64,000 bases of DNA from positions 744,001-808,000 of the forward strand of contig NZ_CP076060.1 in assembly GCF_018729255.1 (NCBI RefSeq), given 5' to 3'. The notes below the pieces were generated by a model. The model worked only from the letters and a program-made list of their open reading frames with translations. It made no database searches and was not told the origin of the DNA. The stretch's first letter is position 1. Each line of letters begins with the position of its first letter. Below are positions 1 through 64,000 of the stretch, piece by piece. Source of the DNA: Cupriavidus sp. EM10 (GTDB taxonomy: Bacteria; Pseudomonadota; Gammaproteobacteria; Burkholderiales; Burkholderiaceae). The position numbers were made by a program, and so were the translations under genes.

Positions 1-217
1 CATATAGCCTTTCGACATCGCCATACAGGGCCTGGGCCTCGGGCGTGGGCTGCAGGCGTCCACGCTGGCGATCGAACAGCCGGAAGCCCAGCGACGCCTC
101 GGCATGCTGCAGAACGCGCGTGACCACGGGCTGCGAGACATGCAGCAGGCGTGCGGCCTCGCTGACAGTGCCCGTCAGCATGACGGCGCGGAAAACCTCG
201 ATCTGACGCAGACGCAT
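1..217 (-). CDS. LysR-family transcriptional regulator, N-terminal part only
   Basis: The reading frame starts at an ATG at 217 and runs off the left window edge, giving about 72 residues. It begins MRLRQIEVFRAVM and continues with the classical LysR winged helix-turn-helix (GTVSEAARLLHVSQPVVTR, then a helix ending in LGFRLFDRQRGRLQPT). The effector-binding domain is outside the window. The gene is divergent from the DadA-like dehydrogenase at 402 with 184 bases between the two starts, the usual layout for a LysR regulator and its target, so it probably controls that gene (inference). The effector cannot be predicted. Confidence 0.9.
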   Translation of the reverse strand, partial: MRLRQIEVFRAVMLTGTVSEAARLLHVSQPVVTRVLQHAEASLGFRLFDRQRGRLQPTPEAQALYGDVERLY

Positions 218-401
218 CGTTGTGGTGCCCGGAGAAGGCTGGTTTGGTGCGGAAAAATGGTGCTTTGCACTACGGGTAGACCCCGGTAGCGGCGCCCATA
301 GCCTGGGGACATATTCTGGCACGTATTGGCATTGGGCAAGCCGTGCGCAGTGTTCTACGCTCTGGCCCATCGTTGGCAACGGAAAGGCAGGGCGAAGTGA
401 G

Positions 402-1679
402 ATGCGCGTAGCGATCGTGGGTGCCGGGGTGGTCGGCATGACTACCGCGTGGCGGTTGGCCAAGGACGGTCATGAGGTGACGGTGGTCGAGCGCCACGAC
501 GGTCCCGGCGAGGAAACCAGCTTTGCCAACGGCGGCCAGCTCAGCTACAGCTATGTGGCGCCGCTGGCCGGGCCGGGCGTGCTGTCGAAGGTGCCGGGCT
601 GGCTGCTGGATCGCGACTCGCCGATGCGCTTCCGTCCGTCGATGGATCCGGACCAGTGGCGCTGGCTGATGGCATTCGTGCAGGCGTGCAACGCCGCGAC
701 CAGCGAGGCCACCACGCGCAAGCTGCTGCGACTGGCTTTTTACTCCCGCGACCTGATGCAGGCCTTCGTCAGCCGGCCAGAGGCACGCGAGGAATGCGGT
801 GGATTCGATTTTGCGCGGCGCGGCAAGCTGGTGGTGCACCGCGACGAGGCAGCCTATGACTCGGCATGCCGCTTGCTGGACTACCAGGCCAGCCTGGGCT
901 GCGAGCAGCAGGCGCTGGATCGCGACGCGACCGTAGCGCTGGAGCCGGCGCTGGCGGGCATCCGCCAGGACATCGCAGGGGCCATCTACACGCCGAGCGA
1001 GGAAGTGGGCGATTGCCACCTCTTCTGCGTGTCGCTGGCCCATCTGTTGCAAGGCAATCCGGGCGTGACGCTGAAATTCGGCACGCGGGTGACCGAACTG
1101 GTGCGCAGCGGCGGCCGGGTGACCGGGCTGCGGACCGACCAGGGCGATATCGCGGCCGATGTGGTGATCGTGTCCGGTGGCATCGGCAGCGTGCCGCTGC
1201 TGCGGCCCACAGGTGTCCGGCCGATGCTGTGGCCGCTCAAGGGCTACAGCATCACGGTGCCGATTGCCGAGGGCGCGCGGGCGCCGCACATCAGCGTGAC
1301 GGACTTCGCCAACAAGATCGTCTACGCGCGCATCGGCAATACGCTGCGCGTGGCGGGAATGGCCGATATCGTGCGCGGCGGCGCGGTGATAGACCGCGAG
1401 CGCGCGCAGACGCTGGTAACGCAGACGCGATCGGTATTCGGCAACGTGATGAACGGCGCCGATCTCGATGGGCTGCAGCCGTGGGCAGGTTTGCGTCCGG
1501 CCACGCCTACCGGGCTGCCGATGATCGGCGAATCGCGTCTGCCCGGGTTGTGGCTCAATCTGGGCCACGGCGCCCTGGGCTTCACGCTGGCCATGGGCAG
1601 CGCGGGCCTGCTGGCGGACCGGCTGGCTGGCCGCCCGCCGGCCATCGACGCGGAAGATTTCAGTGCAGCGTCGGCCTGA
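402..1679 (+). CDS. DadA-like D-amino acid dehydrogenase (FAD-dependent oxidoreductase)
   Basis: 425 residues. FAD-dependent deamination of D-amino acids to 2-oxo acids feeding electrons to the respiratory chain is the family role. The N-terminus MRVAIVGAGVVGMTTAWRLA is the dinucleotide-binding GxGxxG motif, followed by ETSFANGGQLSYSYVAPLAGPG, the DadA signature near residue 45, and a C-terminal GLRPATPTGLPMIGES / LWLNLGHGALGFTLAMG flavin-contact region. I chose the ATG at 402 because the GxGxxG fold begins immediately; the open frame upstream to 222 is not protein-like. It differs from the second DadA homologue at 48865-50169, which is paired with an Lrp-type regulator. The substrate may be a specific D-amino acid rather than D-alanine; adjacent amino-acid ABC components favour an amino-acid catabolic role. 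Confidence 0.85.
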   Translation: MRVAIVGAGVVGMTTAWRLAKDGHEVTVVERHDGPGEETSFANGGQLSYSYVAPLAGPGVLSKVPGWLLDRDSPMRFRPSMDPDQWRWLMAFVQACNAATSEATTRKLLRLAFYSRDLMQAFVSRPEAREECGGFDFARRGKLVVHRDEAAYDSACRLLDYQASLGCEQQALDRDATVALEPALAGIRQDIAGAIYTPSEEVGDCHLFCVSLAHLLQGNPGVTLKFGTRVTELVRSGGRVTGLRTDQGDIAADVVIVSGGIGSVPLLRPTGVRPMLWPLKGYSITVPIAEGARAPHISVTDFANKIVYARIGNTLRVAGMADIVRGGAVIDRERAQTLVTQTRSVFGNVMNGADLDGLQPWAGLRPATPTGLPMIGESRLPGLWLNLGHGALGFTLAMGSAGLLADRLAGRPPAIDAEDFSAASA

Positions 1680-1816
1680 ACTTCCGGGGAATCCCCGGCC
1701 AGGCCGGTGCAACACGGGTTGTGCTGGAAGTTGCGTAGTAGCTTGAGTAGTACGTTGGGTAGTGAGATTGCCTCAAGTCCGAATCTATTAATCCAAGCCC
1801 CTTGAAGGAGCGAACC

Positions 1817-2725
1817 ATGAAGTCACTGTCTGTCCGTTCGACCCCCATCCACCGCCTGCTGGCTGCCGCCGTGGTGGCCGGTGCCGCCGCCGGTGCCCAC
1901 GCCGCCGACGGCGACACGCTCAAGAAGATCAAGGACAGCGGTGTGATTTCGCTGGGCTATCGCGAATCGTCCATTCCGTTCTCGTATTCGGACGGCAACC
2001 AGGTCATGGGCTATTCGCACGACTACCTGCTGGCCATCGTCGACAAGGTGAAATCGACGCTGAACATGCCGAACCTGCAGGTCAAGATGACGCCGATCAC
2101 GTCGCAGAACCGCATTCCGCTGATGCAGAACGGCACGATCGACATCGAGTGTGGCAGCACCACCAACAACACCGAGCGCCAGAAGCAGGTGTCGTTCTCG
2201 AACAGCCTGTTCATCTACGGCATCCGCATGCTGACGAAGAAGGATTCGGGCGTGACCGACTTCCCGCAACTCAAGGGCAAGAACGTGGTGACCACGGCCG
2301 GCACCACCGGCGAGCGCCTGCTGGTCAAGATGAACGGCGAAGGCATGAACATGAACCTGACCAGCGCCAAGGACCACGGCCAGGCCTTCCTGATCCTGGA
2401 ATCGGGCCGCGCCGTCGCCTTCGTGATGGATGAACCGCTGCTCTACGGCGAGCGCACCAAGGCCAAGAACGCAAGCGAGTGGGTGGTCGCCGGCACGCCG
2501 CTGCAGACCGAGAACTATGCCTGCATGTTCCGCAAGGACGATGCTTCGTTCAAGACGCTGGTGGATGGCGTGGTGGCCGATATCCAGAAGAGCGGCCGTG
2601 CCGAGAAGCTCTACACCAAGTGGTTCCTGCAACCGATTCCGCCGCGCAACATCAACATGAACTACGCGCTGTCGCCGGAAATGAAACAGCTGTTCGCCGA
2701 GCCGAACGACAAGGCATTCCAGTAA
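1817..2725 (+). CDS. Periplasmic glutamate/aspartate-type amino acid binding protein (GltI-like)
   Basis: 302 residues, solute-binding protein family 3. A Sec signal peptide is visible (positively charged MKSLSVRSTPIHR, hydrophobic LLAAAVVAGAAAGAHA, cleavage after AHA near residue 34). The mature protein starts DGDTLKKIKDSGVISLGYRE, typical of GltI/AatJ, with ECGSTTNNTERQ and the TTAGTTGERLL ligand-lobe segment. GGAG at 1807-1810 lies 6 bases before the ATG at 1817 and fixes the start over an in-frame ATG at 1802. No permease or ATPase of the same system follows, so it is an orphan binding protein, probably supplying a transporter encoded elsewhere. It lies 137 bases after the DadA-like gene; a shared role in amino-acid use is inference. 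Confidence 0.85.
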   Translation: MKSLSVRSTPIHRLLAAAVVAGAAAGAHAADGDTLKKIKDSGVISLGYRESSIPFSYSDGNQVMGYSHDYLLAIVDKVKSTLNMPNLQVKMTPITSQNRIPLMQNGTIDIECGSTTNNTERQKQVSFSNSLFIYGIRMLTKKDSGVTDFPQLKGKNVVTTAGTTGERLLVKMNGEGMNMNLTSAKDHGQAFLILESGRAVAFVMDEPLLYGERTKAKNASEWVVAGTPLQTENYACMFRKDDASFKTLVDGVVADIQKSGRAEKLYTKWFLQPIPPRNINMNYALSPEMKQLFAEPNDKAFQ

Positions 2726-2915
2726 GCGGCCTTCGGCGGGCGGCCCGGCAAGAAGGGTCGCCCGCTGTGCAGAACTGGTTATATAGCCATTTCGAATCGT
2801 TATTTCGCCATTGATAGTGTTTGCGATACCTTTGAGCCCGTTATAGGCTCATAGAGCCATCGGATTTCCCTCAAAAGGGGCGCCGAGACGCAAACCGCAT
2901 CCCACTGGAGAAGAT

Positions 2916-3727
2916 ATGCGAACGATTCGATCGGGTTGGTTCAAATCCCTGCTGGCCACCGCCCTGGTAGCCGGCGCCACCGGCCTTGCCGCGACGGCCG
3001 CCCAGGCCGCAGACCTGCTGGACACGGTGAAACAGGCTGGCGTGCTCAAGGTGGGCCTGGAAGGAACCTACCCCCGTTCGGATACCGTGGTGCGAACAAC
3101 GAGCTGGACGGCTTCGACGTCGAAGTGGCGCGCGCCGTGGCCGGCAAGCTCGGCGTCAAGCCCGAGTTCGTCACGACCGAATGGAGCGCGATCATCGCTG
3201 GCCTGCAGGCTGGCAAGTTCGACATCATCGTCAACCAGGTCTCGGTCACGCCGCAGCGCAAGCAGGTGCTCGATTTCTCGACGCCGTACGTCTACTCCGC
3301 CGCCCAGCTGATCCAGCGCAAGGACGACAAGCGCGAATTTGCTTCCCTCGATGCCCTGAAGGGCCACAAGCTCGGCGTGAGCCTGGGCAGCAACTACAAC
3401 GACCTGGCCAAGTCGGTGCCGGGCATCGACGTGAAGACGTATCCGGGCGCCCCCGAGTACCTGCGCGACCTGGCCGCGCAGCGCGTGGACGCCGCACTGA
3501 ATGACCGCCTGATGGTCAACTACCTGATCAAGCAGGCCAACCTGCCGCTGCGCCCCGGCGCCGTGCTGCCCGGCGCCAATAGCGAAGTGGCCATCCCGTT
3601 CCGCAAGGACAACCCGAAGTTCGCCGCCGCCATCGACAAGGCGCTGGACGACCTGCGCAAGGACGGCACGCTGGCCAAGCTGTCGAACAAGTGGTTCGGC
3701 TCGGACGTGACGAAGCCGCTCAAGTAA
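2916..3727 (+). CDS. Cystine-type amino acid ABC transporter binding protein, broken by a one-base deletion
   Basis: Family 3 solute-binding protein of the TcyJ/FliY type. The first frame from the ATG at 2916 gives a signal peptide (MRTIRSGWFKSLLATALVAG...AAQA) and the mature start ADLLDTVKQAGVLKVGLEGTYP; the rest of the protein (PPFGYRGANNELDGFDVEVA through SNKWFGSDVTKPLK) continues in another frame. The break is at the C run 3071-3075: adding one C restores the family motif EGTYPPFGY and a protein of about 270 residues. I regard this as a probable sequence error because several essential genes in the window show the same kind of lesion. The cystine-type permease at 3957 is the likely partner. 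Confidence 0.8.
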
Positions 3728-3887
3728 AGAGCAGACGCAGCAGCCGGAAGTCGTAGACCCATTTGCGGATCTTGCGGCTCCGGATGCGCTGCCAGTCGGT
3801 TACCCCCAGGCTGCGAATACGGCGATCATAGACACATCCCGTCCGCAGGAACTCGGAAACCGGGCGATAGCCCAGCAAGTACGGCTC
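3720..3887 (-). pseudogene. Possible gene remnant, unidentified
   Basis: An open minus-strand frame of 56 codons without an ATG, ending at the TGA at 3720-3722, overlaps the end of the binding-protein gene and fills most of the gap before the permease. Its translation (for example RPVSEFLRTGCVYDRRIRS and KIRKWVYDFRLLRLLFT) is rich in aromatic and basic residues and reads like the C-terminus of a real protein rather than random GC-rich frame, but I do not recognise the family. It may be the leftover of a gene lost by rearrangement. Weak evidence; it could be chance. Confidence 0.25.
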
Positions 3888-3956
3888 TCAGTCAAGCGCC
3901 CCGATCACGTATCATCGCGGCATTCCGGCCCAGATTGACTGAATCCCAGCCCCGCC

Positions 3957-4616
3957 ATGTCCGCGCTCCAGCTCGTTATCGATTCGCTTCCCGTATTGCT
4001 GCAGGGCACGCTGCTCACGCTGAAGTTTGCCGTGCTGTCGATGGCGTTTGGTCTGGTGATCGGGATTGTGGTGGCGCTGATGGGGATTGGAAATCAGCGG
4101 ATTCTCAAAGTGATGGCGCGGGTCTACGTAAGCATCATGCGCGGCACGCCGCTGCTGGTGCAGATCTTCGTCGTCTACTACGGGCTGCCGGGCATCGGCA
4201 TCGCGCTGGAGCCCACCCCGGCGGGCGTGCTGACGCTGAGCCTGAACGTCGGCGCCTACCTGTCGGAAAGCATGAGGGGCGCGATACTGGGCGTGCCTCG
4301 CGGGCAGTGGCTGGCGGCCTACAGCCTGGGCATGACCCCGGTGCAGACGCTGCGCCACGTGGTGGGGCCGCAGGCCTTGCGGCTGGCCGTGCCAAGCCTG
4401 TCAAACAGCCTGATCAGCCTGATCAAGGACACCTCGCTCGTGTCGGTGATTACCGTGACCGAACTGCTGCGTACGTCGCAGGAAATCATCGCGGCCACTT
4501 ACCAGCCGCTGCCGCTGTACCTGGCGGCCGCCGCGATCTACTGGGTCCTCAGTACGGCCCTGTCGGCGTTCCAGCACGTGCTGGAGCGGCGCCTGTCGCT
4601 GCCGACGCGTCACTGA
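3957..4616 (+). CDS. Polar amino acid (cystine-type) ABC transporter permease
   Basis: 219 residues, His/Glu/Gln/Arg/opine family permease of the TcyL/YecS type. Hydrophobic segments are visible at about residues 15-45, 55-90, 90-115 and 180-205; the family motif IMRGTPLLVQIFVVYYGLP is near residue 60, and the EAA-type coupling loop (AYSLGMTPVQTLRHVVGPQA) near 120-140 contacts the ATPase. The binding protein at 2916 is its likely partner. No ATP-binding subunit follows: the next gene downstream is the convergent cphA, so the ATPase must be encoded elsewhere or has been lost. Flanking remnants at 3720-3887 and 4610-4678 suggest local rearrangement. Confidence 0.85.
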   Translation: MSALQLVIDSLPVLLQGTLLTLKFAVLSMAFGLVIGIVVALMGIGNQRILKVMARVYVSIMRGTPLLVQIFVVYYGLPGIGIALEPTPAGVLTLSLNVGAYLSESMRGAILGVPRGQWLAAYSLGMTPVQTLRHVVGPQALRLAVPSLSNSLISLIKDTSLVSVITVTELLRTSQEIIAATYQPLPLYLAAAAIYWVLSTALSAFQHVLERRLSLPTRH

Positions 4617-4678
4617 CCTTGCGCTGCCGGTGACGTGGCGGCGATATAGGTGACGACAACGGTTTGCGGCGCAGACAT
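4610..4678 (-). pseudogene. Possible truncated N-terminus of an SRPBCC/AHSA1-like gene
   Basis: From the ATG at 4678, preceded by a good ribosome-binding site (AGGAG about 8 bases upstream), a 22-residue peptide MSAPQTVVVTYIAATSPAAQ... ends at 4610, overlapping the last codons of the permease on the other strand. The beginning (TVVVTYIAAT) resembles the first beta strand and start of the first helix of SRPBCC/AHSA1 proteins, which then stops. I read it as a leftover of a deleted or displaced gene. It could instead be a short chance ORF. Confidence 0.3.
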
Positions 4679-4800
4679 ATGCGGTCTCCTGGTCGGCGGA
4701 CGGGGCGGCGGCCGTTGCGTGGCGATGGGAGTCGGTACGGGATACTGTCGCACCGAATGACGGCGGACGGCAAGTGGCGGGGGAGGGGGAGAGGGGAGAC

Positions 4801-4827
4801 ACCCTCTCCCGGCGGGCGGGAGAGGGT
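4801..4827. repeat. REP-like palindrome, CCCTCTCCCG family, copy 1
   Basis: An 11-base inverted repeat: ACCCTCTCCCG (4801-4811), a 5-base loop, CGGGAGAGGGT (4817-4827). The same core recurs as a perfect palindrome at 48810-48839. Both copies sit in gaps between convergently transcribed genes, as extragenic palindromic repeats usually do. Confidence 0.7.
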
Positions 4828-4845
4828 GGCCGGCAGATGCAGGCA

Positions 4846-4880
4846 GATGCCGGATCAGGATGCCGGATCAGGATGCCGGA
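4846..4880. repeat. 13-base tandem repeat just after cphA
   Basis: The unit GATGCCGGATCAG occurs at 4846-4858 and 4859-4871, with a partial third copy (GATGCCGGA) at 4872-4880 that abuts the cphA stop codon on the minus strand. It is too short for a known class; replication slippage is the simplest origin. Confidence 0.75.
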
Positions 4881-7451
4881 TTACTGTTCGGCAACGCGTT
4901 TGGCGATGTGGTCCAGCGCTTCTTCCACCTGGTCGATCAGTATCAGGCACAGGTCGCCCGGCTGCAGTCGCGCCAGGCCCGTGTCGATGGCCAGGAATTC
5001 GCCGCGGATTTCCTCGGTATGGCTGGTGCGCCCGGCACCGACCAGGCCTTCCTGCAGCAGCGCCAGCACTTCGCCGTCTTCGCGGCCGCGCTGGCACTGG
5101 TCCTGGTACAGCAGCACGTCGTCGAACACTCCGCCCAGGATCTGGGTCTGCTTGCGGATATCCTCGTCGCGCCGGTCGCCCGCGCCGCTGATGACCACCA
5201 CGCGCTTCTTCGACGGCATGGTCTCCACGGCATTGCACAGCGCCTGGATTGCGTCGGGGTTATGGCCGTAGTCTGCGATCAGCGTGGCGCCCTTGTAGTC
5301 GAACACGTTGAAGCGGCCCGGCGCGGTGGCGGCGTCGTTGACGAACGTGGCCAGCGCGCGGCGGATCACGCTCCAGTCGATGCCCAGCGCCCAGGCGGCG
5401 GCAATCGACGACATCGCGTTTTCCACCTGGAAGCCGATCGAGCCGTTGCGCGTCAGCGGGATGTCGGCCAGCGCAAAGCGCATGCTCATGTCGCCCTCGG
5501 TGGCCACGATCTCGGCACCTTCCACGAACACCACGCGCTTGCCCTGGGCGCGATGCAGCGCCATGGTCGGCAGGCCCGCATCCTGTGCGAAGAACGTAAT
5601 CGAACCCGGGCAGGCATCGGCCATGCGCGCCACCATCGGATCCGCGGCGTTGAGCACGGCCATGCCGTGCGGCGCCACGTTCTGCACGATCACGCTCTTG
5701 AGCACGGCCAGGTCTTCCACGGTGCTGATGTACGACAGCCCCAGGTGGTCACCTTCGCCCACGTTGGTCACCACGGCCACGTCGCAGCGGTCGAAGGCCA
5801 GGCCCTCGCGCAGCAGGCCGCCACGAGCGGTTTCGAACACGGCGGCGTCCACATCGGGATGCAGCAGCACGTTGCGCGCGCTGCGCGGGCCGCTGCAGTC
5901 GCCGGTGTCGATGCGCTGGCCCTGGATGTACACGCCATCGGTGCCGGTCATGCCCATGCGCAGGCCGTTCGAGGCCAGGATATGGGTGATCAGGCGCACC
6001 GTCGTGGTCTTGCCGTTGGTGCCCGACACAGCCACCACGGGGATGCGGCCATCGTCGCCGTCGGCGAACATGGTCGAGATGATGGCTTCGCCGACCGCGC
6101 GTCCCTTGCCGTACGACGGCTGCAGGTGCATGCGCAGGCCCGGTGCGGCGTTGACTTCGACGATGCCGCCGGCCTGTTCCTCGAACGGCTTGAGCATCGT
6201 CTCGCATACGGCGTCGACGCCGCAGATGTCCAGGCCCACCATCTGCGCGGCGGCCACGGCGCGTGCCGCGATGTCGGGGTGGACATCGTCGGTCACGTCG
6301 GTGGCGCTGCCGCCGGTGGACAGGTTCGCGTTGTTGCGCAACACCACGCGCGCTCCCTTGGCCGGCACGGCGTCGGCGCTCAGGCCCTGCTTGGCCAGCG
6401 TGGCCAGCGCGATATCGTCGAAACGGATCTTGGTCAGCGACGTGGCATGACCTTCGCCACGGCGCGGGTCGCGGTTCACTTCCTCCACCAGCTGGCGCAC
6501 CGTGTGCATGCCATCGCCGATCACCTGCGGCGGATCGCGGCGCGCCGCGGCCACCAGGTGCTTGCCGACGACGAGCAGGCGGAAGTCGTGGCCGGGGATG
6601 TAGCGCTCGACCAGCACGTCGGACGAAATGTCGGCGGCCACTTCATAGGCCGTCATCACTTCCTCGCGCGTGCGGATGCGCACGGCCACGCCCTTGCCCT
6701 GGTTGCCGTCGCGCGGCTTGACCACCACCGGGCCGTTGATCTCCTGCGCGGCGGCCCAGGCCTGCTCGGCGCTGGTCACCGACCGGCCCAGCGGCACGGG
6801 CACGCCGGCCGCATGCAGCAGCGCCTTGGTCAGTTCCTTGTCCTGGGCGATCGATTCGGACACCGCGCTCGTCATGTCGGTCTCGGCGGCCTGGATGCGG
6901 CGTTGCTTGCTGCCCCAGCCGAACTGCACCATCGAACCCTGCGTCAGGCGGCGGTACGGGATGCCGCGCGCCACGGCGGCGTAGACGATGGACCCGGTGC
7001 TCGGGCCCAGGCGCACGTCTTCATCGAGTTCGCGCAGGCGGTGCAGCGCGTCGTCCAGATCGAACGGCTTGTCGTCGCGCGCGGCCAGGCACAGCTGCTC
7101 GGCCAGCTCGAAGGCCAGGCGGCCCACTTCTTCCTCGCTGTACTGCACCACCACCTGGTAGGTGCCAGGTTCCAGCGTAGGCGCGGCGTGGCTGAACGTC
7201 ACCGGGCAGCCGGCGGCGGCCTGCAGGCCCAGTGCTGCGGCTTCCAGCGCGTGGGCCATGGACGGCGAACCGGCTTCGTCGTCGGGGCGCATCGGGCCGA
7301 TGCCCGGAAAGCGGGCGCGCAGCCGATCCTCGAAACCCGGCAGTTCGGCCAGCAGGTGGGATTGGTCCGAGCAGGCCACGATGGCTTCGATGGCGGTATG
7401 CCGGCACCAGAGATTCGGGCCACGCAGTGCCCGGATACGAGAGACTTCCAT
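4881..7451 (-). CDS. cphA: Cyanophycin synthetase, canonical type
   Basis: 856 residues. Polymerises aspartate and arginine into cyanophycin (multi-L-arginyl-poly-L-aspartate), a cytoplasmic nitrogen store, using ATP. Three domains are visible: an N-terminal domain (residues 1-160), an ATP-grasp module (about 215-470, with VVVKPRDGNQGKGVAV and GIVEVNAAPGLRMHLQP), and a Mur-ligase-like module (about 490-856) with P-loop SGTNGKTTT, the CphA hallmarks GDCSGPRSARNVL, FETARGGLLREG and TNVGEGDHLG, and the C-terminal DYGHNPDA. All key motifs look intact, so it is expected to be the catalytic synthetase. It starts 33 bases after the stop of the paralogue at 7485-10135, so the two are probably co-transcribed. 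The divergent ABC transporter and DUF1854 genes belong to the same locus. Confidence 0.93.
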   Translation of the reverse strand: MEVSRIRALRGPNLWCRHTAIEAIVACSDQSHLLAELPGFEDRLRARFPGIGPMRPDDEAGSPSMAHALEAAALGLQAAAGCPVTFSHAAPTLEPGTYQVVVQYSEEEVGRLAFELAEQLCLAARDDKPFDLDDALHRLRELDEDVRLGPSTGSIVYAAVARGIPYRRLTQGSMVQFGWGSKQRRIQAAETDMTSAVSESIAQDKELTKALLHAAGVPVPLGRSVTSAEQAWAAAQEINGPVVVKPRDGNQGKGVAVRIRTREEVMTAYEVAADISSDVLVERYIPGHDFRLLVVGKHLVAAARRDPPQVIGDGMHTVRQLVEEVNRDPRRGEGHATSLTKIRFDDIALATLAKQGLSADAVPAKGARVVLRNNANLSTGGSATDVTDDVHPDIAARAVAAAQMVGLDICGVDAVCETMLKPFEEQAGGIVEVNAAPGLRMHLQPSYGKGRAVGEAIISTMFADGDDGRIPVVAVSGTNGKTTTVRLITHILASNGLRMGMTGTDGVYIQGQRIDTGDCSGPRSARNVLLHPDVDAAVFETARGGLLREGLAFDRCDVAVVTNVGEGDHLGLSYISTVEDLAVLKSVIVQNVAPHGMAVLNAADPMVARMADACPGSITFFAQDAGLPTMALHRAQGKRVVFVEGAEIVATEGDMSMRFALADIPLTRNGSIGFQVENAMSSIAAAWALGIDWSVIRRALATFVNDAATAPGRFNVFDYKGATLIADYGHNPDAIQALCNAVETMPSKKRVVVISGAGDRRDEDIRKQTQILGGVFDDVLLYQDQCQRGREDGEVLALLQEGLVGAGRTSHTEEIRGEFLAIDTGLARLQPGDLCLILIDQVEEALDHIAKRVAEQ

Positions 7452-7484
7452 AGAATCGTTTGTCCGTTGATCTTCCGGGCGGGA

Positions 7485-10135
7485 TTACGCGCGGCGTCCG
7501 CTGCGGCCCATCCACTGGTGTACCTGCTCGACGGTGCCCTCGGTCGAGGTCTCGTCGCACTGCAGTACCAGCAGGTCACCGGCCACCAGTTGCGACAGTG
7601 CGGCTTCCACGGCCTCGCGCCGACCGGTTTCGTCGATGATCTTCGTCACGCGGCGGCCTTCGTACAGGCCCTTCTTCAGCAGCGCGCGGGCTTCGGTGTC
7701 GGGCAGGTCGCGGCGCACGCTCCGGTCTTCGCACAGGAACACGCGGTCGAACGTCTTGCCGATCACCTTGCCTTGCTGTACCAGGTCTTCGTCGCGGCGC
7801 TGCACGCCGGCACCGAACACCAGCATGCGGCGCTCGGCCGGGAAGCGGTCCAGCGCGGCGGCCACGGCTTCCAGCGCCGGCGCGTTGTGCGCGTCGTCGA
7901 CGATCACCGTGGCGCCCTGGCGCTCGAACATCGTAAAGCGGCCCGGCACGTCCACCTGGCCCACGTCGAACGTGACGATGCCGGCGCGGATGAGGTCGTT
8001 GGAGATGCCCAGCGCCCAGCCCGTGGCCACGGCGGCCAGCACGTTCTCGATCTGGAACGCGACGCGGCCGGCGTACGTCAGCGGGATCGCAGAGACGTCG
8101 GTCAGCGCGCTTTCGCTGGCGCCGGTGGCCATCACCACCTTGCCGTCTCGCACGAACACGGCACGCTTGCCGGCGGCGCGATGTTCGATGATGGCCGGCA
8201 GGTCGGCGGACAGCCCGAAGAAGATCACGTCGCCATCGCACAGTTCGGCCATCTCGACCAGGCGCGGATCGGCGGCGTTCAGCACGGCCGCGCCTGTCTT
8301 GAGCACCACGTCGATCTGCGTGCGCAGCACGTTGTACATGCGGTCCTCGTCCTCGACGTAGTAGTCGCCGAGGTGGTCGGGCTGGCCGAAGTTGGTGACC
8401 ACGCCCACCTGGCAGCGATCGTACGGCAGGCCCTGCGACAGGATCATGCCGCTGTCGTTTTCGAACACGGCGGCTTCCACCGCGCGGTTCATCAGGATGC
8501 GATGCCCGGCGTCCCAGCTGGCCTTTTCGCCACGGTCGCCCTTTTCCACCTGGCGGCGGTCCAGGAACAGGCCGTCGCTGCACGACAGGCCGGTATGCTT
8601 GCCCGACAACTGCAGCAGGCGCGCCACCAGCTTGGCCACCACGGTCTTGCCGTTGGTGCCGGTGATGCCCACCACGGGAATGCGGCCGTCGTCGTCCACG
8701 CCATTGCGGGTCGGGAACAGGTGATAGACGATGGCGCGGCCCACGGGGCGCGGCTCGCCGTCGGCGGGCTTGATGTGCATCAGCAGGCCGGGGCCTGCGT
8801 TGACCTCGACGATGGCACCACGCTGGTCGGCCAGCGGGCGCGAGATGTCCTCGGCCACCAGGTCCACGCCGGCAATATCCAGGCCGACGATGCGCGCGGC
8901 CAGCGCGGCATGCGCGGCCACGCTGGGGTGCACGCGGTCCGTGACGTCGAAGGCCACGTTGCCGTTGCGCTGGATCAGCACGGTGCGGCCTGCGGGCGGC
9001 ACGGCGTCGCCATCGGCGTAGCCCTGGCGCTTCAGCTCCAGCCGCGCGGCCGAATCCAGGCGTACGCGGTTCAGCGGATGATCCTCGGTGCTGCCACGGC
9101 GCGGGTCGGAATTGATCTGCGATTCGATCAGTTCGTCGATGGTCTGCTTGCCATCGCCCACCACGGAGGCGGTCTCGCCCATCGCGCAGGCCACCATGCG
9201 GCCGCCCACGATCAGCAGGCGGTGTTCGTTGCCGGGCACGAAGCGCTCGACGATCACGCCGTTGCCTTCCTCGATGGCCACGGCGTAGGCGGTCTGCACC
9301 TCGTCGCGCGTCATCAGGTTCGTGAACACGCCACGGCCATGGTTGCCGTCGTAGGGCTTGACCACCACGGGCAGGCCTATGCTTTCGGCGGCATCCCAGG
9401 CGTCCTCGGCGCTTTCGGCCATGCGGCCTTCCGGCACGGGCACGCCGCACGATTCCAGCAGCGTCTTGGTCAGGTCCTTGTCGCGCGAGATCGATTCGGC
9501 GATGGCGCTGGTGCGGTCGGTCTCGGCGGTCCAGATACGGCGCTGGCGGGCGCCGTAGCCCAGCTGCACCAGGTTGCCGTCGGACAGGCGGATCGACGGG
9601 ATGTCGCGGTCGTCGGCGGCATCGACGATGCAGGCGGTGCTCGGTCCCAGGCAGTGCTCGTCGACCAGGTCGCGCAGCGTTTCCACGGCGGCGTCCACGT
9701 CGAACGGGCGGTCCTCGATGGCGGCCATGACCAGGTCGCGCGCGGCGAACAGCGCGGCGCGCGTCACCTGCTCGTGCCAGGCACGGACAATGACCTTGTA
9801 GACGCCGCGTACCGGCGTCTCGCGTGCCTTGCCGAAGCCGCCGGGCATGCCGGCCAGGTTCTGCAGCTCAAGCGTGACGTGTTCCAGGATGTGTCCGGGC
9901 CAGGTGCCTTCCTTCAACCGCATCAGGAAGCCACCGCGCACGCCCGGACTGCAGCGGTGCTCGATCAGCGTGGGCAGCCACGTCGACAGGCGCTCGTAGA
10001 ACCCGGAATCTTGTTGGAGGGGAAATCCTCCAGTTCGCCGATATCGACCCATGCCTCCAGCACCGGCCGATATGTCCACATATTCGGGCCGCGCAGCGAC
10101 ATGACATCGAAAATCTCAATGTCCTTCTTTTTCAT
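7485..10135 (-). CDS. Cyanophycin synthetase paralogue with divergent Mur-ligase motifs; frameshifted near its start
   Basis: About 883 residues when repaired. From the ATG at 10135 the frame reads MKKKDIEIFDVMSLRGPNMW and, about 45 residues in, should give KIPGFYERLSTWLP, but one base is missing at about 10001 (sequence ACCCGGAA on the plus strand); the remainder is open from there to 7485. The ATP-grasp module (VVVKPYDGNHGRGVF, GAIVEVNAGPGLLMHIKP) and P-loop (GITGTNGKT) are present. The Mur part differs from the canonical paralogue: FENDSGMILSQG replaces FETARGG, TNFGQPDHLG replaces TNVGEGDHLG, and VDDAHNAPA replaces DYGHNP. It probably has a specialised or supporting role (inference). First gene of the minus-strand pair, 275 bases from the divergent ABC transporter. 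Confidence 0.88.
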
Positions 10136-10410
10136 TGAATTTGCTTGAGGCAGTGGGCGAGTGCCCGGGAAATGGAAAGCTAATCTTTCGTTAACGTTAC
10201 TGTAGCCTCAGGGTTGACCCTTCGTTACCCTTCGAGACCGGCAACGCATTGTGCAGCGCACCAAGGCGCCCGCTTGTTTGCGTTATGTATACTTGCGGGC
10301 AAAATTGCGGGCCGCCAGCCTGGCGTACCGCCTAAATTGTTTCAAGTTATGTCCGTATTTGATCCGTTTTCGGGCCTGCGGACGCGCTTTTATCGCTTTT
10401 TGCGCCAACA
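10136..10410. promoter_or_regulatory. Divergent intergenic region of the cyanophycin locus
   Basis: 275 bases separate the start codons of the cphA paralogue (minus) and the ABC transporter (plus), so promoters for both directions must lie here. The AT content is locally higher than in the flanks. A TATACT hexamer at about 10288-10293 could be a plus-strand -10 box, but I see no convincing -35 partner. No coding potential was found. There is no clear ribosome-binding site directly before the transporter ATG at 10411. Confidence 0.4.
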
Positions 10411-12711
10411 ATGACCCAGTCCTCCCCGTCTGCTTCCAACCTTCCCGGCCTGCAAGGTCCCTGGGCTGCCGAACTCGGCACCGGCCTGCTGCCCGGGGAA
10501 ACCGTCCTGGCCGGGTTGACGCTGGACCTGGACGCAAGGCTGCATTTTACCCAAGGGTGGCTGGTTGTGACGGATCGCCGTCTGATCTCTCGCGCCCCCG
10601 GGGAATCGGCGCTGCAAAGCTGGGACATCGCGCCCGGCCTGACCCTGGCCCATGGTGACCACGCCGGCGTGGGTACGCTGGAATTTGGCGACGGCCGGCA
10701 CCGTCTGGCCAGCTGGCGCTACACGCTTGGTTACAATCCTGACGCCTTGCGGCTGGCCGACCAGTTCGATGCCCGCCGCGATCTTCTGGCAACCGGGCAC
10801 GCCGCCACGCCGGACGCCGATATCTGCCCGACCTGCAAGGCGCCCATTCCGCCGGGCGAGGAGCAGTGCCCGCAGTGCAGCCGCGAACTGGAAACCCCGC
10901 CGTCCACCTGGGCCCTGCTGCGCCTGTGGCGCTTCGCGCGCCCCTACCGCTGGGAACTGCTGGCCGGATTCGTGCTGCTGCTGCTTGGCACTGCCGCCAC
11001 GCTGGTGCCGCCGTACCTGACGATGCCGCTGATGGACAAGGTGCTGATCCCGTACCAGAACGGCGTGCCGATCGACTACGACCTGGTCAAGCTCTACCTG
11101 GCCGGCCTGCTGGGCGCCGCGCTGGTGGCCTGGGCGCTGGGCTGGGCGCGCACCTACCTGCTGGCGCGCGTGTCCGAACGCATCAGCGCGGACCTGCGCA
11201 CCACCACCTACGAGCATCTGCTCAAGCTGTCGCTCGAATACTTCGGCGGCAAGCGCACCGGCGACCTGATGGCGCGGATCGGCTCCGAGAGCGACCGCAT
11301 CAGCGTGTTCCTGTCGCTGCATCTGCTCGATTTCGCCACCGACGTGCTGATGATCGCCATGACGTCGATCATCCTGATTTCCATCAACCCGTGGCTGGCG
11401 CTGGTCACGCTGGTGCCGCTGCCGTTCATCGCGTGGATGATCCACCTGGTGCGCGATCGCCTGCGCCATGGTTTCGAGAAGATCGACCGGATCTGGTCCG
11501 AGATCACCAACGTGCTGGCCGATACGATCCCGGGTATCCGCGTGGTCAAGGCGTTCGCCCAGGAAAAGCGTGAGGTGGTGCGATTCCGCGAGGCCAATCG
11601 CCACAACCTGGCGATCAACGACCGCGTGAACGCCGTGTGGTCGCTGTTCACGCCAACCGTGACGCTGCTGACCGAGGTGGGCCTGCTGGTGGTCTGGATC
11701 TTCGGTATCTGGCAGGTCAGCCACAACGCGATTACCGTCGGTGTGCTGGTGGCGTTCCTGACCTATATCAGCCGCTTCTACACGCGCCTGGATTCGATGA
11801 GCCGGATCGTGTCGGTGACGCAGAAGGCGGCCGCCGGCGCCAAGCGCATCTTCGACATTCTCGACCACGTGTCCAGCGTGCCGGAGCCGCAAAAGCCCGT
11901 GCGCCTGGAAAACGTGCGCGGCGCCATCGAGATGCGCGACCTGGGCTTCCGCTATGGCAACCGCGCCGTAATTCGCGGCTTGAACCTGACCATCGAGCCG
12001 GGCGAGATGATTGGCCTGGTCGGTCACAGCGGGTCGGGCAAGAGCACGCTGGTCAACCTGATCTGCCGTTTCTACGATGTGTCCGAGGGCGCGATTCGCG
12101 TGGATGGCGTGGATATCCGCTCGCTGCCGGTATCGGATTTCCGCCAGAACATTGGCCTGGTGCTGCAGGAGCCGTTCCTGTTCTTCGGCACGATTGCCGA
12201 CAATATCGCCTACGGCAAGCCCGATGCCACGCGCGAGGAGATCATCGCCGCGGCGCGCGCTGCCCACGCCCACGAGTTCATCCTGCGGCTGCCGCACGGC
12301 TATGACTCGCTGGTCGGCGAGCGCGGCCAGGCGCTGTCTGGCGGCGAGCGGCAACGTATCTCGATTGCCCGCGCGCTGCTGATCGATCCGCGCATCCTGA
12401 TCATGGACGAGGCCACGTCGTCGGTGGACACCTCGACCGAGAAGGAAATCCAGAAGGCGCTGGACAACCTGGTGCAAGGCCGCACCACCATTGCCATCGC
12501 TCACCGGCTGTCGACGCTGCGCAAGGCCGACCGCCTGGTCGTGATGGACCGTGGCCAGATCGTCGAAGTGGGCAGCCACGACGAACTGCTGGCGCGCGAA
12601 GGCGCCTACTACAAGCTGTACCAGGCGCAGGCGCGCAATGTCGATACCGACGCGGACGACGTCAGCGCCGGCAATCGTGCCGAAGCAGGGGAGGCAGTCA
12701 GTGCCCAGTAA
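10411..12711 (+). CDS. Cyanophycin-locus ABC transporter: N-terminal domain, zinc ribbon, fused membrane and ATPase domains
   Basis: 766 residues. Residues 1-125 form a soluble domain without a recognised fold. A CPTC (Cys139, Cys142) and CPQC (Cys153, Cys156) pair make a zinc ribbon, unusual for this class. A six-helix exporter-type membrane domain follows (about 168-480), then an ATPase with Walker A GHSGSGKST (about residue 537), signature LSGGERQR, Walker B ILIMDEATS and switch AHRLST. It is a half-transporter of the MsbA/LmrA architecture and should dimerise in the inner membrane. The family is described as a cyanophycin-metabolism-associated ABC transporter by genomic context (from memory); its substrate is unknown. 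Its stop overlaps the start of the DUF1854 gene, so the two are translationally coupled. Confidence 0.88.
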   Translation: MTQSSPSASNLPGLQGPWAAELGTGLLPGETVLAGLTLDLDARLHFTQGWLVVTDRRLISRAPGESALQSWDIAPGLTLAHGDHAGVGTLEFGDGRHRLASWRYTLGYNPDALRLADQFDARRDLLATGHAATPDADICPTCKAPIPPGEEQCPQCSRELETPPSTWALLRLWRFARPYRWELLAGFVLLLLGTAATLVPPYLTMPLMDKVLIPYQNGVPIDYDLVKLYLAGLLGAALVAWALGWARTYLLARVSERISADLRTTTYEHLLKLSLEYFGGKRTGDLMARIGSESDRISVFLSLHLLDFATDVLMIAMTSIILISINPWLALVTLVPLPFIAWMIHLVRDRLRHGFEKIDRIWSEITNVLADTIPGIRVVKAFAQEKREVVRFREANRHNLAINDRVNAVWSLFTPTVTLLTEVGLLVVWIFGIWQVSHNAITVGVLVAFLTYISRFYTRLDSMSRIVSVTQKAAAGAKRIFDILDHVSSVPEPQKPVRLENVRGAIEMRDLGFRYGNRAVIRGLNLTIEPGEMIGLVGHSGSGKSTLVNLICRFYDVSEGAIRVDGVDIRSLPVSDFRQNIGLVLQEPFLFFGTIADNIAYGKPDATREEIIAAARAAHAHEFILRLPHGYDSLVGERGQALSGGERQRISIARALLIDPRILIMDEATSSVDTSTEKEIQKALDNLVQGRTTIAIAHRLSTLRKADRLVVMDRGQIVEVGSHDELLAREGAYYKLYQAQARNVDTDADDVSAGNRAEAGEAVSAQ

Positions 12712-13204
12712 TCCATCAGTTCAAGAAACGGCTATGCAATCGCCCGAATTCACCCTGTCCCGCAACAGCCTGGGCAAGCTCGTGCTGACGACGTCCGCTG
12801 GTACGCACCATGAAGGCGTGGTGCCGGTGCGCGCGTTTCCGATTTCCGCCACCGACGACGGCGTGGGCATGATGAGCACCGATGGCAAGGAGCTGGCGTG
12901 GATTCCGCGTCTCGACACGCTGCCTGCGCCGACCCGCCAGCTGATCGAAGCCGAACTGGCATCGCGCGAATTCATGCCCGAGATCCGGAAGATCCTGGGC
13001 GTGTCGACATACGCCACGCCAAGCATCTGGACCGTGCAGACCGACCGTGGCCAGACCGACCTGGTATTGCGCGGCGAAGAGGACATTCGCCGGCTGACAG
13101 GCAACACGCTGCTAATCTCGGACAGCCACGGCATCCACTACCTGATCCGCGATCAGTTCGCGCTGGATAAGCCGAGTCGGAAAATTCTGGACCGGTTCCT
13201 CTGA
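12701..13204 (+). CDS. DUF1854 protein of the cyanophycin locus
   Basis: 167 residues from a GTG at 12701, chosen because AGGGGAGG (12687-12694) lies 6 bases upstream and the gene then overlaps the ABC transporter stop codon by 11 bases. An ATG at 12734 is the alternative. The protein is soluble, with FTLSRNSLGKLVLT, VPVRAFPISATDDGVGMMS, ELASREFMPEIRKILGVS and a C-terminal GIHYLIRDQFALDKPSRKIL. These features fit DUF1854, whose members accompany cyanophycin genes and this ABC transporter. No catalytic residues are recognisable. Coupled translation suggests a partner or regulator of the transporter (inference). Confidence 0.8.
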   Translation: MPSNPSVQETAMQSPEFTLSRNSLGKLVLTTSAGTHHEGVVPVRAFPISATDDGVGMMSTDGKELAWIPRLDTLPAPTRQLIEAELASREFMPEIRKILGVSTYATPSIWTVQTDRGQTDLVLRGEEDIRRLTGNTLLISDSHGIHYLIRDQFALDKPSRKILDRFL

Positions 13205-13231
13205 GTTCCAGTCTTTGGCATCGGCAAGGAA

Positions 13232-13259
13232 GAACGGCACGCCCTGGCGTGCCGTTTTG
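13232..13259 (+). terminator. Rho-independent terminator after the DUF1854 gene
   Basis: Perfect stem ACGGCACGC / GCGTGCCGT with a 4-base loop followed by TTTT, 28 bases after the DUF1854 stop. The facing hypothetical gene at 13288-13695 ends just downstream, so it may act in both directions. Confidence 0.8.
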
Positions 13260-13287
13260 CCTGGTGAGGCGCGAAACGCCCTGCGGA

Positions 13288-13695
13288 TCAATGCAGCATG
13301 GTCGGCGCGTCGTCGTCTTCCTCGTCGTCCCAGTCCTCGTATTCGAGCGGCGCGTCGGGTGCCATGTCCCACACCATCGAATGGAAGCGCACGGTGAACC
13401 AGTCCCGGAACATGGCCAGCGACAGCTCTTCGGGCCAGACCGAGTCGTCGAACCACTCGCCCAGCATGAATTCGAAGAACGGGCGCCAGCGCTTTTCCAC
13501 CCAACGCAACGCATTCTCGGCCGTGTCGGCCACCTCGGCGGGTAGCAGGAAGACGCTGGCATCGTCGCGCACGTCGGTGAGCGTCAGCGTAGGGACGGGA
13601 TCGGGGTCCACGGCCTGAATCCAGTCCAGGAAGGGCTGCTCGGGCAGCAGCATGACCATGGATCGGCTGACGGTAAAGCGGGGATGGTCGGACAT
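13288..13695 (-). CDS. Conserved-looking hypothetical acidic protein
   Basis: 135 residues from the ATG at 13695 (MSDHPRFTVSRSMVMLLPE). It is strongly acidic and tryptophan-rich, with ENALRWVEKRWRPFFEFMLGEW, FRDWFTVRFHSMVWDMA and an acidic tail EYEDWDDEEDDDAPT. No signal peptide or membrane segment is present. I do not recognise a named family. The balanced composition and repeated aromatic/acid pattern make it a real gene. It converges on the cyanophycin ABC/DUF1854 operon across a shared terminator. Confidence 0.7.
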   Translation of the reverse strand: MSDHPRFTVSRSMVMLLPEQPFLDWIQAVDPDPVPTLTLTDVRDDASVFLLPAEVADTAENALRWVEKRWRPFFEFMLGEWFDDSVWPEELSLAMFRDWFTVRFHSMVWDMAPDAPLEYEDWDDEEDDDAPTMLH

Positions 13696-13915
13696 GAGGG
13701 CAGGGCGTGGACAGCGACGGCCTATTGTAGCCGCCATGCGTGCGGCAACTGCATGGATTTGCCGGATGAATCCGAATTCGCCATCTGGTTGATTGTCAGC
13801 ATGGCGTGGGCCAATTTAGGGCGATTCCGATTTTCCTGGCGATAAGGGGCGCGTCAAATCGCGCAGCCATTCCTCCAATGGCGAACACCCAACCCACGTT
13901 TCTAGGAGAATCGCG

Positions 13916-15115
13916 ATGTCCTACAAGGCTATCGGTCTCACTTGCCTGGCGCTCGCTACAACGGCGGCGCCGCTTTCCGTGCAGGCACACGGCACGATGG
14001 AGCTACCCGCCAGCCGGGTGCTGACCTGCTACCAGGAAGGCGCCGAACAACCGAAATCGGGCGCCTGCCGGGCTGCCCGGGCAGTCGGTGGCGCGCAGCA
14101 GTTCTACGACTGGAACGGCGTGCGCCAAGGCAATGCCGCTGGCAATCACCGCGCGTTCGTTGCCGACGGCGAGCTTTGTTCTGGCGGGTCGGCCAGCTTC
14201 CGGGGCCTGGACCTGGCCCGGCTGGACTGGCCGCAGACGTCCATCGTGCCCACGCCCAGCGGCGACTACACATTTGTCTGGCGCGCCACGGCGCGGCATG
14301 CCACGCAATACTTCAAGTACTACATCACGCGCGACGACTGGGACCCGGGCATGCCGCTGCGCTGGAGCGATCTTGAAGAATTTGCGACGGTGACCGGCGC
14401 GCAAGCGACCGATGAGGGCGGCAAATACCGCATGAAAGTGCAATTGCCGCCGGGCAAGAAGGGCAGCCACATCATCTACAGCATCTGGCAGCGTGGCGAC
14501 AGCCCCGAGGCGTTCTACGCTTGCGCCGACGTCAAGTTCCCTGGCGACGGCCTGGCGGTGCGCGAGACCGGCTGGGAAGACCAGGGGATGCTGGCCGCCA
14601 AGGGCGACCTGGTGATCGGTACGAAGCTGACGTTCCGGGCACTGGACGCCATGGGGCGCGATGCCGGCAAGCATGTGCTGACGATCACCGCCGCCAATGC
14701 CAGGGCGAGCACGTGGGCTTATCAACTGGCCCAGAAGGTCAATGCGGAATCGCAGATCTTCCGCATCGGCGAGCTGCAGGCCCGCAATGGCGCATCGAGC
14801 ATCGTGCCGCTGAACTCGGCCACCGCCAATCGCGTTTTCCTGAGCAAGTCGCATGCGGGCTATCGCTACGAGATCGACAAGGAAGCACCTAGCGCCAGCG
14901 GACGCAGTGGTGGAGGCGACAGCGCCGGCGCCAGTTCGACGGGTTTGCCGGACGGGAGCACGCTCGATGCGTGGCGCGAAGGTCCTGCGTATGAAATCGG
15001 TCAGGCGGTGACATATCAGGGCAAGCGCTACGTCTGCCTGCAACGTCATACCGCATGGCGCGGTGCAGGATGGACCCCTGCGGTGACGCCGGCTCTGTGG
15101 CGTTTAATTCGCTAA
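13916..15115 (+). CDS. Secreted AA10 lytic polysaccharide monooxygenase with C-terminal chitin-binding module
   Basis: 399 residues. AA10 enzymes oxidatively cleave crystalline chitin or cellulose using copper. The signal peptide (residues 1-24, ending SVQA) leaves His25 as the mature N-terminus (HGTMELPASR), the first copper ligand; His128 in TARHATQYFKYY fits the second ligand of the histidine brace and Phe200 in SPEAFYACADV the axial position. Cysteines in LTCYQ, GACRAA, ELCSGG and YACADV fit disulfides. A middle domain (about 210-295) resembles the second GbpA-type domain. After a Ser/Gly linker (about 297-320) comes a CBM5/12-like module (WREGPAYEIGQAVTYQGKRY ... ALWRLIR). AGGAGAATCGCG precedes the ATG. 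No other chitin gene is nearby; it may serve chitin use or surface adhesion. Confidence 0.9.
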   Translation: MSYKAIGLTCLALATTAAPLSVQAHGTMELPASRVLTCYQEGAEQPKSGACRAARAVGGAQQFYDWNGVRQGNAAGNHRAFVADGELCSGGSASFRGLDLARLDWPQTSIVPTPSGDYTFVWRATARHATQYFKYYITRDDWDPGMPLRWSDLEEFATVTGAQATDEGGKYRMKVQLPPGKKGSHIIYSIWQRGDSPEAFYACADVKFPGDGLAVRETGWEDQGMLAAKGDLVIGTKLTFRALDAMGRDAGKHVLTITAANARASTWAYQLAQKVNAESQIFRIGELQARNGASSIVPLNSATANRVFLSKSHAGYRYEIDKEAPSASGRSGGGDSAGASSTGLPDGSTLDAWREGPAYEIGQAVTYQGKRYVCLQRHTAWRGAGWTPAVTPALWRLIR

Positions 15116-15215
15116 GTGTTGTTTTTTCGCCGGAAACGTTCGAATCTGTTCCGATCGCTTCAGTTTTCGGCGAAATTGGCCGTCATTGTTGGCATACGGG
15201 GTTAGGAGCCGTCTG

Positions 15216-15587
15216 ATGAGCTTTACTCTTATCCCGCCAGGCGACGTGTTCATGCCGACCATGACGGAACGGTTTGCCGAGGCGGAAAAAATCGAAGATC
15301 GCGCCGAGCGCTGGGCTGCCCAGGCGGGCATCGCGCTGGATTCCGGCGACATGTATCTGGTTGGGCTGGTCCTGTTCAAGGCCATCCAGGAATTCGGGGT
15401 CGACGCCTTCGCGGCACACTCGGGCGAGTCGCATGCGCGATTGCAACGCCTTTGGATGCCGGGCATGGTCGGCTCGGTCGATCACGCGAAGCGCCTCTAC
15501 GTACACCTGGGCGTCAGCCTGCCCGTGGATCGCTACTACGCCGCCCGGCTCGAAAGCATGCCGGTCGATGGAGTGGTGGTGCACTGA
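15216..15587 (+). CDS. Hypothetical protein
   Basis: 123 residues from the ATG at 15216, preceded by TTAGGAG with suitable spacing (an in-frame upstream start at 15186 lacks this). The sequence (MTERFAEAEKIEDRAERWAAQ, DSGDMYLVGLVLFKAIQEFG, DHAKRLYVHLGVSLPVDRYYAARL) predicts a mostly helical soluble protein without signal peptide or membrane segment. I do not recognise the family. It is followed by a hairpin that is oriented as the ssrA terminator. Confidence 0.65.
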   Translation: MSFTLIPPGDVFMPTMTERFAEAEKIEDRAERWAAQAGIALDSGDMYLVGLVLFKAIQEFGVDAFAAHSGESHARLQRLWMPGMVGSVDHAKRLYVHLGVSLPVDRYYAARLESMPVDGVVVH

Positions 15588-15602
15588 ACGACACTGCGAA
15601 GC

Positions 15603-15629
15603 AAAAAAAACGGGCCGTGGGCCCGTTTC
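15603..15629 (-). terminator. Terminator of ssrA
   Basis: Stem ACGGGCC / GGCCCGT with eight A residues on its left flank, i.e. a T run on the minus strand. It lies 46 bases beyond the 3' end of the tmRNA gene and faces the hypothetical gene at 15216, which it may also terminate. Confidence 0.8.
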
Positions 15630-15674
15630 TCATTGCCCCGGACGGTGATGCGTGTCCGAGGCGGTGCGGTGTAC

Positions 15675-16034
15675 TGGTGGAGCCGGCGGGAATCGAACCC
15701 GCGTCCGCAAGCCCTCCACAGAGAGTTCTACATACTTAGTTCTGTCATTTGATTTAACCGGCGCATCGCGGACGAACACGCTCTACGACGGCGAGTCACT
15801 AGGTTTTCGTCCTCGGGCCCGTGACACTCCCGAAGCTTATCTGACGTAAATGACCTCGCTGGTTCTTGCGAACCCTAGCCCGTCAGCGAGCCAGTGCGAG
15901 GACGGCGGCCCTTAGGCTGCCAGTGCGTAACGTTCGTCGTTAGCAGTTATTGCATTCCCATTGATTAACGAGGTGACGGGTCCTCGGTATGCCCTCCACT
16001 GCTTTGCAACCCACGTCGAAACCAGGTCGGCCCC
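15675..16034 (-). ncRNA. ssrA: Transfer-messenger RNA (tmRNA)
   Basis: 360 nt on the minus strand. The 5' end GGGGCCGACCTGGTTTCGAC pairs with the 3' part GGACGCGGGTTCGATTCCCG...CTCCACCA to form the tRNA-like domain with encoded CCA and T-loop GTTCGATTC. The reading frame at 15912-15944 encodes the degradation tag ANDERYALAA followed by TAA. tmRNA with SmpB rescues stalled ribosomes and marks the nascent protein for proteolysis. The ANDERxALAA-type tag is typical of Ralstonia/Cupriavidus and supports the taxonomic call. Confidence 0.97.
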
Positions 16035-16124
16035 AATGTGCGTAGTAAAACGCGAAAGAAAACGGATTGTACCCGGTTTCGACGCCGATGGCGTGTCCCC
16101 GGTTCCGTACCGATAGCTGGGGGC

Positions 16125-16787
16125 TCAGCGCAGCAATTCAAGTAGTTCGGCGGGGTGATGGATCAGGTAGTCCGCGCCCCACGTTTCGGGCGGCTCGGCC
16201 TCGCCGCAGTACCCGTAGGCTGCCGAGACCGTCGCCATGCCCGCGGCCTTGCCGGCCTGGATGTCGCGCAGGTCGTCGCCGACATAGAGGCAGCGCGCCG
16301 CAGCCACGCCGCTCAGTTCGGCGGCATGCAGCAACGGGGCAGGGTGCGGCTTGGCGTGCGGCGTGGTGTCGCCGCTGACCACGGCCGAAGCGCGCGGTGC
16401 CAGGCCGATGGCCTGCACCAGCGGCACCGTGAAGCGGGCGATCTTGTTCGTGACGATGCCCCAGGGCACGCCGTCGGCCTCGAGCTTTGCCAATACGGCA
16501 TCCATGCCTTCGAACAGGCGTGTATGGATGGCGATATCGGCCTCGTAGTGGTCGAGGAAGCTATCGCGCAGTGCCGGGAACTCGGGGTCCTCCGGCCGCT
16601 TGCCGAAGGCCGCGCCGATCAGCCCGCGCGCACCATGCGAGGCTACCGGGCGAAGCTTCTCGTACGCGACGGGCGCCATGCCGTGTTCCACGACCAGCCG
16701 GTTTGCGGCTGCGGCAAGGTCGGGGGCCGTATCGGCCAGGGTACCGTCGAGATCGAAGAAAACCGCGTCGAACTTCGCCATCGTCAT
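16125..16787 (-). CDS. gph: Phosphoglycolate phosphatase
   Basis: 220 residues, HAD superfamily. Hydrolyses 2-phosphoglycolate to glycolate, clearing a product of DNA 3'-end repair and of RubisCO oxygenation. Motif [15 protein letters not shown] with the nucleophile/acid Asp pair is near residue 10; motif II is WGIVTNK; the HAKPHPAP lysine is motif III; motif IV is [18 protein letters not shown]. The start is the ATG at 16787, overlapping the ubiG stop as ATGA and preceded by GGAAGG, so translation is coupled to ubiG. An ATG two codons later is the alternative. The length is normal for Gph. Confidence 0.92.
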
Positions 16788-17521
16788 GCCACCTTCCGGA
16801 ACGCTATCATGTAGTTCACGTCGGTGTCGCGACCGAGCGAATAGATCTGCGTCAAGGGATTGAACGTCATGCCGCGCATCTCGACCATCTCCAGGCCGGT
16901 ATTGCGGGCGAAGCGGGCCATCTCGGACGGCGTGATGAATTTCTGATAGTCGTGCGTGCCGCGCGGCAGCATGTTCAGCACGTACTCGGCACCGACGATG
17001 GCCAGCAGGTAGGCCTTCAGGTTGCGGTTGATGGTCGAGAAGAACACGTAGCCGCCGGGTTTGACCAGCGTGGTGCAGGCACGCACGATCGACTGCGGAT
17101 CGGGTACGTGCTCCAGCATCTCCATGCAGGTCACCACGTCGACGCTGGCGGGCGCGCGCGCGGCCAGGTCCTCCACGGCGATTTCCTCGTACGTGATGGC
17201 CACGCCCGATTCCAGGCTGTGCAGGTCGGCAACCTTCAGCGCCTTGGCCGACAGGTCGATGCCCCTGACGGTGGCGCCAATGCGGGCCATGCTTTCCGAC
17301 AGGATGCCGCCGCCGCAGCCCACATCGATGACCTGCTTGCCCGACAGGTGCGCAATGCCGTCGATCCACCCCAGGCGGAGCGGGTTCAGGTCGTGCAGCG
17401 GCTTGAATTCACTGTTCGGGTCCCACCAGCGGTGGGCCAGCTCGCTGAACTTGTCGATCTCTTTCGGATCGGCGTTGCGGCCGGTTTGGGTCGAGGCGTT
17501 GAGCGTGGTCGAATGCGACAT
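16784..17521 (-). CDS. ubiG: Ubiquinone biosynthesis O-methyltransferase UbiG
   Basis: 245 residues. SAM-dependent O-methyltransferase acting twice in ubiquinone synthesis (2-polyprenyl-6-hydroxyphenol and demethylubiquinol methylation). The sequence shows the UbiG N-terminus ([24 protein letters not shown]), SAM motif [17 protein letters not shown] (about residues 65-80), [14 protein letters not shown], and the UbiG-typical [21 protein letters not shown] and [13 protein letters not shown]. It lies directly downstream of ompA in the same direction but behind the ompA terminator; it overlaps gph by 4 bases. Confidence 0.95.
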
Positions 17522-17644
17522 CGTGGGCGCCGCGCGGGCGGCAGGTCTGATGAGAAGGCTGCGGCAACTTTACCAAAAAAACCGAGCCGCGCCGAATATG
17601 GGTGGCCCGGCGCGCTGCCGGGGAAAACCCCCTGGCGCCGGGCG

Positions 17645-17673
17645 AAAAAAAAGCCCAGCTTTCGCTGGGCTTT
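17645..17673 (-). terminator. Terminator of ompA
   Basis: Perfect stem AAGCCCAGC / GCTGGGCTT, loop TTTC, with a run of A on the plus strand at 17645-17652 that is a T run in the ompA transcript. It sits 22-50 bases past the ompA stop. Confidence 0.9.
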
Positions 17674-17694
17674 CCTTCATCGGAGAGGATCCGA

Positions 17695-18350
17695 TTAACG
17701 TGCGCTGCGGGTGCCGACCACTTCGACTTCCACGCGGCGGTTCGGCTGCTGGCAGGCGATCTGAGCGGTGCGGTTGCCCTTGCACGACTTCGGATCAACC
17801 TTCAGCTGGCGCTTGCCCTTGCCTTCGGTGTACACGCGGTTGGCTTCAACGCCCTTGCTCACCAGGTAAGCCTTGACCGATTCAGCACGGCGGATCGACA
17901 GGCGATCGTTGTACTTGTCCGAACCGAACGAGTCGGTGTGGCCAACGGCGATGATGACTTCCAGGGTGATGCCTTGCAGCTTGGAGACCAGGTCGTCCAG
18001 CTTGGCCTTGCCTTCGGGCTTCAGAACAGCCTTGTCGAAGTCGAACAGGGTGTCAGCTGCGAAAGTGACCTTCTCGCTGGACACAACCGGCGGGGCCACC
18101 GGAGTCGGGGCCGGAGCCGGAGCAGCAGCCGGAGCCAGTGCGCCATCGCACAGGGCATTGGCCGTTGCCGGGGTCCAGGAGCTGTCGCGCCAGCAGAGCT
18201 CGTTCGTGCCATTCTTCCACACGTACTCGCTCGTACCGTTGCCCCAGTTATCGTTCACTGCCTTCTTTTCGTAGGGACGGACTGGGCTTGAGCGGATGCA
18301 GCCATTACTGCGGTAGCTGCAACGAGCGCGAGCTTGGCAAATTTTTTCAT
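17695..18350 (-). CDS. ompA: OmpA-family outer membrane protein, broken by a one-base deletion
   Basis: About 218 residues when repaired. From the ATG at 18350 (GGAGAAAT directly upstream) a signal peptide MKKFAKLALVAATAVMAASAQA is read, then the frame fails; the rest (AVNDNWGNGTSEYVWKNGT ... VEVEVVGTRSAR) is open in another frame. Adding one G to the plus-strand GG at 18279-18280 joins them as AQAQSRPYEKKAVNDNW. The N-terminal domain is short, without a full eight-strand barrel; a Pro/Ala linker (about residues 80-100) is followed by an OmpA-like peptidoglycan-binding domain with GHTDSFGSDKYNDRLSIRRA, which contains the Asp and Arg that contact diaminopimelate. It tethers the outer membrane to the wall. 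The deletion is probably a sequence error. Confidence 0.87.
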
Positions 18351-18796
18351 ATTTCTCCTCTCAGGATGAGATCACCGCAGGGTTACTGCGAGCAAATGGA
18401 CGAAAACAAGTCATACATTCTTCGGAGTATAACATTCTCGATGTGGTGGATGCTCCACTTCGAACAATGTCTGGCTCTTCGCTGGGGAATTGTGCCACAA
18501 GGCTCGTTTCCTAAGAAGTAAATATATTCGATTCAACCACGTGGTTTTAGGCCTGTGGTGTTTGTGCAACATCGCTCTTGCGGCGCCTGCAAACCCTTGT
18601 CCTGACTGGGTTGCAGCGGATCGGGGGTGGGCGCCCGGGGCGTCGGCGAGGGCTGCGCCGGGGTGGTTCCGGCGGGGGCGGGAAGGGGGTGCGCGCGTGT
18701 TAGAATGCCATGTTCGCCCGTCGCCGGCATGGCGTCTTCATGCCGTCAGATTCACGGGCTTCATTTGCTTAAACCCGCCGCATAAACCACGCCGCA
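18351..18796. promoter_or_regulatory. Divergent ompA/gyrA intergenic region
   Basis: 446 bases without a convincing gene. The part near ompA is AT-rich for this genome; on the minus strand TATACT at about 18432-18437 is a good candidate -10 box for ompA, leaving a leader of roughly 75 nt. A short palindrome GTGGATGCTCCAC lies at about 18450-18462. Toward gyrA, TAGAAT at about 18700-18705 could be a -10 box. The open frame at 18490-18957 on the plus strand looks non-coding. Confidence 0.4.
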
Positions 18797-21508
18797 ATGG
18801 ATCAATTCGCCAAAGAAACCCTTCCGGTCTCGCTGGAAGAGGAAATGCGCCGCTCATACCTCGATTACGCGATGAGCGTAATTGTGGGACGCGCGCTTCC
18901 CGACGTCCGGGACGGCCTGAAGCCGGTACACCGGCGCGTGCTCTTTGCGATGCATGAGCTCAATAACGACTGGAACCGGGCCTACAAGAAATCGGCGCGT
19001 ATCGTCGGTGATGTGATTGGTAAGTATCACCCGCACGGTGATACGGCCGTCTACGACACGATCGTCCGCATGGCGCAGAATTTCTCGCTGCGCTATATGC
19101 TGGTCGACGGCCAGGGTAACTTCGGTTCTGTGGACGGAGATAACGCAGCGGCGATGCGTTATACCGAAATCCGCCTGGCGAAGATCGCCCATGAAATGCT
19201 TCACGATATCGACAAGGAAACTGTCGATTTCGAACCGAACTATGACGGTTCGGAGAAAGAGCCCGGTATTTTGCCGGCGCGAATCCCGAATTTGCTGATC
19301 AATGGTTCGTCGGGTATTGCCGTGGGTATGGCGACCAATATCCCGCCGCATAACCTGAATGAAGTTGTGGATGCCTGCCTGCATCTGCTGCGTAATCCCG
19401 ATACCACGATCGACGAACTGATCGAACTGGTCCCCGCGCCTGATTTTCCGACCGCCGGCATTATCTATGGCATTCAGGGCGTGCGCGAAGGTTACCGAAC
19501 CGGGCGCGGCCGGGTGGTCATGCGCGCGCGCACGCACTTCGAGGACATCGACCGCGGCGCGCGCCAGGCGATCATCGTCGACGAACTGCCGTACCAGGTG
19601 AACAAGCGGACACTTCTCGAGCGTATCGCCGAGCTTGTGACCGAGAAGAAGATCGAAGGCATTTCCGATATCCGCGACGAGTCTGACAAGTCAGGCATGC
19701 GCGTGGTGATCGAGCTCAAGCGCAACGAAGTGCCCGAGGTTGTGCTGAACAACCTATATAAGAACACCCAGCTGCAGGACACGTTCGGCATGAACATGGT
19801 GGCGCTGGTGGACGGCCAGCCGCGCCTGCTGAACCTCAAGCAGATGCTGGATGCCTTCCTGTCGCATCGCCGCGAAGTGGTGACGCGTCGTACCGTGTTC
19901 GAACTGCGCAAGGCGCGCGAGCGCGGCCACGTGCTGGAAGGCCTGGCCGTGGCGCTGGCCAACATCGACGAGTTCATCGCGATCATCAAGGCGGCCCCGA
20001 CGCCGCCGCTGGCCAAGCAGGAACTGATGGCCAAGGCGTGGGATTCCGGGCTGGTGCGCGAAATGCTCTCGCGTGCCGAAAGCGACACCGCCGGCGGCCG
20101 CGCCTCGTATCGTCCCGATGGCCTGCCAGCCGTGTTCGGCATGCAGCCCGACGGCTTGTACCGCCTGTCCGACGGTCAGGCGCAGGAAATCCTTCAGATG
20201 CGCCTGCAACGCCTCACGGGGCTGGAGCAGGACAAGATCGTCCAGGAATACCGAGAGGTAATGGGCCTGATCGCCGACCTGCTGGACATCCTGGCACGTC
20301 CGGAGCGCATCACCACGATCATCACCGAGGAACTGGGCGCCATCCGCGCCGAATTCGGCGACGAGCGCCGCTCGCAGATCGAGCACAACGCGACCGAGCT
20401 CGACACCGAGGACCTGATCACGCCGCAGGACATGGTGGTCACGCTGTCGCACTCGGGCTACATGAAGAGCCAGCCGATTTCCGAATATCGCGCGCAAAAG
20501 CGCGGTGGCCGCGGCAAGCTGGCCACGGCGACCAAGGAAGACGACTGGATCGACACGCTGTTCGTGGCCAACACGCACGACTACATCCTGTGCTTCTCGA
20601 ACCGTGGCCGCCTGTACTGGCTCAAGGTCTACGAAGTGCCGCAAGGGTCGCGTAACTCGCGTGGTCGCCCGATCGTGAACATGTTCCCGCTGGCTGACGG
20701 CGAGAAGATCAACGTGATCCTGCCGGTGCGCCAGTTCGACGCCGAACACTTCATCTTCATGGCGACGGCGCGCGGCACGGTCAAGAAGACCGTGCTGACC
20801 GATTTCTCGAATCCGCGCAAGGCCGGCATCATTGCCGTCGACCTCGACGAGGGCGACTTCCTGATCGGCGCGGCCATCACCGATGGCCAGCACGACGTGA
20901 TGCTGTTCTCCGATGCCGGCAAGGCCGTGCGTTTCGACGAGAACGACGTGCGTCCGATGGGCCGTCAGGCCCGTGGCGTGCGCGGCATGAACCTTGATGA
21001 AGGCCAGGCCGTGATCGCCATGCTGGTAGCACCGGCGGAAACGGAAGCGACGGAAAGCGAGTCGACTGAAGGCGCATCGCCGACGGTGGGCAGCGTGCTG
21101 ACCGCTACCGAGAACGGCTACGGCAAGCGCACGCCGATCTCCGAGTACACTCGACACGGCCGTGGCACCAAGGGCATGATTGCGATCCAGACCAGCGAGC
21201 GCAATGGCCGCGTGGTGGCCGCCGCACTGGTGTCGGCCGAGGACGAGATCATGCTGATCACGACGGGCGGCGTGCTGATCCGCACCCGCGTGGCCGAGAT
21301 TCGCGAGATGGGCCGCGCCACCCAGGGTGTGACGCTGATCAACGTGGACGAAGGCACCAAGCTGTCAGGCCTGCAGCGCATCGTCGAGTCGGATGCTGAC
21401 AGCACAGGCAACGGCGAGGACGACGACGTGGCAGAAGATGCCGCGGGGACGACTGGTGCCGATGGCGATACCGGAGCCGGCGCCTCCGACGCGGACGCCA
21501 ATTCGTAA
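18797..21508 (+). CDS. gyrA: DNA gyrase subunit A
   Basis: 903 residues (E. coli 875). Breakage-reunion subunit of gyrase, introducing negative supercoils with GyrB. The N-terminal winged helix contains the catalytic tyrosine in [12 protein letters not shown] (about residue 122). The quinolone-resistance region reads [18 protein letters not shown]: Thr replaces Ser83 of E. coli, Asp87 is conserved. The GyrA box QKRGGRGK is near residue 568, followed by the beta-propeller C-terminal domain. An acidic Thr/Glu/Ser insert ([18 protein letters not shown]) interrupts the propeller near residue 745, and a 35-residue Asp/Gly-rich tail ends the protein. No Shine-Dalgarno is evident at the ATG. Confidence 0.97.
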
Positions 21509-21590
21509 TTTGTTGCAACAACAGGACGACGGCCGGAACTCGCCAGACGGCCGTTCGGACTAATCCGGACGTATTTACCAGGGAGTCATA

Positions 21591-22157
21591 ATGCTCAAAA
21601 CCTATCGACGTATCGCTGTTCTGGCTGCTTTCGCTCCGATGATGATGCTGGCGCAAGGCGCGCACGCTCAGGAAGACAAGGACAAGACCGCGGCCATCAA
21701 GGAACTGCTGTCCGTCATGCAGGCCGACCAGGCTGTCAAGGGTCAGGCCGAAAACTGGCAGCAGGGCGCCAAGCAGGAAGCGCCGCTGGTGCTGGAGCAG
21801 GTTCTCGTGGAGAACAAGACGCTGAACGACAAGCAGAAGCAGGCCGCTGTCGACAAGCTCAAGAAGAACGGCGCGGTGCAGCGCATGGTCGACGGCGCCG
21901 GTACGGCGTTCAACACCGACGGCTTCCGCCAGGACGCCATCAAGGCGCACTATGATGCCTTCGGCAAGTACTACTCGACCCAGGAAATCAAGGATCTGAC
22001 GACGTTCCTGAAGTCGCCGACGGGCCAGAAGTTCATGGCCAACCAGGGCAAGGCCACCCAGGAAATCTGGGGCTCGATGATGCAGAAGTACGGCCCGCAG
22101 GTTGGCAAGTCGATGCGCGACGCCGCCGAGAAGGAAATCGCCGCCGCTTCGAAGTGA
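21591..22157 (+). CDS. Exported DUF2059 protein
   Basis: 188 residues. Signal peptide MLKTYRRIAVLAAFAPMMMLAQGAHA (cleavage after about residue 26), then a helical mature part with AAIKELLSVMQADQAVKGQ, AHYDAFGKYYSTQEIKDLTTFLKSPTGQKF and a Lys/Ala-rich end. The STQEIKDLTTFLKSPTGQK segment is the diagnostic DUF2059 core. The function is unknown; members are periplasmic. CAGGGAG precedes the ATG. It lies between gyrA and serC, 82 bases after gyrA; a GC-rich inverted repeat in that gap (ACGGCCG ... CGGCCGT, about 21528-21554) lacks a T run. Confidence 0.85.
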   Translation: MLKTYRRIAVLAAFAPMMMLAQGAHAQEDKDKTAAIKELLSVMQADQAVKGQAENWQQGAKQEAPLVLEQVLVENKTLNDKQKQAAVDKLKKNGAVQRMVDGAGTAFNTDGFRQDAIKAHYDAFGKYYSTQEIKDLTTFLKSPTGQKFMANQGKATQEIWGSMMQKYGPQVGKSMRDAAEKEIAAASK

Positions 22158-22258
22158 TCGACGGCTGGCCTCTCCGGCCCCTTCGGGCTGGAGAGGCCGC
22201 GTGTCCAGGCCTGGTCCGGATGCCTCGGGTGTCCAAGGGGCGCGGGTTTTGGGCGATA

Positions 22259-22304
22259 ATGGCTGCCTGGTTCCATCCGGCAGCCATTTTTCTTTTCTCC
22301 CTCC
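22259..22304 (+). promoter_or_regulatory. Terminator-like hairpin and pyrimidine tract abutting the serC start codon
   Basis: Perfect 9-bp stem ATGGCTGCC (22259-22267) / GGCAGCCAT (22279-22287) with an 11-base loop, then TTTTCTTTTCTCCCTCC running straight into the serC ATG. No Shine-Dalgarno is present. It could terminate transcripts arriving from gyrA/DUF2059 or act as an attenuator. An almost identical arrangement precedes metN at 42415-42465. GATAAT at 22255-22260 overlaps the left arm and could be a -10 box. Confidence 0.55.
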
Positions 22305-23468
22305 ATGAACGATCCCCAGAATCCCGCCCTCGCCGGCCTGCAACGTTCCCTGGCCGAGCGCGTCTTCAATTTCTCGCCTGGCCCGGCCGCGCTGCCGACC
22401 GAAGTCCTGCAGCAGGCCGCCGAGGAAATGCTGTCGTGGCGCGGCACTGGCGTTTCCGTGATGGAGATGAGCCATCGCAGCAAGGAGTTCGAGAGCATCC
22501 ACCAGCAGGCGCTGGCCGACCTGCGCGAACTGCTGCGCGTGCCGAAGAACTTCAAGATCCTGTTCCTGCAGGGCGGCGCCATCGGCGAGAACGGCATCGT
22601 GCCGCTGAACCTGGCCAACCGTGTCAATGCCGCGAAACCGAAGACCGATTTCGTGGTCACGGGCACGTGGTCGGTGAAGACCGAGCAGGAAGCGCGCCGC
22701 TACGGCGAAGTGAATATCGCCGCGTCCAGCAAGGACCAGAAGTGGCACAAGATTCCCGATGTGAACACCTGGAAGCTGTCGGACGATGCCGCCTACGTAC
22801 ACCTGTGCACCAACGAGACCATCGTCGGCGTGGAGTTCCAGGAGATTCCGGACATCGGCCAGACCGGCACGCATGACAAGGGCCGCATCGTCGTGGCCGA
22901 CGCGTCGAGCCACATCCTGTCGCGCCCGATCGACTGGTCGCGCGTGCAGGTGGTCTACGGCGGCGCGCAGAAGAACATCGGCCCGGCCGGTGTGACCATC
23001 GTCATCGTGCGCGAGGACCTGATCGGTTTCGCGCATCCGCTGTGCCCGTCGGCGTTCAACTGGCGCCAGGTGGCCGAGCATGACTCGATGTACAACACGC
23101 CACCCACCTACGCGATCTACATCGCGGGGCTCGTGTTCCAGTGGCTCAAGGCCCAGGGCGGCGTGCCCGCGATCGAACAGCGCAATATCGCCAAGGCGCG
23201 CATGCTGTACGACTTCCTGGACCAGAGCGACTACTACCGTAACGAAATCGACCCGACCAGCCGCTCGCGCATGAACGTACCGTTCTTCCTGCGCGATGAA
23301 TCGCGCAACGAAGCGTTCCTGACCCAGGCGCGCGCGAACGGCCTGGTACAGCTCAAGGGCCACAAGTCCGTGGGCGGCATGCGCGCCAGCATCTATAACG
23401 CGATGCCACTCGAAGGTGTGACCGCGCTGGTGGAATTCATGCGCGAGTTCGAGCGTACCGCCGCCTGA
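22305..23468 (+). CDS. serC: Phosphoserine aminotransferase
   Basis: 387 residues. PLP enzyme converting 3-phosphohydroxypyruvate and glutamate to phosphoserine, and acting in pyridoxine synthesis. Class V aminotransferase features: [19 protein letters not shown] near residue 16, [24 protein letters not shown], and [16 protein letters not shown] with the PLP lysine (about residue 225). The N-terminus carries about 14 extra residues before VFNFSPGP, with no alternative start between, so the ATG at 22305 is retained although it has only a pyrimidine tract in front. First gene of a serC-pheA-hisC-tyrA-aroA-cmk-rpsA-ihfB string. Confidence 0.95.
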
Positions 23469-23559
23469 CGGTGGTGCTTTCTGTCGCGGCCCTTGCACTG
23501 CCTGGGCCCGGCATCAGCCCAGACTTTCCGCGGCCGCGCGATGCGTGGCCCACAGGCCT

Positions 23560-24704
23560 ATGACACAGCAAGACAAGCCCGGGGTGGCAGCCCCAGGCAA
23601 CGACAATGCCGCGCCGAACCCCCATGAGCAGGCGCTGTCCGCCGACCTGGCGCCGCTGCGCGACCAGATCGACGCGGTCGACCGTGAACTGCTGGCCCTG
23701 CTGAACCGCCGCGCGCAACTGGCGCTCGACGTGGGCGAGGTCAAGAAGAAGTACGGTGCGCCGGTGTTCCGCCCCGAACGCGAGCTGCAGGTGATCCGCA
23801 AGGTGCAGGGTGCCAATCCGGGTCCGCTGCTGGGCGAAAGCGTCGCGTCGATCTGGCGCGAGGTGATGTCCGCCTGCCGCGGGCTGGAAAAGCCGCTGGA
23901 AATCGCCTTCCTCGGCCCGGCCGGCACGTTTCCGAGCAGGCGCTGTACGCGCACTTCGGTCACGAGGTGTCCGGCGTGCCTTGCCCGAGCATCGACGAGG
24001 TGTTCCGGTCGGTGGAATCGGGCACGGTGGAATATGGCGTGGTGCCGGTCGAGAATTCGACCGAGGGCGCGGTGTCGCGCACGCTGGACCTGTTCCTGCA
24101 GACGTCGCTGAAGATCAGCGGCGAGATTGCGCTGAAGGTGCATCACAATCTGATGGCATCGTCGCCCGACATGAAGGGCGTGACCGTGGTGCGCGCCCAC
24201 GCGCAGGCGCTGGCGCAGTGCCAGCACTGGCTCACGGCCAACTATCCGCATCTGGAGCGCCAGGCCGTCTCCAGCAACGCCGAGGCGGCGCGCATGGCCA
24301 GCGAGGATCCCACGGTGGCGGCGATTGCCGGCGAGACCGCCGCCAACCGCTATCACCTGCACATCGTGCGGGCCAATATCCAGGACGATCCGCACAATCG
24401 CACGCGTTTTGCCGTGATCGGCCGCTACGAGACCGAGCCGTCGGGCAGCGACCAGACTTCGATGATCCTGTCGGTGCCGAACAAGGCCGGTGCGGTGTAC
24501 CAGCTGCTGGCGCCGCTGGCCGACAATGGGGTCTCGATGTGCCGCTTCGAATCGCGGCCGGCCCGCAGTGGCGCGTGGGAGTACTACTTCTATGTCGATG
24601 TGGAAGGCCACCAGCATGAGCCGGCCGTGGCACGCGCGATCCAGTCGCTGCGCGCCAACGCCGCGTACCTGAAGGTGCTCGGGTCGTACCCGTCGAGCAA
24701 ATAA
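23560..24704 (+). CDS. pheA: Bifunctional chorismate mutase / prephenate dehydratase, broken by a one-base deletion
   Basis: About 381 residues when repaired. Converts chorismate via prephenate to phenylpyruvate for phenylalanine. Chorismate mutase part (about residues 25-110): LRDQIDAVDRELLALLNRRAQLALDVGEVKKKYG. Dehydratase part: IAFLGPAGTF, then in a second frame FRSVESGTVEYGVVPVENSTEGAV with the catalytic Thr-Arg-Phe motif NRTRFAVIG; C-terminal ACT domain (SMILSVPNKAGAVYQLLAPL) for phenylalanine feedback with the ESRP motif. The frames join at TTT 23929-23931; one extra T gives GTFSEQALYAHFG. Probably a sequence error. Confidence 0.9.
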
Positions 24705-24722
24705 CGCAGGCAGGAGACACGC

Positions 24723-25865
24723 ATGGCACAGCAGGAAAACGGCGCGGTAGCCGCGAGTGTGACCGACTACTTCGGCCCGACCTACGTTCGCAAGATTTCG
24801 CCGTACATCGCAGGAAAGCCAATTTCGGAAGTGGCGCGCGAGTTCGGGCTTGACGAGGCACGCATCGTCAAGCTCGCGTCGAACGAGAATCCGCTCGGCA
24901 TGCCGGCGTCAGCCAAGGCGGCCATTGCGGCGGCCACGGAAGACCTGGGGCGCTATCCGGACAGCAACGGCTTCGAGCTGAAGGCGAAACTTTCGGAAAA
25001 ATTCGATGTGCCGGCCGAATGGCTGACGCTCGGCAACGGCAGCAACGACATCCTGGAACTGGCCGCGCACGCGCTGGTGCGCGCCGGCGAGTCGATCGTC
25101 TACGCCGAATACTCGTTCGCGGTCTACGCGCTGGCCACGCAGGAAGTGGGGGCGCGCGCCATCGAGGTGAAGTCGCGCCAGTACGGGCACGACCTCGATG
25201 CGATGGCCGCGGCGATTGCGCCGGACACGAAGCTCGTCTTCATCGCCAATCCGAACAATCCGACCGGCACCTATGTGTCGGCCGCCGAGATCGAGGCGTT
25301 CCTGGCCAAGGTGCCGCCGCACGTGGTGGTGGTGCTGGACGAGGCCTACAACGAATACCTGGACGCCGACCAGCAGTACGAGTCCACGGGCTGGGTGCGC
25401 AAGTATCCGAACCTGATGGTGTCGCGCACGTTCTCGAAGGCTTACGGCCTGGCGGGGCTGCGCGTCGGCTACGGCGTGGCACAGCCCCCGCTGACCGACC
25501 TGCTGAACCGCGTGCGCCAGCCGTTCAACGTCAACAGCCTGGCCCAGGCCGCGGCCGTGGCGGCGCTGGGCGATGCGGCATTCCTGCAGCGCAGCGCCGA
25601 ACTGAATCGTGAGGGCAAGGCGCAACTGGTGGCGGCGTTCGAGCGCATGGGCCTGGAGTACGTGAAGTCGTCGGGCAACTTCGTCATGGTCCGTGTGGGC
25701 ACCGACGACGGTGCCGGCGCGCGCGTGAACCTGGCCATGCTCAAGCAGGGCGTGATCGTGCGTCCGGTGGCGAACTACGGCCTGCCGCAGTGGCTGCGCA
25801 TCACCATTGGCCTGCCTGACGAGAATGCCGCGTGCATCGCGGCGCTCGAACAGGCATTGAAGTGA
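24723..25865 (+). CDS. hisC: Histidinol-phosphate / aromatic aminotransferase
   Basis: 380 residues, class I/II PLP aminotransferase of the HisC family. Visible features are KLASNENPLGMPASAK, the cofactor lysine in VSRTFSKAYGLAGLRVGYG (about residue 240), NPNNPTGTYVS and a C-terminal VRPVANYGLPQWLRITIG. Because it lies between pheA and tyrA, 18 bases after pheA and overlapping tyrA, this copy (often called hisC2) probably transaminates phenylpyruvate and hydroxyphenylpyruvate, possibly besides imidazole-acetol phosphate. AGGAGACACGC precedes the ATG. Confidence 0.9.
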   Translation: MAQQENGAVAASVTDYFGPTYVRKISPYIAGKPISEVAREFGLDEARIVKLASNENPLGMPASAKAAIAAATEDLGRYPDSNGFELKAKLSEKFDVPAEWLTLGNGSNDILELAAHALVRAGESIVYAEYSFAVYALATQEVGARAIEVKSRQYGHDLDAMAAAIAPDTKLVFIANPNNPTGTYVSAAEIEAFLAKVPPHVVVVLDEAYNEYLDADQQYESTGWVRKYPNLMVSRTFSKAYGLAGLRVGYGVAQPPLTDLLNRVRQPFNVNSLAQAAAVAALGDAAFLQRSAELNREGKAQLVAAFERMGLEYVKSSGNFVMVRVGTDDGAGARVNLAMLKQGVIVRPVANYGLPQWLRITIGLPDENAACIAALEQALK

Positions 25866-26785
25866 ACCCGAACCGGTCTGAAGCCGTGAGCGCTCTGCAT
25901 TTTTCCCGTGTCGTGATTGTCGGCGTCGGCCTGATTGGCGGATCGCTGGCGTTGTCGCTCAAGCGTGCCGGCGTGGTCGGCACCGTGGTGGGGGTTGGCC
26001 GTTCGGCGGCGTCGCTGGAAAAGGCGAAGACGCTGGGCGTCATCGACGAGGCTGCCGAATCGCTGGCCGAAGCCGCGCGAGGCGCCAGCCTGATCGTGCT
26101 GTGCGCGCCGGTGGCGCAGAACTTTGCGCTGCTCCACGCGCTGGAGCCGCATCTGCAGCCGGGCACCATCGTGACGGACGCCGGCAGTACCAAGTCGGAC
26201 GTCATCATGGCGGCCAAGACCGCGCTGGGCGACAAGGTGGCGCAGTTCGTGCCCGCGCACCCGATTGCCGGCCGTGAACTCCATGGCGTGGAGGCCGCGC
26301 TGAACGACCTGTATCTGGACAAGAAGGTGGTGATGTGTCCGCTGCAGGAAAACAGCCGCGCCGACGTGGCGGCGGTGCGGGCGATGTGGGAATCGGCAGG
26401 TGCCGATGTCCACGTGATGTCGGCCGTGCAGCATGACGCAGTGTTCGCCTCGGTCAGCCATCTGCCCCACGTACTGTCGTATGCGCTGGTGGCCCAGGTG
26501 GCCAATGCCGAGGACGCCGCGCTGAAGCTCGACTTTGCCGGTGGTGGCTTCCGGGATTTCACGCGCATTGCGGCGTCGTCGCCTGAAATGTGGCGCGACA
26601 TCTGCATCGCCAACAAGGAGGCGCTGCTGCGCGAGATCAATACGTACGAAGCCGTGCTCGGCCACCTGAAGGCGCAGATCAAGGCAGGCGACGGCGCCGC
26701 GCTGGAACGCATCTTCGCCCGCGCCAGCGACACGCGCCTGAAGTGGGGCGCGGCGCGTGCCGCCGCCCATAACGTAGAACCCTGA
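25862..26785 (+). CDS. tyrA: Prephenate dehydrogenase
   Basis: 307 residues. NAD(P)-dependent oxidative decarboxylation of prephenate to 4-hydroxyphenylpyruvate for tyrosine. The Rossmann motif RVVIVGVGLIGGSLALSLKRAG lies near residue 15, followed by IVTDAGSTKSD, VPAHPIAGRELHGVEAA and FAGGGFRDFTRIAASSPEMW, all TyrA signatures. I used the GTG at 25862, which overlaps the hisC stop (GTGA); a second GTG at 25886 is possible. No chorismate mutase or ACT domain is attached. Confidence 0.92.
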   Translation: MNPNRSEAVSALHFSRVVIVGVGLIGGSLALSLKRAGVVGTVVGVGRSAASLEKAKTLGVIDEAAESLAEAARGASLIVLCAPVAQNFALLHALEPHLQPGTIVTDAGSTKSDVIMAAKTALGDKVAQFVPAHPIAGRELHGVEAALNDLYLDKKVVMCPLQENSRADVAAVRAMWESAGADVHVMSAVQHDAVFASVSHLPHVLSYALVAQVANAEDAALKLDFAGGGFRDFTRIAASSPEMWRDICIANKEALLREINTYEAVLGHLKAQIKAGDGAALERIFARASDTRLKWGAARAAAHNVEP

Positions 26786-26830
26786 AGCCGTGGCGCCTTA
26801 CCGGGGCGCCGCGCCGACGCTGCAAAGACC

Positions 26831-28141
26831 ATGGAACATCTGACCCTCGGCCCCCTGACCCGCGCATCGGGCACCGTGCGCCTGCCCGGCTCGAAAAGCA
26901 TTTCCAACCGCGTGCTGCTGCTTTCAGCGCTGGCGACCGGCGAGACGCGTGTACGCGATCTGCTGGATTCCGACGATACCCGCGTCATGCTCGAAGCGCT
27001 GAAGGTGCTCGGCGTGTCCTGGCGCCGCGATGGTGGCGACTGCATCGTCACCGGCGTGGGTGGCAATCTTCCGATTAAGGCCGCTGACCTGTTCATGGGC
27101 AACGCCGGCACGGCGATCCGTCCGCTGACGGCGGCGCTGGCGCTGCAGGGCGGCACGTACAAGGTCAGCGGCGTGGCGCGCATGCACGAGCGGCCGATCG
27201 GCGATCTGGTGGATGGCCTGCTGCAGGTCGGTGCCGCGATCGAATACCTGGGCACGCCCGGCTATCCGCCGTTGCAGATCAACCCGGCGCAGATTCGCAT
27301 CGACGCGCCGATCCGCGTGCGTGGCGATGTGTCCAGCCAGTTCCTGACCGCGCTGCTGATGACGCTGCCGATGGCGTCGGCGCCGTCGGGCCGGATCGAG
27401 ATCGAGGTGGTGGGCGAGCTGATCTCCAAGCCGTATATCGAGATCACGCTGAACCTGCTGGCGCGCTTCGGCATCGTGGTCGAGCGCCAGGGCTGGGAAC
27501 GCTTTATCCTGCCGGCCGGCGCGCAATACCAGTCGCCGGGCGAGATCTACGTCGAAGGCGATGCGTCGACCGCGTCGTATTTTCTTGCGGCCGGCGCAAT
27601 CGGCGGCGGTCCGGTGCGGGTGGAAGGCGTAGGCCTGTCGAGCATCCAGGGCGATGTGCGGTTTGCCGACGCGCTGAACCGCATGGGCGCCAACGTGATG
27701 GCCGGCGACAACTGGATCGAGGTGCGCGGCACCGAGCGCGACGATGGCCGCTTGAACGGCATCGAGCTCGACTGCAACCACATTCCGGATGCGGCGATGA
27801 CGCTGGCCGTGGCGGCGCTGTTCGCCGAAGGCACGACCACGCTGACCAACATTGCCAGCTGGCGCGTCAAGGAAACGGATCGTATTTCCGCCATGGCGGC
27901 CGAACTGCGCAAGCTCGGTGCCGATGTGGAAGAGGGTGCCGACTACCTGAAAGTGACGCCGCCGGCATCCGATGCCTGGCAGACCCCGGCGGACGGCATC
28001 GGCACCTATGATGATCACCGTATGGCCATGTGTTTCTCGTTGGCCGCTTTCGGGCCGCTGCCGGTGCGGATCAACGATCCGGGCTGTGTGGCAAAGACGT
28101 TTCCGGAATACTTCTCGGTGTTTGCCGGGGTAGCGCGGTAA
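26831..28141 (+). CDS. aroA: 3-phosphoshikimate 1-carboxyvinyltransferase (EPSP synthase)
   Basis: 436 residues. Transfers enolpyruvyl from PEP to shikimate 3-phosphate. The sequence shows [20 protein letters not shown] (residues 16-35, with Lys and Arg substrate contacts), [41 protein letters not shown], and the catalytic Asp region [21 protein letters not shown], ending with [15 protein letters not shown] and [18 protein letters not shown] with Gly-Thr-Ala-Ile-Arg-Pro is the glyphosate-sensitive class I form. It sits 45 bases after tyrA in the same operon. Confidence 0.96.
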
Positions 28142-28179
28142 GTGGCCACTCCGGTTCAATAGTAGTTTTCAGGCAGTTT

Positions 28180-28425
28180 TCAGGCGGTGGCCAGGCTGGC
28201 TGCCGCCGGTGCATCGGGCCGTCCATCGGCCCGAGCAGGATTTCCACGACTTTCCCGACGCTCGCGGCGCTCCCAGTACTTGTCGAAGAAATAGTGGGCC
28301 ACCGTGTTGACGGCCGGTTCGATGAAGGTGATGGCACCGCTGATGGCCAGGCTGCCGGTCAGCGCGTAGGTCACGCTGAATGCGATACCCAGGTGCATGA
28401 TGCCGAAGGTCAGGGTTTTGGCCAT
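28180..28425 (-). CDS. DUF2061 small membrane protein
   Basis: 81 residues from the ATG at 28425 (MAKTLTFGIMHLGIAFSVTYALTGS). Two hydrophobic segments (about residues 8-24 and 27-45) with the DUF2061 core FIEPAVNTVAHYFFDKYWERRER, then a charged tail. The function of the family is unknown. It is antisense to, and inserted between, aroA and cmk, splitting the aromatic/translation gene string. A Fur-like site lies about 90 bases upstream of its start (28515-28535), so iron control is possible. Confidence 0.8.
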   Translation of the reverse strand: MAKTLTFGIMHLGIAFSVTYALTGSLAISGAITFIEPAVNTVAHYFFDKYWERRERRESRGNPARADGRPDAPAAASLATA

Positions 28426-28514
28426 GGTGGATTGCCTCGCGTCAGAAAAGTCAGGATGGTTGCGCAGCGCCTTTTGTGGGAAGCGGGAACGCTGCAACCG
28501 CGCAACCATGGATC

Positions 28515-28535
28515 AAATGATAACGACTCTCAATT
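28515..28535. promoter_or_regulatory. Candidate Fur box
   Basis: AAATGATAACGACTCTCAATT resembles betaproteobacterial Fur sites of the form AATGATAA-CGATTCTCATTT, with two to three mismatches. It lies between the divergent DUF2061 (minus) and cmk (plus) genes, 90 bases from the DUF2061 start and 40 from the cmk start. Pattern match only. Confidence 0.4.
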
Positions 28536-28574
28536 GAAGTCGGAAATCAATAGTTTCAAGCTACTCAATTAAGA

Positions 28575-29234
28575 ATGACTATCATTGATGTCATCACCAT
28601 AGATGGGCCAACTGCGTCCGGCAAGGGCACGGTTGCCCACAAGGTGGCAGATGCACTTGGCTTTCACCTGCTGGACAGCGGTGCGCTGTACCGGCTGGTG
28701 GCGCTGGCCAGCGATCGCGCCGACGTGGATATCGGCGACGTCGACACCCTTGCAAAGATCGCCCTGCGCCTCGATGTGAAGTTCGGCCCGGACAGGGTCT
28801 GGCTGGAAGGCGAGGAAGTCAGCCAGTTGATCCGGCAGGAAGCGATCGGCAACCGGGCGTCGGCGCTGGCCGTGCACCAGCCTGTGCGTGATGCGCTGAC
28901 GGCACTTCAGCGCGGTTTTCGCAAGCTGCCGGGCCTGGTGGCCGATGGCCGCGACATGGGAACGGTGATCTTCCCGGAGGCCCGCCTCAAGGTGTTCCTG
29001 ACCGCGAGTGTCGAGGCGCGCGCTCGCAGGCGCTATAAACAATTGATTGATAAGGGAATTTCTGCTAATATCGAAGACCTTTTGCGTGACCTCGAGGCGC
29101 GCGACGCGCGGGACCGTTCCCGTGCCGCCGCACCGTTGCGTCCCGCGGAAGACGCGCAACGCCTGGACACCTCCGAAATGACGGTGGACGAGGCGGTGGC
29201 GCAGGTGCTGGAGTGGTTCGCCGCGGTGCGGTGA
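28575..29234 (+). CDS. cmk: Cytidylate kinase
   Basis: 219 residues. Phosphorylates CMP and dCMP with ATP. P-loop [20 protein letters not shown] at residues 6-25, substrate-binding [12 protein letters not shown], and [24 protein letters not shown] near the middle, with the lid region [13 protein letters not shown]. It directly precedes rpsA, the conserved cmk-rpsA-ihfB order. The start ATG at 28575 has no strong Shine-Dalgarno; the preceding region is AT-rich and may hold its own promoter because an antisense gene separates it from aroA. Confidence 0.95.
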
Positions 29235-29377
29235 GTAAAACCATGAGGCGCCGACCCGGACCTGTATCGGAACCCAACCCGTCCGGTACAGGTTGTTCAA
29301 CCTGACCCCGCTGCGTGAGGCAGACTGTGCACGGTTCTCGTGCCGGCCAGCGTACTGCGGATTGCTACTTTACGTTT

Positions 29378-31071
29378 ATGTCCGACCTGCAAACCAACGA
29401 ATCCTTTGCCGCACTGTTCGAGGAATCGATCGCCCGCTCCAACATGAAGGCTGGCGAAGTGATTTCCGCTGAAGTCGTGCGTATCGACCACAACTTCGTG
29501 GTCGTCAACGCCGGCCTCAAGTCCGAGGCGTTTGTGCCGGTGGAGGAGTTCCTGAACGACCAGGGCGAACTCGAAGTGCAGGCCGGCGACTACGTGTCCG
29601 TGGCCATCGATGCGCTCGAGAACGGCTATGGCGACACCATCCTCTCCCGCGACAAGGCCAAGCGCCTGGCATCGTGGCTGAACCTCGAGAAGGCGCTGGA
29701 AGACGGCGAGATCATCTCGGGTACCGTGACCGGCAAGGTCAAGGGCGGCCTGACCGTCATGGTCAACGGCATCCGTGCCTTCCTGCCCGGTTCGCTCGTC
29801 GACGTGCGTCCGATCAAGGACACCACGCCGTACGAAGGCAAGACCCTGGAATTCAAGGTCATCAAGCTCGACCGCAAGCGTAACAACGTCGTGCTGTCGC
29901 GTCGCGCCGTGGTGGAAGCCACGCTGGGCGAAGAGCGCCAGAAGCTGATGGAAACGCTGAAGGAAGGCGCGATCGTCAACGGTATCGTCAAGAACATCAC
30001 CGACTACGGCGCGTTCGTGGACCTGGGTGGTATCGACGGCCTGCTGCACATCACCGACCTGGCATGGCGTCGTGTGCGTCACCCGAGCGAAGTGCTGTCG
30101 GTTGGCCAGGAAATCACCGCCAAGATCCTCAAGTTCGACCAGGAAAGAACCGCGTCTCGCTGGGCGTGAAGCAACTGGGCGAAGATCCGTGGGTGGGCAT
30201 CTCGCGCCGCTACCCGCAAGGCACGCGTCTGTTCGGCAAGGTGACGAACCTGACCGACTACGGCGCATTCGTGGAAATCGAAGCCGGTATCGAAGGCCTG
30301 GTCCACGTGTCGGAAATGGACTGGACCAACAAGAACGTGGCCCCGTCGAAGGTTGTCCAGCTGGGCGACGAAGTCGAAGTCATGGTTCTGGATATCGACG
30401 AAGACAAGCGTCGTATCAGCCTGGGCATGAAGCAGTGCAAGGCCAATCCGTGGGACGATTTCAGCCGCAACCACAAGAAGGGCGACAAGCTGACGGGCCA
30501 GATCAAGTCGATCACCGACTTCGGCGTGTTCATCGGTCTGCCGGGCGGCATCGACGGCCTGGTGCACCTGTCGGACCTGTCGTGGCAAGAGTCGGGCGAA
30601 GAAGCCGTGCGCAAGTACAAGAAGGGCGACGAAGTGGAAGCTGTCGTCCTGGGCATCGACGTCGACAAGGAACGCATCTCGCTGGGTATCAAGCAGCTGT
30701 CGGGCGATCCGTTCAACAACTTCATCTCGGCCAACGACAAGGGTTCGCTCGTCAACGGCGTGATCAAGGCTGTGGATGCCAAGGGCGCCGTGGTGCAACT
30801 GGCTGACGACGTGGAAGGCTACCTGCGTGCATCGGAAATCTCCGCTGACCGCGTGGAAGACGCCCGCAACGTGCTGAAGGAAGGCGAGCAGATCACCGCC
30901 CTGGTGGTGAACGTCGACCGCAAGTCGCGCAACATCAACCTGTCGATCAAGGCCAAGGACAGCGCAGAGCAGCAAGAAGCCATGCAAAAGTTCCAGGCTG
31001 ACACCGGCACGGCTGGCACGACCAACCTGGGCGCGCTGCTGAAGGCCAAGCTGGGCCAGGACAACCAGTAA
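29378..31071 (+). CDS. rpsA: 30S ribosomal protein S1, broken by a one-base deletion
   Basis: About 564 residues when repaired. S1 binds mRNA on the 30S subunit and is needed for translation of structured or SD-less messages. The N-terminus [20 protein letters not shown] is typical; six S1 repeats follow (for example [33 protein letters not shown] and [13 protein letters not shown]). Frame is lost at AAA 30144-30146; one more A gives [20 protein letters not shown]. Since S1 is essential in most bacteria, a sequence error is by far the likeliest explanation. The start has no Shine-Dalgarno, as is known for rpsA in E. coli. Confidence 0.95.
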
Positions 31072-31101
31072 TTTAGAGCGCCGCGCGAAGCGAGACCGCC
31101 C

Positions 31102-31515
31102 ATGACCAAGTCCGAGCTCGTCGAAAAACTGGCTGCCCGTTTTCCGCAGTTGCTGCTGCGGGATGCGGACATCTCGGTGAAAACGATTCTCGACGCGATG
31201 TCCGAAGCCCTGGCCGATGGCCATCGCATCGAGATCCGTGGCTTCGGCAGCTTTGGTCTGAACCGGCGGCCGCCCCGCGTGGGCCGCAACCCCAAGTCCG
31301 GCGAACGCGTGCTGGTGCCCGAAAAGCGGGTGCCACACTTCAAGGCTGGCAAGGAGTTGCGGGAGCGGGTAGACCGCCCTGTATCGCCACAAGGTGGCGC
31401 CTCGGCCCTCAACGGTCAGGCGTCGCACGGCAAGGCAGGGCAGTCGCTAGCCCCGTCGCAACCGGCTCCGGCCGGTCTGCACGAGGACAGCCAGCTCAAT
31501 CTGGTCCGTTCCTGA
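31102..31515 (+). CDS. ihfB: Integration host factor subunit beta with long C-terminal tail
   Basis: 137 residues (E. coli IhfB 94). DNA-bending nucleoid protein working as an IhfA/IhfB heterodimer. The first 92 residues are canonical ([67 protein letters not shown] with the DNA-intercalating Pro arm, [14 protein letters not shown]). About 45 further residues, rich in Ser, Gln, Pro and Gly, form an extra disordered tail. Directly downstream of rpsA, as in most proteobacteria. Confidence 0.95.
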
Positions 31516-31547
31516 TGCATGCTCGCCATACTGGCAAGTTTGTCGAA

Positions 31548-31575
31548 AAGCGCTCCTCCGGGAGCGCTTTTTGTT
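31548..31575 (+). terminator. Terminator of the cmk-rpsA-ihfB unit
   Basis: Stem AAGCGCTCC / GGAGCGCTT with a short loop followed by TTTTTGTTT, 33 bases after the ihfB stop. Confidence 0.9.
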
Positions 31576-31739
31576 TGAGCGGGGGCAACCCGTTCGCTGC
31601 GGTCGACGGGCCGTCAGGCGACCAATCGTTACCGTTTGCGAGAAGTGATTCCGCTACAATGCCGGGATTCCTTGGCCGGATGCGCCCGAACGCTGCCGCG
31701 TGACCGGTTGCGCACTCATGTTCCGAAGGCATCTACCGC

Positions 31740-32063
31740 ATGAAACTCGTCACCTGGATCTTCCGCATCGTCCTGTTCGTGCTGCTGTTCGTGCTGGCAC
31801 TGCGCAATACGGCCGATGCCGACCTGCAGCTGTTCTTTGGCGCGGTCTGGCATGCTCCACTGATCCTGATCCTGCTGGCTGCGTTCGGGCTGGGCATCGT
31901 GGCCGCGTTGGCGGCCGTGGCGCCGGGACTGATGCGGCAGCGCATGGAAGCCGGGCGCCTGCGCCGGGCCCTGGGCGCCGCCCGTGCCGCGCCGGCGGTG
32001 GATGTCGTGCCGCCCGAGGCCAAGCCGGGCGTACCTTATAACGTAGTCGGTCCGAAAGTTTGA
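31740..32063 (+). CDS. lapA: LapA-family inner membrane protein
   Basis: 107 residues. Two membrane helices (about residues 5-22 and 38-62) separated by NTADADLQLFFGAVWHAPL, the DUF1049/LapA core, and a cytoplasmic basic tail RQRMEAGRLRRALG. In E. coli LapA works with LapB in LPS assembly and LpxC turnover. The stop is 3 bases before the lapB start, so the two are one operon. Same order as in other Burkholderiales between ihfB and the LPS heptose genes. Confidence 0.85.
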   Translation: MKLVTWIFRIVLFVLLFVLALRNTADADLQLFFGAVWHAPLILILLAAFGLGIVAALAAVAPGLMRQRMEAGRLRRALGAARAAPAVDVVPPEAKPGVPYNVVGPKV

Positions 32064-32066
32064 CCC

Positions 32067-33320
32067 ATGATGTTTGAAACCTGGTGGCTGCTGGCGCTGC
32101 CGCTTGTATTTGGCCTGGGCTGGATGGCTGCGCGCTTCGACCTGCGCCAGCTGATGAGCGAACAGGGCGCGTTGCCCCGTTCGTATTTCAAGGGCCTCAA
32201 CTTCCTGCTCAACGAGCAACCCGACAAGGCCATCGACGCCTTTGTCGAAGTGGCGCGTCTCGACCCCGAGACCACCGAGCTGCACTTTGCGTTGGGTGCG
32301 CTGTTCCGCCGCCGTGGCGAAACCGAACGCGCTATCCGCGTGCATCAGAACCTGGCCACCCGGCCTGATCTTCCCGAGCCGGAACGTGAGCACGCACTCT
32401 ATGAACTGGGGCAGGATTTCCTGCGCGCCGGCCTGCTGGACCGTGCGGAGGAATCGCTGCGCCGGCTGATGTCCGGCCCGTACGCGGCATCGGCCAAGCG
32501 CGTGCTGCTGGAGCTGTACGAAGTCGAGAAGGAATGGTCGAAGGCCATCGACGCCGCCCGCGAACTGCAGACGCTGGACCAGAAGGACTACCGCGTGCAG
32601 ATCGCCCAGTTCTGCTGCGAGCTGGCGCAGGACGCGCTGCAAAAGAAGAAGCCCGAAGAAGCCATCGAATGGCTGCGCCGCGCCCGTGAGGAAAACCCGG
32701 CCAACGTGCGTGCGCCGATTCTCTTGGGCGACGTGGCCGCGGCCGCCGGTGACCCGGCCGGGGCCCTGCAGCACTGGCTGGGGATCGAAAGCCAGGACGC
32801 CGCCTACCTGCCGCTGGTGGCCGACCGCGTGGTCAAGGCGTACGCGACGCTGGGCGAGCAGGGCAAGGCGCTGCAATGGCTGCGCGACCTGCTGAAGACC
32901 AAGCTGGCGCCGGAGCTGCTCGATACCGCGTATCGGACCGAGCTCGAGGCGAATGGTCCGGTGGCCGCCGCCGCACTGATGCGCGACCAATTGCGCCGCC
33001 AGCCGACGCTGCTGGCGCTGACCCGATACTTCGAGGCGCAGGCAGCCGAGAACCAGGCGCGCCAGCCCGTCGCTGCCAATGGCGAAAATACGACGGATGC
33101 GACCGATACGCCGGTCGAAACCGCGCCCGCGAACGCCGAAACTGGCGACCAGCCGAAGGAAACCGAGGCGATCCGCGATCTGCTGCAGCTTCGCACCCGC
33201 AACCTGGCCCGCTATACCTGCCGCGAATGCGGCTTCCGCGCCCGGCTGTTCTACTGGCAATGCCCCGGCTGCAACCGCTGGGAAACCTATGCGCCGCGCC
33301 GCTCCGAAGCGCTTGGCTGA
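32067..33320 (+). CDS. lapB: Lipopolysaccharide assembly protein B
   Basis: 417 residues. A membrane-anchored TPR protein that recruits FtsH to degrade LpxC and so tunes LPS synthesis. N-terminal anchor MMFETWWLLALPLVFGLGWMAARFD (the RFD motif is typical), tandem TPR helices (about 45-330; for example GLNFLLNEQPDKAIDAFVEVARLDPET), and a C-terminal rubredoxin-like metal site YTCRECGFRARLFYWQCPGCNRWET with CxxC and CxxC. An Ala/Glu/Thr-rich linker (about 332-372) before the metal domain makes it longer than the 389-residue E. coli protein. Confidence 0.94.
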   Translation: MMFETWWLLALPLVFGLGWMAARFDLRQLMSEQGALPRSYFKGLNFLLNEQPDKAIDAFVEVARLDPETTELHFALGALFRRRGETERAIRVHQNLATRPDLPEPEREHALYELGQDFLRAGLLDRAEESLRRLMSGPYAASAKRVLLELYEVEKEWSKAIDAARELQTLDQKDYRVQIAQFCCELAQDALQKKKPEEAIEWLRRAREENPANVRAPILLGDVAAAAGDPAGALQHWLGIESQDAAYLPLVADRVVKAYATLGEQGKALQWLRDLLKTKLAPELLDTAYRTELEANGPVAAAALMRDQLRRQPTLLALTRYFEAQAAENQARQPVAANGENTTDATDTPVETAPANAETGDQPKETEAIRDLLQLRTRNLARYTCRECGFRARLFYWQCPGCNRWETYAPRRSEALG

Positions 33321-33359
33321 TACCTCTCAAGCGAACCTGAATTCCCTGGAGCTTCCGCA

Positions 33360-34733
33360 ATGAAAGTTACGATTATCGGCAGCGGCTATGTTGGCCTGGT
33401 GACCGGTGCCTGCCTGGCCGAACTCGGCAATTCCGTGTTCTGCCTCGATGTCGACGAAAAGAAGATCGCGCTGCTGAACGCCGGCGGCGTGCCCATCTAC
33501 GAGCCGGGCCTGAAGGAACTGATCGACCGCAATCGCGCGGCGGGTCGCCTGACGTTTTCCACGGACGTGGCCGCCAGCGTCGAGCACGCCGATGTGCAGT
33601 TCATCGCCGTGGGCACCCCGCCCGACGAGGACGGCTCGGCCGACCTGCAATATGTGCTGGCCGCCGCGCGCAATATCGGCCGCCACATGACCGGCTTCAA
33701 GGTCGTGGTGGACAAGTCGACCGTGCCCGTGGGCACCGGCGACCGCGTGAGCGCCGTGATCCGCGAGGAACTGTCGGCACGCGGGCTGGAGGACCTGCAG
33801 TTCTCGGTGGTCTCCAATCCGGAATTCCTCAAGGAAGGTGCGGCCGTGGAAGATTTCATGCGTCCCGACCGCATCGTGCTGGGCTGCGCGCCCGACGTCG
33901 CCGGACGCCACGCGCAGGCCATCATGCGCCAGCTGTATTCGCCGTTCAACCGCAATCACGAGCGCACGTTCTACATGGACGTGCGTTCTGCCGAGTTCAC
34001 GAAGTACGCGGCCAACTCGATGCTGGCCACGCGCATCTCGTTCATGAACGAACTGGCCAACCTGGCTGACGAAGTGGGCGCCGACATCGAACTGGTGCGG
34101 ATGGGCATTGGCTCCGATCCACGCATCGGCTACAGCTTCCTGTACGCGGGTGCGGGCTATGGCGGGTCGTGCTTCCCCAAGGATGTGCAGGCGCTGATGC
34201 GCACCGCCAGCGCCTACGGCAAGCCGATGCGCGTGCTGGAGGCCGTGGAGTCGGTCAACGACGCGCAGAAGCAGGTGCTGGGCCGCAAGGTGGTCAAGCG
34301 CTTTGGCGACGACCTGACCGGCAAGACGTTCGGCGTCTGGGGCCTGGCTTTCAAGCCCAATACCGACGACATGCGCGAGGCGCCGGCCCGCGTGCTGGCC
34401 CGCGAACTGGTGTCGCGCGGCGCGTCGCTGCGCGTGCACGACCCCGTGGCAATGCACGAGGCCCGCCGCGTGCTGGAGACCGACCTGGCCGATATCCCTG
34501 GCGGCATCGATCGCGTGCAGTTCTGCGACGCCCAGATGGACGTGCTCAAGGACGCCGACGCGCTGGTGATCGTGACGGAGTGGAAGGTATTCCGCAGCCC
34601 CGATTTCTCGCAGATCCGCGCGTTGCTCAAGACGCCGGTCATCATCGACGGCCGCAATCTCTATGAACCGGATGCCATGGCCCAGGCCGGCATCGAGTAT
34701 CACGCGATCGGGCGCTCCACCACGGCGCACTGA
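33360..34733 (+). CDS. ugd: UDP-glucose 6-dehydrogenase
   Basis: 457 residues. Oxidises UDP-glucose to UDP-glucuronate with two NAD+, precursor for LPS core/lipid A sugars or exopolysaccharide. The NAD-binding N-terminus is [23 protein letters not shown], followed by [53 protein letters not shown] and the catalytic cysteine in [18 protein letters not shown] (about residue 264). It lies between lapB and the heptose genes, consistent with an envelope role. Confidence 0.95.
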
Positions 34734-34803
34734 TTCGTTTCAACGCGTAACCAGACCGACCGGCCGCGCCGTCATGGCGCGGCGGTGTCGCAAAGGGAAG
34801 TTC

Positions 34804-35748
34804 ATGAGCAAGAACACGATTCCGCAGGACCAGATCCGCCAGTCGCAGGTACTGGTGGTGGGCGACATGATGCTGGACCGCTACTGGTTCGGCGACGTGG
34901 AGCGCATCTCGCCGGAAGCGCCCGTGCCCGTGGTGCAGATCAAGCGCAGCGACGAGCGCCTGGGCGGCGCTGCCAACGTGGCCCGCAATGCGGCCGCACT
35001 GGGCGCCCGTGTGGGCATGCTCGGCGTGGTCGGCGACGACGAACCCGGCCGCACGCTGGAGGCGCTGCTCCACGAAAGCCAGGTCCAGCCGTACCTGCAT
35101 CGCGACCCCAGCCTGAACACCACCATCAAGCTGCGCGTGGTGGCGCATCAGCAGCAGTTGCTGCGGGTGGATTTCGAGAACGCGCCAGCCAGCGAAGTGC
35201 TGGCTTCGGTACAGGATCGCTACCAGGTGCTGGTCAACGACTACCAGGTGCTGGTGCTGTCGGACTACGGCAAGGGCGGCCTGACCCATGTCGGGCGCAT
35301 GGTCGACGCGGGCCGCGCGGCCGGCCGCACTGTGCTGATCGACCCCAAGGGCGACGACTACTCGCGCTATCGCGGCGCCACACTGATCACGCCGAACCGC
35401 GCCGAGATGCGTGCCGTGGTGGGCGCCTGGAAGACCGAGGCCGACCTGACCATCCGTGCCCAGAACCTACGCCGCGAGCTGCATCTCGAGGCGCTGCTGC
35501 TGACCCGGTCGGAAGAGGGCATGACGCTCTATACCGAAGCCGAAGTGCTGCATGTCTCGGCCCAGGCGCGCGAAGTCTATGATGTATCGGGGGCTGGCGA
35601 CACGGTGATCGCCACGCTGGCCACCATGCTCGGCGCCGGCGTGCCGCTCAAGGAAGCCGTGCAGCATGCGAACCGCGCCGGCAGCATCGTCGTCGGCAAG
35701 CTGGGTACCGCCGTTGTCACTTATCCCGAATTGTTTGGCGCTGCCTGA
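34804..35748 (+). CDS. hldA: D-glycero-beta-D-manno-heptose-7-phosphate kinase
   Basis: 314 residues, PfkB/ribokinase fold. Phosphorylates heptose 7-phosphate at C1 for ADP-heptose synthesis. Features: VLVVGDMMLDRYWFGDVERISPEAPVPV, RLGGAANVARNAAALGA, LSDYGKGGL, and the C-terminal VYDVSGAGDTVIATLATML with the catalytic Asp of GAGD. Only the kinase half of the E. coli HldE fusion is present, so the adenylyltransferase (HldC) must be encoded elsewhere. The ATG at 34804 follows AAGGGAAG. hldD follows 27 bases later. Confidence 0.93.
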   Translation: MSKNTIPQDQIRQSQVLVVGDMMLDRYWFGDVERISPEAPVPVVQIKRSDERLGGAANVARNAAALGARVGMLGVVGDDEPGRTLEALLHESQVQPYLHRDPSLNTTIKLRVVAHQQQLLRVDFENAPASEVLASVQDRYQVLVNDYQVLVLSDYGKGGLTHVGRMVDAGRAAGRTVLIDPKGDDYSRYRGATLITPNRAEMRAVVGAWKTEADLTIRAQNLRRELHLEALLLTRSEEGMTLYTEAEVLHVSAQAREVYDVSGAGDTVIATLATMLGAGVPLKEAVQHANRAGSIVVGKLGTAVVTYPELFGAA

Positions 35749-35775
35749 GGCGCGCCTGCCAGCCTGAATACCGCC

Positions 35776-36768
35776 ATGACCATCATCGTGACCGGCGCTG
35801 CCGGCTTTATCGGCAGCAATATCGTCAAAGGCCTGAACGAGCGCGGCGAGACCAATATCGTCGCGGTCGACAACCTGACGCGCGCCGAGAAATTCAACAA
35901 TCTCGTGGACTGCGAGATTGCCGATTACCTGGACAAGTCCGAGTTTGTCGAGCGCTTCAAGCGCGGCGATTTCGGCAACGTGCGCGCGGTGTTCCATGAA
36001 GGCGCCTGCTCCGACACCATGGAGACGGACGGCCGCTACATGATGGAGAACAACTACCGCTACACGCTGGCGCTGATGGAAGCGTGTCTGGAGCGGGGCG
36101 CCCAGTTCCTCTATGCGTCGTCGGCCGCCACCTATGGCGCTTCTACGATGTTCCGCGAGGACCGCGAATACGAAAAGCCGCTGAACGTCTACGGCTATTC
36201 GAAATTCCTGTTCGACCAGGTGGTGCGTCGACGGCTGTCGTCGGCGCATTCGCAGATCGTCGGCTTCCGCTACTTCAACGTCTACGGCCCGCGCGAATTC
36301 CACAAGGGCCGCATGGCGTCGGTGGCATTCCACCATTTCAACCAGTTCCGGGCCGAAGGCACGGTCAAGCTGTTCGGCGAGTACAACGGCTACGCGCCGG
36401 GCACGCAGAGCCGCGACTTCGTATCGGTGGAAGACGTGGTCAAGGTCAACCTGTACTTCCTCGATCATCCGGAAAAGTCTGGCATCTTCAACCTCGGCAC
36501 CGGCCGCTCGCAGCCGTTTAACGATATTGCGGTGTCGGTGGTCAACGCGCTGCGCGAGTCCGAGGACAAGCCGCCCCTGTCGCTGGAAGAAATGGTCCAG
36601 GAAGGGCTGGTCGAGTACGTGAAGTTTCCGGACGCCCTGCGCGGCAAGTATCAGTGCTTCACGCAGTCAGACGTCTCGCGCCTGCGTTCGGCCGGCTACG
36701 AGGCGCCGTTCCTGACGGTGCAGGAAGGCGTGGGCCGCTACTGCAAGTGGCTGCTCGACCGTAGCTGA
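35776..36768 (+). CDS. hldD: ADP-L-glycero-D-manno-heptose 6-epimerase
   Basis: 330 residues, extended short-chain dehydrogenase. Makes ADP-L-glycero-D-manno-heptose for the LPS inner core. [24 protein letters not shown] is the NADP-binding Rossmann motif; the [20 protein letters not shown] segment, YASSAATYG, the catalytic [11 protein letters not shown]yr-x3-Lys pair (about residue 139), and [23 protein letters not shown] are HldD hallmarks. The AGSQSRDF-equivalent [13 protein letters not shown] is present. Confidence 0.96.
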
Positions 36769-36862
36769 ACGGCCCACGCGCTCACGGCCGTGTCGCGCCC
36801 GCGCCACGGTTTGCGTTGGCCGGACTCGTAGAAGTACGGCAGTGCATCGCCAATATTGCGGT

Positions 36863-36903
36863 TGGACACACAAACGCGCGGGTGTTGTGAACTTGTGTGT
36901 CCA
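36863..36903. repeat. 11-base inverted repeat upstream of the ComEA-like gene
   Basis: TGGACACACAA (36863-36873) and TTGTGTGTCCA (36893-36903) are perfect reverse complements separated by 19 bases. No T run follows, so an operator or an RNA structure is as likely as a terminator. It lies 94 bases past hldD and 94 bases before the ComEA-like start. Confidence 0.7.
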
Positions 36904-36996
36904 GCCGTTTCTGACGTCCGATCAGACTCCTATCCTGACCGCTTCCGCTGCCATCCGGTGGCGGACATGCACCTGAAAAGGGAAGGAGTCGTATCG

Positions 36997-37440
36997 ATGC
37001 ACAAGACGTTCAATGCCGGCCCGGCAAGCGCGCCGGCCTCCCTGCCCGGTTACCTGTCCGGCATGTCCCGCGGCGCGCTGCGCGCATGCCGGCGCAGCGG
37101 CCTGGCGCTGGCCTTCATGCTGGCGCTGACAGGCCCGGCCAATGCCGAGGTCGATGTGAACAGCGCCGATGAAGTGGCGCTGGCCACCGTCAAGGGCATC
37201 GGCCCGGCCACGGCCAAGCGCATCCTGACGGAACGTGACCAGAACGGGGCGTTCAAGGATGCGGCCGACCTGGCGGACCGCGTGCCCGGGGTCGGCCCGA
37301 AATCGGCGGCCAATCTCCAGGAGGCGGGGCTGACGTTCGGCAAGGCGCCCGCCGTTGCCACGGCGGCCGCTCGCAAGGATGGCAAGCCGGCACCCAAGCC
37401 GGCGCCGCAGGCTGCACCGAAGGCCGCGCCGGCGCGCTGA
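36997..37440 (+). CDS. ComEA-family helix-hairpin-helix DNA-binding protein
   Basis: 147 residues from the ATG at 36997, chosen for the strong GGAAGGAG 8 bases upstream. The N-terminal 45 residues contain a hydrophobic segment (GLALAFMLALTGPANA), a signal peptide or anchor. The mature part starts EVDVNSADEVALATVKGIGPATAKRI and shows two helix-hairpin-helix motifs (VKGIGPATAK and VPGVGPKSAANL), as in ComEA, the periplasmic DNA receptor of natural transformation. An Ala/Pro/Lys tail ends the protein. Whether it works in DNA uptake here is inference, as no other competence gene is in the window. Confidence 0.85.
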   Translation: MHKTFNAGPASAPASLPGYLSGMSRGALRACRRSGLALAFMLALTGPANAEVDVNSADEVALATVKGIGPATAKRILTERDQNGAFKDAADLADRVPGVGPKSAANLQEAGLTFGKAPAVATAAARKDGKPAPKPAPQAAPKAAPAR

Positions 37441-37659
37441 CCCTGGCGTTGGCACCCCGGGTCAACAGCCCGGGGCTGGTATGCGTTGTGCTTCGCTGGC
37501 GTGGCATGCACGCGGCAGTCCCGATTTGCACCACCCGGGTGCGGGGTATCATGCGCATCGCCGTTGCGGCAGGCGCCTGGCGCCCGCGCGCCACCACGGA
37601 TTTCCATACAAATAATTCAACCGGCAACGCAGCCGTACCGCTGACAGGGAGAGAACAAC

Positions 37660-38985
37660 ATGGCGAATGGCCAGGACAGCATTGACGACGGGAGTTTCCT
37701 GCCAAAGTGGCGGCTCAAGACCGAGGGCGTGATCGCTCCGGACGAGCGCCTGCCGGCAGGCCAGACGATTCTGGCCGGCATCCAGCACGTGGTGGCGATG
37801 TTCGGCTCGACGGCCATCGCCCCGATCCTGATGGGCTTTCCTCCCAATATCGCCATCCTGTTCTCGGGCATCGGCACCCTGCTGTTCTTCCTGTGCGTGC
37901 GCGGCCGCGTGCCCAGCTACCTGGGATCGAGTTTCGCCTTCATTGCGGTGGTGATCGCGGCCACGGGCTACACCGGTAGCGGCCCGAACACCAATATCCC
38001 GCTGGCATTGGGCGGCATCATCGCGGCCGGCGCGCTCTATACGATCATTGGCCTGGTCGTGCAGGCCATTGGCTATGCCTGGGTGGAAAAGCTGATGCCG
38101 CCGGTGGTGACAGGCGCCATCGTCGCGGCTATCGGCCTGAACCTGGCGCCGGTGGCCGTCAAGGCGGTCAGCGGCGCGCCGCTCGATACCTGGGTGGGCC
38201 TGCTGACGGTGCTGGCCGTGGGTCTGATCGCGGTACGCGCACCGGGCATGCTGGGGCGCCTGCCGGTGCTGCTCGGCGGCCTGGCAGGCTATCTGGCCTA
38301 CTTCGTCGCGACCAACCTGATGGGCATGGGCAAGGCGATCGATTTCTCTGGCGTCGTGGCAGCCAGCTGGTTTGGCATGCCGGCGTTCACCACCCCGGTG
38401 TTCGAAGCCAACGCCATGCTGCTGATCGCGCCTGTGGCGATCGTGCTGGTGGCGGAAAACCTCGGCCACATCAAGGCCATCGGCGTGATGACGGGCCGCA
38501 ACCTGGACCCGTATATCGGCCGGGCCTTCATCGGCGATGGCGTGGCGACGATGCTGTCGGCATCCGGCGGTGGCACGGGTGTGACCACCTACGCCGAGAA
38601 CATGGGCGTGATGGCGGTCACCCGCATCTATTCGACGCTGATCTTCGTCGTAGCGGCGGCCGTGGCCATCCTGCTCGGATTTTCGCCAAAGTTTGGCGCG
38701 CTGATCCTGACGATTCCGGGCCCGGTCATCGGCGGCCTGACGATCGTCGTGTTCGGCCTGATCTCGGCCACGGCGGGCCGTATCTGGGTGCAGAACCACG
38801 TAGATTTTTCGAGCTCGCGCAACCTGATCACCGTGGGCGCCACGCTGACCGTCGCCGCTGGCGACCTGACGCTGAAGTTCGGCGGCATGACGCTGGGCGG
38901 CATCGGCACCGCCACGTTCGGCGCCATCCTGCTGTACCACCTGCTCGGCAGCCGTCATCCGGAAGACCAGGGCCTGACGCACTGA
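37660..38985 (+). CDS. NCS2-family nucleobase (uracil/xanthine) permease
   Basis: 441 residues with about 13-14 hydrophobic segments. The family 2 nucleobase:cation symporter signature is seen in QHVVAMFGSTAIAPILMGFPP (about residues 46-66), VPSYLGSSFAFIAV (about 87-100), VAENLGHIKAIGVMTGRNLD, the glutamate and GGGTGVTTYAENMGVMAVTR segment (about 304-325), and TIPGPVIGGLTIVVFGLI. These fit UraA/RutG-type uracil permeases best. GGGAGAGAACA precedes the ATG. It is not clustered with pyrimidine genes, so the exact substrate is not fixed. Confidence 0.87.
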   Translation: MANGQDSIDDGSFLPKWRLKTEGVIAPDERLPAGQTILAGIQHVVAMFGSTAIAPILMGFPPNIAILFSGIGTLLFFLCVRGRVPSYLGSSFAFIAVVIAATGYTGSGPNTNIPLALGGIIAAGALYTIIGLVVQAIGYAWVEKLMPPVVTGAIVAAIGLNLAPVAVKAVSGAPLDTWVGLLTVLAVGLIAVRAPGMLGRLPVLLGGLAGYLAYFVATNLMGMGKAIDFSGVVAASWFGMPAFTTPVFEANAMLLIAPVAIVLVAENLGHIKAIGVMTGRNLDPYIGRAFIGDGVATMLSASGGGTGVTTYAENMGVMAVTRIYSTLIFVVAAAVAILLGFSPKFGALILTIPGPVIGGLTIVVFGLISATAGRIWVQNHVDFSSSRNLITVGATLTVAAGDLTLKFGGMTLGGIGTATFGAILLYHLLGSRHPEDQGLTH

Positions 38986-39091
38986 TCGGACACATCGGGC
39001 ACGGGCCGGCGGTGGGCGGAATGGCCCGGCCGCCGGTGCGGGTAAGGTGCGTGCATTACAATGGCCCACGAAAACCGACCCACCCCGCACC

Positions 39092-39994
39092 ATGGCCTAC
39101 AAAACGATTGAAGACACCATCGGCAACACGCCGCTGGTACGACTGCAGCGCATTCCTGGCGCCGCCATCGACGCGCGCGGCAACGTGATCCTTGGCAAGC
39201 TCGAGGGCAACAACCCGGCCGGCTCGGTCAAGGACCGCCCCGCGCTGTCGATGATCCGCCGTGCGGAAGAGCGCGGCCGCATCAAGCCCGGCGACACGCT
39301 GATCGAAGCCACGTCGGGCAATACCGGCATCGCGCTGGCCATGGCGGCCGCGATTCGCGGCTACCGCATGGTGCTGATCATGCCCGAGGACCTGAGCCTG
39401 GAGCGTCGCCAGAGCATGGCGGCCTATGGCGCGGAGATCATCCTGACGCCGGTCAAGGGCGGCATGGAATACGCGCGCGATCTGGCCGATGCCATGGAGC
39501 GCGAAGGGAAGGGCGTGATCCTGGACCAGTTCGCCAATCCGGACAATCCGCTGGCGCATTACGAAACCACGGGTCCGGAACTCTGGGAGCAGACCGAGGG
39601 GCGCATTACCCACTTTGTCTCGGCGATGGGTACTACCGGCACCATTACCGGCGTTTCGCGCTTCCTGAAGGAAAAGAATTCCGCCATCCAGATCATCGGC
39701 GCCCAACCGGCCGAAGGCTCGCGCATCCCGGGTATCCGCAAGTGGCCCGAAGCGTACCTGCCGAAGATTTACGATCCGAAGTTCATCGACCGTCAGGAGC
39801 CCGTCACCCAGGCCGACGCCGAGCATATGGCGCGTCGCATGGCACGCGAGGAAGGGATTTTCTGCGGTATCTCGGCCGCTGGCGCGCTGTGCGTGGCGCT
39901 GCGAATCGCCGAGGAAGTGGAGAACGCGACGATCGTTTTCGTCGTGTGCGACCGTGGCGACCGCTACCTGTCGACGGGCGTCTTCCCGGCCTGA
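39092..39994 (+). CDS. cysM: Cysteine synthase B
   Basis: 300 residues, PLP-dependent beta-substitution enzyme. Makes cysteine from O-acetylserine and sulfide or thiosulfate. PLP lysine in NNPAGSVKDRPALSM (about residue 46), EATSGNTGIALAMAAAIRGY phosphate loop, MPEDLSLERRQSM, TTGPELWEQTEGRITHFVS and VSAMGTTGTITG. The ATSGNTGI and NPAGSVKDRP forms and the 300-residue length favour CysM over CysK. The start is the ATG at 39092 (MAYKTIEDTIGNTPLVRLQR). It may share sulfur-metabolism logic with metNIQ and the cystine transporter, but is monocistronic. Confidence 0.92.
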   Translation: MAYKTIEDTIGNTPLVRLQRIPGAAIDARGNVILGKLEGNNPAGSVKDRPALSMIRRAEERGRIKPGDTLIEATSGNTGIALAMAAAIRGYRMVLIMPEDLSLERRQSMAAYGAEIILTPVKGGMEYARDLADAMEREGKGVILDQFANPDNPLAHYETTGPELWEQTEGRITHFVSAMGTTGTITGVSRFLKEKNSAIQIIGAQPAEGSRIPGIRKWPEAYLPKIYDPKFIDRQEPVTQADAEHMARRMAREEGIFCGISAAGALCVALRIAEEVENATIVFVVCDRGDRYLSTGVFPA

Positions 39995-40042
39995 ATTTCG
40001 GCCTCGTTTCTGGCTGGATTCCGCTGGTACACGCTACCAAAC

Positions 40043-40072
40043 AAAAGCCCCGCTGGCATCGCCGCGGGCTTT
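40043..40072. terminator. Bidirectional terminator between cysM and mltB
   Basis: AAAGCCCCGC ... GCGGGCTTT form an imperfect stem with A residues on the left and T residues on the right, lying between the convergent cysM (plus) and mltB (minus) genes. Confidence 0.55.
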
Positions 40073-40103
40073 CTGCTTACGGGGCCGTAGCCAGGCAGCA
40101 GGC

Positions 40104-41210
40104 TCAACCCATTGCCGCCTTGACCGCCTCGCCCAGCTGGTACACCGCCAGCGCGTAAAAGAAGCTGCGGTTGTAGCGCGTCAGGACGTAAAAATTGCGC
40201 AGGCCGATCATGTATTCGGTCGGCTGGTCAGGCGTTGGCAAATCGACGATCAGGACGCCCGTTTCGCCTTCGCGCTGCACATCGATGGGCTCGTCCACAC
40301 GCAGGCCGGCCTTGGTCAGCTGGTTCAGCGTGCGCGTCGGCCAGGGCTCGCCGTCGGCTGCGGCGCTGGCCACGCCCAGGCTGCCGGCGTCGCCAGCGAT
40401 GCGCCAGGCCACGGGCCGGCCCTGTTCCCAACCGTGCAGTTGCAGGAAACGGCCGACGCTGCCAATCGCATCGGTCGGGCTGTTGCGCAGGTCGACATGG
40501 CCGTCGCGGTCGTAGTCGATCGCGTATTCGCGCAGGCTCGTCGGCATGAACTGCGGGATGCCCACCGCGCCGGCGTACGAGCCCAGGACTGAATACACGT
40601 CGGTCCTGGTGTCGCGGCACCAGATCAGGTAATCGGCCAGCTGGTTGCGGAACAGCGTGGTCCGCGCGTCGCGATTGGGCGTGTCGGGGTAATCAAACGC
40701 CAGCGTGGACAGCGAATCGAGCACGCGGAACGTGCCCATGTCGCGGCCGTAGATCGTTTCCACGCCGATGATGCCCACGATGACCGATGCCGGCACGCCG
40801 AACTCGGTCTCTGCACGGCGCAGCGTCTCGCGGTTCTGTTGCCAGAAGCGAACGCCGGCATTGATGCGGATCGGCTCGATAAAGCGCGACCGGTACGCGC
40901 GCCAGCTCTTCTTGCCCGGCGTGGTCGGCGGCATGATCAGGCGCGAGACCGTGGCCGAGTACACCGCCTGGCTGAAATACGATTCCAGTTCGGCGCGCTG
41001 GAAGCCGTTGCGCGCCACCATTTCGTCGATGAAGGCCTGCGTTTTCGGATGATTCTGATAGCGGCCCGGTTCGATTTCTTCTTCCCGGACACTCACGCGG
41101 CGCTTGCCGGCGGCCAGGAGCCCAGGAGAAACGCCGCACAGGCCCAATGCGGCAGCGGTAAGTGCGGCGCCCAGCAGCGGGCGGCGCAGGGAGCGCTGTT
41201 GGTCGGTCAT
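40104..41210 (-). CDS. mltB: Lytic murein transglycosylase B
   Basis: 368 residues from the ATG at 41210 (MTDQQRSLRRPLLGAALTAAALG), followed by a hydrophobic signal region without an obvious lipobox. Cleaves peptidoglycan glycan strands to 1,6-anhydro-muropeptides in the periplasm. The GH103 core shows VPASVIVGIIGVETIYGRDMGTF with the catalytic Glu, TLFRNQLADYLIWCRD, VLGSYAGAVGIPQFMPTSLREYAIDYDRDG and the C-terminal QPTEYMIGLRNFYVLTRYNRSFFYALAVYQLGEAV. The extra in-frame region upstream of 41210 reads as non-coding. Confidence 0.93.
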   Translation of the reverse strand: MTDQQRSLRRPLLGAALTAAALGLCGVSPGLLAAGKRRVSVREEEIEPGRYQNHPKTQAFIDEMVARNGFQRAELESYFSQAVYSATVSRLIMPPTTPGKKSWRAYRSRFIEPIRINAGVRFWQQNRETLRRAETEFGVPASVIVGIIGVETIYGRDMGTFRVLDSLSTLAFDYPDTPNRDARTTLFRNQLADYLIWCRDTRTDVYSVLGSYAGAVGIPQFMPTSLREYAIDYDRDGHVDLRNSPTDAIGSVGRFLQLHGWEQGRPVAWRIAGDAGSLGVASAAADGEPWPTRTLNQLTKAGLRVDEPIDVQREGETGVLIVDLPTPDQPTEYMIGLRNFYVLTRYNRSFFYALAVYQLGEAVKAAMG

Positions 41211-41361
41211 GTTGTCCTTTGCAAGTCGCACCGAGTATAGCGGATGCGATACACGCGCCGCCCCGGTCCGGGGCATTTGGTTACGAAGTTCCGGTGTCTG
41301 AAACCCGGGCACGTCCTGTGCTAACGTAACGGTTGGAGACAAACTTGACCCACAATCCAAA

Positions 41362-42285
41362 ATGCCAACGGGTTATTACACGCATCCGTCGTTCCTGCAG
41401 CACGAGATGGGATTTTTCCATCCCGAATGCCCGGAACGCCTGCAGGCCATCGAAGACCACCTGATTTCGCACGGGATGGACGGCCTGCTCGACCGGCGCG
41501 ATGCCCCGGCCGCCACCGAGGAACAGATCGAGCGCGTGCATCGCCCCGACTACGTGGCCAGCCTGACCAAAAACAGTCCGTCGACCGGCTACTACCCGAT
41601 CGATCCCGACACGTCGATGAACTGCCACACGCTCACCGCCGCCACCCACGCGGCCGGCGCGGCGGTAGCCGCCACCGACGCGGTGATCGCGGGGCAGATC
41701 GAGAATGCCTTCTGCTGCGTGCGTCCGCCCGGCCATCACGCCGAGCCCGATCACGCGATGGGTTTCTGCTTCTTCAACAACGTGGCCATCGCGGCCAGGC
41801 ACGCCATCGCCGCCCACGGCTTGCAGCGCGTTGCGGTCGTCGACTTTGACGTACATCACGGCAACGGTACCGAAGCGGCCTTCCGCGACGATCCGCAGGT
41901 CATGATGTGCAGTTTCTTCCAGCACCCGTTCTATCCCTACAGCGGGACGGAACACCTGGCCGCGAACATGTCGAACATTCCGCTGCCGGCGTACACCAAC
42001 GGCATGGCCGTGCGCGAGGTGGTCGAAACCATCTGGCTGCCGCGCCTGAACGAGTTCAAGCCGGAGATGCTGTTCATCTCGGCGGGATTCGATGCACACC
42101 GCGAGGACGACCTGGGCCAGATGGGTCTGGTGGAGCAGGACTACAGCTGGATCACGGAGCAATTGGTACAGGTCGCCAAGACCCACGCACAGGGCCGTAT
42201 CGTCAGTTGCCTGGAAGGCGGCTATAACCTGAGCGCGCTGGCCCGGAGCGTCTTTGCCCATCTCAAGGTGCTGATGGAGGCTTAG
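41362..42285 (+). CDS. Histone deacetylase family (class II-like) zinc amidohydrolase
   Basis: 307 residues. Arginase/deacetylase fold; bacterial members hydrolyse acetylpolyamines or other acyl-amines. Features: YTHPSFLQHEMGFFHPECPERLQAIEDHL, the catalytic His pair in VRPPGHHAEPDHAMGFCFFNNVAIAA (about residues 117-140), zinc ligands in VVDFDVHHGNGTEAAF, FFQHPFYPYSGT, and LFISAGFDAHREDDLG. All metal and charge-relay residues look intact. It is monocistronic, divergent from mltB, and lies just upstream of metNIQ. The substrate is not predictable from sequence. Confidence 0.9.
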   Translation: MPTGYYTHPSFLQHEMGFFHPECPERLQAIEDHLISHGMDGLLDRRDAPAATEEQIERVHRPDYVASLTKNSPSTGYYPIDPDTSMNCHTLTAATHAAGAAVAATDAVIAGQIENAFCCVRPPGHHAEPDHAMGFCFFNNVAIAARHAIAAHGLQRVAVVDFDVHHGNGTEAAFRDDPQVMMCSFFQHPFYPYSGTEHLAANMSNIPLPAYTNGMAVREVVETIWLPRLNEFKPEMLFISAGFDAHREDDLGQMGLVEQDYSWITEQLVQVAKTHAQGRIVSCLEGGYNLSALARSVFAHLKVLMEA

Positions 42286-42364
42286 GCACTATCAATATGA
42301 CTTATGCGCCGCAAAACCGTCTTCTATATGACGTAAGCGCATAAAGCCATCGAAAAAATCTCGT

Positions 42365-42392
42365 TTGAGGTATGAAGCGGATCGCATAAAAT
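42365..42392 (+). promoter_or_regulatory. Predicted sigma-70 promoter of metNIQ
   Basis: TTGAGG (42365-42370), a 16-base spacer and TAAAAT (42387-42392) give a plausible promoter, implying a leader of roughly 67 nt dominated by the hairpin at 42415-42448. Upstream, TTATGCGC (42302-42309) and GCGCATAA (42337-42344) form an inverted repeat that might be an operator. Confidence 0.5.
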
Positions 42393-42414
42393 GCGGGCTT
42401 CACAAAAATAAGAC

Positions 42415-42465
42415 CGGCAACAACGCAGGAGACCCCGCGCTGTTGCCGTTTTCTTTTCTCTCTTC
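42415..42465 (+). promoter_or_regulatory. Terminator-like leader hairpin and pyrimidine tract before metN
   Basis: Perfect stem CGGCAACA (42415-42422) / TGTTGCCG (42441-42448) with an 18-base loop containing AGGAG, followed by TTTTCTTTTCTCTCTTC directly before the metN ATG. No Shine-Dalgarno precedes the ATG; the only AGGAG is inside the loop about 35 bases upstream. It looks like an intrinsic attenuator; no SAM-riboswitch class was recognised. The same design precedes serC. Confidence 0.55.
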
Positions 42466-43500
42466 ATGATCGAACTGCAAGGACTCTCGCAGCGGTTCCC
42501 CGGCGGGTCGGGGGAAGTGCATGCCCTGCGTGACGTCAGCCTCTCCATCGCCGCCGGCGAGATCTTCGGCATCATCGGCCGAAGCGGCGCCGGCAAGAGC
42601 ACGCTGGTACGTGCCATCAACCTGCTGAACCGGCCCACCAGCGGCCGCGTGATCGTCGACGGCCAGGATCTCACCGCGTTGAACAACGGCGCGCTGCGCG
42701 AGGCGCGCCGCGAGATCGGCATGATCTTCCAGCACTTCAACCTGCTGTCGTCGCGCACGGTCTATGACAACGTGGCACTGCCACTGGAACTGGCGGGCAA
42801 GTCCAAGCAGGAGATCGCCGCGACCGTCGAGCCGTTGCTGGAACTGGTGGGTCTGTCGAAGCTGCGTGACCGCCATCCCGCCCAGATCAGCGGCGGGCAG
42901 AAGCAGCGTGTGGGCATTGCCCGTGCGCTTGCCAGCAAGCCCAAGGTGCTGCTGTCGGACGAAGCCACGTCGGCGCTGGACCCGGAAACCACGCGCTCGA
43001 TCCTGGAACTGCTCAAGCGGATCAACAAGGAACTGGGCCTGACCATCGTGATGATCACGCACCAGATGGAGGTCATCAAGCAGGTCTGCGACCGCGTGGC
43101 CGTGCTCGAAGCCGGGCAGGTGGTGGAAACGGGGCGCGTGATCGACGTGTTCCTGCGTCCGCAGCACGAGGTCACCCGCGCGATGATTGGCGACGTGATT
43201 GCCCAGGAACTGCCGGCCAGCGTGCTCAAGCGCGTGGAAAGCCGTCTCGGCAATGGGCGCGACCACGTCTATCGTCTGGCATTCACGGGCGACAACGTGG
43301 ACCAGCCGGTACTGGCGCAGGCGATTCGCCAGCACGGCCTGGACTTCAACATCCTGCATGGCCATATCGACGAGATCCAGGGCCAGGCATTCGGCTCGCT
43401 GGCGATCATGGCCACGGGCGAACCGGCCGCGGTGCGCGCGGCGATGGACTACCTGCAGACGCAGGGCGTGGTCGTGGAGGAGATCGAACATGTGGTCTGA
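42466..43500 (+). CDS. metN: Methionine ABC transporter ATP-binding protein
   Basis: 344 residues. ATPase of the high-affinity methionine importer MetNIQ. Walker [18 protein letters not shown] (about residues 39-55), Q-loop [18 protein letters not shown], signature [16 protein letters not shown], Walker [18 protein letters not shown] and switch [21 protein letters not shown]. The C-terminal 100 residues are a NIL/ACT-like regulatory domain that binds methionine (transinhibition). Its stop overlaps the metI start by 11 bases. Confidence 0.95.
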
Positions 43501-44143
43501 AATGTTTGACCTGTTCCTGACGTCGTTTGGCGAGACGCTGCTGATGGTGGCCATCTCGGGCGTGGTCGGGTCGCTGCTGGGCGTGCCGCTGGGCGTGCTG
43601 CTGCACCTGACAAATCGCGGCGGCGTGCTGTCGCATCCGATGTTCAACCGCACCATCGGCGTGGTGGTGAACGCGGTGCGTTCGATCCCGTTCATCATCC
43701 TGCTTGTGGTGGTGATTCCGTTCACGCGCTTTATCGTGGGGTCGTCGATCGGCACCACGGCGGCCGTCGTGCCACTGACCATTGCCGCCGTGCCGTTCAT
43801 CGCGCGCCTGGTGGAAGCCGCGCTGCGCGAAGTCGACAAGGGCCTGGTGGAGGCCGCGCAATCGATGGGCGCTACCACGGGCCAGATCGTCTGGAAGGTG
43901 CTGCTGCCCGAGGCCATGCCCGGCATCGTGGCGGGTTTGACGATCACGTTCGTGAGTCTGGTTGGCTATTCGGCCATGGCCGGCGCCATCGGCGGCGGCG
44001 GGCTGGGCGACCTGGGCATCCGCTACGGCTACCAGCGCTACATCACCGAGATCATGGTGGCCGTGGTGCTGATCCTTATCGTATTCGTGCAGGCCGTGCA
44101 GAGTTTTGGGGACTGGCTGGTGCGCCGCATCAGCCATCGTTGA
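43490..44143 (+). CDS. metI: Methionine ABC transporter permease
   Basis: 217 residues, five membrane segments. [62 protein letters not shown], and the coupling motif [28 protein letters not shown] (EAA loop), then [25 protein letters not shown], all typical of MetI. The start ATG at 43490 lies inside the last codons of metN, so translation is coupled. Confidence 0.95.
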
Positions 44144-44184
44144 TGCATCACAATTTATAGACAGGGAACTCAGGGGTAATCGCA

Positions 44185-44979
44185 ATGCAACGTCGTAGTG
44201 TGATCATGAGCGCCATCGTCGCGCTGGGTGTGGTGGTGTCGGCGGGCGCGTTCGCGCAGGACAAGCCGATCAAGATCGGCGTCACGGGCGGCCCGCACGC
44301 CCAGATCATGGAGCAGGTCAAGAAGGTGGCGGCCAAGGACGGCCTGAACATCCAGCTGGTGGAATTCAGCGACTACATCCAGCCCAATGCGGCCTTGGCC
44401 GCCGGCGACCTGGACGCCAACAGCTACCAGCACCTGCCGTACCTGGAAGCCCAGATCAAGGATCGCGGCTACAAGTTCACCCATGTCGCCTTCACGGTAA
44501 CGTTCCCGATGGGCGTCTACTCGAAGAAGATCAAGTCGCTGGACCAGATCAGGCAGGGCGCGCGCGTGGGTGTGCCGAACGATCCGACCAACGGTGGCCG
44601 TGGCCTGCTGCTGCTGCAGTCCAAGGGTCTCATCAAGCTGCGCCCGGACGCCGGCCTGAAGGCCACGCCGCTGGATATCGTCGAGAACCCGAAGAAGATC
44701 AAGATCGTGGAACTCGATGCCGCCCAGCTGCCGCGCTCGCTGGACGACCTGGACGCCGCGGCGATCAACGGCAACTACGCCGAATCGGCCGGCCTGTCGC
44801 CCACCCGCGACGCCATCGCCATGGAAGGCCCGAAGGGTCCGTACGCGAACCTGATCGCCATCCGCGCCGCCGACAAGGACAAGCCGTGGGTGGCCAAGCT
44901 GGTGAAGGCTTACCACTCGCCCGAGATCAAGCAGTACGTACAGAGCACTTTTAAGGAATCCGTGATTACCGCATGGTAA
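44185..44979 (+). CDS. metQ: Methionine-binding periplasmic protein
   Basis: 264 residues, NlpA/MetQ family. Signal peptide MQRRSVIMSAIVALGVVVSAGAFA, mature start QDKPIKIGVTGGPHAQIMEQV. Family segments DYIQPNAALAAGDLDANSYQHLPYLE, VTFPMGVYSKKIKSLDQI and VPNDPTNGGRGLLLLQ carry the methionine pocket. Unlike E. coli MetQ there is no lipobox cysteine at the cleavage site, so it should be a soluble periplasmic protein. It follows metI by 41 bases, with a likely terminator beyond it at 45051. Confidence 0.93.
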   Translation: MQRRSVIMSAIVALGVVVSAGAFAQDKPIKIGVTGGPHAQIMEQVKKVAAKDGLNIQLVEFSDYIQPNAALAAGDLDANSYQHLPYLEAQIKDRGYKFTHVAFTVTFPMGVYSKKIKSLDQIRQGARVGVPNDPTNGGRGLLLLQSKGLIKLRPDAGLKATPLDIVENPKKIKIVELDAAQLPRSLDDLDAAAINGNYAESAGLSPTRDAIAMEGPKGPYANLIAIRAADKDKPWVAKLVKAYHSPEIKQYVQSTFKESVITAW

Positions 44980-45050
44980 TTCCTGGAGGTTTTCATCCAA
45001 ACTGTGCGGCTGCAGGGCATGCTGCGGCACAATTGGCGTGAATAATTTGG

Positions 45051-45078
45051 ATTGCCGGCTATGCCCGGCAATTCTTTG
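45051..45078 (+). terminator. Likely terminator of metNIQ
   Basis: ATTGCCGG / CCGGCAAT stem with a 6-base loop followed by TCTTTG, about 70 bases after the metQ stop. Confidence 0.55.
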
Positions 45079-45130
45079 TCTATAAATAGTACGATCGTTC
45101 GAAAAACAAGAGAGTCGCCACCCCGGTGGT

Positions 45131-45136
45131 TATAAT
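45131..45136 (+). promoter_or_regulatory. Candidate -10 box for etfBA with nearby palindromes
   Basis: TATAAT at 45131-45136, with no good -35 hexamer. The palindrome ACGATCGT at 45091-45098 lies about 35 bases upstream, and CCACCCCGGTGG at 45118-45129 touches the -10 box. A TetR-type repressor site is possible at either; this is inference. Confidence 0.4.
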
Positions 45137-45185
45137 GGCGAGCGATTCAAACTTTGGAACTATCAGCTATCAGTGGAGTGAGCGC

Positions 45186-45935
45186 ATGAAAGTACTCGTC
45201 GCAGTCAAGCGGGTGGTGGACTACAACGTCAAGGTCCGTGTGAAGTCGGATGGCACGGGCGTCGACCTGGCCAACGTCAAGATGAGCATGAACCCGTTCG
45301 ACGAAATCGCCGTCGAAGAGGCCGTGCGCCTGAAGGAAGCCGGCGTCGTCACCGAGGTGATCGCCGTGTCGTGCGGCGTGGCCCAGTGCCAGGAAACCCT
45401 GCGTACCGCGATGGCCATCGGTGCCGACCGCGGCATCCTGGTGGAATCGAACGAAGACCTGCAGCCGCTGGCCGTGGCCAAGCTGCTCAAGGCGCTGATC
45501 GACAAGGAACAGCCGAGCCTGGTGATCCTGGGCAAGCAGGCCATCGACGACGACTCGAACCAGACGGGCCAGATGGTGGCCGCGCTGGCCGGGCTGCCGC
45601 AAGCCACGTTCGCCTCGAAGGTGGTCGTGGCCGATGGCAAGGCATCGGTGACGCGTGAAGTGGATGGCGGTCTGGAAACGCTGTCGGTCAAGCTGCCGGC
45701 CGTGGTGACCACCGACCTGCGCCTGAACGAGCCGCGCTACGTAACGCTGCCGAACATCATGAAGGCGAAGAAGAAGCCGCTGGATACCGTGAAGCCGGAA
45801 GACCTCGGCGTCGACGTGAAGCCGCGCCTGCAGACCGTCAAGGTTGTCGAGCCTGCCAAGCGCAGCGCCGGCGTGATGGTGCCGGACGTTGCCACGCTGG
45901 TGCAAAAGCTGAAGTCGGAAGCCAAGGTTATCTGA
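45186..45935 (+). CDS. etfB: Electron transfer flavoprotein subunit beta
   Basis: 249 residues. With EtfA it carries electrons from acyl-CoA dehydrogenases to ETF:ubiquinone oxidoreductase. [51 protein letters not shown] is the canonical start; the AMP-binding region ([21 protein letters not shown]) and the signature [28 protein letters not shown] are intact. The ATG at 45186 follows GGAGTGAGCGC. etfA is 18 bases downstream; an acyl-CoA dehydrogenase follows. Confidence 0.96.
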
Positions 45936-45953
45936 GCGCGGGGGAGATAGAAC

Positions 45954-46889
45954 ATGACTGCACTTGTCATTGCTGAACACGACAATCAATCGATCAAGGC
46001 CGCCACGCTGAACGCCGTGACGGCTGCCGCCCAGTGCGGCGGCGACGTCCACGTGCTGGTGGCCGGTTCCAACGCCAAGGCCGCGGCCGACGCCGCCGCG
46101 AAGATCGCCGGCGTGGCGAAGGTCCTGCTGGCCGACGCACCGTACTTCGGTGACGGCCTGGCCGAGAACGTGGGCGACCAGATCCTGGCCATCGCCAGCG
46201 ACTACTCGCACATCGTTGCCCCGGCAACCGCCTCGGGCAAGAACATCCTGCCGCGCGTAGCCGCCAAGCTGGACGTGGCCCAGCTGTCGGACATCACCAG
46301 GGTCGATTCGCCGGACACGTTCGAGCGTCCGATCTACGCCGGCAACGCCATCGCCACGGTCAAGTCGGAAGACAAGATCAAGGTGATCACGGTGCGTGGC
46401 ACGGCATTCGACCCGGCTGCCGCCGAAGGTGGCTCGGCCGCCGTCGAAACGCTGCCGGCCGTGGCCGACGCAGGCATCTCGCAGTTCGTGTCGCGTGAAG
46501 TGACCAAGAGCGACCGTCCGGAACTGACCGCCGCCAAGATCATCGTTTCCGGTGGCCGTGGCGTGGGTTCGGGCGAGAACTACACCAAGGTGCTGACCCC
46601 GCTGGCCGACAAGCTCGGAGCCGCGCTGGGCGCATCGCGTGCCGCAGTCGATGCCGGTTTCGTGCCGAACGACTACCAGGTGGGCCAGACCGGCAAGATC
46701 GTGGCCCCGCAGCTGTACATCGCCGTCGGTATCTCGGGCGCGATCCAGCATCTGGCCGGCATGAAGGACTCCAAGGTGATCGTCGCGATCAACAAGGACG
46801 CGGAAGCCCCGATCTTCTCGGTGGCGGACTACGGCCTGGTGGGCGACCTGAACACCGTGGTGCCCGAGCTGGTGGCAGCACTGGGCTGA
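45954..46889 (+). CDS. etfA: Electron transfer flavoprotein subunit alpha
   Basis: 311 residues. N-terminal ETF domain ([24 protein letters not shown]) and C-terminal FAD domain with [50 protein letters not shown] and [29 protein letters not shown] (about residues 195-290). GGGGGAG precedes the ATG. Forms the heterodimer with EtfB. Confidence 0.96.
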
Positions 46890-46950
46890 TGTAAGGCCCG
46901 ACCGGCCGGTTCGACATCGTATTGAACCGGCCGTACGCAGAACTCATACA

Positions 46951-46987
46951 AAGCCGTTCCGGGAGCTTCCCGCGAGCGGCTTTTTTG
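46951..46987 (+). terminator. Terminator after etfA
   Basis: AAGCCG ... CGGCTT outer stem enclosing CGGGAGCTTCCCG, followed by TTTTTT. It sits 62 bases past the etfA stop and 21 bases before the acyl-CoA dehydrogenase start, so the latter may be expressed by read-through or from a promoter I cannot see. Confidence 0.8.
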
Positions 46988-47007
46988 CAGGATCGTGGAG
47001 ACATACG

Positions 47008-48792
47008 ATGACCTATCGCGCACCGCTCAAGGACATGCAGTTCGTCATGAACGAACTGGCAGGGCTTGAACAGATCAGCCAGCTGCCCGGCTACGAGGAC
47101 GCCACGCCCGATACGGCGCAGGCCGTGCTCGAGGAGGCCGCCAAGTTCAACGAACAGGTCGTGGCGCCGCTGAACCGTGCGGGCGATCTGAACCCCAGCA
47201 GCTGGAAGGATGGCGTGGTGACCACCACGGCGGGCTTCAAGGACGCGTTCCGCCAGTTTGGCGAAGGCGGCTGGCAGGGCGTGCTGCATCCGGCCGACTT
47301 CGGCGGGCAGGGGCTGCCCAAGCTGGTGGCCACCCCGTGCAACGAGATGCTGAACGCCGCGAACCTGTCGTTCGCGCTGTGCCCGCTGCTGACCGACGGC
47401 GCCATCGAGGCGCTGCTGACGGCCGGCACCGACGCGCAGAAGCAAGCCTTCCTGCCGAAGCTGATTTCGGGCGAGTGGACGGGCACGATGAACCTGACGG
47501 AGCCGCAGGCCGGTTCGGACCTGGCCGCGGTGCGCACGCGTGCCGAGCCGCAGGGCGACGGCACGTACAAGGTCTTCGGTACCAAGATTTTCATCACCTA
47601 CGGCGAGCACGACATGGCGGACAACATCGTCCACCTGGTGCTGGCGCGCACGCCGACCGCGCCCGAAGGCGTGAAGGGCATCTCGCTGTTCATCGTGCCG
47701 AAGTTCCAGGTCAATGCCGATGGGTCGCTGGGCGAGCGCAACGACGTGCAGTGCGTGTCGATCGAGCACAAGCTTGGCATCAAGGCCAGCCCGACGGCCG
47801 TGCTGCAGTTCGGCGACCACGGCGGCGCCATCGGCACGCTGGTGGGCGAGGAGAATCGCGGTCTGGAGTACATGTTCATCATGATGAACTCGGCGCGTTT
47901 TGCCGTGGGCATGCAGGGGATTGCCGTTTCCGAGCGCGCCTACCAGCAGGCCGTGGCATATGCGAAGGACCGCGTGCAGAGCCGTCCCGTGGACGGGTCG
48001 GCGCGCGAGGCCGTGACGATCATCCATCATCCGGACGTCAAGCGCATGCTGATGACGATGCGCGCGCTGATCGAAGGCGCCCGCGCCGTGGCCTATGTGG
48101 CCGCCGCTGCGAGCGACGTGGCGCACCAGCATCCCGACGAAGCGACGCGCCGCCAGAACATGGCGTTCTACGAATTCCTGGTGCCGGTGGTGAAGGGCTG
48201 GAGCACCGAGCTGTCGATCGACGTGACGAGCCTTGGCGTGCAGGTGCACGGCGGCATGGGCTTCATAGAGGAAACGGGCGCGGCGCAGCACTATCGCGAC
48301 GCGCGCATTTTGCCGATCTACGAAGGCACGACGGCCATCCAGGCCAACGACCTGGTCGGCCGCAAGACCGTGCGCGATGGCGGCGCCGTGGCGCGGGCCA
48401 TCTGCGCGCAGATCGCCGAGACCGAAGCGGAACTGGGCAAGCACGGCTGCGCGTCGTTCAAGGCAGTGCAGGCGCAGCTGAAGCAGGGGCGCGAGTCGCT
48501 GGAAGCCGTGGTGCAGTTCGTGGTGGACAACACCAAGGGCGATCCGAACGCGGTGTTTGCCGGCAGCGTGCCGTACCTGAAGCTCTGCGGCATCGTGCTG
48601 TCGGGCTGGCAGATGGGGCGTGCAATGCTGGCCGCCGATGCCAAGCGGGCGGAAGATCCGGCGTTTTACGATGCCAAGATCGCCACCGCGCATTTCTTCG
48701 GCCAACACATCGTGTCGCAGGCCTCGTCACTGCGCGCGGCCATCGTGGAAGGTGCGGAGCCGGTCAAGGCGATGACGGCGGATCAGTTCTGA
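47008..48792 (+). CDS. Acyl-CoA dehydrogenase
   Basis: 594 residues, the long FadE/DmdC-like form with an extra C-terminal domain. FAD-dependent alpha,beta-desaturation of acyl-CoA, passing electrons to ETF encoded next door. MTYRAPLKDMQFVMNELAGLE is typical of this clade. FAD/substrate segments: MNLTEPQAGSDLAAVRTRAEP, FGTKIFITYGEHDMADNIVH, CVSIEHKLGIKASPTAVLQF; VHGGMGFIEETGAAQHYRDARILPIYEGTTAIQANDL contains the catalytic Glu. The chain-length preference is not predictable; DmdC-type (3-methylmercaptopropionyl-CoA) and medium/long-chain activities are both possible. Confidence 0.92.
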   Translation: MTYRAPLKDMQFVMNELAGLEQISQLPGYEDATPDTAQAVLEEAAKFNEQVVAPLNRAGDLNPSSWKDGVVTTTAGFKDAFRQFGEGGWQGVLHPADFGGQGLPKLVATPCNEMLNAANLSFALCPLLTDGAIEALLTAGTDAQKQAFLPKLISGEWTGTMNLTEPQAGSDLAAVRTRAEPQGDGTYKVFGTKIFITYGEHDMADNIVHLVLARTPTAPEGVKGISLFIVPKFQVNADGSLGERNDVQCVSIEHKLGIKASPTAVLQFGDHGGAIGTLVGEENRGLEYMFIMMNSARFAVGMQGIAVSERAYQQAVAYAKDRVQSRPVDGSAREAVTIIHHPDVKRMLMTMRALIEGARAVAYVAAAASDVAHQHPDEATRRQNMAFYEFLVPVVKGWSTELSIDVTSLGVQVHGGMGFIEETGAAQHYRDARILPIYEGTTAIQANDLVGRKTVRDGGAVARAICAQIAETEAELGKHGCASFKAVQAQLKQGRESLEAVVQFVVDNTKGDPNAVFAGSVPYLKLCGIVLSGWQMGRAMLAADAKRAEDPAFYDAKIATAHFFGQHIVSQASSLRAAIVEGAEPVKAMTADQF

Positions 48793-48809
48793 ATTGAGCT
48801 TTGATTGGA

Positions 48810-48839
48810 CTCCCCTCTCCCGCTAGCGGGAGAGGGGAG
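48810..48839. repeat. REP-like palindrome, CCCTCTCCCG family, copy 2
   Basis: A perfect 30-base palindrome, CTCCCCTCTCCCGCT followed by its exact reverse complement. It lies in the 72-base gap between the convergent acyl-CoA dehydrogenase and dadA genes and shares its core with 4801-4827. It may double as a terminator, but no T run follows. Confidence 0.8.
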
Positions 48840-48864
48840 CAGTCAGGGGGCTAGCCAGCCAGAC

Positions 48865-50169
48865 TCAGGCCGGCAGCGGGCGCGGCACGTGGTGCGTGCG
48901 CGGCTGCTTGCGGTAGCGATCCACCGACAGGTCGTCGGCGCGAATCGCCGGGCGCGTGCCCGATACCAGGTCGGACAGCAGTTGGCCCGAACCGCAGGCC
49001 ATGGTCCAGCCAAGTGTGCCGTGGCCGGTGTTGAGCCACAGGCCACGAATGCCGGCGGGGCCCACGACGGGCGTGCTGTCGGGCGTCATCGGACGCAGGC
49101 CCGTCCAGAACGTGGCGCGGCTCACATCGCCGGCGCCCGGGAACAGGTCGGTGACCACATGTTCCAGCGTGCGACGCTTGTTCGGATCGAGCGAGCGGTC
49201 GTAGCCGACGATCTGCGCCATCCCACCCACGCGGATACGGTCGTCGAAGCGCGTGATCGCTACCTTGTAGGTCTCGTCGAGCACGGTCGACACCGGGCTC
49301 TTGTCGGCATCCAGCAGCGGCACCGTGATCGAAAAGCCCTTGAGCGGATACACCGGCAGGTTCGACAGGCCCGGCAGCACCGGCTTCACGAACGGCGTGG
49401 ACCAGCTGCCCAGCGCCACCACCACGGCATCGGCCAGCATCGGCTCGCCCCCGACGATGGCGCCAGTCACGGCGTCGCCCTGGGTCAGCAGGCCGTCGAT
49501 CGAACGGTTGTACTGGAACTGCACGCCGATCGATGCGGCCATGGCTGCCAGCCGTTCGGTAAACAACTGGCAATCCCCGGTTTCATCGTTCGGCAGGCGC
49601 AGGCCGCCCGCCAGCTTTTGGCCAGCGCGGCCGAGCGCCGGTTCGCTCGCGCCGAGTTCGTCGCGCGAGAGCAATTGGTAGGGCACGCCGGCTTCTTCGA
49701 GCACGGCGATGTCGCGTGCGGCGGCTTCCATCTGCGCATCGGTACGGAACACCTGCAGCGTGCCTTGCTGGCGGCCTTCGTAGGCGATGCCGGTGTCGGC
49801 ACGCAGTGCGCGGATACAGTCGCGGCTGTACTCGGCCAGACGCACCATCCGTTCCTTGTTCACGGCATAGCGGTCGGCCGTGCAGTTCTGCAGCATCTGC
49901 CACATCCACTGCAACTGGAACAGCGAGCCATCGGGCTTGATGGTCAGCGGCGCGTGCTCCTGGAACATCCACTTGATTGCCTTGAGCGGAACGCCCGGCG
50001 CGGCCCACGGCGACGCATAGCCCGGCGAGATCTGGCCGGCATTGGCAAAACTGGTGCCAAGCGCGGGGCCGCCTTCGCGGTCCACCACGGTCACTTCGTG
50101 ACCGGCCCGGGCCAGATACCACGCACTGGTGACGCCAATCACGCCACTGCCAAGAACAAGAACGCGCAT
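48865..50169 (-). CDS. dadA: D-amino acid dehydrogenase small subunit DadA
   Basis: 434 residues. Oxidises D-alanine and other D-amino acids to oxo acids at the membrane. [32 protein letters not shown] is the FAD-binding start; [31 protein letters not shown] is highly diagnostic for DadA. The middle [17 protein letters not shown] and the C-terminal [20 protein letters not shown] and [19 protein letters not shown] are intact. Divergent from the Lrp-family gene at 50278 with 108 bases between them, matching the dadA/dadR arrangement. It is closer to canonical DadA than the homologue at 402-1679. Confidence 0.94.
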
Positions 50170-50277
50170 TTCGGGGGCTCCGTACTGCCAAATAGGGCTA
50201 TGGAAGAATTCGCTTTTATACTATTGACTTCGAGGCAGTGTTAGTTAGCGAATTTCTTAGAAAAACAGGAAAGATTC

Positions 50278-50793
50278 ATGAGAACGAGCCGCCAGCCGAT
50301 TCGCTCGCTGGACCGACTGGATCGGAAGATTCTTGGAGTGCTGCAGGCCGATGGCCGCATCTCGATGAAAGACCTGGCTGAAGCTGTCGGACTCACCATC
50401 ACGCCTTGCATCGAGCGCGTGAAGCGGCTGGAGCGCGACGGGGTCATCATGGGCTACTACGCCAGGCTGAACCCCGCCCTGCTGGGTAGCGCGCTGCTGG
50501 TGTTCGTTGAGATATCGCTGAACAACAAGTCGGGCAACATGTTCGAGCAGTTCCGGCGCGAAGTGCTGCGCATTCCCGAGGTGCTCGAATGCCACCTGGT
50601 GTCGGGCGATTTCGATTACCTGATCAAGGCCCGCATCCGCGAGATCGGCGAATACCGACGGCTGCTCGGCGACATCCTGCTGCAGCTACCGGGCGCCGCC
50701 CAGTCTAAAAGCTACGTCGTGATGGAAGAGATCAAGGAAACACTGGCTATCGCCGTGGATGCCAGGGAAAGCGGCGTATCCGGCACAACCTGA
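50278..50793 (+). CDS. Lrp/AsnC-family regulator (DadR-like)
   Basis: 171 residues. N-terminal helix-turn-helix LDRLDRKILGVLQADGRISMKDLAEAVGLTITPCIERVKRLERDGVI and a C-terminal RAM ligand-binding domain (EISLNNKSGNMFEQFRREVLRIPEVLECHLVSGDFDYLIKARI). Divergence from dadA makes it the likely alanine-responsive activator of dadA (DadR/Lrp-like role; inference from context). A GAAAGATTC purine stretch precedes the ATG at 50278. The radical SAM gene begins 74 bases after its stop. Confidence 0.92.
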   Translation: MRTSRQPIRSLDRLDRKILGVLQADGRISMKDLAEAVGLTITPCIERVKRLERDGVIMGYYARLNPALLGSALLVFVEISLNNKSGNMFEQFRREVLRIPEVLECHLVSGDFDYLIKARIREIGEYRRLLGDILLQLPGAAQSKSYVVMEEIKETLAIAVDARESGVSGTT

Positions 50794-50819
50794 AATCGGG
50801 CTTGGGCGGTGGGCATCGA

Positions 50820-50839
50820 TACTGTATATTTGTACAGTA
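50820..50839. promoter_or_regulatory. LexA (SOS) box before the radical SAM gene
   Basis: TACTGTATATTTGTACAGTA contains CTGT-N8-ACAG exactly (50822-50837) inside a 20-base near-perfect palindrome, matching the gamma/betaproteobacterial LexA consensus. It ends 27 bases before the ATG of the radical SAM gene at 50867, where it would block transcription initiation. Confidence 0.8.
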
Positions 50840-50866
50840 TTCTGATCGCCCCCCTATACCTGATCC

Positions 50867-52008
50867 ATGCCCCCGAATCCCATGCTGCCCCGAAAGGGCC
50901 GCGGCGCCGTCAGCAACCTGCAAGGACGCTTCGAACGCGACCAGCGCGAGGCGTTCGACGACGGCTGGGTAGCGCCAGAGGAGCCCGCGGCCAGCGATGG
51001 GGCCGACGTCGAAGTCGCGCTGCCGCCCAGGCTTGTGACCCAGGTCACTCGCGAACAGGCCAGGTCGATCCTGTCCCGCAATGCGTCGCCCGATATTCCC
51101 TTCGATACATCGTTGAATCCTTACAGGGGCTGCGAGCATGGCTGTATCTATTGCTTTGCGCGCCCCACACATGCGTATCTGGACCTGTCCCGGGTCTCGA
51201 TTTCGAGACGAAGCTGTACGCCAAGGCCAATGCCGCCGAGCGGCTGCGCGACGAGCTGTCCAGGCCGTCGTATCGCTGCGAGACGATTGCGCTTGGCGTG
51301 AACACCGATGCCTACCAGCCGATCGAGCGCGAGCAGCGCATCACGCGCGGCATTCTGGAGGTGCTCCACGACACCGATCACCCGGTGGCGCTGATTACCA
51401 AGTCGTCGCTGATCGAACGCGATATCGACCTGCTGGCGCCGATGGCGGCGCAGCGGCTGGCGGTGGCGGCCGTGACCATCACCACGCTCGACGCCGATCT
51501 GGCGCGCACCCTGGAACCCCGTGCAGCCACGCCGTCGCGACGGCTGCGCACGATCCGGGAACTGACCGACGCCGGGATTCCGGTAGGGGTGAGTGTGGCG
51601 CCGGTGATTCCGTTCATCACCGAGCCCGATCTGGAGAGAATCCTGGAAGCCGCGCACGAGGCGGGCGCGGTCTACGCGAACTACATCGTGTTGAGGCTGC
51701 CGTGGGAAGTGCGCCCGCTATTCCAGGAATGGCTGCAGGCGCATTTCCCCGACCGTGCCGAGCGGGTCATGAACCGCGTGCGCGACATGCGCGGCGGCAA
51801 GGATTACGACGCCGATTTCGCCTCGCGCATGCGCGGCACGGGAATCTGGGCCGATCTGATCCGGCAGCGGTTCTACAAGGCCGCCGACCGGCTCGGATTT
51901 CGCTACAACCGCTTCGAACTCGATACGTCGCGGTTCAAGGCCCCGCCGAGGCCCACGCGATCGATCCGTCCGCGCGGCGGCGAAGACAAGCAGGGATCGC
52001 TCTTCTGA
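50867..52008 (+). CDS. PA0069-family radical SAM protein (SplB-like), broken by a one-base deletion
   Basis: About 380 residues when repaired. The first frame ([22 protein letters not shown] ... [29 protein letters not shown]) holds the radical SAM cluster motif CEHGCIYC (Cys-x3-Cys-x2-Cys). The remainder ([22 protein letters not shown] ... [13 protein letters not shown]) is in a second frame; adding one C at CCC 51189-51191 joins them as [15 protein letters not shown]. The family is related to spore photoproduct lyase and includes mycobacterial Rv2578c; its reaction is unknown. The preceding LexA box suggests DNA-damage induction. The deletion is probably a sequence error. Confidence 0.87.
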
Positions 52009-52169
52009 GACTCTCGCCGGGTGGTGGTGGATGGATCGACACTGTCATCGATCATGCGGCAGGCAAGTTCCAGTGCCGCCCTGGCACTGGTAGGCGGCAG
52101 GCCCGACGACATGGCCAGCCGTACGGCAATCGCCGCCAGGCGTCCTTCCTCGTAACTTGGGTGTTCCAT
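51903..52169 (-). CDS. Small hypothetical protein
   Basis: 88 residues from the ATG at 52169, which has a strong AAAGGAG 7 bases upstream. The first 55 residues (MEHPSYEEGRLAAIAVRLAM, PPTSARAALELACRMIDDSV) look like a genuine helical protein; the last third lies antisense to the 3' end of the radical SAM gene and reads like shadow sequence, so the true end may be earlier and hidden by another lost base. The family is not recognised. Confidence 0.45.
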   Translation of the reverse strand: MEHPSYEEGRLAAIAVRLAMSSGLPPTSARAALELACRMIDDSVDPSTTTRRESQKSDPCLSSPPRGRIDRVGLGGALNRDVSSSKRL

Positions 52170-52312
52170 CTGCGTCTCCTTTGCAGCACTGCGCAACGCA
52201 GCGCCGCCGCTGGTCCGGACGTAAGCAGTATGGTCGTTTTACGAGTTGGCGAAAGACCAATCGAGCGCGGGCTTGCGGTCGGTCAATGTGCGATGTGCAG
52301 TCGCCGGCGTCG

Positions 52313-52873
52313 TTATTCCTGCGACAGCGCCTTGGCGGCTTCTACCTGGGATTCGAAGAACGTCTGGAAGCTGATGGCCAGGCCGGCCATCAGCAGGCCC
52401 GTACCGATCATCAGCGACAGAATGATGAGGATGATCACCGGCCAGCCCGACCGCGTGGGCGTGCCGTGTGCGTTGTAGCGGGCATCCCAGCGGTCATCGG
52501 GTCGCAGCCCGAACACGATGGCGGTCAGGAACGCGCTGATGACGGACGCGCCACCCGCCACGGCGAACACCCAGTTCAGGGCCACGCTGCCCGTGCCAAC
52601 GATCAGCGATGCCACGCCGATGGCCCCGGCTGCCGTGGCCAGCAGGTGCGCCCATCCGAACAGGTCGCGCAGGCCCTTCAGATAAAAGCGATGCGCGCCC
52701 AGGCTGCCAAGCAGGAAAGCCAGCGCGACGGTGATCAGCTTGGATTTTCCGCCACGCGCCTGGGGTGGGGTGGCGGATTCTCGGGCAATGGCGGGGCTTG
52801 GCTGGCAGCAGGCATCGTGGGCGAGACTAGGCGTTCGGAACATCCCTTCGATGCCGGCGGCATCGGCGCCCAT
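52313..52873 (-). CDS. TM2-domain membrane protein
   Basis: 186 residues from the ATG at 52873 (an ATG at 52843 is an alternative). After a soluble N-terminus, the TM2 hallmark appears: a first helix (LITVALAFLLGSLGAHRFYLKGLRDLFGWAHLLATAAGAIG) with the Gly-x-His-Arg-Phe-Tyr turn, then further hydrophobic segments (WVFAVAGGASVISAFLTAIVFG and VIILIILSLMIGTGLLMAGLAISF), giving about four to five helices. The function is unknown. The C-terminal hydrophilic end FFESQVEAAKALSQE follows. Confidence 0.75.
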   Translation of the reverse strand: MGADAAGIEGMFRTPSLAHDACCQPSPAIARESATPPQARGGKSKLITVALAFLLGSLGAHRFYLKGLRDLFGWAHLLATAAGAIGVASLIVGTGSVALNWVFAVAGGASVISAFLTAIVFGLRPDDRWDARYNAHGTPTRSGWPVIILIILSLMIGTGLLMAGLAISFQTFFESQVEAAKALSQE

Positions 52874-52962
52874 TGTAGCGTCAGAACGGCCAGATCGAGG
52901 CCAGGACGCCGGCAGCCATCTCAGAAACATGCGTTTCGCTGGACAGCAGGGCGTGCCAGGCG

Positions 52963-53376
52963 TCAGCGTCCACCATCGCGTCCGCGCGCCTGCCAGCCGG
53001 GGCCAACATTGGCGGGGCGCATCTCGGTGCCGCGCATCGATCCATCGCCGCCATTGTTGCGGTCGGCGCCGCCGGGCTGTCGCGCCGACCGTTCGTCAGA
53101 CTGGCCGCCAGGGCCCGGTGGCCGGCCGCTGAGCCGGTCGTCGTTACGGGCGCGCTGTTCCATGCGATCGATCTGGGCCTGTACGTGATCGCGGTTCTCC
53201 GAGCGCACGGCAGCCATGTCCCAGCCGGCACCCACACGGCCCATGCGCACCGGATGCTCGGCGAAGGCGCGCTGCCAGAAGGCGACTTGTGCGTGGCTGG
53301 TGGCGACTGTGCCAACCAGGCCGATAACGGCCACGGTACCAGCCACCAGATGGCGCAGGTGGGGGCGGGTAAGCAT
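52963..53376 (-). CDS. Small exported hypothetical protein
   Basis: 137 residues from the ATG at 53376. A signal peptide is clear (MLTRPHLRHLVAGTVAVIGLVGTVATSHA, cleavage after about residue 29). The mature part (QVAFWQRAFAEHPVRMGRVGAGWDMAAVRSENRDHVQAQIDRMEQRAR) is short, then low-complexity Gly/Arg/Asp/Asn sequence to the end, probably disordered. No family is recognised. It lies 89 bases upstream of the TM2 gene in the same direction, so the two may be co-transcribed. Confidence 0.6.
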   Translation of the reverse strand: MLTRPHLRHLVAGTVAVIGLVGTVATSHAQVAFWQRAFAEHPVRMGRVGAGWDMAAVRSENRDHVQAQIDRMEQRARNDDRLSGRPPGPGGQSDERSARQPGGADRNNGGDGSMRGTEMRPANVGPGWQARGRDGGR

Positions 53377-53562
53377 GTGGAATCCCAATGTCCTGTAGCA
53401 GGTGATGAGTCAGGCGTTGGGTTCATGGTACGCAGGCAGCCTGTGATGGCCTATGCGAAACCCGTTACCGGTGTAACGGATTGTTTCGTCATTTTTGCCA
53501 CCTTTGGCGCGTCCGCCGCTATCCCGCAAGGCACCGGCGCTAGCGGCGATTAGAGGCCTTTT

Positions 53563-53845
53563 TCAGGGCTCATGGCGGATGTGGGCGACGGTGGCGGCCA
53601 TGTCTTCGCTGAACAGCAGCGAACCGTCGGGCAGGCCGGCGGGCGCAATGCCCACACCTGCATGAAAGTGTCGGTTCGGGCGCACGGCATCCACGCGGTT
53701 CGCGGTTTCGCCACGATGCAATGCCGCAAGTGTTGCGTCAACTGCGCTTCGGGCGGTCTCTGTCGTGCAGGAAAGCCCTAAGTGTTTGTTTGGACTCGGG
53801 AAGTGGGCTATACTCTTGCGTTTCGTGTTCGCACACCCCGTTTTT
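53563..53845 (-). other. Gene-poor stretch before rpsP with a possible minus-strand coding remnant
   Basis: Between 53377 and 53858 there is no convincing gene. One minus-strand frame is open across about 94 codons but has no ATG; its C-terminal part ([38 protein letters not shown]) looks protein-like and may be what is left of a gene. Its upstream half overlaps the rpsP promoter. I cannot assign a family. Confidence 0.25.
53786..53814 (+). promoter_or_regulatory. Predicted sigma-70 promoter of the rpsP operon
   Basis: TTGTTT (53786-53791), a 17-base spacer, TATACT (53809-53814), then a leader of about 38 nt to the rpsP ATG. A good match for a housekeeping promoter. Confidence 0.6.
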
Positions 53846-53858
53846 TCGAGGACTTAAC

Positions 53859-54116
53859 ATGGTCGTAATCCGTCTGGCTCGCGGCGGCAGCAAGAAGCGC
53901 CCGTTCTTCAATATCGTTGCTACCGATTCGCGCAACCGTCGCGATGGCCGTTTCATCGAGCGCGTTGGTTTCTACAACCCGCTGGCTTCCGACAAGGAAG
54001 AAGGTCTGCGCGTTGCGCAAGACCGCCTGGCCTACTGGCAAGGCGTTGGCGCCCAACTGTCGCCGACCGTTGCCCGCCTGGTCAAGCAAGCCGCCGCCAA
54101 GGTTGTTGCTGCCTGA
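53859..54116 (+). CDS. rpsP: 30S ribosomal protein S16
   Basis: 85 residues. [41 protein letters not shown] is canonical S16; [28 protein letters not shown] follows. The start ATG at 53859 follows GAGGACTTAAC. First gene of the conserved rpsP-rimM-trmD-rplS operon. Confidence 0.97.
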
Positions 54117-54174
54117 TAGCTGTACAGGCGCGCCGTCACCGGTGCGCACTGACGCGTAAAGACGCTCCGTCAAC

Positions 54175-54834
54175 GTGACTGGCAATACCACCGGCCGCAA
54201 GCCGCTGAACCTGTCGACTGCCGCCAAGCAAGGTGGTGCGCCAGGCAGGCTGCCTGCCGCGCTGCAGTTTACGGACAGCCTGCCCGACGACCTCATCGAG
54301 GTCGGCTACGTGGGCGCCGCTTACGGCATCCGGGGCTGGATCAAGGTCGAGCCGCATGCGGACGACGCCTCCGCATTGCTTCATGCCCGCCGCTGGTGGC
54401 TGCTGCGTGCGCCGGCTGCCGGCGTGGTAACGGCTCCGGCCGAGGCGGCGGAAGCCGTCAGCGTCAAGATTTCCCAGTCGCGGGAACATAGCGGTACCGT
54501 GGTGGCGCAAGCTGCCGGCGTTTCGGATCGCAATGTGGCGGAAATGCTCAAGGGCCGCCGCGTCTGGATCCGGCGTGCGGATTTTCCCGCGCCGGAAGAA
54601 GGTGAATTCTACTGGGTCGACCTGATCGGTTGTGCCGTGGTCAACGAGCAGGGCGAAGCGCTCGGCGAGGTGACCGGCCTGATCGACAACGGCGCCCACC
54701 AGATCCTTCAGGTGGCATACCAGCTGCCGGACGGCAAGGCCGCAGAGCGGCTGATCCCGTTTGTCGATGCCTTCCTGCGCACGGTCGATACTTCGGCCCG
54801 GCGCATCGTGATCGACTGGGGACTGGACTACTGA
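54175..54834 (+). CDS. rimM: Ribosome maturation factor RimM
   Basis: 219 residues from a GTG at 54175. Binds S19 and assists 30S head maturation. The first 40 residues are extra; then [22 protein letters not shown], the RimM N-terminal beta barrel, and the PRC-barrel part [38 protein letters not shown], ending with [27 protein letters not shown]. Position between rpsP and trmD confirms the identity. Confidence 0.95.
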
Positions 54835-54865
54835 AGTTCCTGAATTGCCGTCGAGGGAGGCGCTG

Positions 54866-55646
54866 ATGCAGTTCGATGTAATCACGCTGTTTCCCGAGAT
54901 GTTTCGCGCGCTGACCGACTGGGGCATTACCAGCCGGGCGGCGAAGCAGCAGCGTTATGCGCTGCGTACGTGGAATCCGCGCGACTTCACGGTCGACAAT
55001 TACCGGACGATCGACGATCGGCCCTACGGCGGCGGGCCTGGCATGGTGATGCTGGGCAAGCCGCTCGAAGATGCGATCGACGCCGCCAGCGCGGCGCAGT
55101 CGGACGCCGGTGTCGACCGGCCGCACGTGGTGCTGATGTCGCCGCAAGGCGCGACGCTGAGCCATGCCAAGGTCATGGAACTGGCGCAGCGCCCGGGCTC
55201 GTGCTGCTGTGCGGGCGCTACGAGGCGATCGACCAGCGGCTGATCGACCGTCGCGTGGACGAGGAAATCAGCCTCGGCGATTTCGTGCTGTCGGGTGGCG
55301 AACTGCCCGCGATGGCGCTGATCGACGCAGTGGTGAGGCATCTGCCCGGCGTACTGGGCGATGCGCAGTCGGCGGTGCAGGACAGCTTTGTGAACGGCCT
55401 GCTCGACTGTCCGCATTACACGCGGCCGGAAGAATACGAAGGTGTGCGGGTGCCCGATGTGTTGCTCGGGGCCATCATGCCGAGATTGAAAAGTGGCGGC
55501 GCCAGCAGGCGCTGGCCAATACCGCGCGCAAGCGTCCCGATCTGATCGTGGCGGCGCGCGCGCAAGGGTTGTTGTCCAAGGCCGACGAGAAGTATTTGTC
55601 GACCCTGGCGGCGAAAGCAGGGCAGGAGTTCGCTCCCGCCAAGTGA
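54866..55646 (+). CDS. trmD: tRNA (guanine-N1)-methyltransferase TrmD, broken by two one-base deletions
   Basis: About 260 residues when repaired. Makes m1G37 in tRNAs, preventing +1 frameshifting; usually essential. [25 protein letters not shown] and [13 protein letters not shown] are in the first frame. Near 55196-55200 one base (probably C after GGG) is missing; restoring it gives [19 protein letters not shown], the SAM knot. The second frame runs through [19 protein letters not shown] and [20 protein letters not shown] until the GGGG run 55468-55471, where one more G gives [16 protein letters not shown]. The end is in the third frame ([13 protein letters not shown]). Both lesions look like sequence errors. 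AGGGAGGCGCTG precedes the ATG. Confidence 0.94.
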
Positions 55647-55715
55647 AAACCCCATCCTCTGCCGGGGCCCCTGAAAGGGGTATATAACGCCGGTAAGATG
55701 GTTAAGGAGAAAACG

Positions 55716-56108
55716 ATGAACCTCATCGAGCAAATCGAGAAGGAAGAGATCGCGCGTCTGACCGCGAACAAGACCATCCCCGCATTCGCACCTGGCGACA
55801 CCGTGATCGTCAACGTGAACGTGGTGGAAGGTAACCGCAAGCGCGTGCAGGCTTACGAAGGCGTGGTAATCGCCAAGCGTAACCGTGGTCTGAACAGCTC
55901 CTTCATCGTGCGCAAGATCTCGTCGGGTGAAGGCGTGGAACGTACGTTCCAGCTGTACTCGCCGCTGATCGCCGGCATCGAAGTAAAGCGTCGCGGTGAC
56001 GTCCGTCGCGCGAAGCTGTACTACCTGCGCGAGCGTTCGGGCAAGTCGGCACGTATCAAGGAAAAGCTGGTGACGAAGGCCAAGGCCGCTACCGTCGCCG
56101 CGGAATAA
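55716..56108 (+). CDS. rplS: 50S ribosomal protein L19
   Basis: 130 residues from the ATG at 55716 (TAAGGAG 7 bases upstream). [58 protein letters not shown] and [24 protein letters not shown] are canonical L19, located at the 30S-50S interface. A Lys/Ala tail ([10 protein letters not shown]) ends it. Last gene of the rpsP operon, followed by a terminator. Confidence 0.97.
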
Positions 56109-56155
56109 GCTTTTTCGCGCCAGGCACCGGGCAACCGGTGCCAAGCCGGCATGGC

Positions 56156-56182
56156 GAAGGACACCTCAGGGTGTCCTTTTTG
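56156..56182 (+). terminator. Terminator of the rpsP-rimM-trmD-rplS operon
   Basis: Stem AAGGACACC / GGTGTCCTT with loop TCA(G), followed by TTTTTG, about 48 bases after the rplS stop. Confidence 0.9.
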
Positions 56183-56254
56183 CATTTCTGGCCCCACCGG
56201 ATTCATTTATGCTGCGACGCAACATACGGCCGTTCTGTCATACTTGATGCCGTT

Positions 56255-56935
56255 ATGCGCCCCAAATTCGATCCCGAGGCACTGCCGGTCATCGAGACCG
56301 ACAGTCGCCGCGCGCCGCTGTCCGCGCCGCGCATGCAACCCGATTTCATCCGGCACCGGCTGCTCATGCCTCCCGCCTGGGAGCCAGAGCTGACCGATGA
56401 GTCACGCGTCTACGACCGCTCGCGCGGGCTGCGGCAGGCTTCGGTACTGGTGCCGCTGGTTGAGCGCACCGACGGCCTGACCGTCCTGTTGACCCAGCGC
56501 AATGCCAACCTGACCGCCCATGCCGGCCAGATCAGCTTTCCGGGCGGCAGCCAGGAGACGTTCGATGCCGACCGGATTGCCACGGCACTGCGCGAGACCG
56601 AGGAGGAAATCGGCCTCCGGCGCGACTTCATCGAGGTATTGGGATCGTTGCCGGACTACATCACCGGCACTGGCTTCCATGTGAGCCCGGTGGTGGGCCT
56701 GGTGCATGCCGGCTTCACGCTGCAACCCGACGCGGGCGAGGTGGCCGAAATCTTCGAGGTGCCGCTGGCGTTCCTGATGGATCCGTCGCGGCACGAGCGC
56801 CGCTTGCTGCGCTGGGAAGGCGGGGAGCGGCAGTTCTATGCGATGCCGTACCCACGCGAGGGCGGCGGCCATCGCTTCATCTGGGGCGCGACGGCCGGGA
56901 TGCTACGCAATCTCTACCATTTGCTGGCGGCCTGA
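56255..56935 (+). CDS. Nudix hydrolase, probable CoA pyrophosphatase
   Basis: 226 residues from the ATG at 56255 (MRPKFDPEALPVIETDSRR). The Nudix box appears as GGSQETFDADRIATALRETEEEIGL (G-x5-E-x7-REUXEE-x-G type; about residues 100-124), preceded by the CoA-pyrophosphatase signature LTQRNANLTAHAGQISFPGG (UPF0035 motif). This subset cleaves CoA to 3',5'-ADP and 4'-phosphopantetheine. C-terminal HRFIWGATAGMLRNLYHLL is typical. An in-frame extension upstream to 56138 overlaps the rplS terminator and is unlikely to be translated. Confidence 0.9.
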   Translation: MRPKFDPEALPVIETDSRRAPLSAPRMQPDFIRHRLLMPPAWEPELTDESRVYDRSRGLRQASVLVPLVERTDGLTVLLTQRNANLTAHAGQISFPGGSQETFDADRIATALRETEEEIGLRRDFIEVLGSLPDYITGTGFHVSPVVGLVHAGFTLQPDAGEVAEIFEVPLAFLMDPSRHERRLLRWEGGERQFYAMPYPREGGGHRFIWGATAGMLRNLYHLLAA

Positions 56936-56950
56936 CGACCCGGCTGCCGT

Positions 56951-57801
56951 TCAGGCTGCGGCGATGGCGGCATCCGAATCCGCGCAATGCGGGCAGCTCT
57001 GGCCCACGACGTACTTCGGATGCTGCTGTTCCTCTGGCGTCACCACCGCGCGGCAGGCGAAGCACTGCACCGGGCCGGCGGGCTCCAGGTTCGGATTCAG
57101 CGCGGTACGGTAGTCGAACACGAAGCAGTCGCCGTGGTAGTGGCTGCCGCCCACTTCCTCGAAATACTTGAGGATGCCGCCCTCGAGCTGGTACACGCGC
57201 TCGATACCCACTTCCTGCATGTGAATTGCCGCCTTTTCGCAGCGGATGCCGCCCGTGCAGAACGACACCACGGTCTTGCCTTCGAGCGCCGCCTTGTTCT
57301 CCGCCACGGCCGGCGGAAATTCGCTGAATTTCGAAATGTTGTATTCGACCGCCTGGTCGAACGTGCCCACGGCTACCTCGAAATCGTTGCGCGTATCGAG
57401 CATCACCACCGGGCGGCCCTCGTCGTCGTGGCCTTGATCCAGCCACCGCTTCAGGTCCACCGGCCGCACCGAAGGCGCGCGGCCTTCTTCCGGGCGGATG
57501 AGCGGCATCTTCATGGTAATGATTTCCTTCTTGGCACGCACCAGCATGCGCTTGAAGGGCTGGTTTCCGACAGGCTTTCCTTGGGCGCGATGTCGGCAAA
57601 GCGGGCATCGGCGTGCAGCCAGGCCATGAAGGTGTCGATCTGTTCCCGCGTGCCGGCCAGGAACATGTTGATGCCTTCCGGCGCCAGCAGGATCGTGCCC
57701 TTCAGGTCCACCGCCTCGCAGCGTTCGCGCATGGCGGGCCGCAGGGTCTCGATATCGTCGAGCGTGACGAACTTGTAAGCCGAAATGTTGACGATCTGCA
57801 T
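56951..57801 (-). CDS. trhO: tRNA uridine(34) hydroxylase (rhodanese family), broken by a one-base deletion
   Basis: About 283 residues when repaired. TrhO (YceA) hydroxylates U34 of tRNAs in an O2-dependent way, leading to 5-methoxyuridine-type modifications. N-terminal part [27 protein letters not shown] ... [22 protein letters not shown] (acylphosphatase-like) ends at APKESLSE; the rhodanese part ([56 protein letters not shown] with the active Cys) is in another frame. Adding one T at the plus-strand TTT 57564-57566 gives [17 protein letters not shown]. The C-terminal CFACRAVV / QSCPHC cysteines fit the family. Divergent from dnaE. Confidence 0.92.
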
Positions 57802-58018
57802 GGAATGATGCCGCCGGGCCGGGCGCCGCAGGGTGACTGCGGGGCGCGCCAGTGCGCTCGGTAACTGCCTGATTGGAAAGGCGAAATTATAGCCGCTTGG
57901 CGCCGTTGCCGATACCCGCCGCGTACATGCGGGCTGAGTGCCGCCTCGGGCATGCCGAGGTGTTACTTTGCGAAAACTCTCGGCGTGTGCGGCGGGGGAG
58001 CCGGTACAATGGCGCCCT

Positions 58019-61000
58019 ATGTCTGCACCCCGCTTCGTACACCTTCGCCTCCACTCCGAATACTCGGTGGTGGACGGTATCGTCCGCCTTGAGGACGCCG
58101 TCAAGGCTGCTGCCAAGGACGGCATGGGCGCGCTCGCGCTGACCGACCTGGCGAACGCCTTCGGCCTGATCCGCTTCTACAAGGAAGCCCGTGGTGGTGG
58201 CGTCAAGCCCGTGGTCGGCGCCGATGTCTGGCTGACCAATGCCGATGACCGCGACAAGCCCGCGCGCATGCAACTGCTGGTGCAGGACCGTATCGGCTAC
58301 CTGAATCTCTGCACGCTGCTGTCGCGCGCATGGCTCAGCAACCAGTACCGGGGCCGCGCCGAGCTGGAACCGGGCTGGTTCGAGGAACCGGGCGAAGAAG
58401 GCCTGCCGCTGGCCACCGGCCTGATCTCCCTGTCCGGCGCGATGGGTGGCGACGTGGGCCTGGCGCTGGCGAATGGCAATCCCGATGGCGCCCGCCGTGC
58501 GGCCCAGCATTGGGCCCGGGTGTTCCCGCAGCGGTTCTATATCGAGCTGCAACGGGCCGGTCATCCCGGCACCGACGCGTATGTGTCGCAGGCGGTGCAA
58601 CTGGCGGCGTCGCTGCAGTTGCCGGTGGTGGCCACGCATCCGGTGCAGTTCATGACGCCGGACGACTTCACCGCGCACGAGGCGCGTGTCTGCATCGCCG
58701 AGGGCGAACTGCTGGCCAATCCGCGCCGCACGCGCAAGTTCACGACCGACCAGTATTTCAAGACGCAGGATGAGATGTGCGCGCTGTTCGCGGACATCCC
58801 GTCGGCGCTGCAGAATTCGGTCGAAATCGCCAAGCGCTGCAACCTGACGCTGGAACTGGGCAAGCCGCGCCTGCCGCTGTTCCCTACGCCCGACGGCATG
58901 TCGCTGGACGACTACCTGGTTTTCATGGCCAAGGACGGTCTGGAAAAGCGCCTGGTCGTGCTGTTCCCCGACGAAGCCGAGCGTGAGCAGAAGCGCGCCG
59001 AATACTACGCGCGACTCGAATTCGAGACCGGCACCATCATCAAGATGGGCTTCCCCGGCTACTTCCTGATCGTGGCGGACTTTATCAACTGGGCCAAGAA
59101 CAACGGCGTGCCGGTAGGTCCGGGCCGGGGTTCGGGCGCCGGTTCGCTGGTGGCCTACGCGCTGGGCATTACCGACCTCGATCCGCTCAAGTACGCGCTG
59201 CTGTTCGAGCGTTTCCTGAACCCGGAGCGGGTGTCGATGCCCGACTTCGACATCGACTTCTGCCAGCACGGCCGCGATCGCGTGATCACGTACGTGAAGG
59301 AAAAGTACGGCAAGGAAGCCGTGTCGCAGATCGCCACGTTCGGCACGATGGCCGCCAAGGCGGCAGTGCGCGACGTGGGCCGCGTGCTTGACCTGGGCTA
59401 CGGCTTTGTCGACAGCGTGGCCAAGCTGATTCCGTTCAAGCCGGGCAAGCTGGTGACGCTGGAGGAAGCCAAGAAGGAAGAGCCGGCGCTGGCCGAGCGC
59501 GAGCGCAACGAGGAAGAAGTGCGCCAGCTGCTGGAGCTTGCGCAGCGCGTGGAAGGCATGACGCGTAACGTCGGCATGCACGCCGGCGGCGTGCTGATCG
59601 CGCCGGGCCGCCTGACCGATTTCTGCCCGCTGTACACGCAGGGCACCGACGGCATGAGCGGTGTTGTGAGCCAGTACGACAAGGACGACGTGGAAGCGGC
59701 CGGCCTGGTCAAGTTCGACTTTCTTGGCCTGACCACGCTGACGATCCTGGACTGGGCCGAGCGCTACATCCGCCGCCTGGACCCGAGCAAGGCCGACTGG
59801 AACTGCAGCCAGATCCCGCTTGACGACGGCCCCGCGTTCGAGATCCTCAAGAGCGCCAACACGGTGGCGGTATTCCAGCTGGAAAGCCGCGGCATGCAGG
59901 GCATGCTCAAGGACGCCAAGCCTGACCGGTTCGAGGACATCATCGCGCTGGTGGCGCTGTACCGTCCCGGCCCGATGGACCTGATCCCGAGCTTCTGCGC
60001 CCGGAAACACGGCCGCGAGAAGGTGGAATATCCGGACCCGCGCGTCGAGCCGGTGCTCAAGGAGACCTACGGCATCATGGTCTACCAGGAGCAGGTGATG
60101 CAGATGGCGCAGATCATCGGCGGCTACTCGCTGGGTGGCGCCGACCTGTTGCGCCGGGCCATGGGCAAGAAGAAGGCCGAGGAAATGGCCAAGCATCGCG
60201 AGCTGTTCCGCGAGGGCGCCGACAAGAACGGGCTGAGCGCCCAGCAGGCCGACGATATCTTCGACCTGATGGAAAAGTTTGCCGGCTACGGCTTCAACAA
60301 GTCGCACGCGGCCGCCTATGCGCTGCTGGCGTACTACACGGCCTGGCTCAAGGCGCACCATCCGGCGGAATTCATGGCAGCCAACATGTCGCTGGCCATG
60401 GACGACACCGACAAGGTCAAGATCCTCTACGAGGATTGCCGCCTGAACAAGATCGAGGTGCTGCCGCCGGACGTCAACGCCAGCGAATACCGCTTTGCGC
60501 CGACCGATGCGAAGACCATCCGCTATGGCCTGGGCGGCATCAAGGGCTCGGGCCAGGGTGCCATCGAGGACATCCTGCGCGCCCGCGAGGACAAGCCGTT
60601 CGCGGACCTGTTCGACTTCTGCGAGCGGGTGGACCGCCGCCAGGTGAATCGCCGCACGATCGAGGCGCTGATCCGCGCCGGCGCGTTCGACAGCCTCAAC
60701 GACAACCGCGCGCAGTTGCTGGCGTCGGTCTCGATCGCCATGGAAGCGGCCGAGCAGAAGGCCGAGTCGGCCAACCAGGTGTCGCTGTTCGACCTGATGG
60801 ACGATGCGGGCGACTCGCACCGCCCGTTGCTGATCGACGAGCCGCGCTGGACGGCCAAGCGCACGCTGCAGGAAGAAAAGCAGGCGCTGGGCTACTACTT
60901 CTCGGGGCACCTGTTCGACGCCTCGCGCGACGAGGTGCGCAAGTTCGTGAAGGGCACGCTGGCCGCGCTGGAAAAGGAAGTGCAGGGCAACGGCGGCGGC

Positions 61001-61522
61001 TATGGGCGCGACGTGCGCGGCAAGGTGATCGCCGGGGTCATCATGGGCGTCCGCACCCAGATGACGCAGCGCGGCAAGCTGATCATCGTCATGATCGACG
61101 ATGGCACGGCGCAGATCGAAATGACCGTGTTCAACGAACTGTACGACGCCAATCGCCATATGTTCCGCGAGGACGAGCTGATCATCGCCCAGGGCAACGC
61201 GCGGCACGACACGTTCACGGGCGGCGTGCGCTTCACGGCCGAGTCCGTGATGGACCTGGTCACCGCCCGCGCGCGCTATGCCGATGCCGTGTGCCTGGGT
61301 TTCAACGGCAACGCGTCCACCGAGCGCCTGCGCGAACTGCTGACGCCGTTCCTGGCCAATGTGGCCCAGGTGCCGGGCGTGCCGGTGCGCATCCGCTACG
61401 TCAACAAGTCGGCCCAGTGCGAGGCCACGCTGGGCGACCAGTGGCAGATCACGCCTTCCGACGAAGCGCTGACAACGTTGCGCGATGCGCTGGGCGACAG
61501 CGTGCGCGTGCTCTATGCCTGA
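58019..61522 (+). CDS. dnaE: DNA polymerase III subunit alpha
   Basis: 1167 residues. Replicative polymerase. The N-terminal PHP domain (FVHLRLHSEYSVVDGIVRLEDAV) is followed by the C-family catalytic core with PGRGSGAGSLVAYALGITDLDPL, the metal-binding DFDIDFCQHGRDRVI (Asp-x-Asp, about residues 405-409), a third-Asp segment, YRPGPMDLIPSF, and the tandem HhH then OB-fold region (VRGKVIAGVIMGVRTQMTQRGKLIIVMIDDGTAQIEM). No Shine-Dalgarno is close to the ATG at 58019; TACAAT at 58005-58010 is spaced as a -10 box for a leaderless start. Confidence 0.97.
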   Translation: MSAPRFVHLRLHSEYSVVDGIVRLEDAVKAAAKDGMGALALTDLANAFGLIRFYKEARGGGVKPVVGADVWLTNADDRDKPARMQLLVQDRIGYLNLCTLLSRAWLSNQYRGRAELEPGWFEEPGEEGLPLATGLISLSGAMGGDVGLALANGNPDGARRAAQHWARVFPQRFYIELQRAGHPGTDAYVSQAVQLAASLQLPVVATHPVQFMTPDDFTAHEARVCIAEGELLANPRRTRKFTTDQYFKTQDEMCALFADIPSALQNSVEIAKRCNLTLELGKPRLPLFPTPDGMSLDDYLVFMAKDGLEKRLVVLFPDEAEREQKRAEYYARLEFETGTIIKMGFPGYFLIVADFINWAKNNGVPVGPGRGSGAGSLVAYALGITDLDPLKYALLFERFLNPERVSMPDFDIDFCQHGRDRVITYVKEKYGKEAVSQIATFGTMAAKAAVRDVGRVLDLGYGFVDSVAKLIPFKPGKLVTLEEAKKEEPALAERERNEEEVRQLLELAQRVEGMTRNVGMHAGGVLIAPGRLTDFCPLYTQGTDGMSGVVSQYDKDDVEAAGLVKFDFLGLTTLTILDWAERYIRRLDPSKADWNCSQIPLDDGPAFEILKSANTVAVFQLESRGMQGMLKDAKPDRFEDIIALVALYRPGPMDLIPSFCARKHGREKVEYPDPRVEPVLKETYGIMVYQEQVMQMAQIIGGYSLGGADLLRRAMGKKKAEEMAKHRELFREGADKNGLSAQQADDIFDLMEKFAGYGFNKSHAAAYALLAYYTAWLKAHHPAEFMAANMSLAMDDTDKVKILYEDCRLNKIEVLPPDVNASEYRFAPTDAKTIRYGLGGIKGSGQGAIEDILRAREDKPFADLFDFCERVDRRQVNRRTIEALIRAGAFDSLNDNRAQLLASVSIAMEAAEQKAESANQVSLFDLMDDAGDSHRPLLIDEPRWTAKRTLQEEKQALGYYFSGHLFDASRDEVRKFVKGTLAALEKEVQGNGGGYGRDVRGKVIAGVIMGVRTQMTQRGKLIIVMIDDGTAQIEMTVFNELYDANRHMFREDELIIAQGNARHDTFTGGVRFTAESVMDLVTARARYADAVCLGFNGNASTERLRELLTPFLANVAQVPGVPVRIRYVNKSAQCEATLGDQWQITPSDEALTTLRDALGDSVRVLYA

Positions 61523-61535
61523 GCGGGCGCCGGGC

Positions 61536-62761
61536 ATGCGCAAGCAGCGGATCCTGTTCCACGTCACGCATTTCCTGCATGGCGGCATCGAGACCTCGCT
61601 GGTGTCGCTGCTGACGTCGCTGCAGGACCGCTTCGACCTGGCGCTGACGGTCACCTATCCCTCGCCTGAGCTGGAATCCCACTTCCGGGCCCGGCTGCCG
61701 GCCAGCGTGAAGGTGCATGTGCTGGCCCCCGAGCGCTGGCTGTCGCATTGCCGCCAGCTGAAGAAACAGCGCAAGCTGGGCGTGCTGGGCAAAATCTACG
61801 AGGAAGTGCTGCTGCCGCCGGTGCGCAAGCCGGTGGTCAGGCGGCGCTTCATGGCGATCCTGGAGCAGGGCGGTTTCGACATGGTCGTGGACTACGACAT
61901 GTCGCTGTCGCGCATCACCGGGCCGCTGCCGGTGCCGATGATCGGCTACCAGCACTTCAGCGTGGCGCACCTGGCGCGCGGCCACGGACGGAAACTGCGC
62001 AAGCTGCGGCACCAGTGCAAGGTGGACTACGACGCGGTGGTCATGCTGACCGACAGCATGCTGGCCGATGCGCGCGAACTCATGCCCGACGCCGCATCGC
62101 GGCTGGTGCGCCTGTACAACGCCATCGACCTGGACAATATCCGCGCCCGGGCCGCGCAGCCGCTGGAACCGGGGCTGGTGCCGGCCGGGCCGTTCATCGT
62201 CTCGGTGGGCGGCTGGAGGAAAGCCAGAAGGATTTCACATCGCTGCTGCACGCCTATGCAAGGCTGGTGAAGCAGGGGATCGAGGAGCGGCTGGTGCTGG
62301 TGGGCGACGGCGCGTCGCGGCCCAGGCTCGAAGCGCTGGCGAAGTCGCTGGGTCTTGGAGATCGCGTGATCTTCGCCGGCTTCCAGTCGAATCCCTATGC
62401 GTGGATCGGGCAGGCACGGCTGATGGCGTTCAGCTCGAAGATGGAAGGCCTGCCCAATGTCCTGCTCGAAGGGCTGGCTGTGGGGCAGGTAGTGGTGAGC
62501 ACCGATTGCCCGACCGGCCCCCGCGAGATCCTGGACGATGGCCGCGCCGGCCTGCTGGTGCCGGTGGGCGATGTGGAAGGGCTGGCGGAAGCGATCCGCA
62601 GCGGCCTTCAGGACGAAGCGCTGCGCCAGACCCTGCTGGCCCACGCCGCCCGCCATATCGAACAGATGGGCTTCGGCCCGACCGGCCAGGCGTTCGGCGC
62701 GCTGGTCAGTCGGCTGACGCAGGCGGATGTTTCGCCTGCTGCTGCAGCAGCCAGAGCTTGA
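61536..62761 (+). CDS. Family 4-type glycosyltransferase, broken by a one-base deletion
   Basis: About 408 residues when repaired. Predicted to add a sugar to the LPS core or another glycan in the cytoplasm. N-terminus MRKQRILFHVTHFLHGGIETSLVSLLTSLQ (the HGG-E-T motif of GT-B enzymes) and a first domain to about 220, then, in a second frame after about 62206-62212, KDFTSLLHAYARLVKQGIEERLVLVGDGASRPRLEALAKSLGLGDRVIFAGFQ and the donor-binding GLPNVLLEGLAVGQVVVSTDCPTGPREIL (E-x7-E). One more base gives SVGRLEESQKDF. An ATG at 61515 overlapping the dnaE stop is an alternative start. Its 3' end overlaps the convergent gene by 56 bases. Confidence 0.87.
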
Positions 62762-63481
62762 TGTACTTGTAATAGCTGGCCTGGCCGTTCATCAGCGCCA
62801 CCGCCAGCCCTTGCGGGCCATCGAGAAAGCCGCGGCGCAGCAGCCAGGTGCGCAGGAACGCCCAGCTGCCGTGCGTCCAGGCGCTGAACACCGTGGCGCG
62901 CTTGCCGCGCTGGAACGCCTGCCGGGCGCCCAGCGTCGAGTACTGGTCGATCTTGCGCAGCACCTGCGAGAAGTCGTCGTAGGTGTAGTGCAGCAGCGGG
63001 GTTTGCAGATGGCCGATGGGCCCGTCGGCGATCACGTTCTCGTGGACGATATCGTCGGTGAAGCGGGCGCGGCCGGCGCGGAACACGCGGGTCAGGCGGT
63101 CGGGATACCAGCCGCTGTGGCGCATGAAGCGGCCGCAGAAGCGCGACAGGCGCGGCATGTCGTAGGCATCGGCGCGGCCGGAGTCGATGGCGGCCAGGAT
63201 TTCGTCGCGCAAGGCGGGCGTGACGCGCTCGTCGGCGTCGATCGACAGCACCCATTCGCTCTGGACCTTGGACAGGGCGAGGTTCTTCTGGGGCCGAAGC
63301 CGGGCCAGTTGGCCGTCTCGTGGACTTCGGCGCCCATGGCGCGGGCGATGTCCAGCGTGCCGTCCGTGCTGCCGGAGTCCACTATAATCGCGCGGTCGCA
63401 CCAGGAGACGCTTTCGAGGCAGTCCCGGATGTTGTGTGCCTCGTTCTTTGTAATCAGTACGACAGAGATTTCATAGACATG
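62706..63481 (-). CDS. Family 2 glycosyltransferase (WaaE/KdtX-like), broken by at least one base
   Basis: About 258 residues when repaired. EISVVLITKNEAHNIRDCLESVSWCDRAIIVDSGSTDGTLDIARAMGAEVHE is a GT2 domain with the DSGSTDGT donor motif; the frame breaks at the plus-strand GGGG 63290-63293, and one more G gives GPQKNLALSKVQSEWVLSIDADERVT. The remainder (ARFTDDIVHENVIADG, FLDGPQGLAVALMNGQASYYKYIKLW) matches LPS-core WaaE-type enzymes. The only nearby ATG (63481) is out of frame with EISVV, so a second lost base near 63474-63477 (giving MSYEISVV) is likely. Divergent from msbA. Confidence 0.82.
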
Positions 63482-63563
63482 CTTGCGATGGATCTCGCAG
63501 ACCGGATTTGCCCGCCATTCTAGCGGCAGTCGGTGCGGGCCCCGATCGGCAAGTGGAGCCAAC

Positions 63564-64000
63564 GTGAACGACAGCAAAAAGCAAACGCCCCAGGAAACCG
63601 ACACCCTCAAGCGCGTCTGGGCCTACCTGAAGCCCGAGATGCGCAATTTCGTGCTGGCGATCCTGGCCATGGCCCTGGTGGCGGCCAGCGAGGGATCATC
63701 CCCAAGGTCGTCAACGACCTGCTCGACAAGGGCTTCGGCGGCAGCTACGCCGGCAAGCTCTGGCACGTGCCGGCGCTGCTGGTGGGCGTGGCGCTGGTGC
63801 GCGGCGTGGCGCAGTTCGCGTCGGGGTACCTGCTGTCGCTGATCTCGAACAAGGTGCTGCTGAAGATGCGCATGCAGATGTTCGACCGCATGCTGCATGC
63901 CCCGGCACTGTTCTACCACCGCAATACCGCCGCCTCGCTGATCAATGCCGTGATCTTCGAGGTCAACCAGGTCATGCAGATCCTGACCGGCGTGCTCATC
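63564..64000 (+). CDS. msbA: Lipid A export ATP-binding/permease protein MsbA, partial and broken by a one-base deletion
   Basis: Starts at a GTG at 63564 and runs off the right edge (about 146 residues seen). N-terminus VNDSKKQTPQETDTLKRVWAYLKPEMRNFVLAILAMALVAASEG, then the frame breaks at GGG 63692-63694; one more G gives SEGIIPKVVNDLLDKGFGG, continuing LWHVPALLVGVALVRGVAQFASGYLLSLISNKVLLKMRMQMFDRMLHAPALFYHRNTAASLINAVIFEVNQV. This is the membrane domain of MsbA, which flips lipid A-core across the inner membrane. Only the first TM helices are visible; the ATPase is outside. GT genes next door fit an LPS neighbourhood. Confidence 0.9.

Follow-up and report, generated by a model that had tools for sequence, protein, structure and literature searches.

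A LexA-type box before a PA0069-family radical SAM gene of Cupriavidus sp. EM10 and its occurrence among relatives

LexA control of a SplB-like gene is, in principle, already published. SOS-regulated splB genes have been described in alpha- and beta-Proteobacteria, their LexA sites occurring across groups with markedly divergent LexA motifs; Ralstonia eutropha, R. metallidurans and Cupriavidus taiwanensis are among the species listed (PMC3323433). The passages of that paper on splB call the trait photoreactivation, report that it was not observed in gamma-Proteobacteria and do not name PA0069; we infer that its splB is the PA0069 family. Conservation of such control in distant groups is also largely in print, as far as passages on these regulons go (PMC3323433, PMC7739468, PMC8565304, PMC9380542): in Gram-positive bacteria and Bacteroidetes, a radical SAM gene is likewise under LexA, yet with other motifs (PMC7739468, PMC8565304, PMC9380542). 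The UDG pair COG1573-COG4277 is described as being under SOS control as well (PMC8565304). Our literature search returned nothing linking PA0069 to LexA, the literature listed as naming PA0069 included nothing on SOS, and 'spore photolyase' together with LexA and SOS was not found. PA0069 is said to have been placed in the Pseudomonas aeruginosa SOS regulon by Cirz in 2006.

The PA0069-family locus considered here lies in a window, the whole analysed stretch of 64,000 nucleotides, which sits on a 3.6 Mb contig of the 6.66 Mb, four-contig genome of Cupriavidus sp. EM10. The nearest protein relatives with a species name belong to Cupriavidus. Like the described splB genes, it combines a SplB-like product with an upstream LexA-type site, and its features are the following:

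50278..50793, + strand: lrp, the upstream neighbour, its stop 26 bases before the box
50802..50807, + strand: probable -35 element TTGGGC, read in the sequence, 17 bases before the -10 element
50820..50839, strand.: candidate LexA box TACTGTATATTTGTACAGTA, 34.9 bits with the SOS matrix of the same genome
50825..50830, + strand: probable -10 element TATATT, read in the sequence, within the LexA box, spacing as in relatives
50867..51202, + strand: N-terminal part of the PA0069-family gene, with the CEHGCIYC codons (NF033668 1-86, 114 bits)
51196..52008, + strand: C-terminal part of the gene, in another frame (NF033668 89-340, 353 bits; Pfam PF04055)

The LexA box and the reading frame behind it

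The original prediction had named a CTGT-N8-ACAG core in a 20-base near-palindrome 27 bases before the gene start, and this was confirmed. The core (50822-50837) is the sole exact match in the window, 8 of 10 positions of the 20-mer pair (9 of 11 after adding one base per side), and 27 bases lie between the box end and the ATG at 50867. The bare pattern was not above chance: 0.56 matches were expected in the window, where 41 of 100 shuffles held at least one, and the 38 sites found genome-wide compare with 41 for the letter-reversed control. We therefore rejected the bare pattern as a measure of significance and scored the box with a 20-position matrix built from nine other SOS-gene sites of the genome, with the query excluded. 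These sites precede lexA (two), dinB, uvrA, three imuA-like genes (one matched partially, below cut-off), xth and a uvrD/pcrA-like gene. The query box reached 34.9 bits, the next best site in the window 7.3 bits. Among the 38 exact-pattern sites of the genome, 20 of which reach 20 bits, it ranks fifth. In 99,050,000 positions of random sequence (first-order model on window dinucleotides), 134 reached 12 bits and a single one 20 bits, with none at 34.9 bits. The significance of the box thus comes from its AT-rich body and flanks, not from the bare pattern. The genome has a single LexA_DNA_bind match (C1:1981144), with two tandem boxes upstream of lexA, and the promoter of the PA0069-family gene carries a box of this same type. 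Judged by its letters, the box looks like a genuine LexA site.

The box fits the genome's other SOS sites, overlaps a promoter-like sequence and recurs in relatives with clade-specific LexA motifs. TTGGGC-17-TATATT plausibly forms a sigma-70 promoter. Among 98 box-bearing promoters of relatives, TTG precedes the box by 17-19 bases in 42 (23 at -18, 13 at -17, 6 at -19), with counts of 0 to 5 at other offsets. A sigma-70-type promoter would transcribe the gene, and LexA, binding across the -10 element, would shut out RNA polymerase and block it. Upon DNA damage, RecA-stimulated cleavage of LexA would release the gene, whose product is predicted to be a radical SAM enzyme folded like spore photoproduct lyase, its target most likely damaged DNA or nucleotides. 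We hold this account as a whole, a LexA-repressed and damage-released promoter driving such an enzyme, with considerable confidence.

The PA0069-family profile NF033668 matches the gene in two pieces, and the break near 51.2 kb had gone unmentioned in the original prediction. The frame is lost at about 51175-51210, and the N-terminal frame stays open up to 51301. With the frame broken, the pieces score 114 and 353 bits against a cut-off of 360; the CxxxCxxC cluster motif is present in the N-terminal piece as CEHGCIYC. NF033668 matches in all 60 same-genus genomes, in 56 of them over cut-off. The reading that survives best beside our own is that the box is real and the gene here a pseudogene, so that control has no output. 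The lost frame speaks for it, as do other Cupriavidus copies that carry IS-like insertions or islands within the gene; the frames inserted in G019 and G029 resemble IS transposases by eye, and the gene must be dispensable at least in these two genomes, since it is broken there. Against it, trmD, usually regarded as an essential gene, is also broken in the window (54845-55646), where its three fragments lie in different frames and the last one matches weakly, a pattern that points towards assembly errors. The box is moreover identical to those of relatives L056 and L179, of which L179 has its own gene interrupted (in G029). An assembly error is therefore probably the better explanation of the frame break than decay, and we consider a pseudogene possible but somewhat unlikely. 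We set aside a programmed frameshift at 51.2 kb, given the broken trmD and the single open frame of relatives.

Relation to spore photoproduct lyase

The product might instead be a true spore photoproduct lyase (SPL) homologue that reverses UV photoproducts under SOS control, as passages on splB propose (PMC3323433). The PA0069 family has the radical SAM fold of SPL, and its nearest solved structure is SPL itself (PDB 4fhc and mutants). Structural alignments to SPL, however, show 10-14% identity, and by sequence the RiPP maturase SkfB outscores SPL. All 221 sequences compared (146 PA0069-type and 75 Rv2578c-type) keep the three cluster cysteines, and no fourth cysteine is conserved among them, other columns holding Cys in at most 62 of the 146 and 48 of the 75. 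As only the cluster cysteines are conserved, C140, which is mutated in the SPL structures and which we take to be the hydrogen donor, has no conserved counterpart. The spore photoproduct is moreover a lesion of spores, and these bacteria are non-sporeformers. Together, these data make a true SPL homologue improbable and do not support a photolyase label; the term SplB-like, used at the outset, holds for the fold and not for a conserved cysteine outside the cluster motif. The favoured SPL-fold enzyme would thus use a chemistry other than the cysteine-dependent hydrogen transfer of SPL, and it may fairly be given a putative role in DNA repair or damage tolerance.

Conservation, loss and switching of the motif

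We scanned 216 PA0069-family promoters with the matrix: 58 from the same genus, 75 from other genera of the family, 40 from other families of the order and 43 from other orders of the class. From the 60 same-genus genomes, G000 (the window's own) and G043 (fragments) were left out, as were 1 of 76 family, 3 of 43 order and 6 of 49 class genomes over the family cut-off; matches under that cut-off were excluded, except those of G019 and G029. A box of at least 20 bits was found in 23/58 same-genus loci (none scored between 12 and 20 bits), 62/75 family, 9/40 order (15 at 12 bits) and 4/43 class loci (5 at 12 bits), and the letter-reversed control reached 12 bits in 0, 0, 0 and 2 loci, respectively. 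In a phylum-wide draw, in which 100 of 199 genomes have the PA0069 family, 20 of 24 further class and order loci were scanned; 17 of the 20 reached 12 bits and 16 reached 20 bits. One class-level family (f178) had the box in 8/8 loci. Recurrence before orthologues, which the prediction had called for, thus holds in part: the box is present in the nearest intact relatives (L056 and L057) and in the 62 loci of other genera, but 35 of the 58 same-genus loci have none. In contrast to the splB trait, described as not seen in gamma-Proteobacteria (PMC3323433), the box also occurs in other orders of the GTDB class; by their GTDB ranks, these box-bearing loci are probably gamma-Proteobacteria in the older sense.

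LexA control of the PA0069-family gene is patchy inside the genus. A CTGT-type box was missing from 35/58 same-genus loci at the 20-bit line and from 38/43 class loci at the 12-bit line. In the same genus, lrp lies upstream on the same strand in 35/35 box-less and 11/23 box-bearing loci; because of the latter, lrp alone does not decide box loss. Many box-less rows (among them rows within L153-L180) have an in-frame ATG near the lrp stop, and in these transcription from lrp may continue into the gene. On a protein tree of 116 orthologues, a quick tree with limited support, 15 changes are required to account for box presence at 12 bits. Its 30 same-genus genes form two groups: one, within a clade of 28 shared with other genera, has the box in 15/15 same-genus rows, and the other, where likeness places the window's gene, in 5/15. 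These promoter data supply species with and without SOS control for comparison.

To lexA itself we turned in 27 box-less class and 3 box-less same-genus genomes, scanning 26 of 31 LexA matches over cut-off. LexA was over cut-off in 22 of the 30 genomes, and a CTGT-type box (12 bits) preceded a lexA copy in 11 of these 22 (same genus 3/3, class 8/19). In the eight class genomes, lexA itself is boxed, which indicates that the PA0069-family gene left or never joined that regulon. Absence of the box therefore has two sources: in some cases LexA is different or missing, in others the box was truly lost or never gained. The motif TTAG-N6-TACTA, which we take to be of Xanthomonas type, was found in 1 of 286 promoters (L138; reversed control 0), too few to define a group; the L138 genome also has it before one lexA. 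Beyond L138, comparing the lexA promoters of box-less genomes with their PA0069 promoters for shared 16-mers gave nothing convincing. In G329, a class-level genome, PA0069 is preceded at a distance of about 1.3 kb by a second, divergent lexA-like gene (C1:196787-197377 and 198645-199685).

Outside the class, the motif changes. GTTC-N7-GTTC, presumably the alphaproteobacterial LexA motif, lay upstream in 45 of 50 PA0069-family loci (reversed control 3/50) and in 13 of 14 families, and the CTGT-type box in 0 of the 50. These are 50 of 61 loci over cut-off; two families contribute 16 of the 30 best-scoring ones. The Rv2578c-type gene, named for the mycobacterial relative that the original prediction gave as reported in the DNA-damage regulon, was found in many Actinomycetota, and we examined the best 80 of at least 592 confirmed loci, ranked by likeness to a Tsukamurella protein. 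TCGAAC-N4-GTTCGA, which we take as the actinobacterial LexA box, was matched at 11-12 of 12 letters in 61/80 and at 10 or more in 75/80, mostly starting 23-25 bases before the first codon; the reversed control gave 0/80 and 1/80, and downstream sequence 4/80 and 8/80. Earlier passages on Gram-positive and Bacteroidetes regulons do not assign their gene to NF033668 or NF038135 (PMC7739468, PMC8565304, PMC9380542), whereas these Rv2578c-family loci were scored directly.

Conservation of SOS control in distant groups, as originally supposed, is thus supported, each group having a different LexA motif (45/50; 61/80), and LexA control of the gene is strongly supported in silico by the 34.9-bit box and the clade-matched motifs of orthologues. 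That control is kept while the LexA motif changes is the strongest argument for a function in the SOS response; the same argument was made in 2012 for splB, in the passages on that gene (PMC3323433). A gene that stays under LexA through a change of recognition sequence very probably belongs to the damage response, and with its wide distribution the PA0069/Rv2578c radical SAM family deserves enzymology. A chance match or the site of another regulator is scarcely credible, even with the bare pattern at chance frequency in window and genome, as 34.9 bits stands against a single 20-bit hit in 99 million random positions, a similar site lies upstream in 62/75 loci of other genera of the family, and the motif switches together with LexA in other clades.

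Mobile DNA at the cluster motif codons

Three genomes of the family (G162, G042 and G052) share one break point in their native gene, which is divided after the His codon and before the Gly codon of CEHGCxYC. The sites concerned, together with intein-like inserts in the same motif, are:

51134..51145, + strand: uninterrupted equivalent of the island split point in the window (CEH|GC codons), from comparison with relatives
G162:C6:159066-206910 (L434-L436): split locus
G042, C92/C93 (L437, L438): split locus
G052, C28/C34 (L439, L440): split locus
L451:4285-6450 and L452:4357-6468: frames with an intein-like insert

A Phage_integrase frame adjoins the N-terminal junction in all three genomes, and a complete second copy of the gene lies beside the C-terminal junction, with LexA boxes of 31.1, 38.5 and 35.8 bits (G162, G042 and G052, respectively). 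In G162, the halves of the native gene are separated by 47 kb of a single contig; in G042 and G052 they are on different contigs, where islands are presumed. The native C-terminal part of G042 is 97% identical to that of the window, and its native N-terminal part keeps the window's box. In G397, the N-terminal piece stops within a base or two of the split point and the C-terminal piece starts much later. In G213 and G218, from other families of the order, frames of 703 or 721 residues carry an intein-like insert within the CxxxCxxC motif (LAGLIDADG_3 over cut-off, Intein_splicing under cut-off). Integration of Streptomyces phage Samy into an Rv2578c-type gene has been described (PMC12924846), and among the literature matches listed, none corresponded in full to islands in the PA0069-family gene in Cupriavidus. 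On balance, we lean towards the motif codons being a recurrent landing site of mobile DNA, some elements replacing the gene under host SOS control. An island that restores a damage-inducible gene under host SOS control would imply selection for its function, and the observation ties the PA0069-family gene to island spread.

The same genome holds another radical SAM gene with a LexA box (34.2 bits; G000:C2:1892591, L028), the UDG-linked TIGR03916, which we take to be COG4277. It is likewise a candidate SOS gene by its box, but belongs to a different family from PA0069 and lies on the second large replicon. Boxes also precede imuA-like genes on C3 (L032), C4 (L035, a partial match under cut-off) and C2. 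Another five sites (L008, L009, L010, L022 and L026) score 33 to 39 bits and lie before short or unassigned frames, which are possible unlisted SOS genes.
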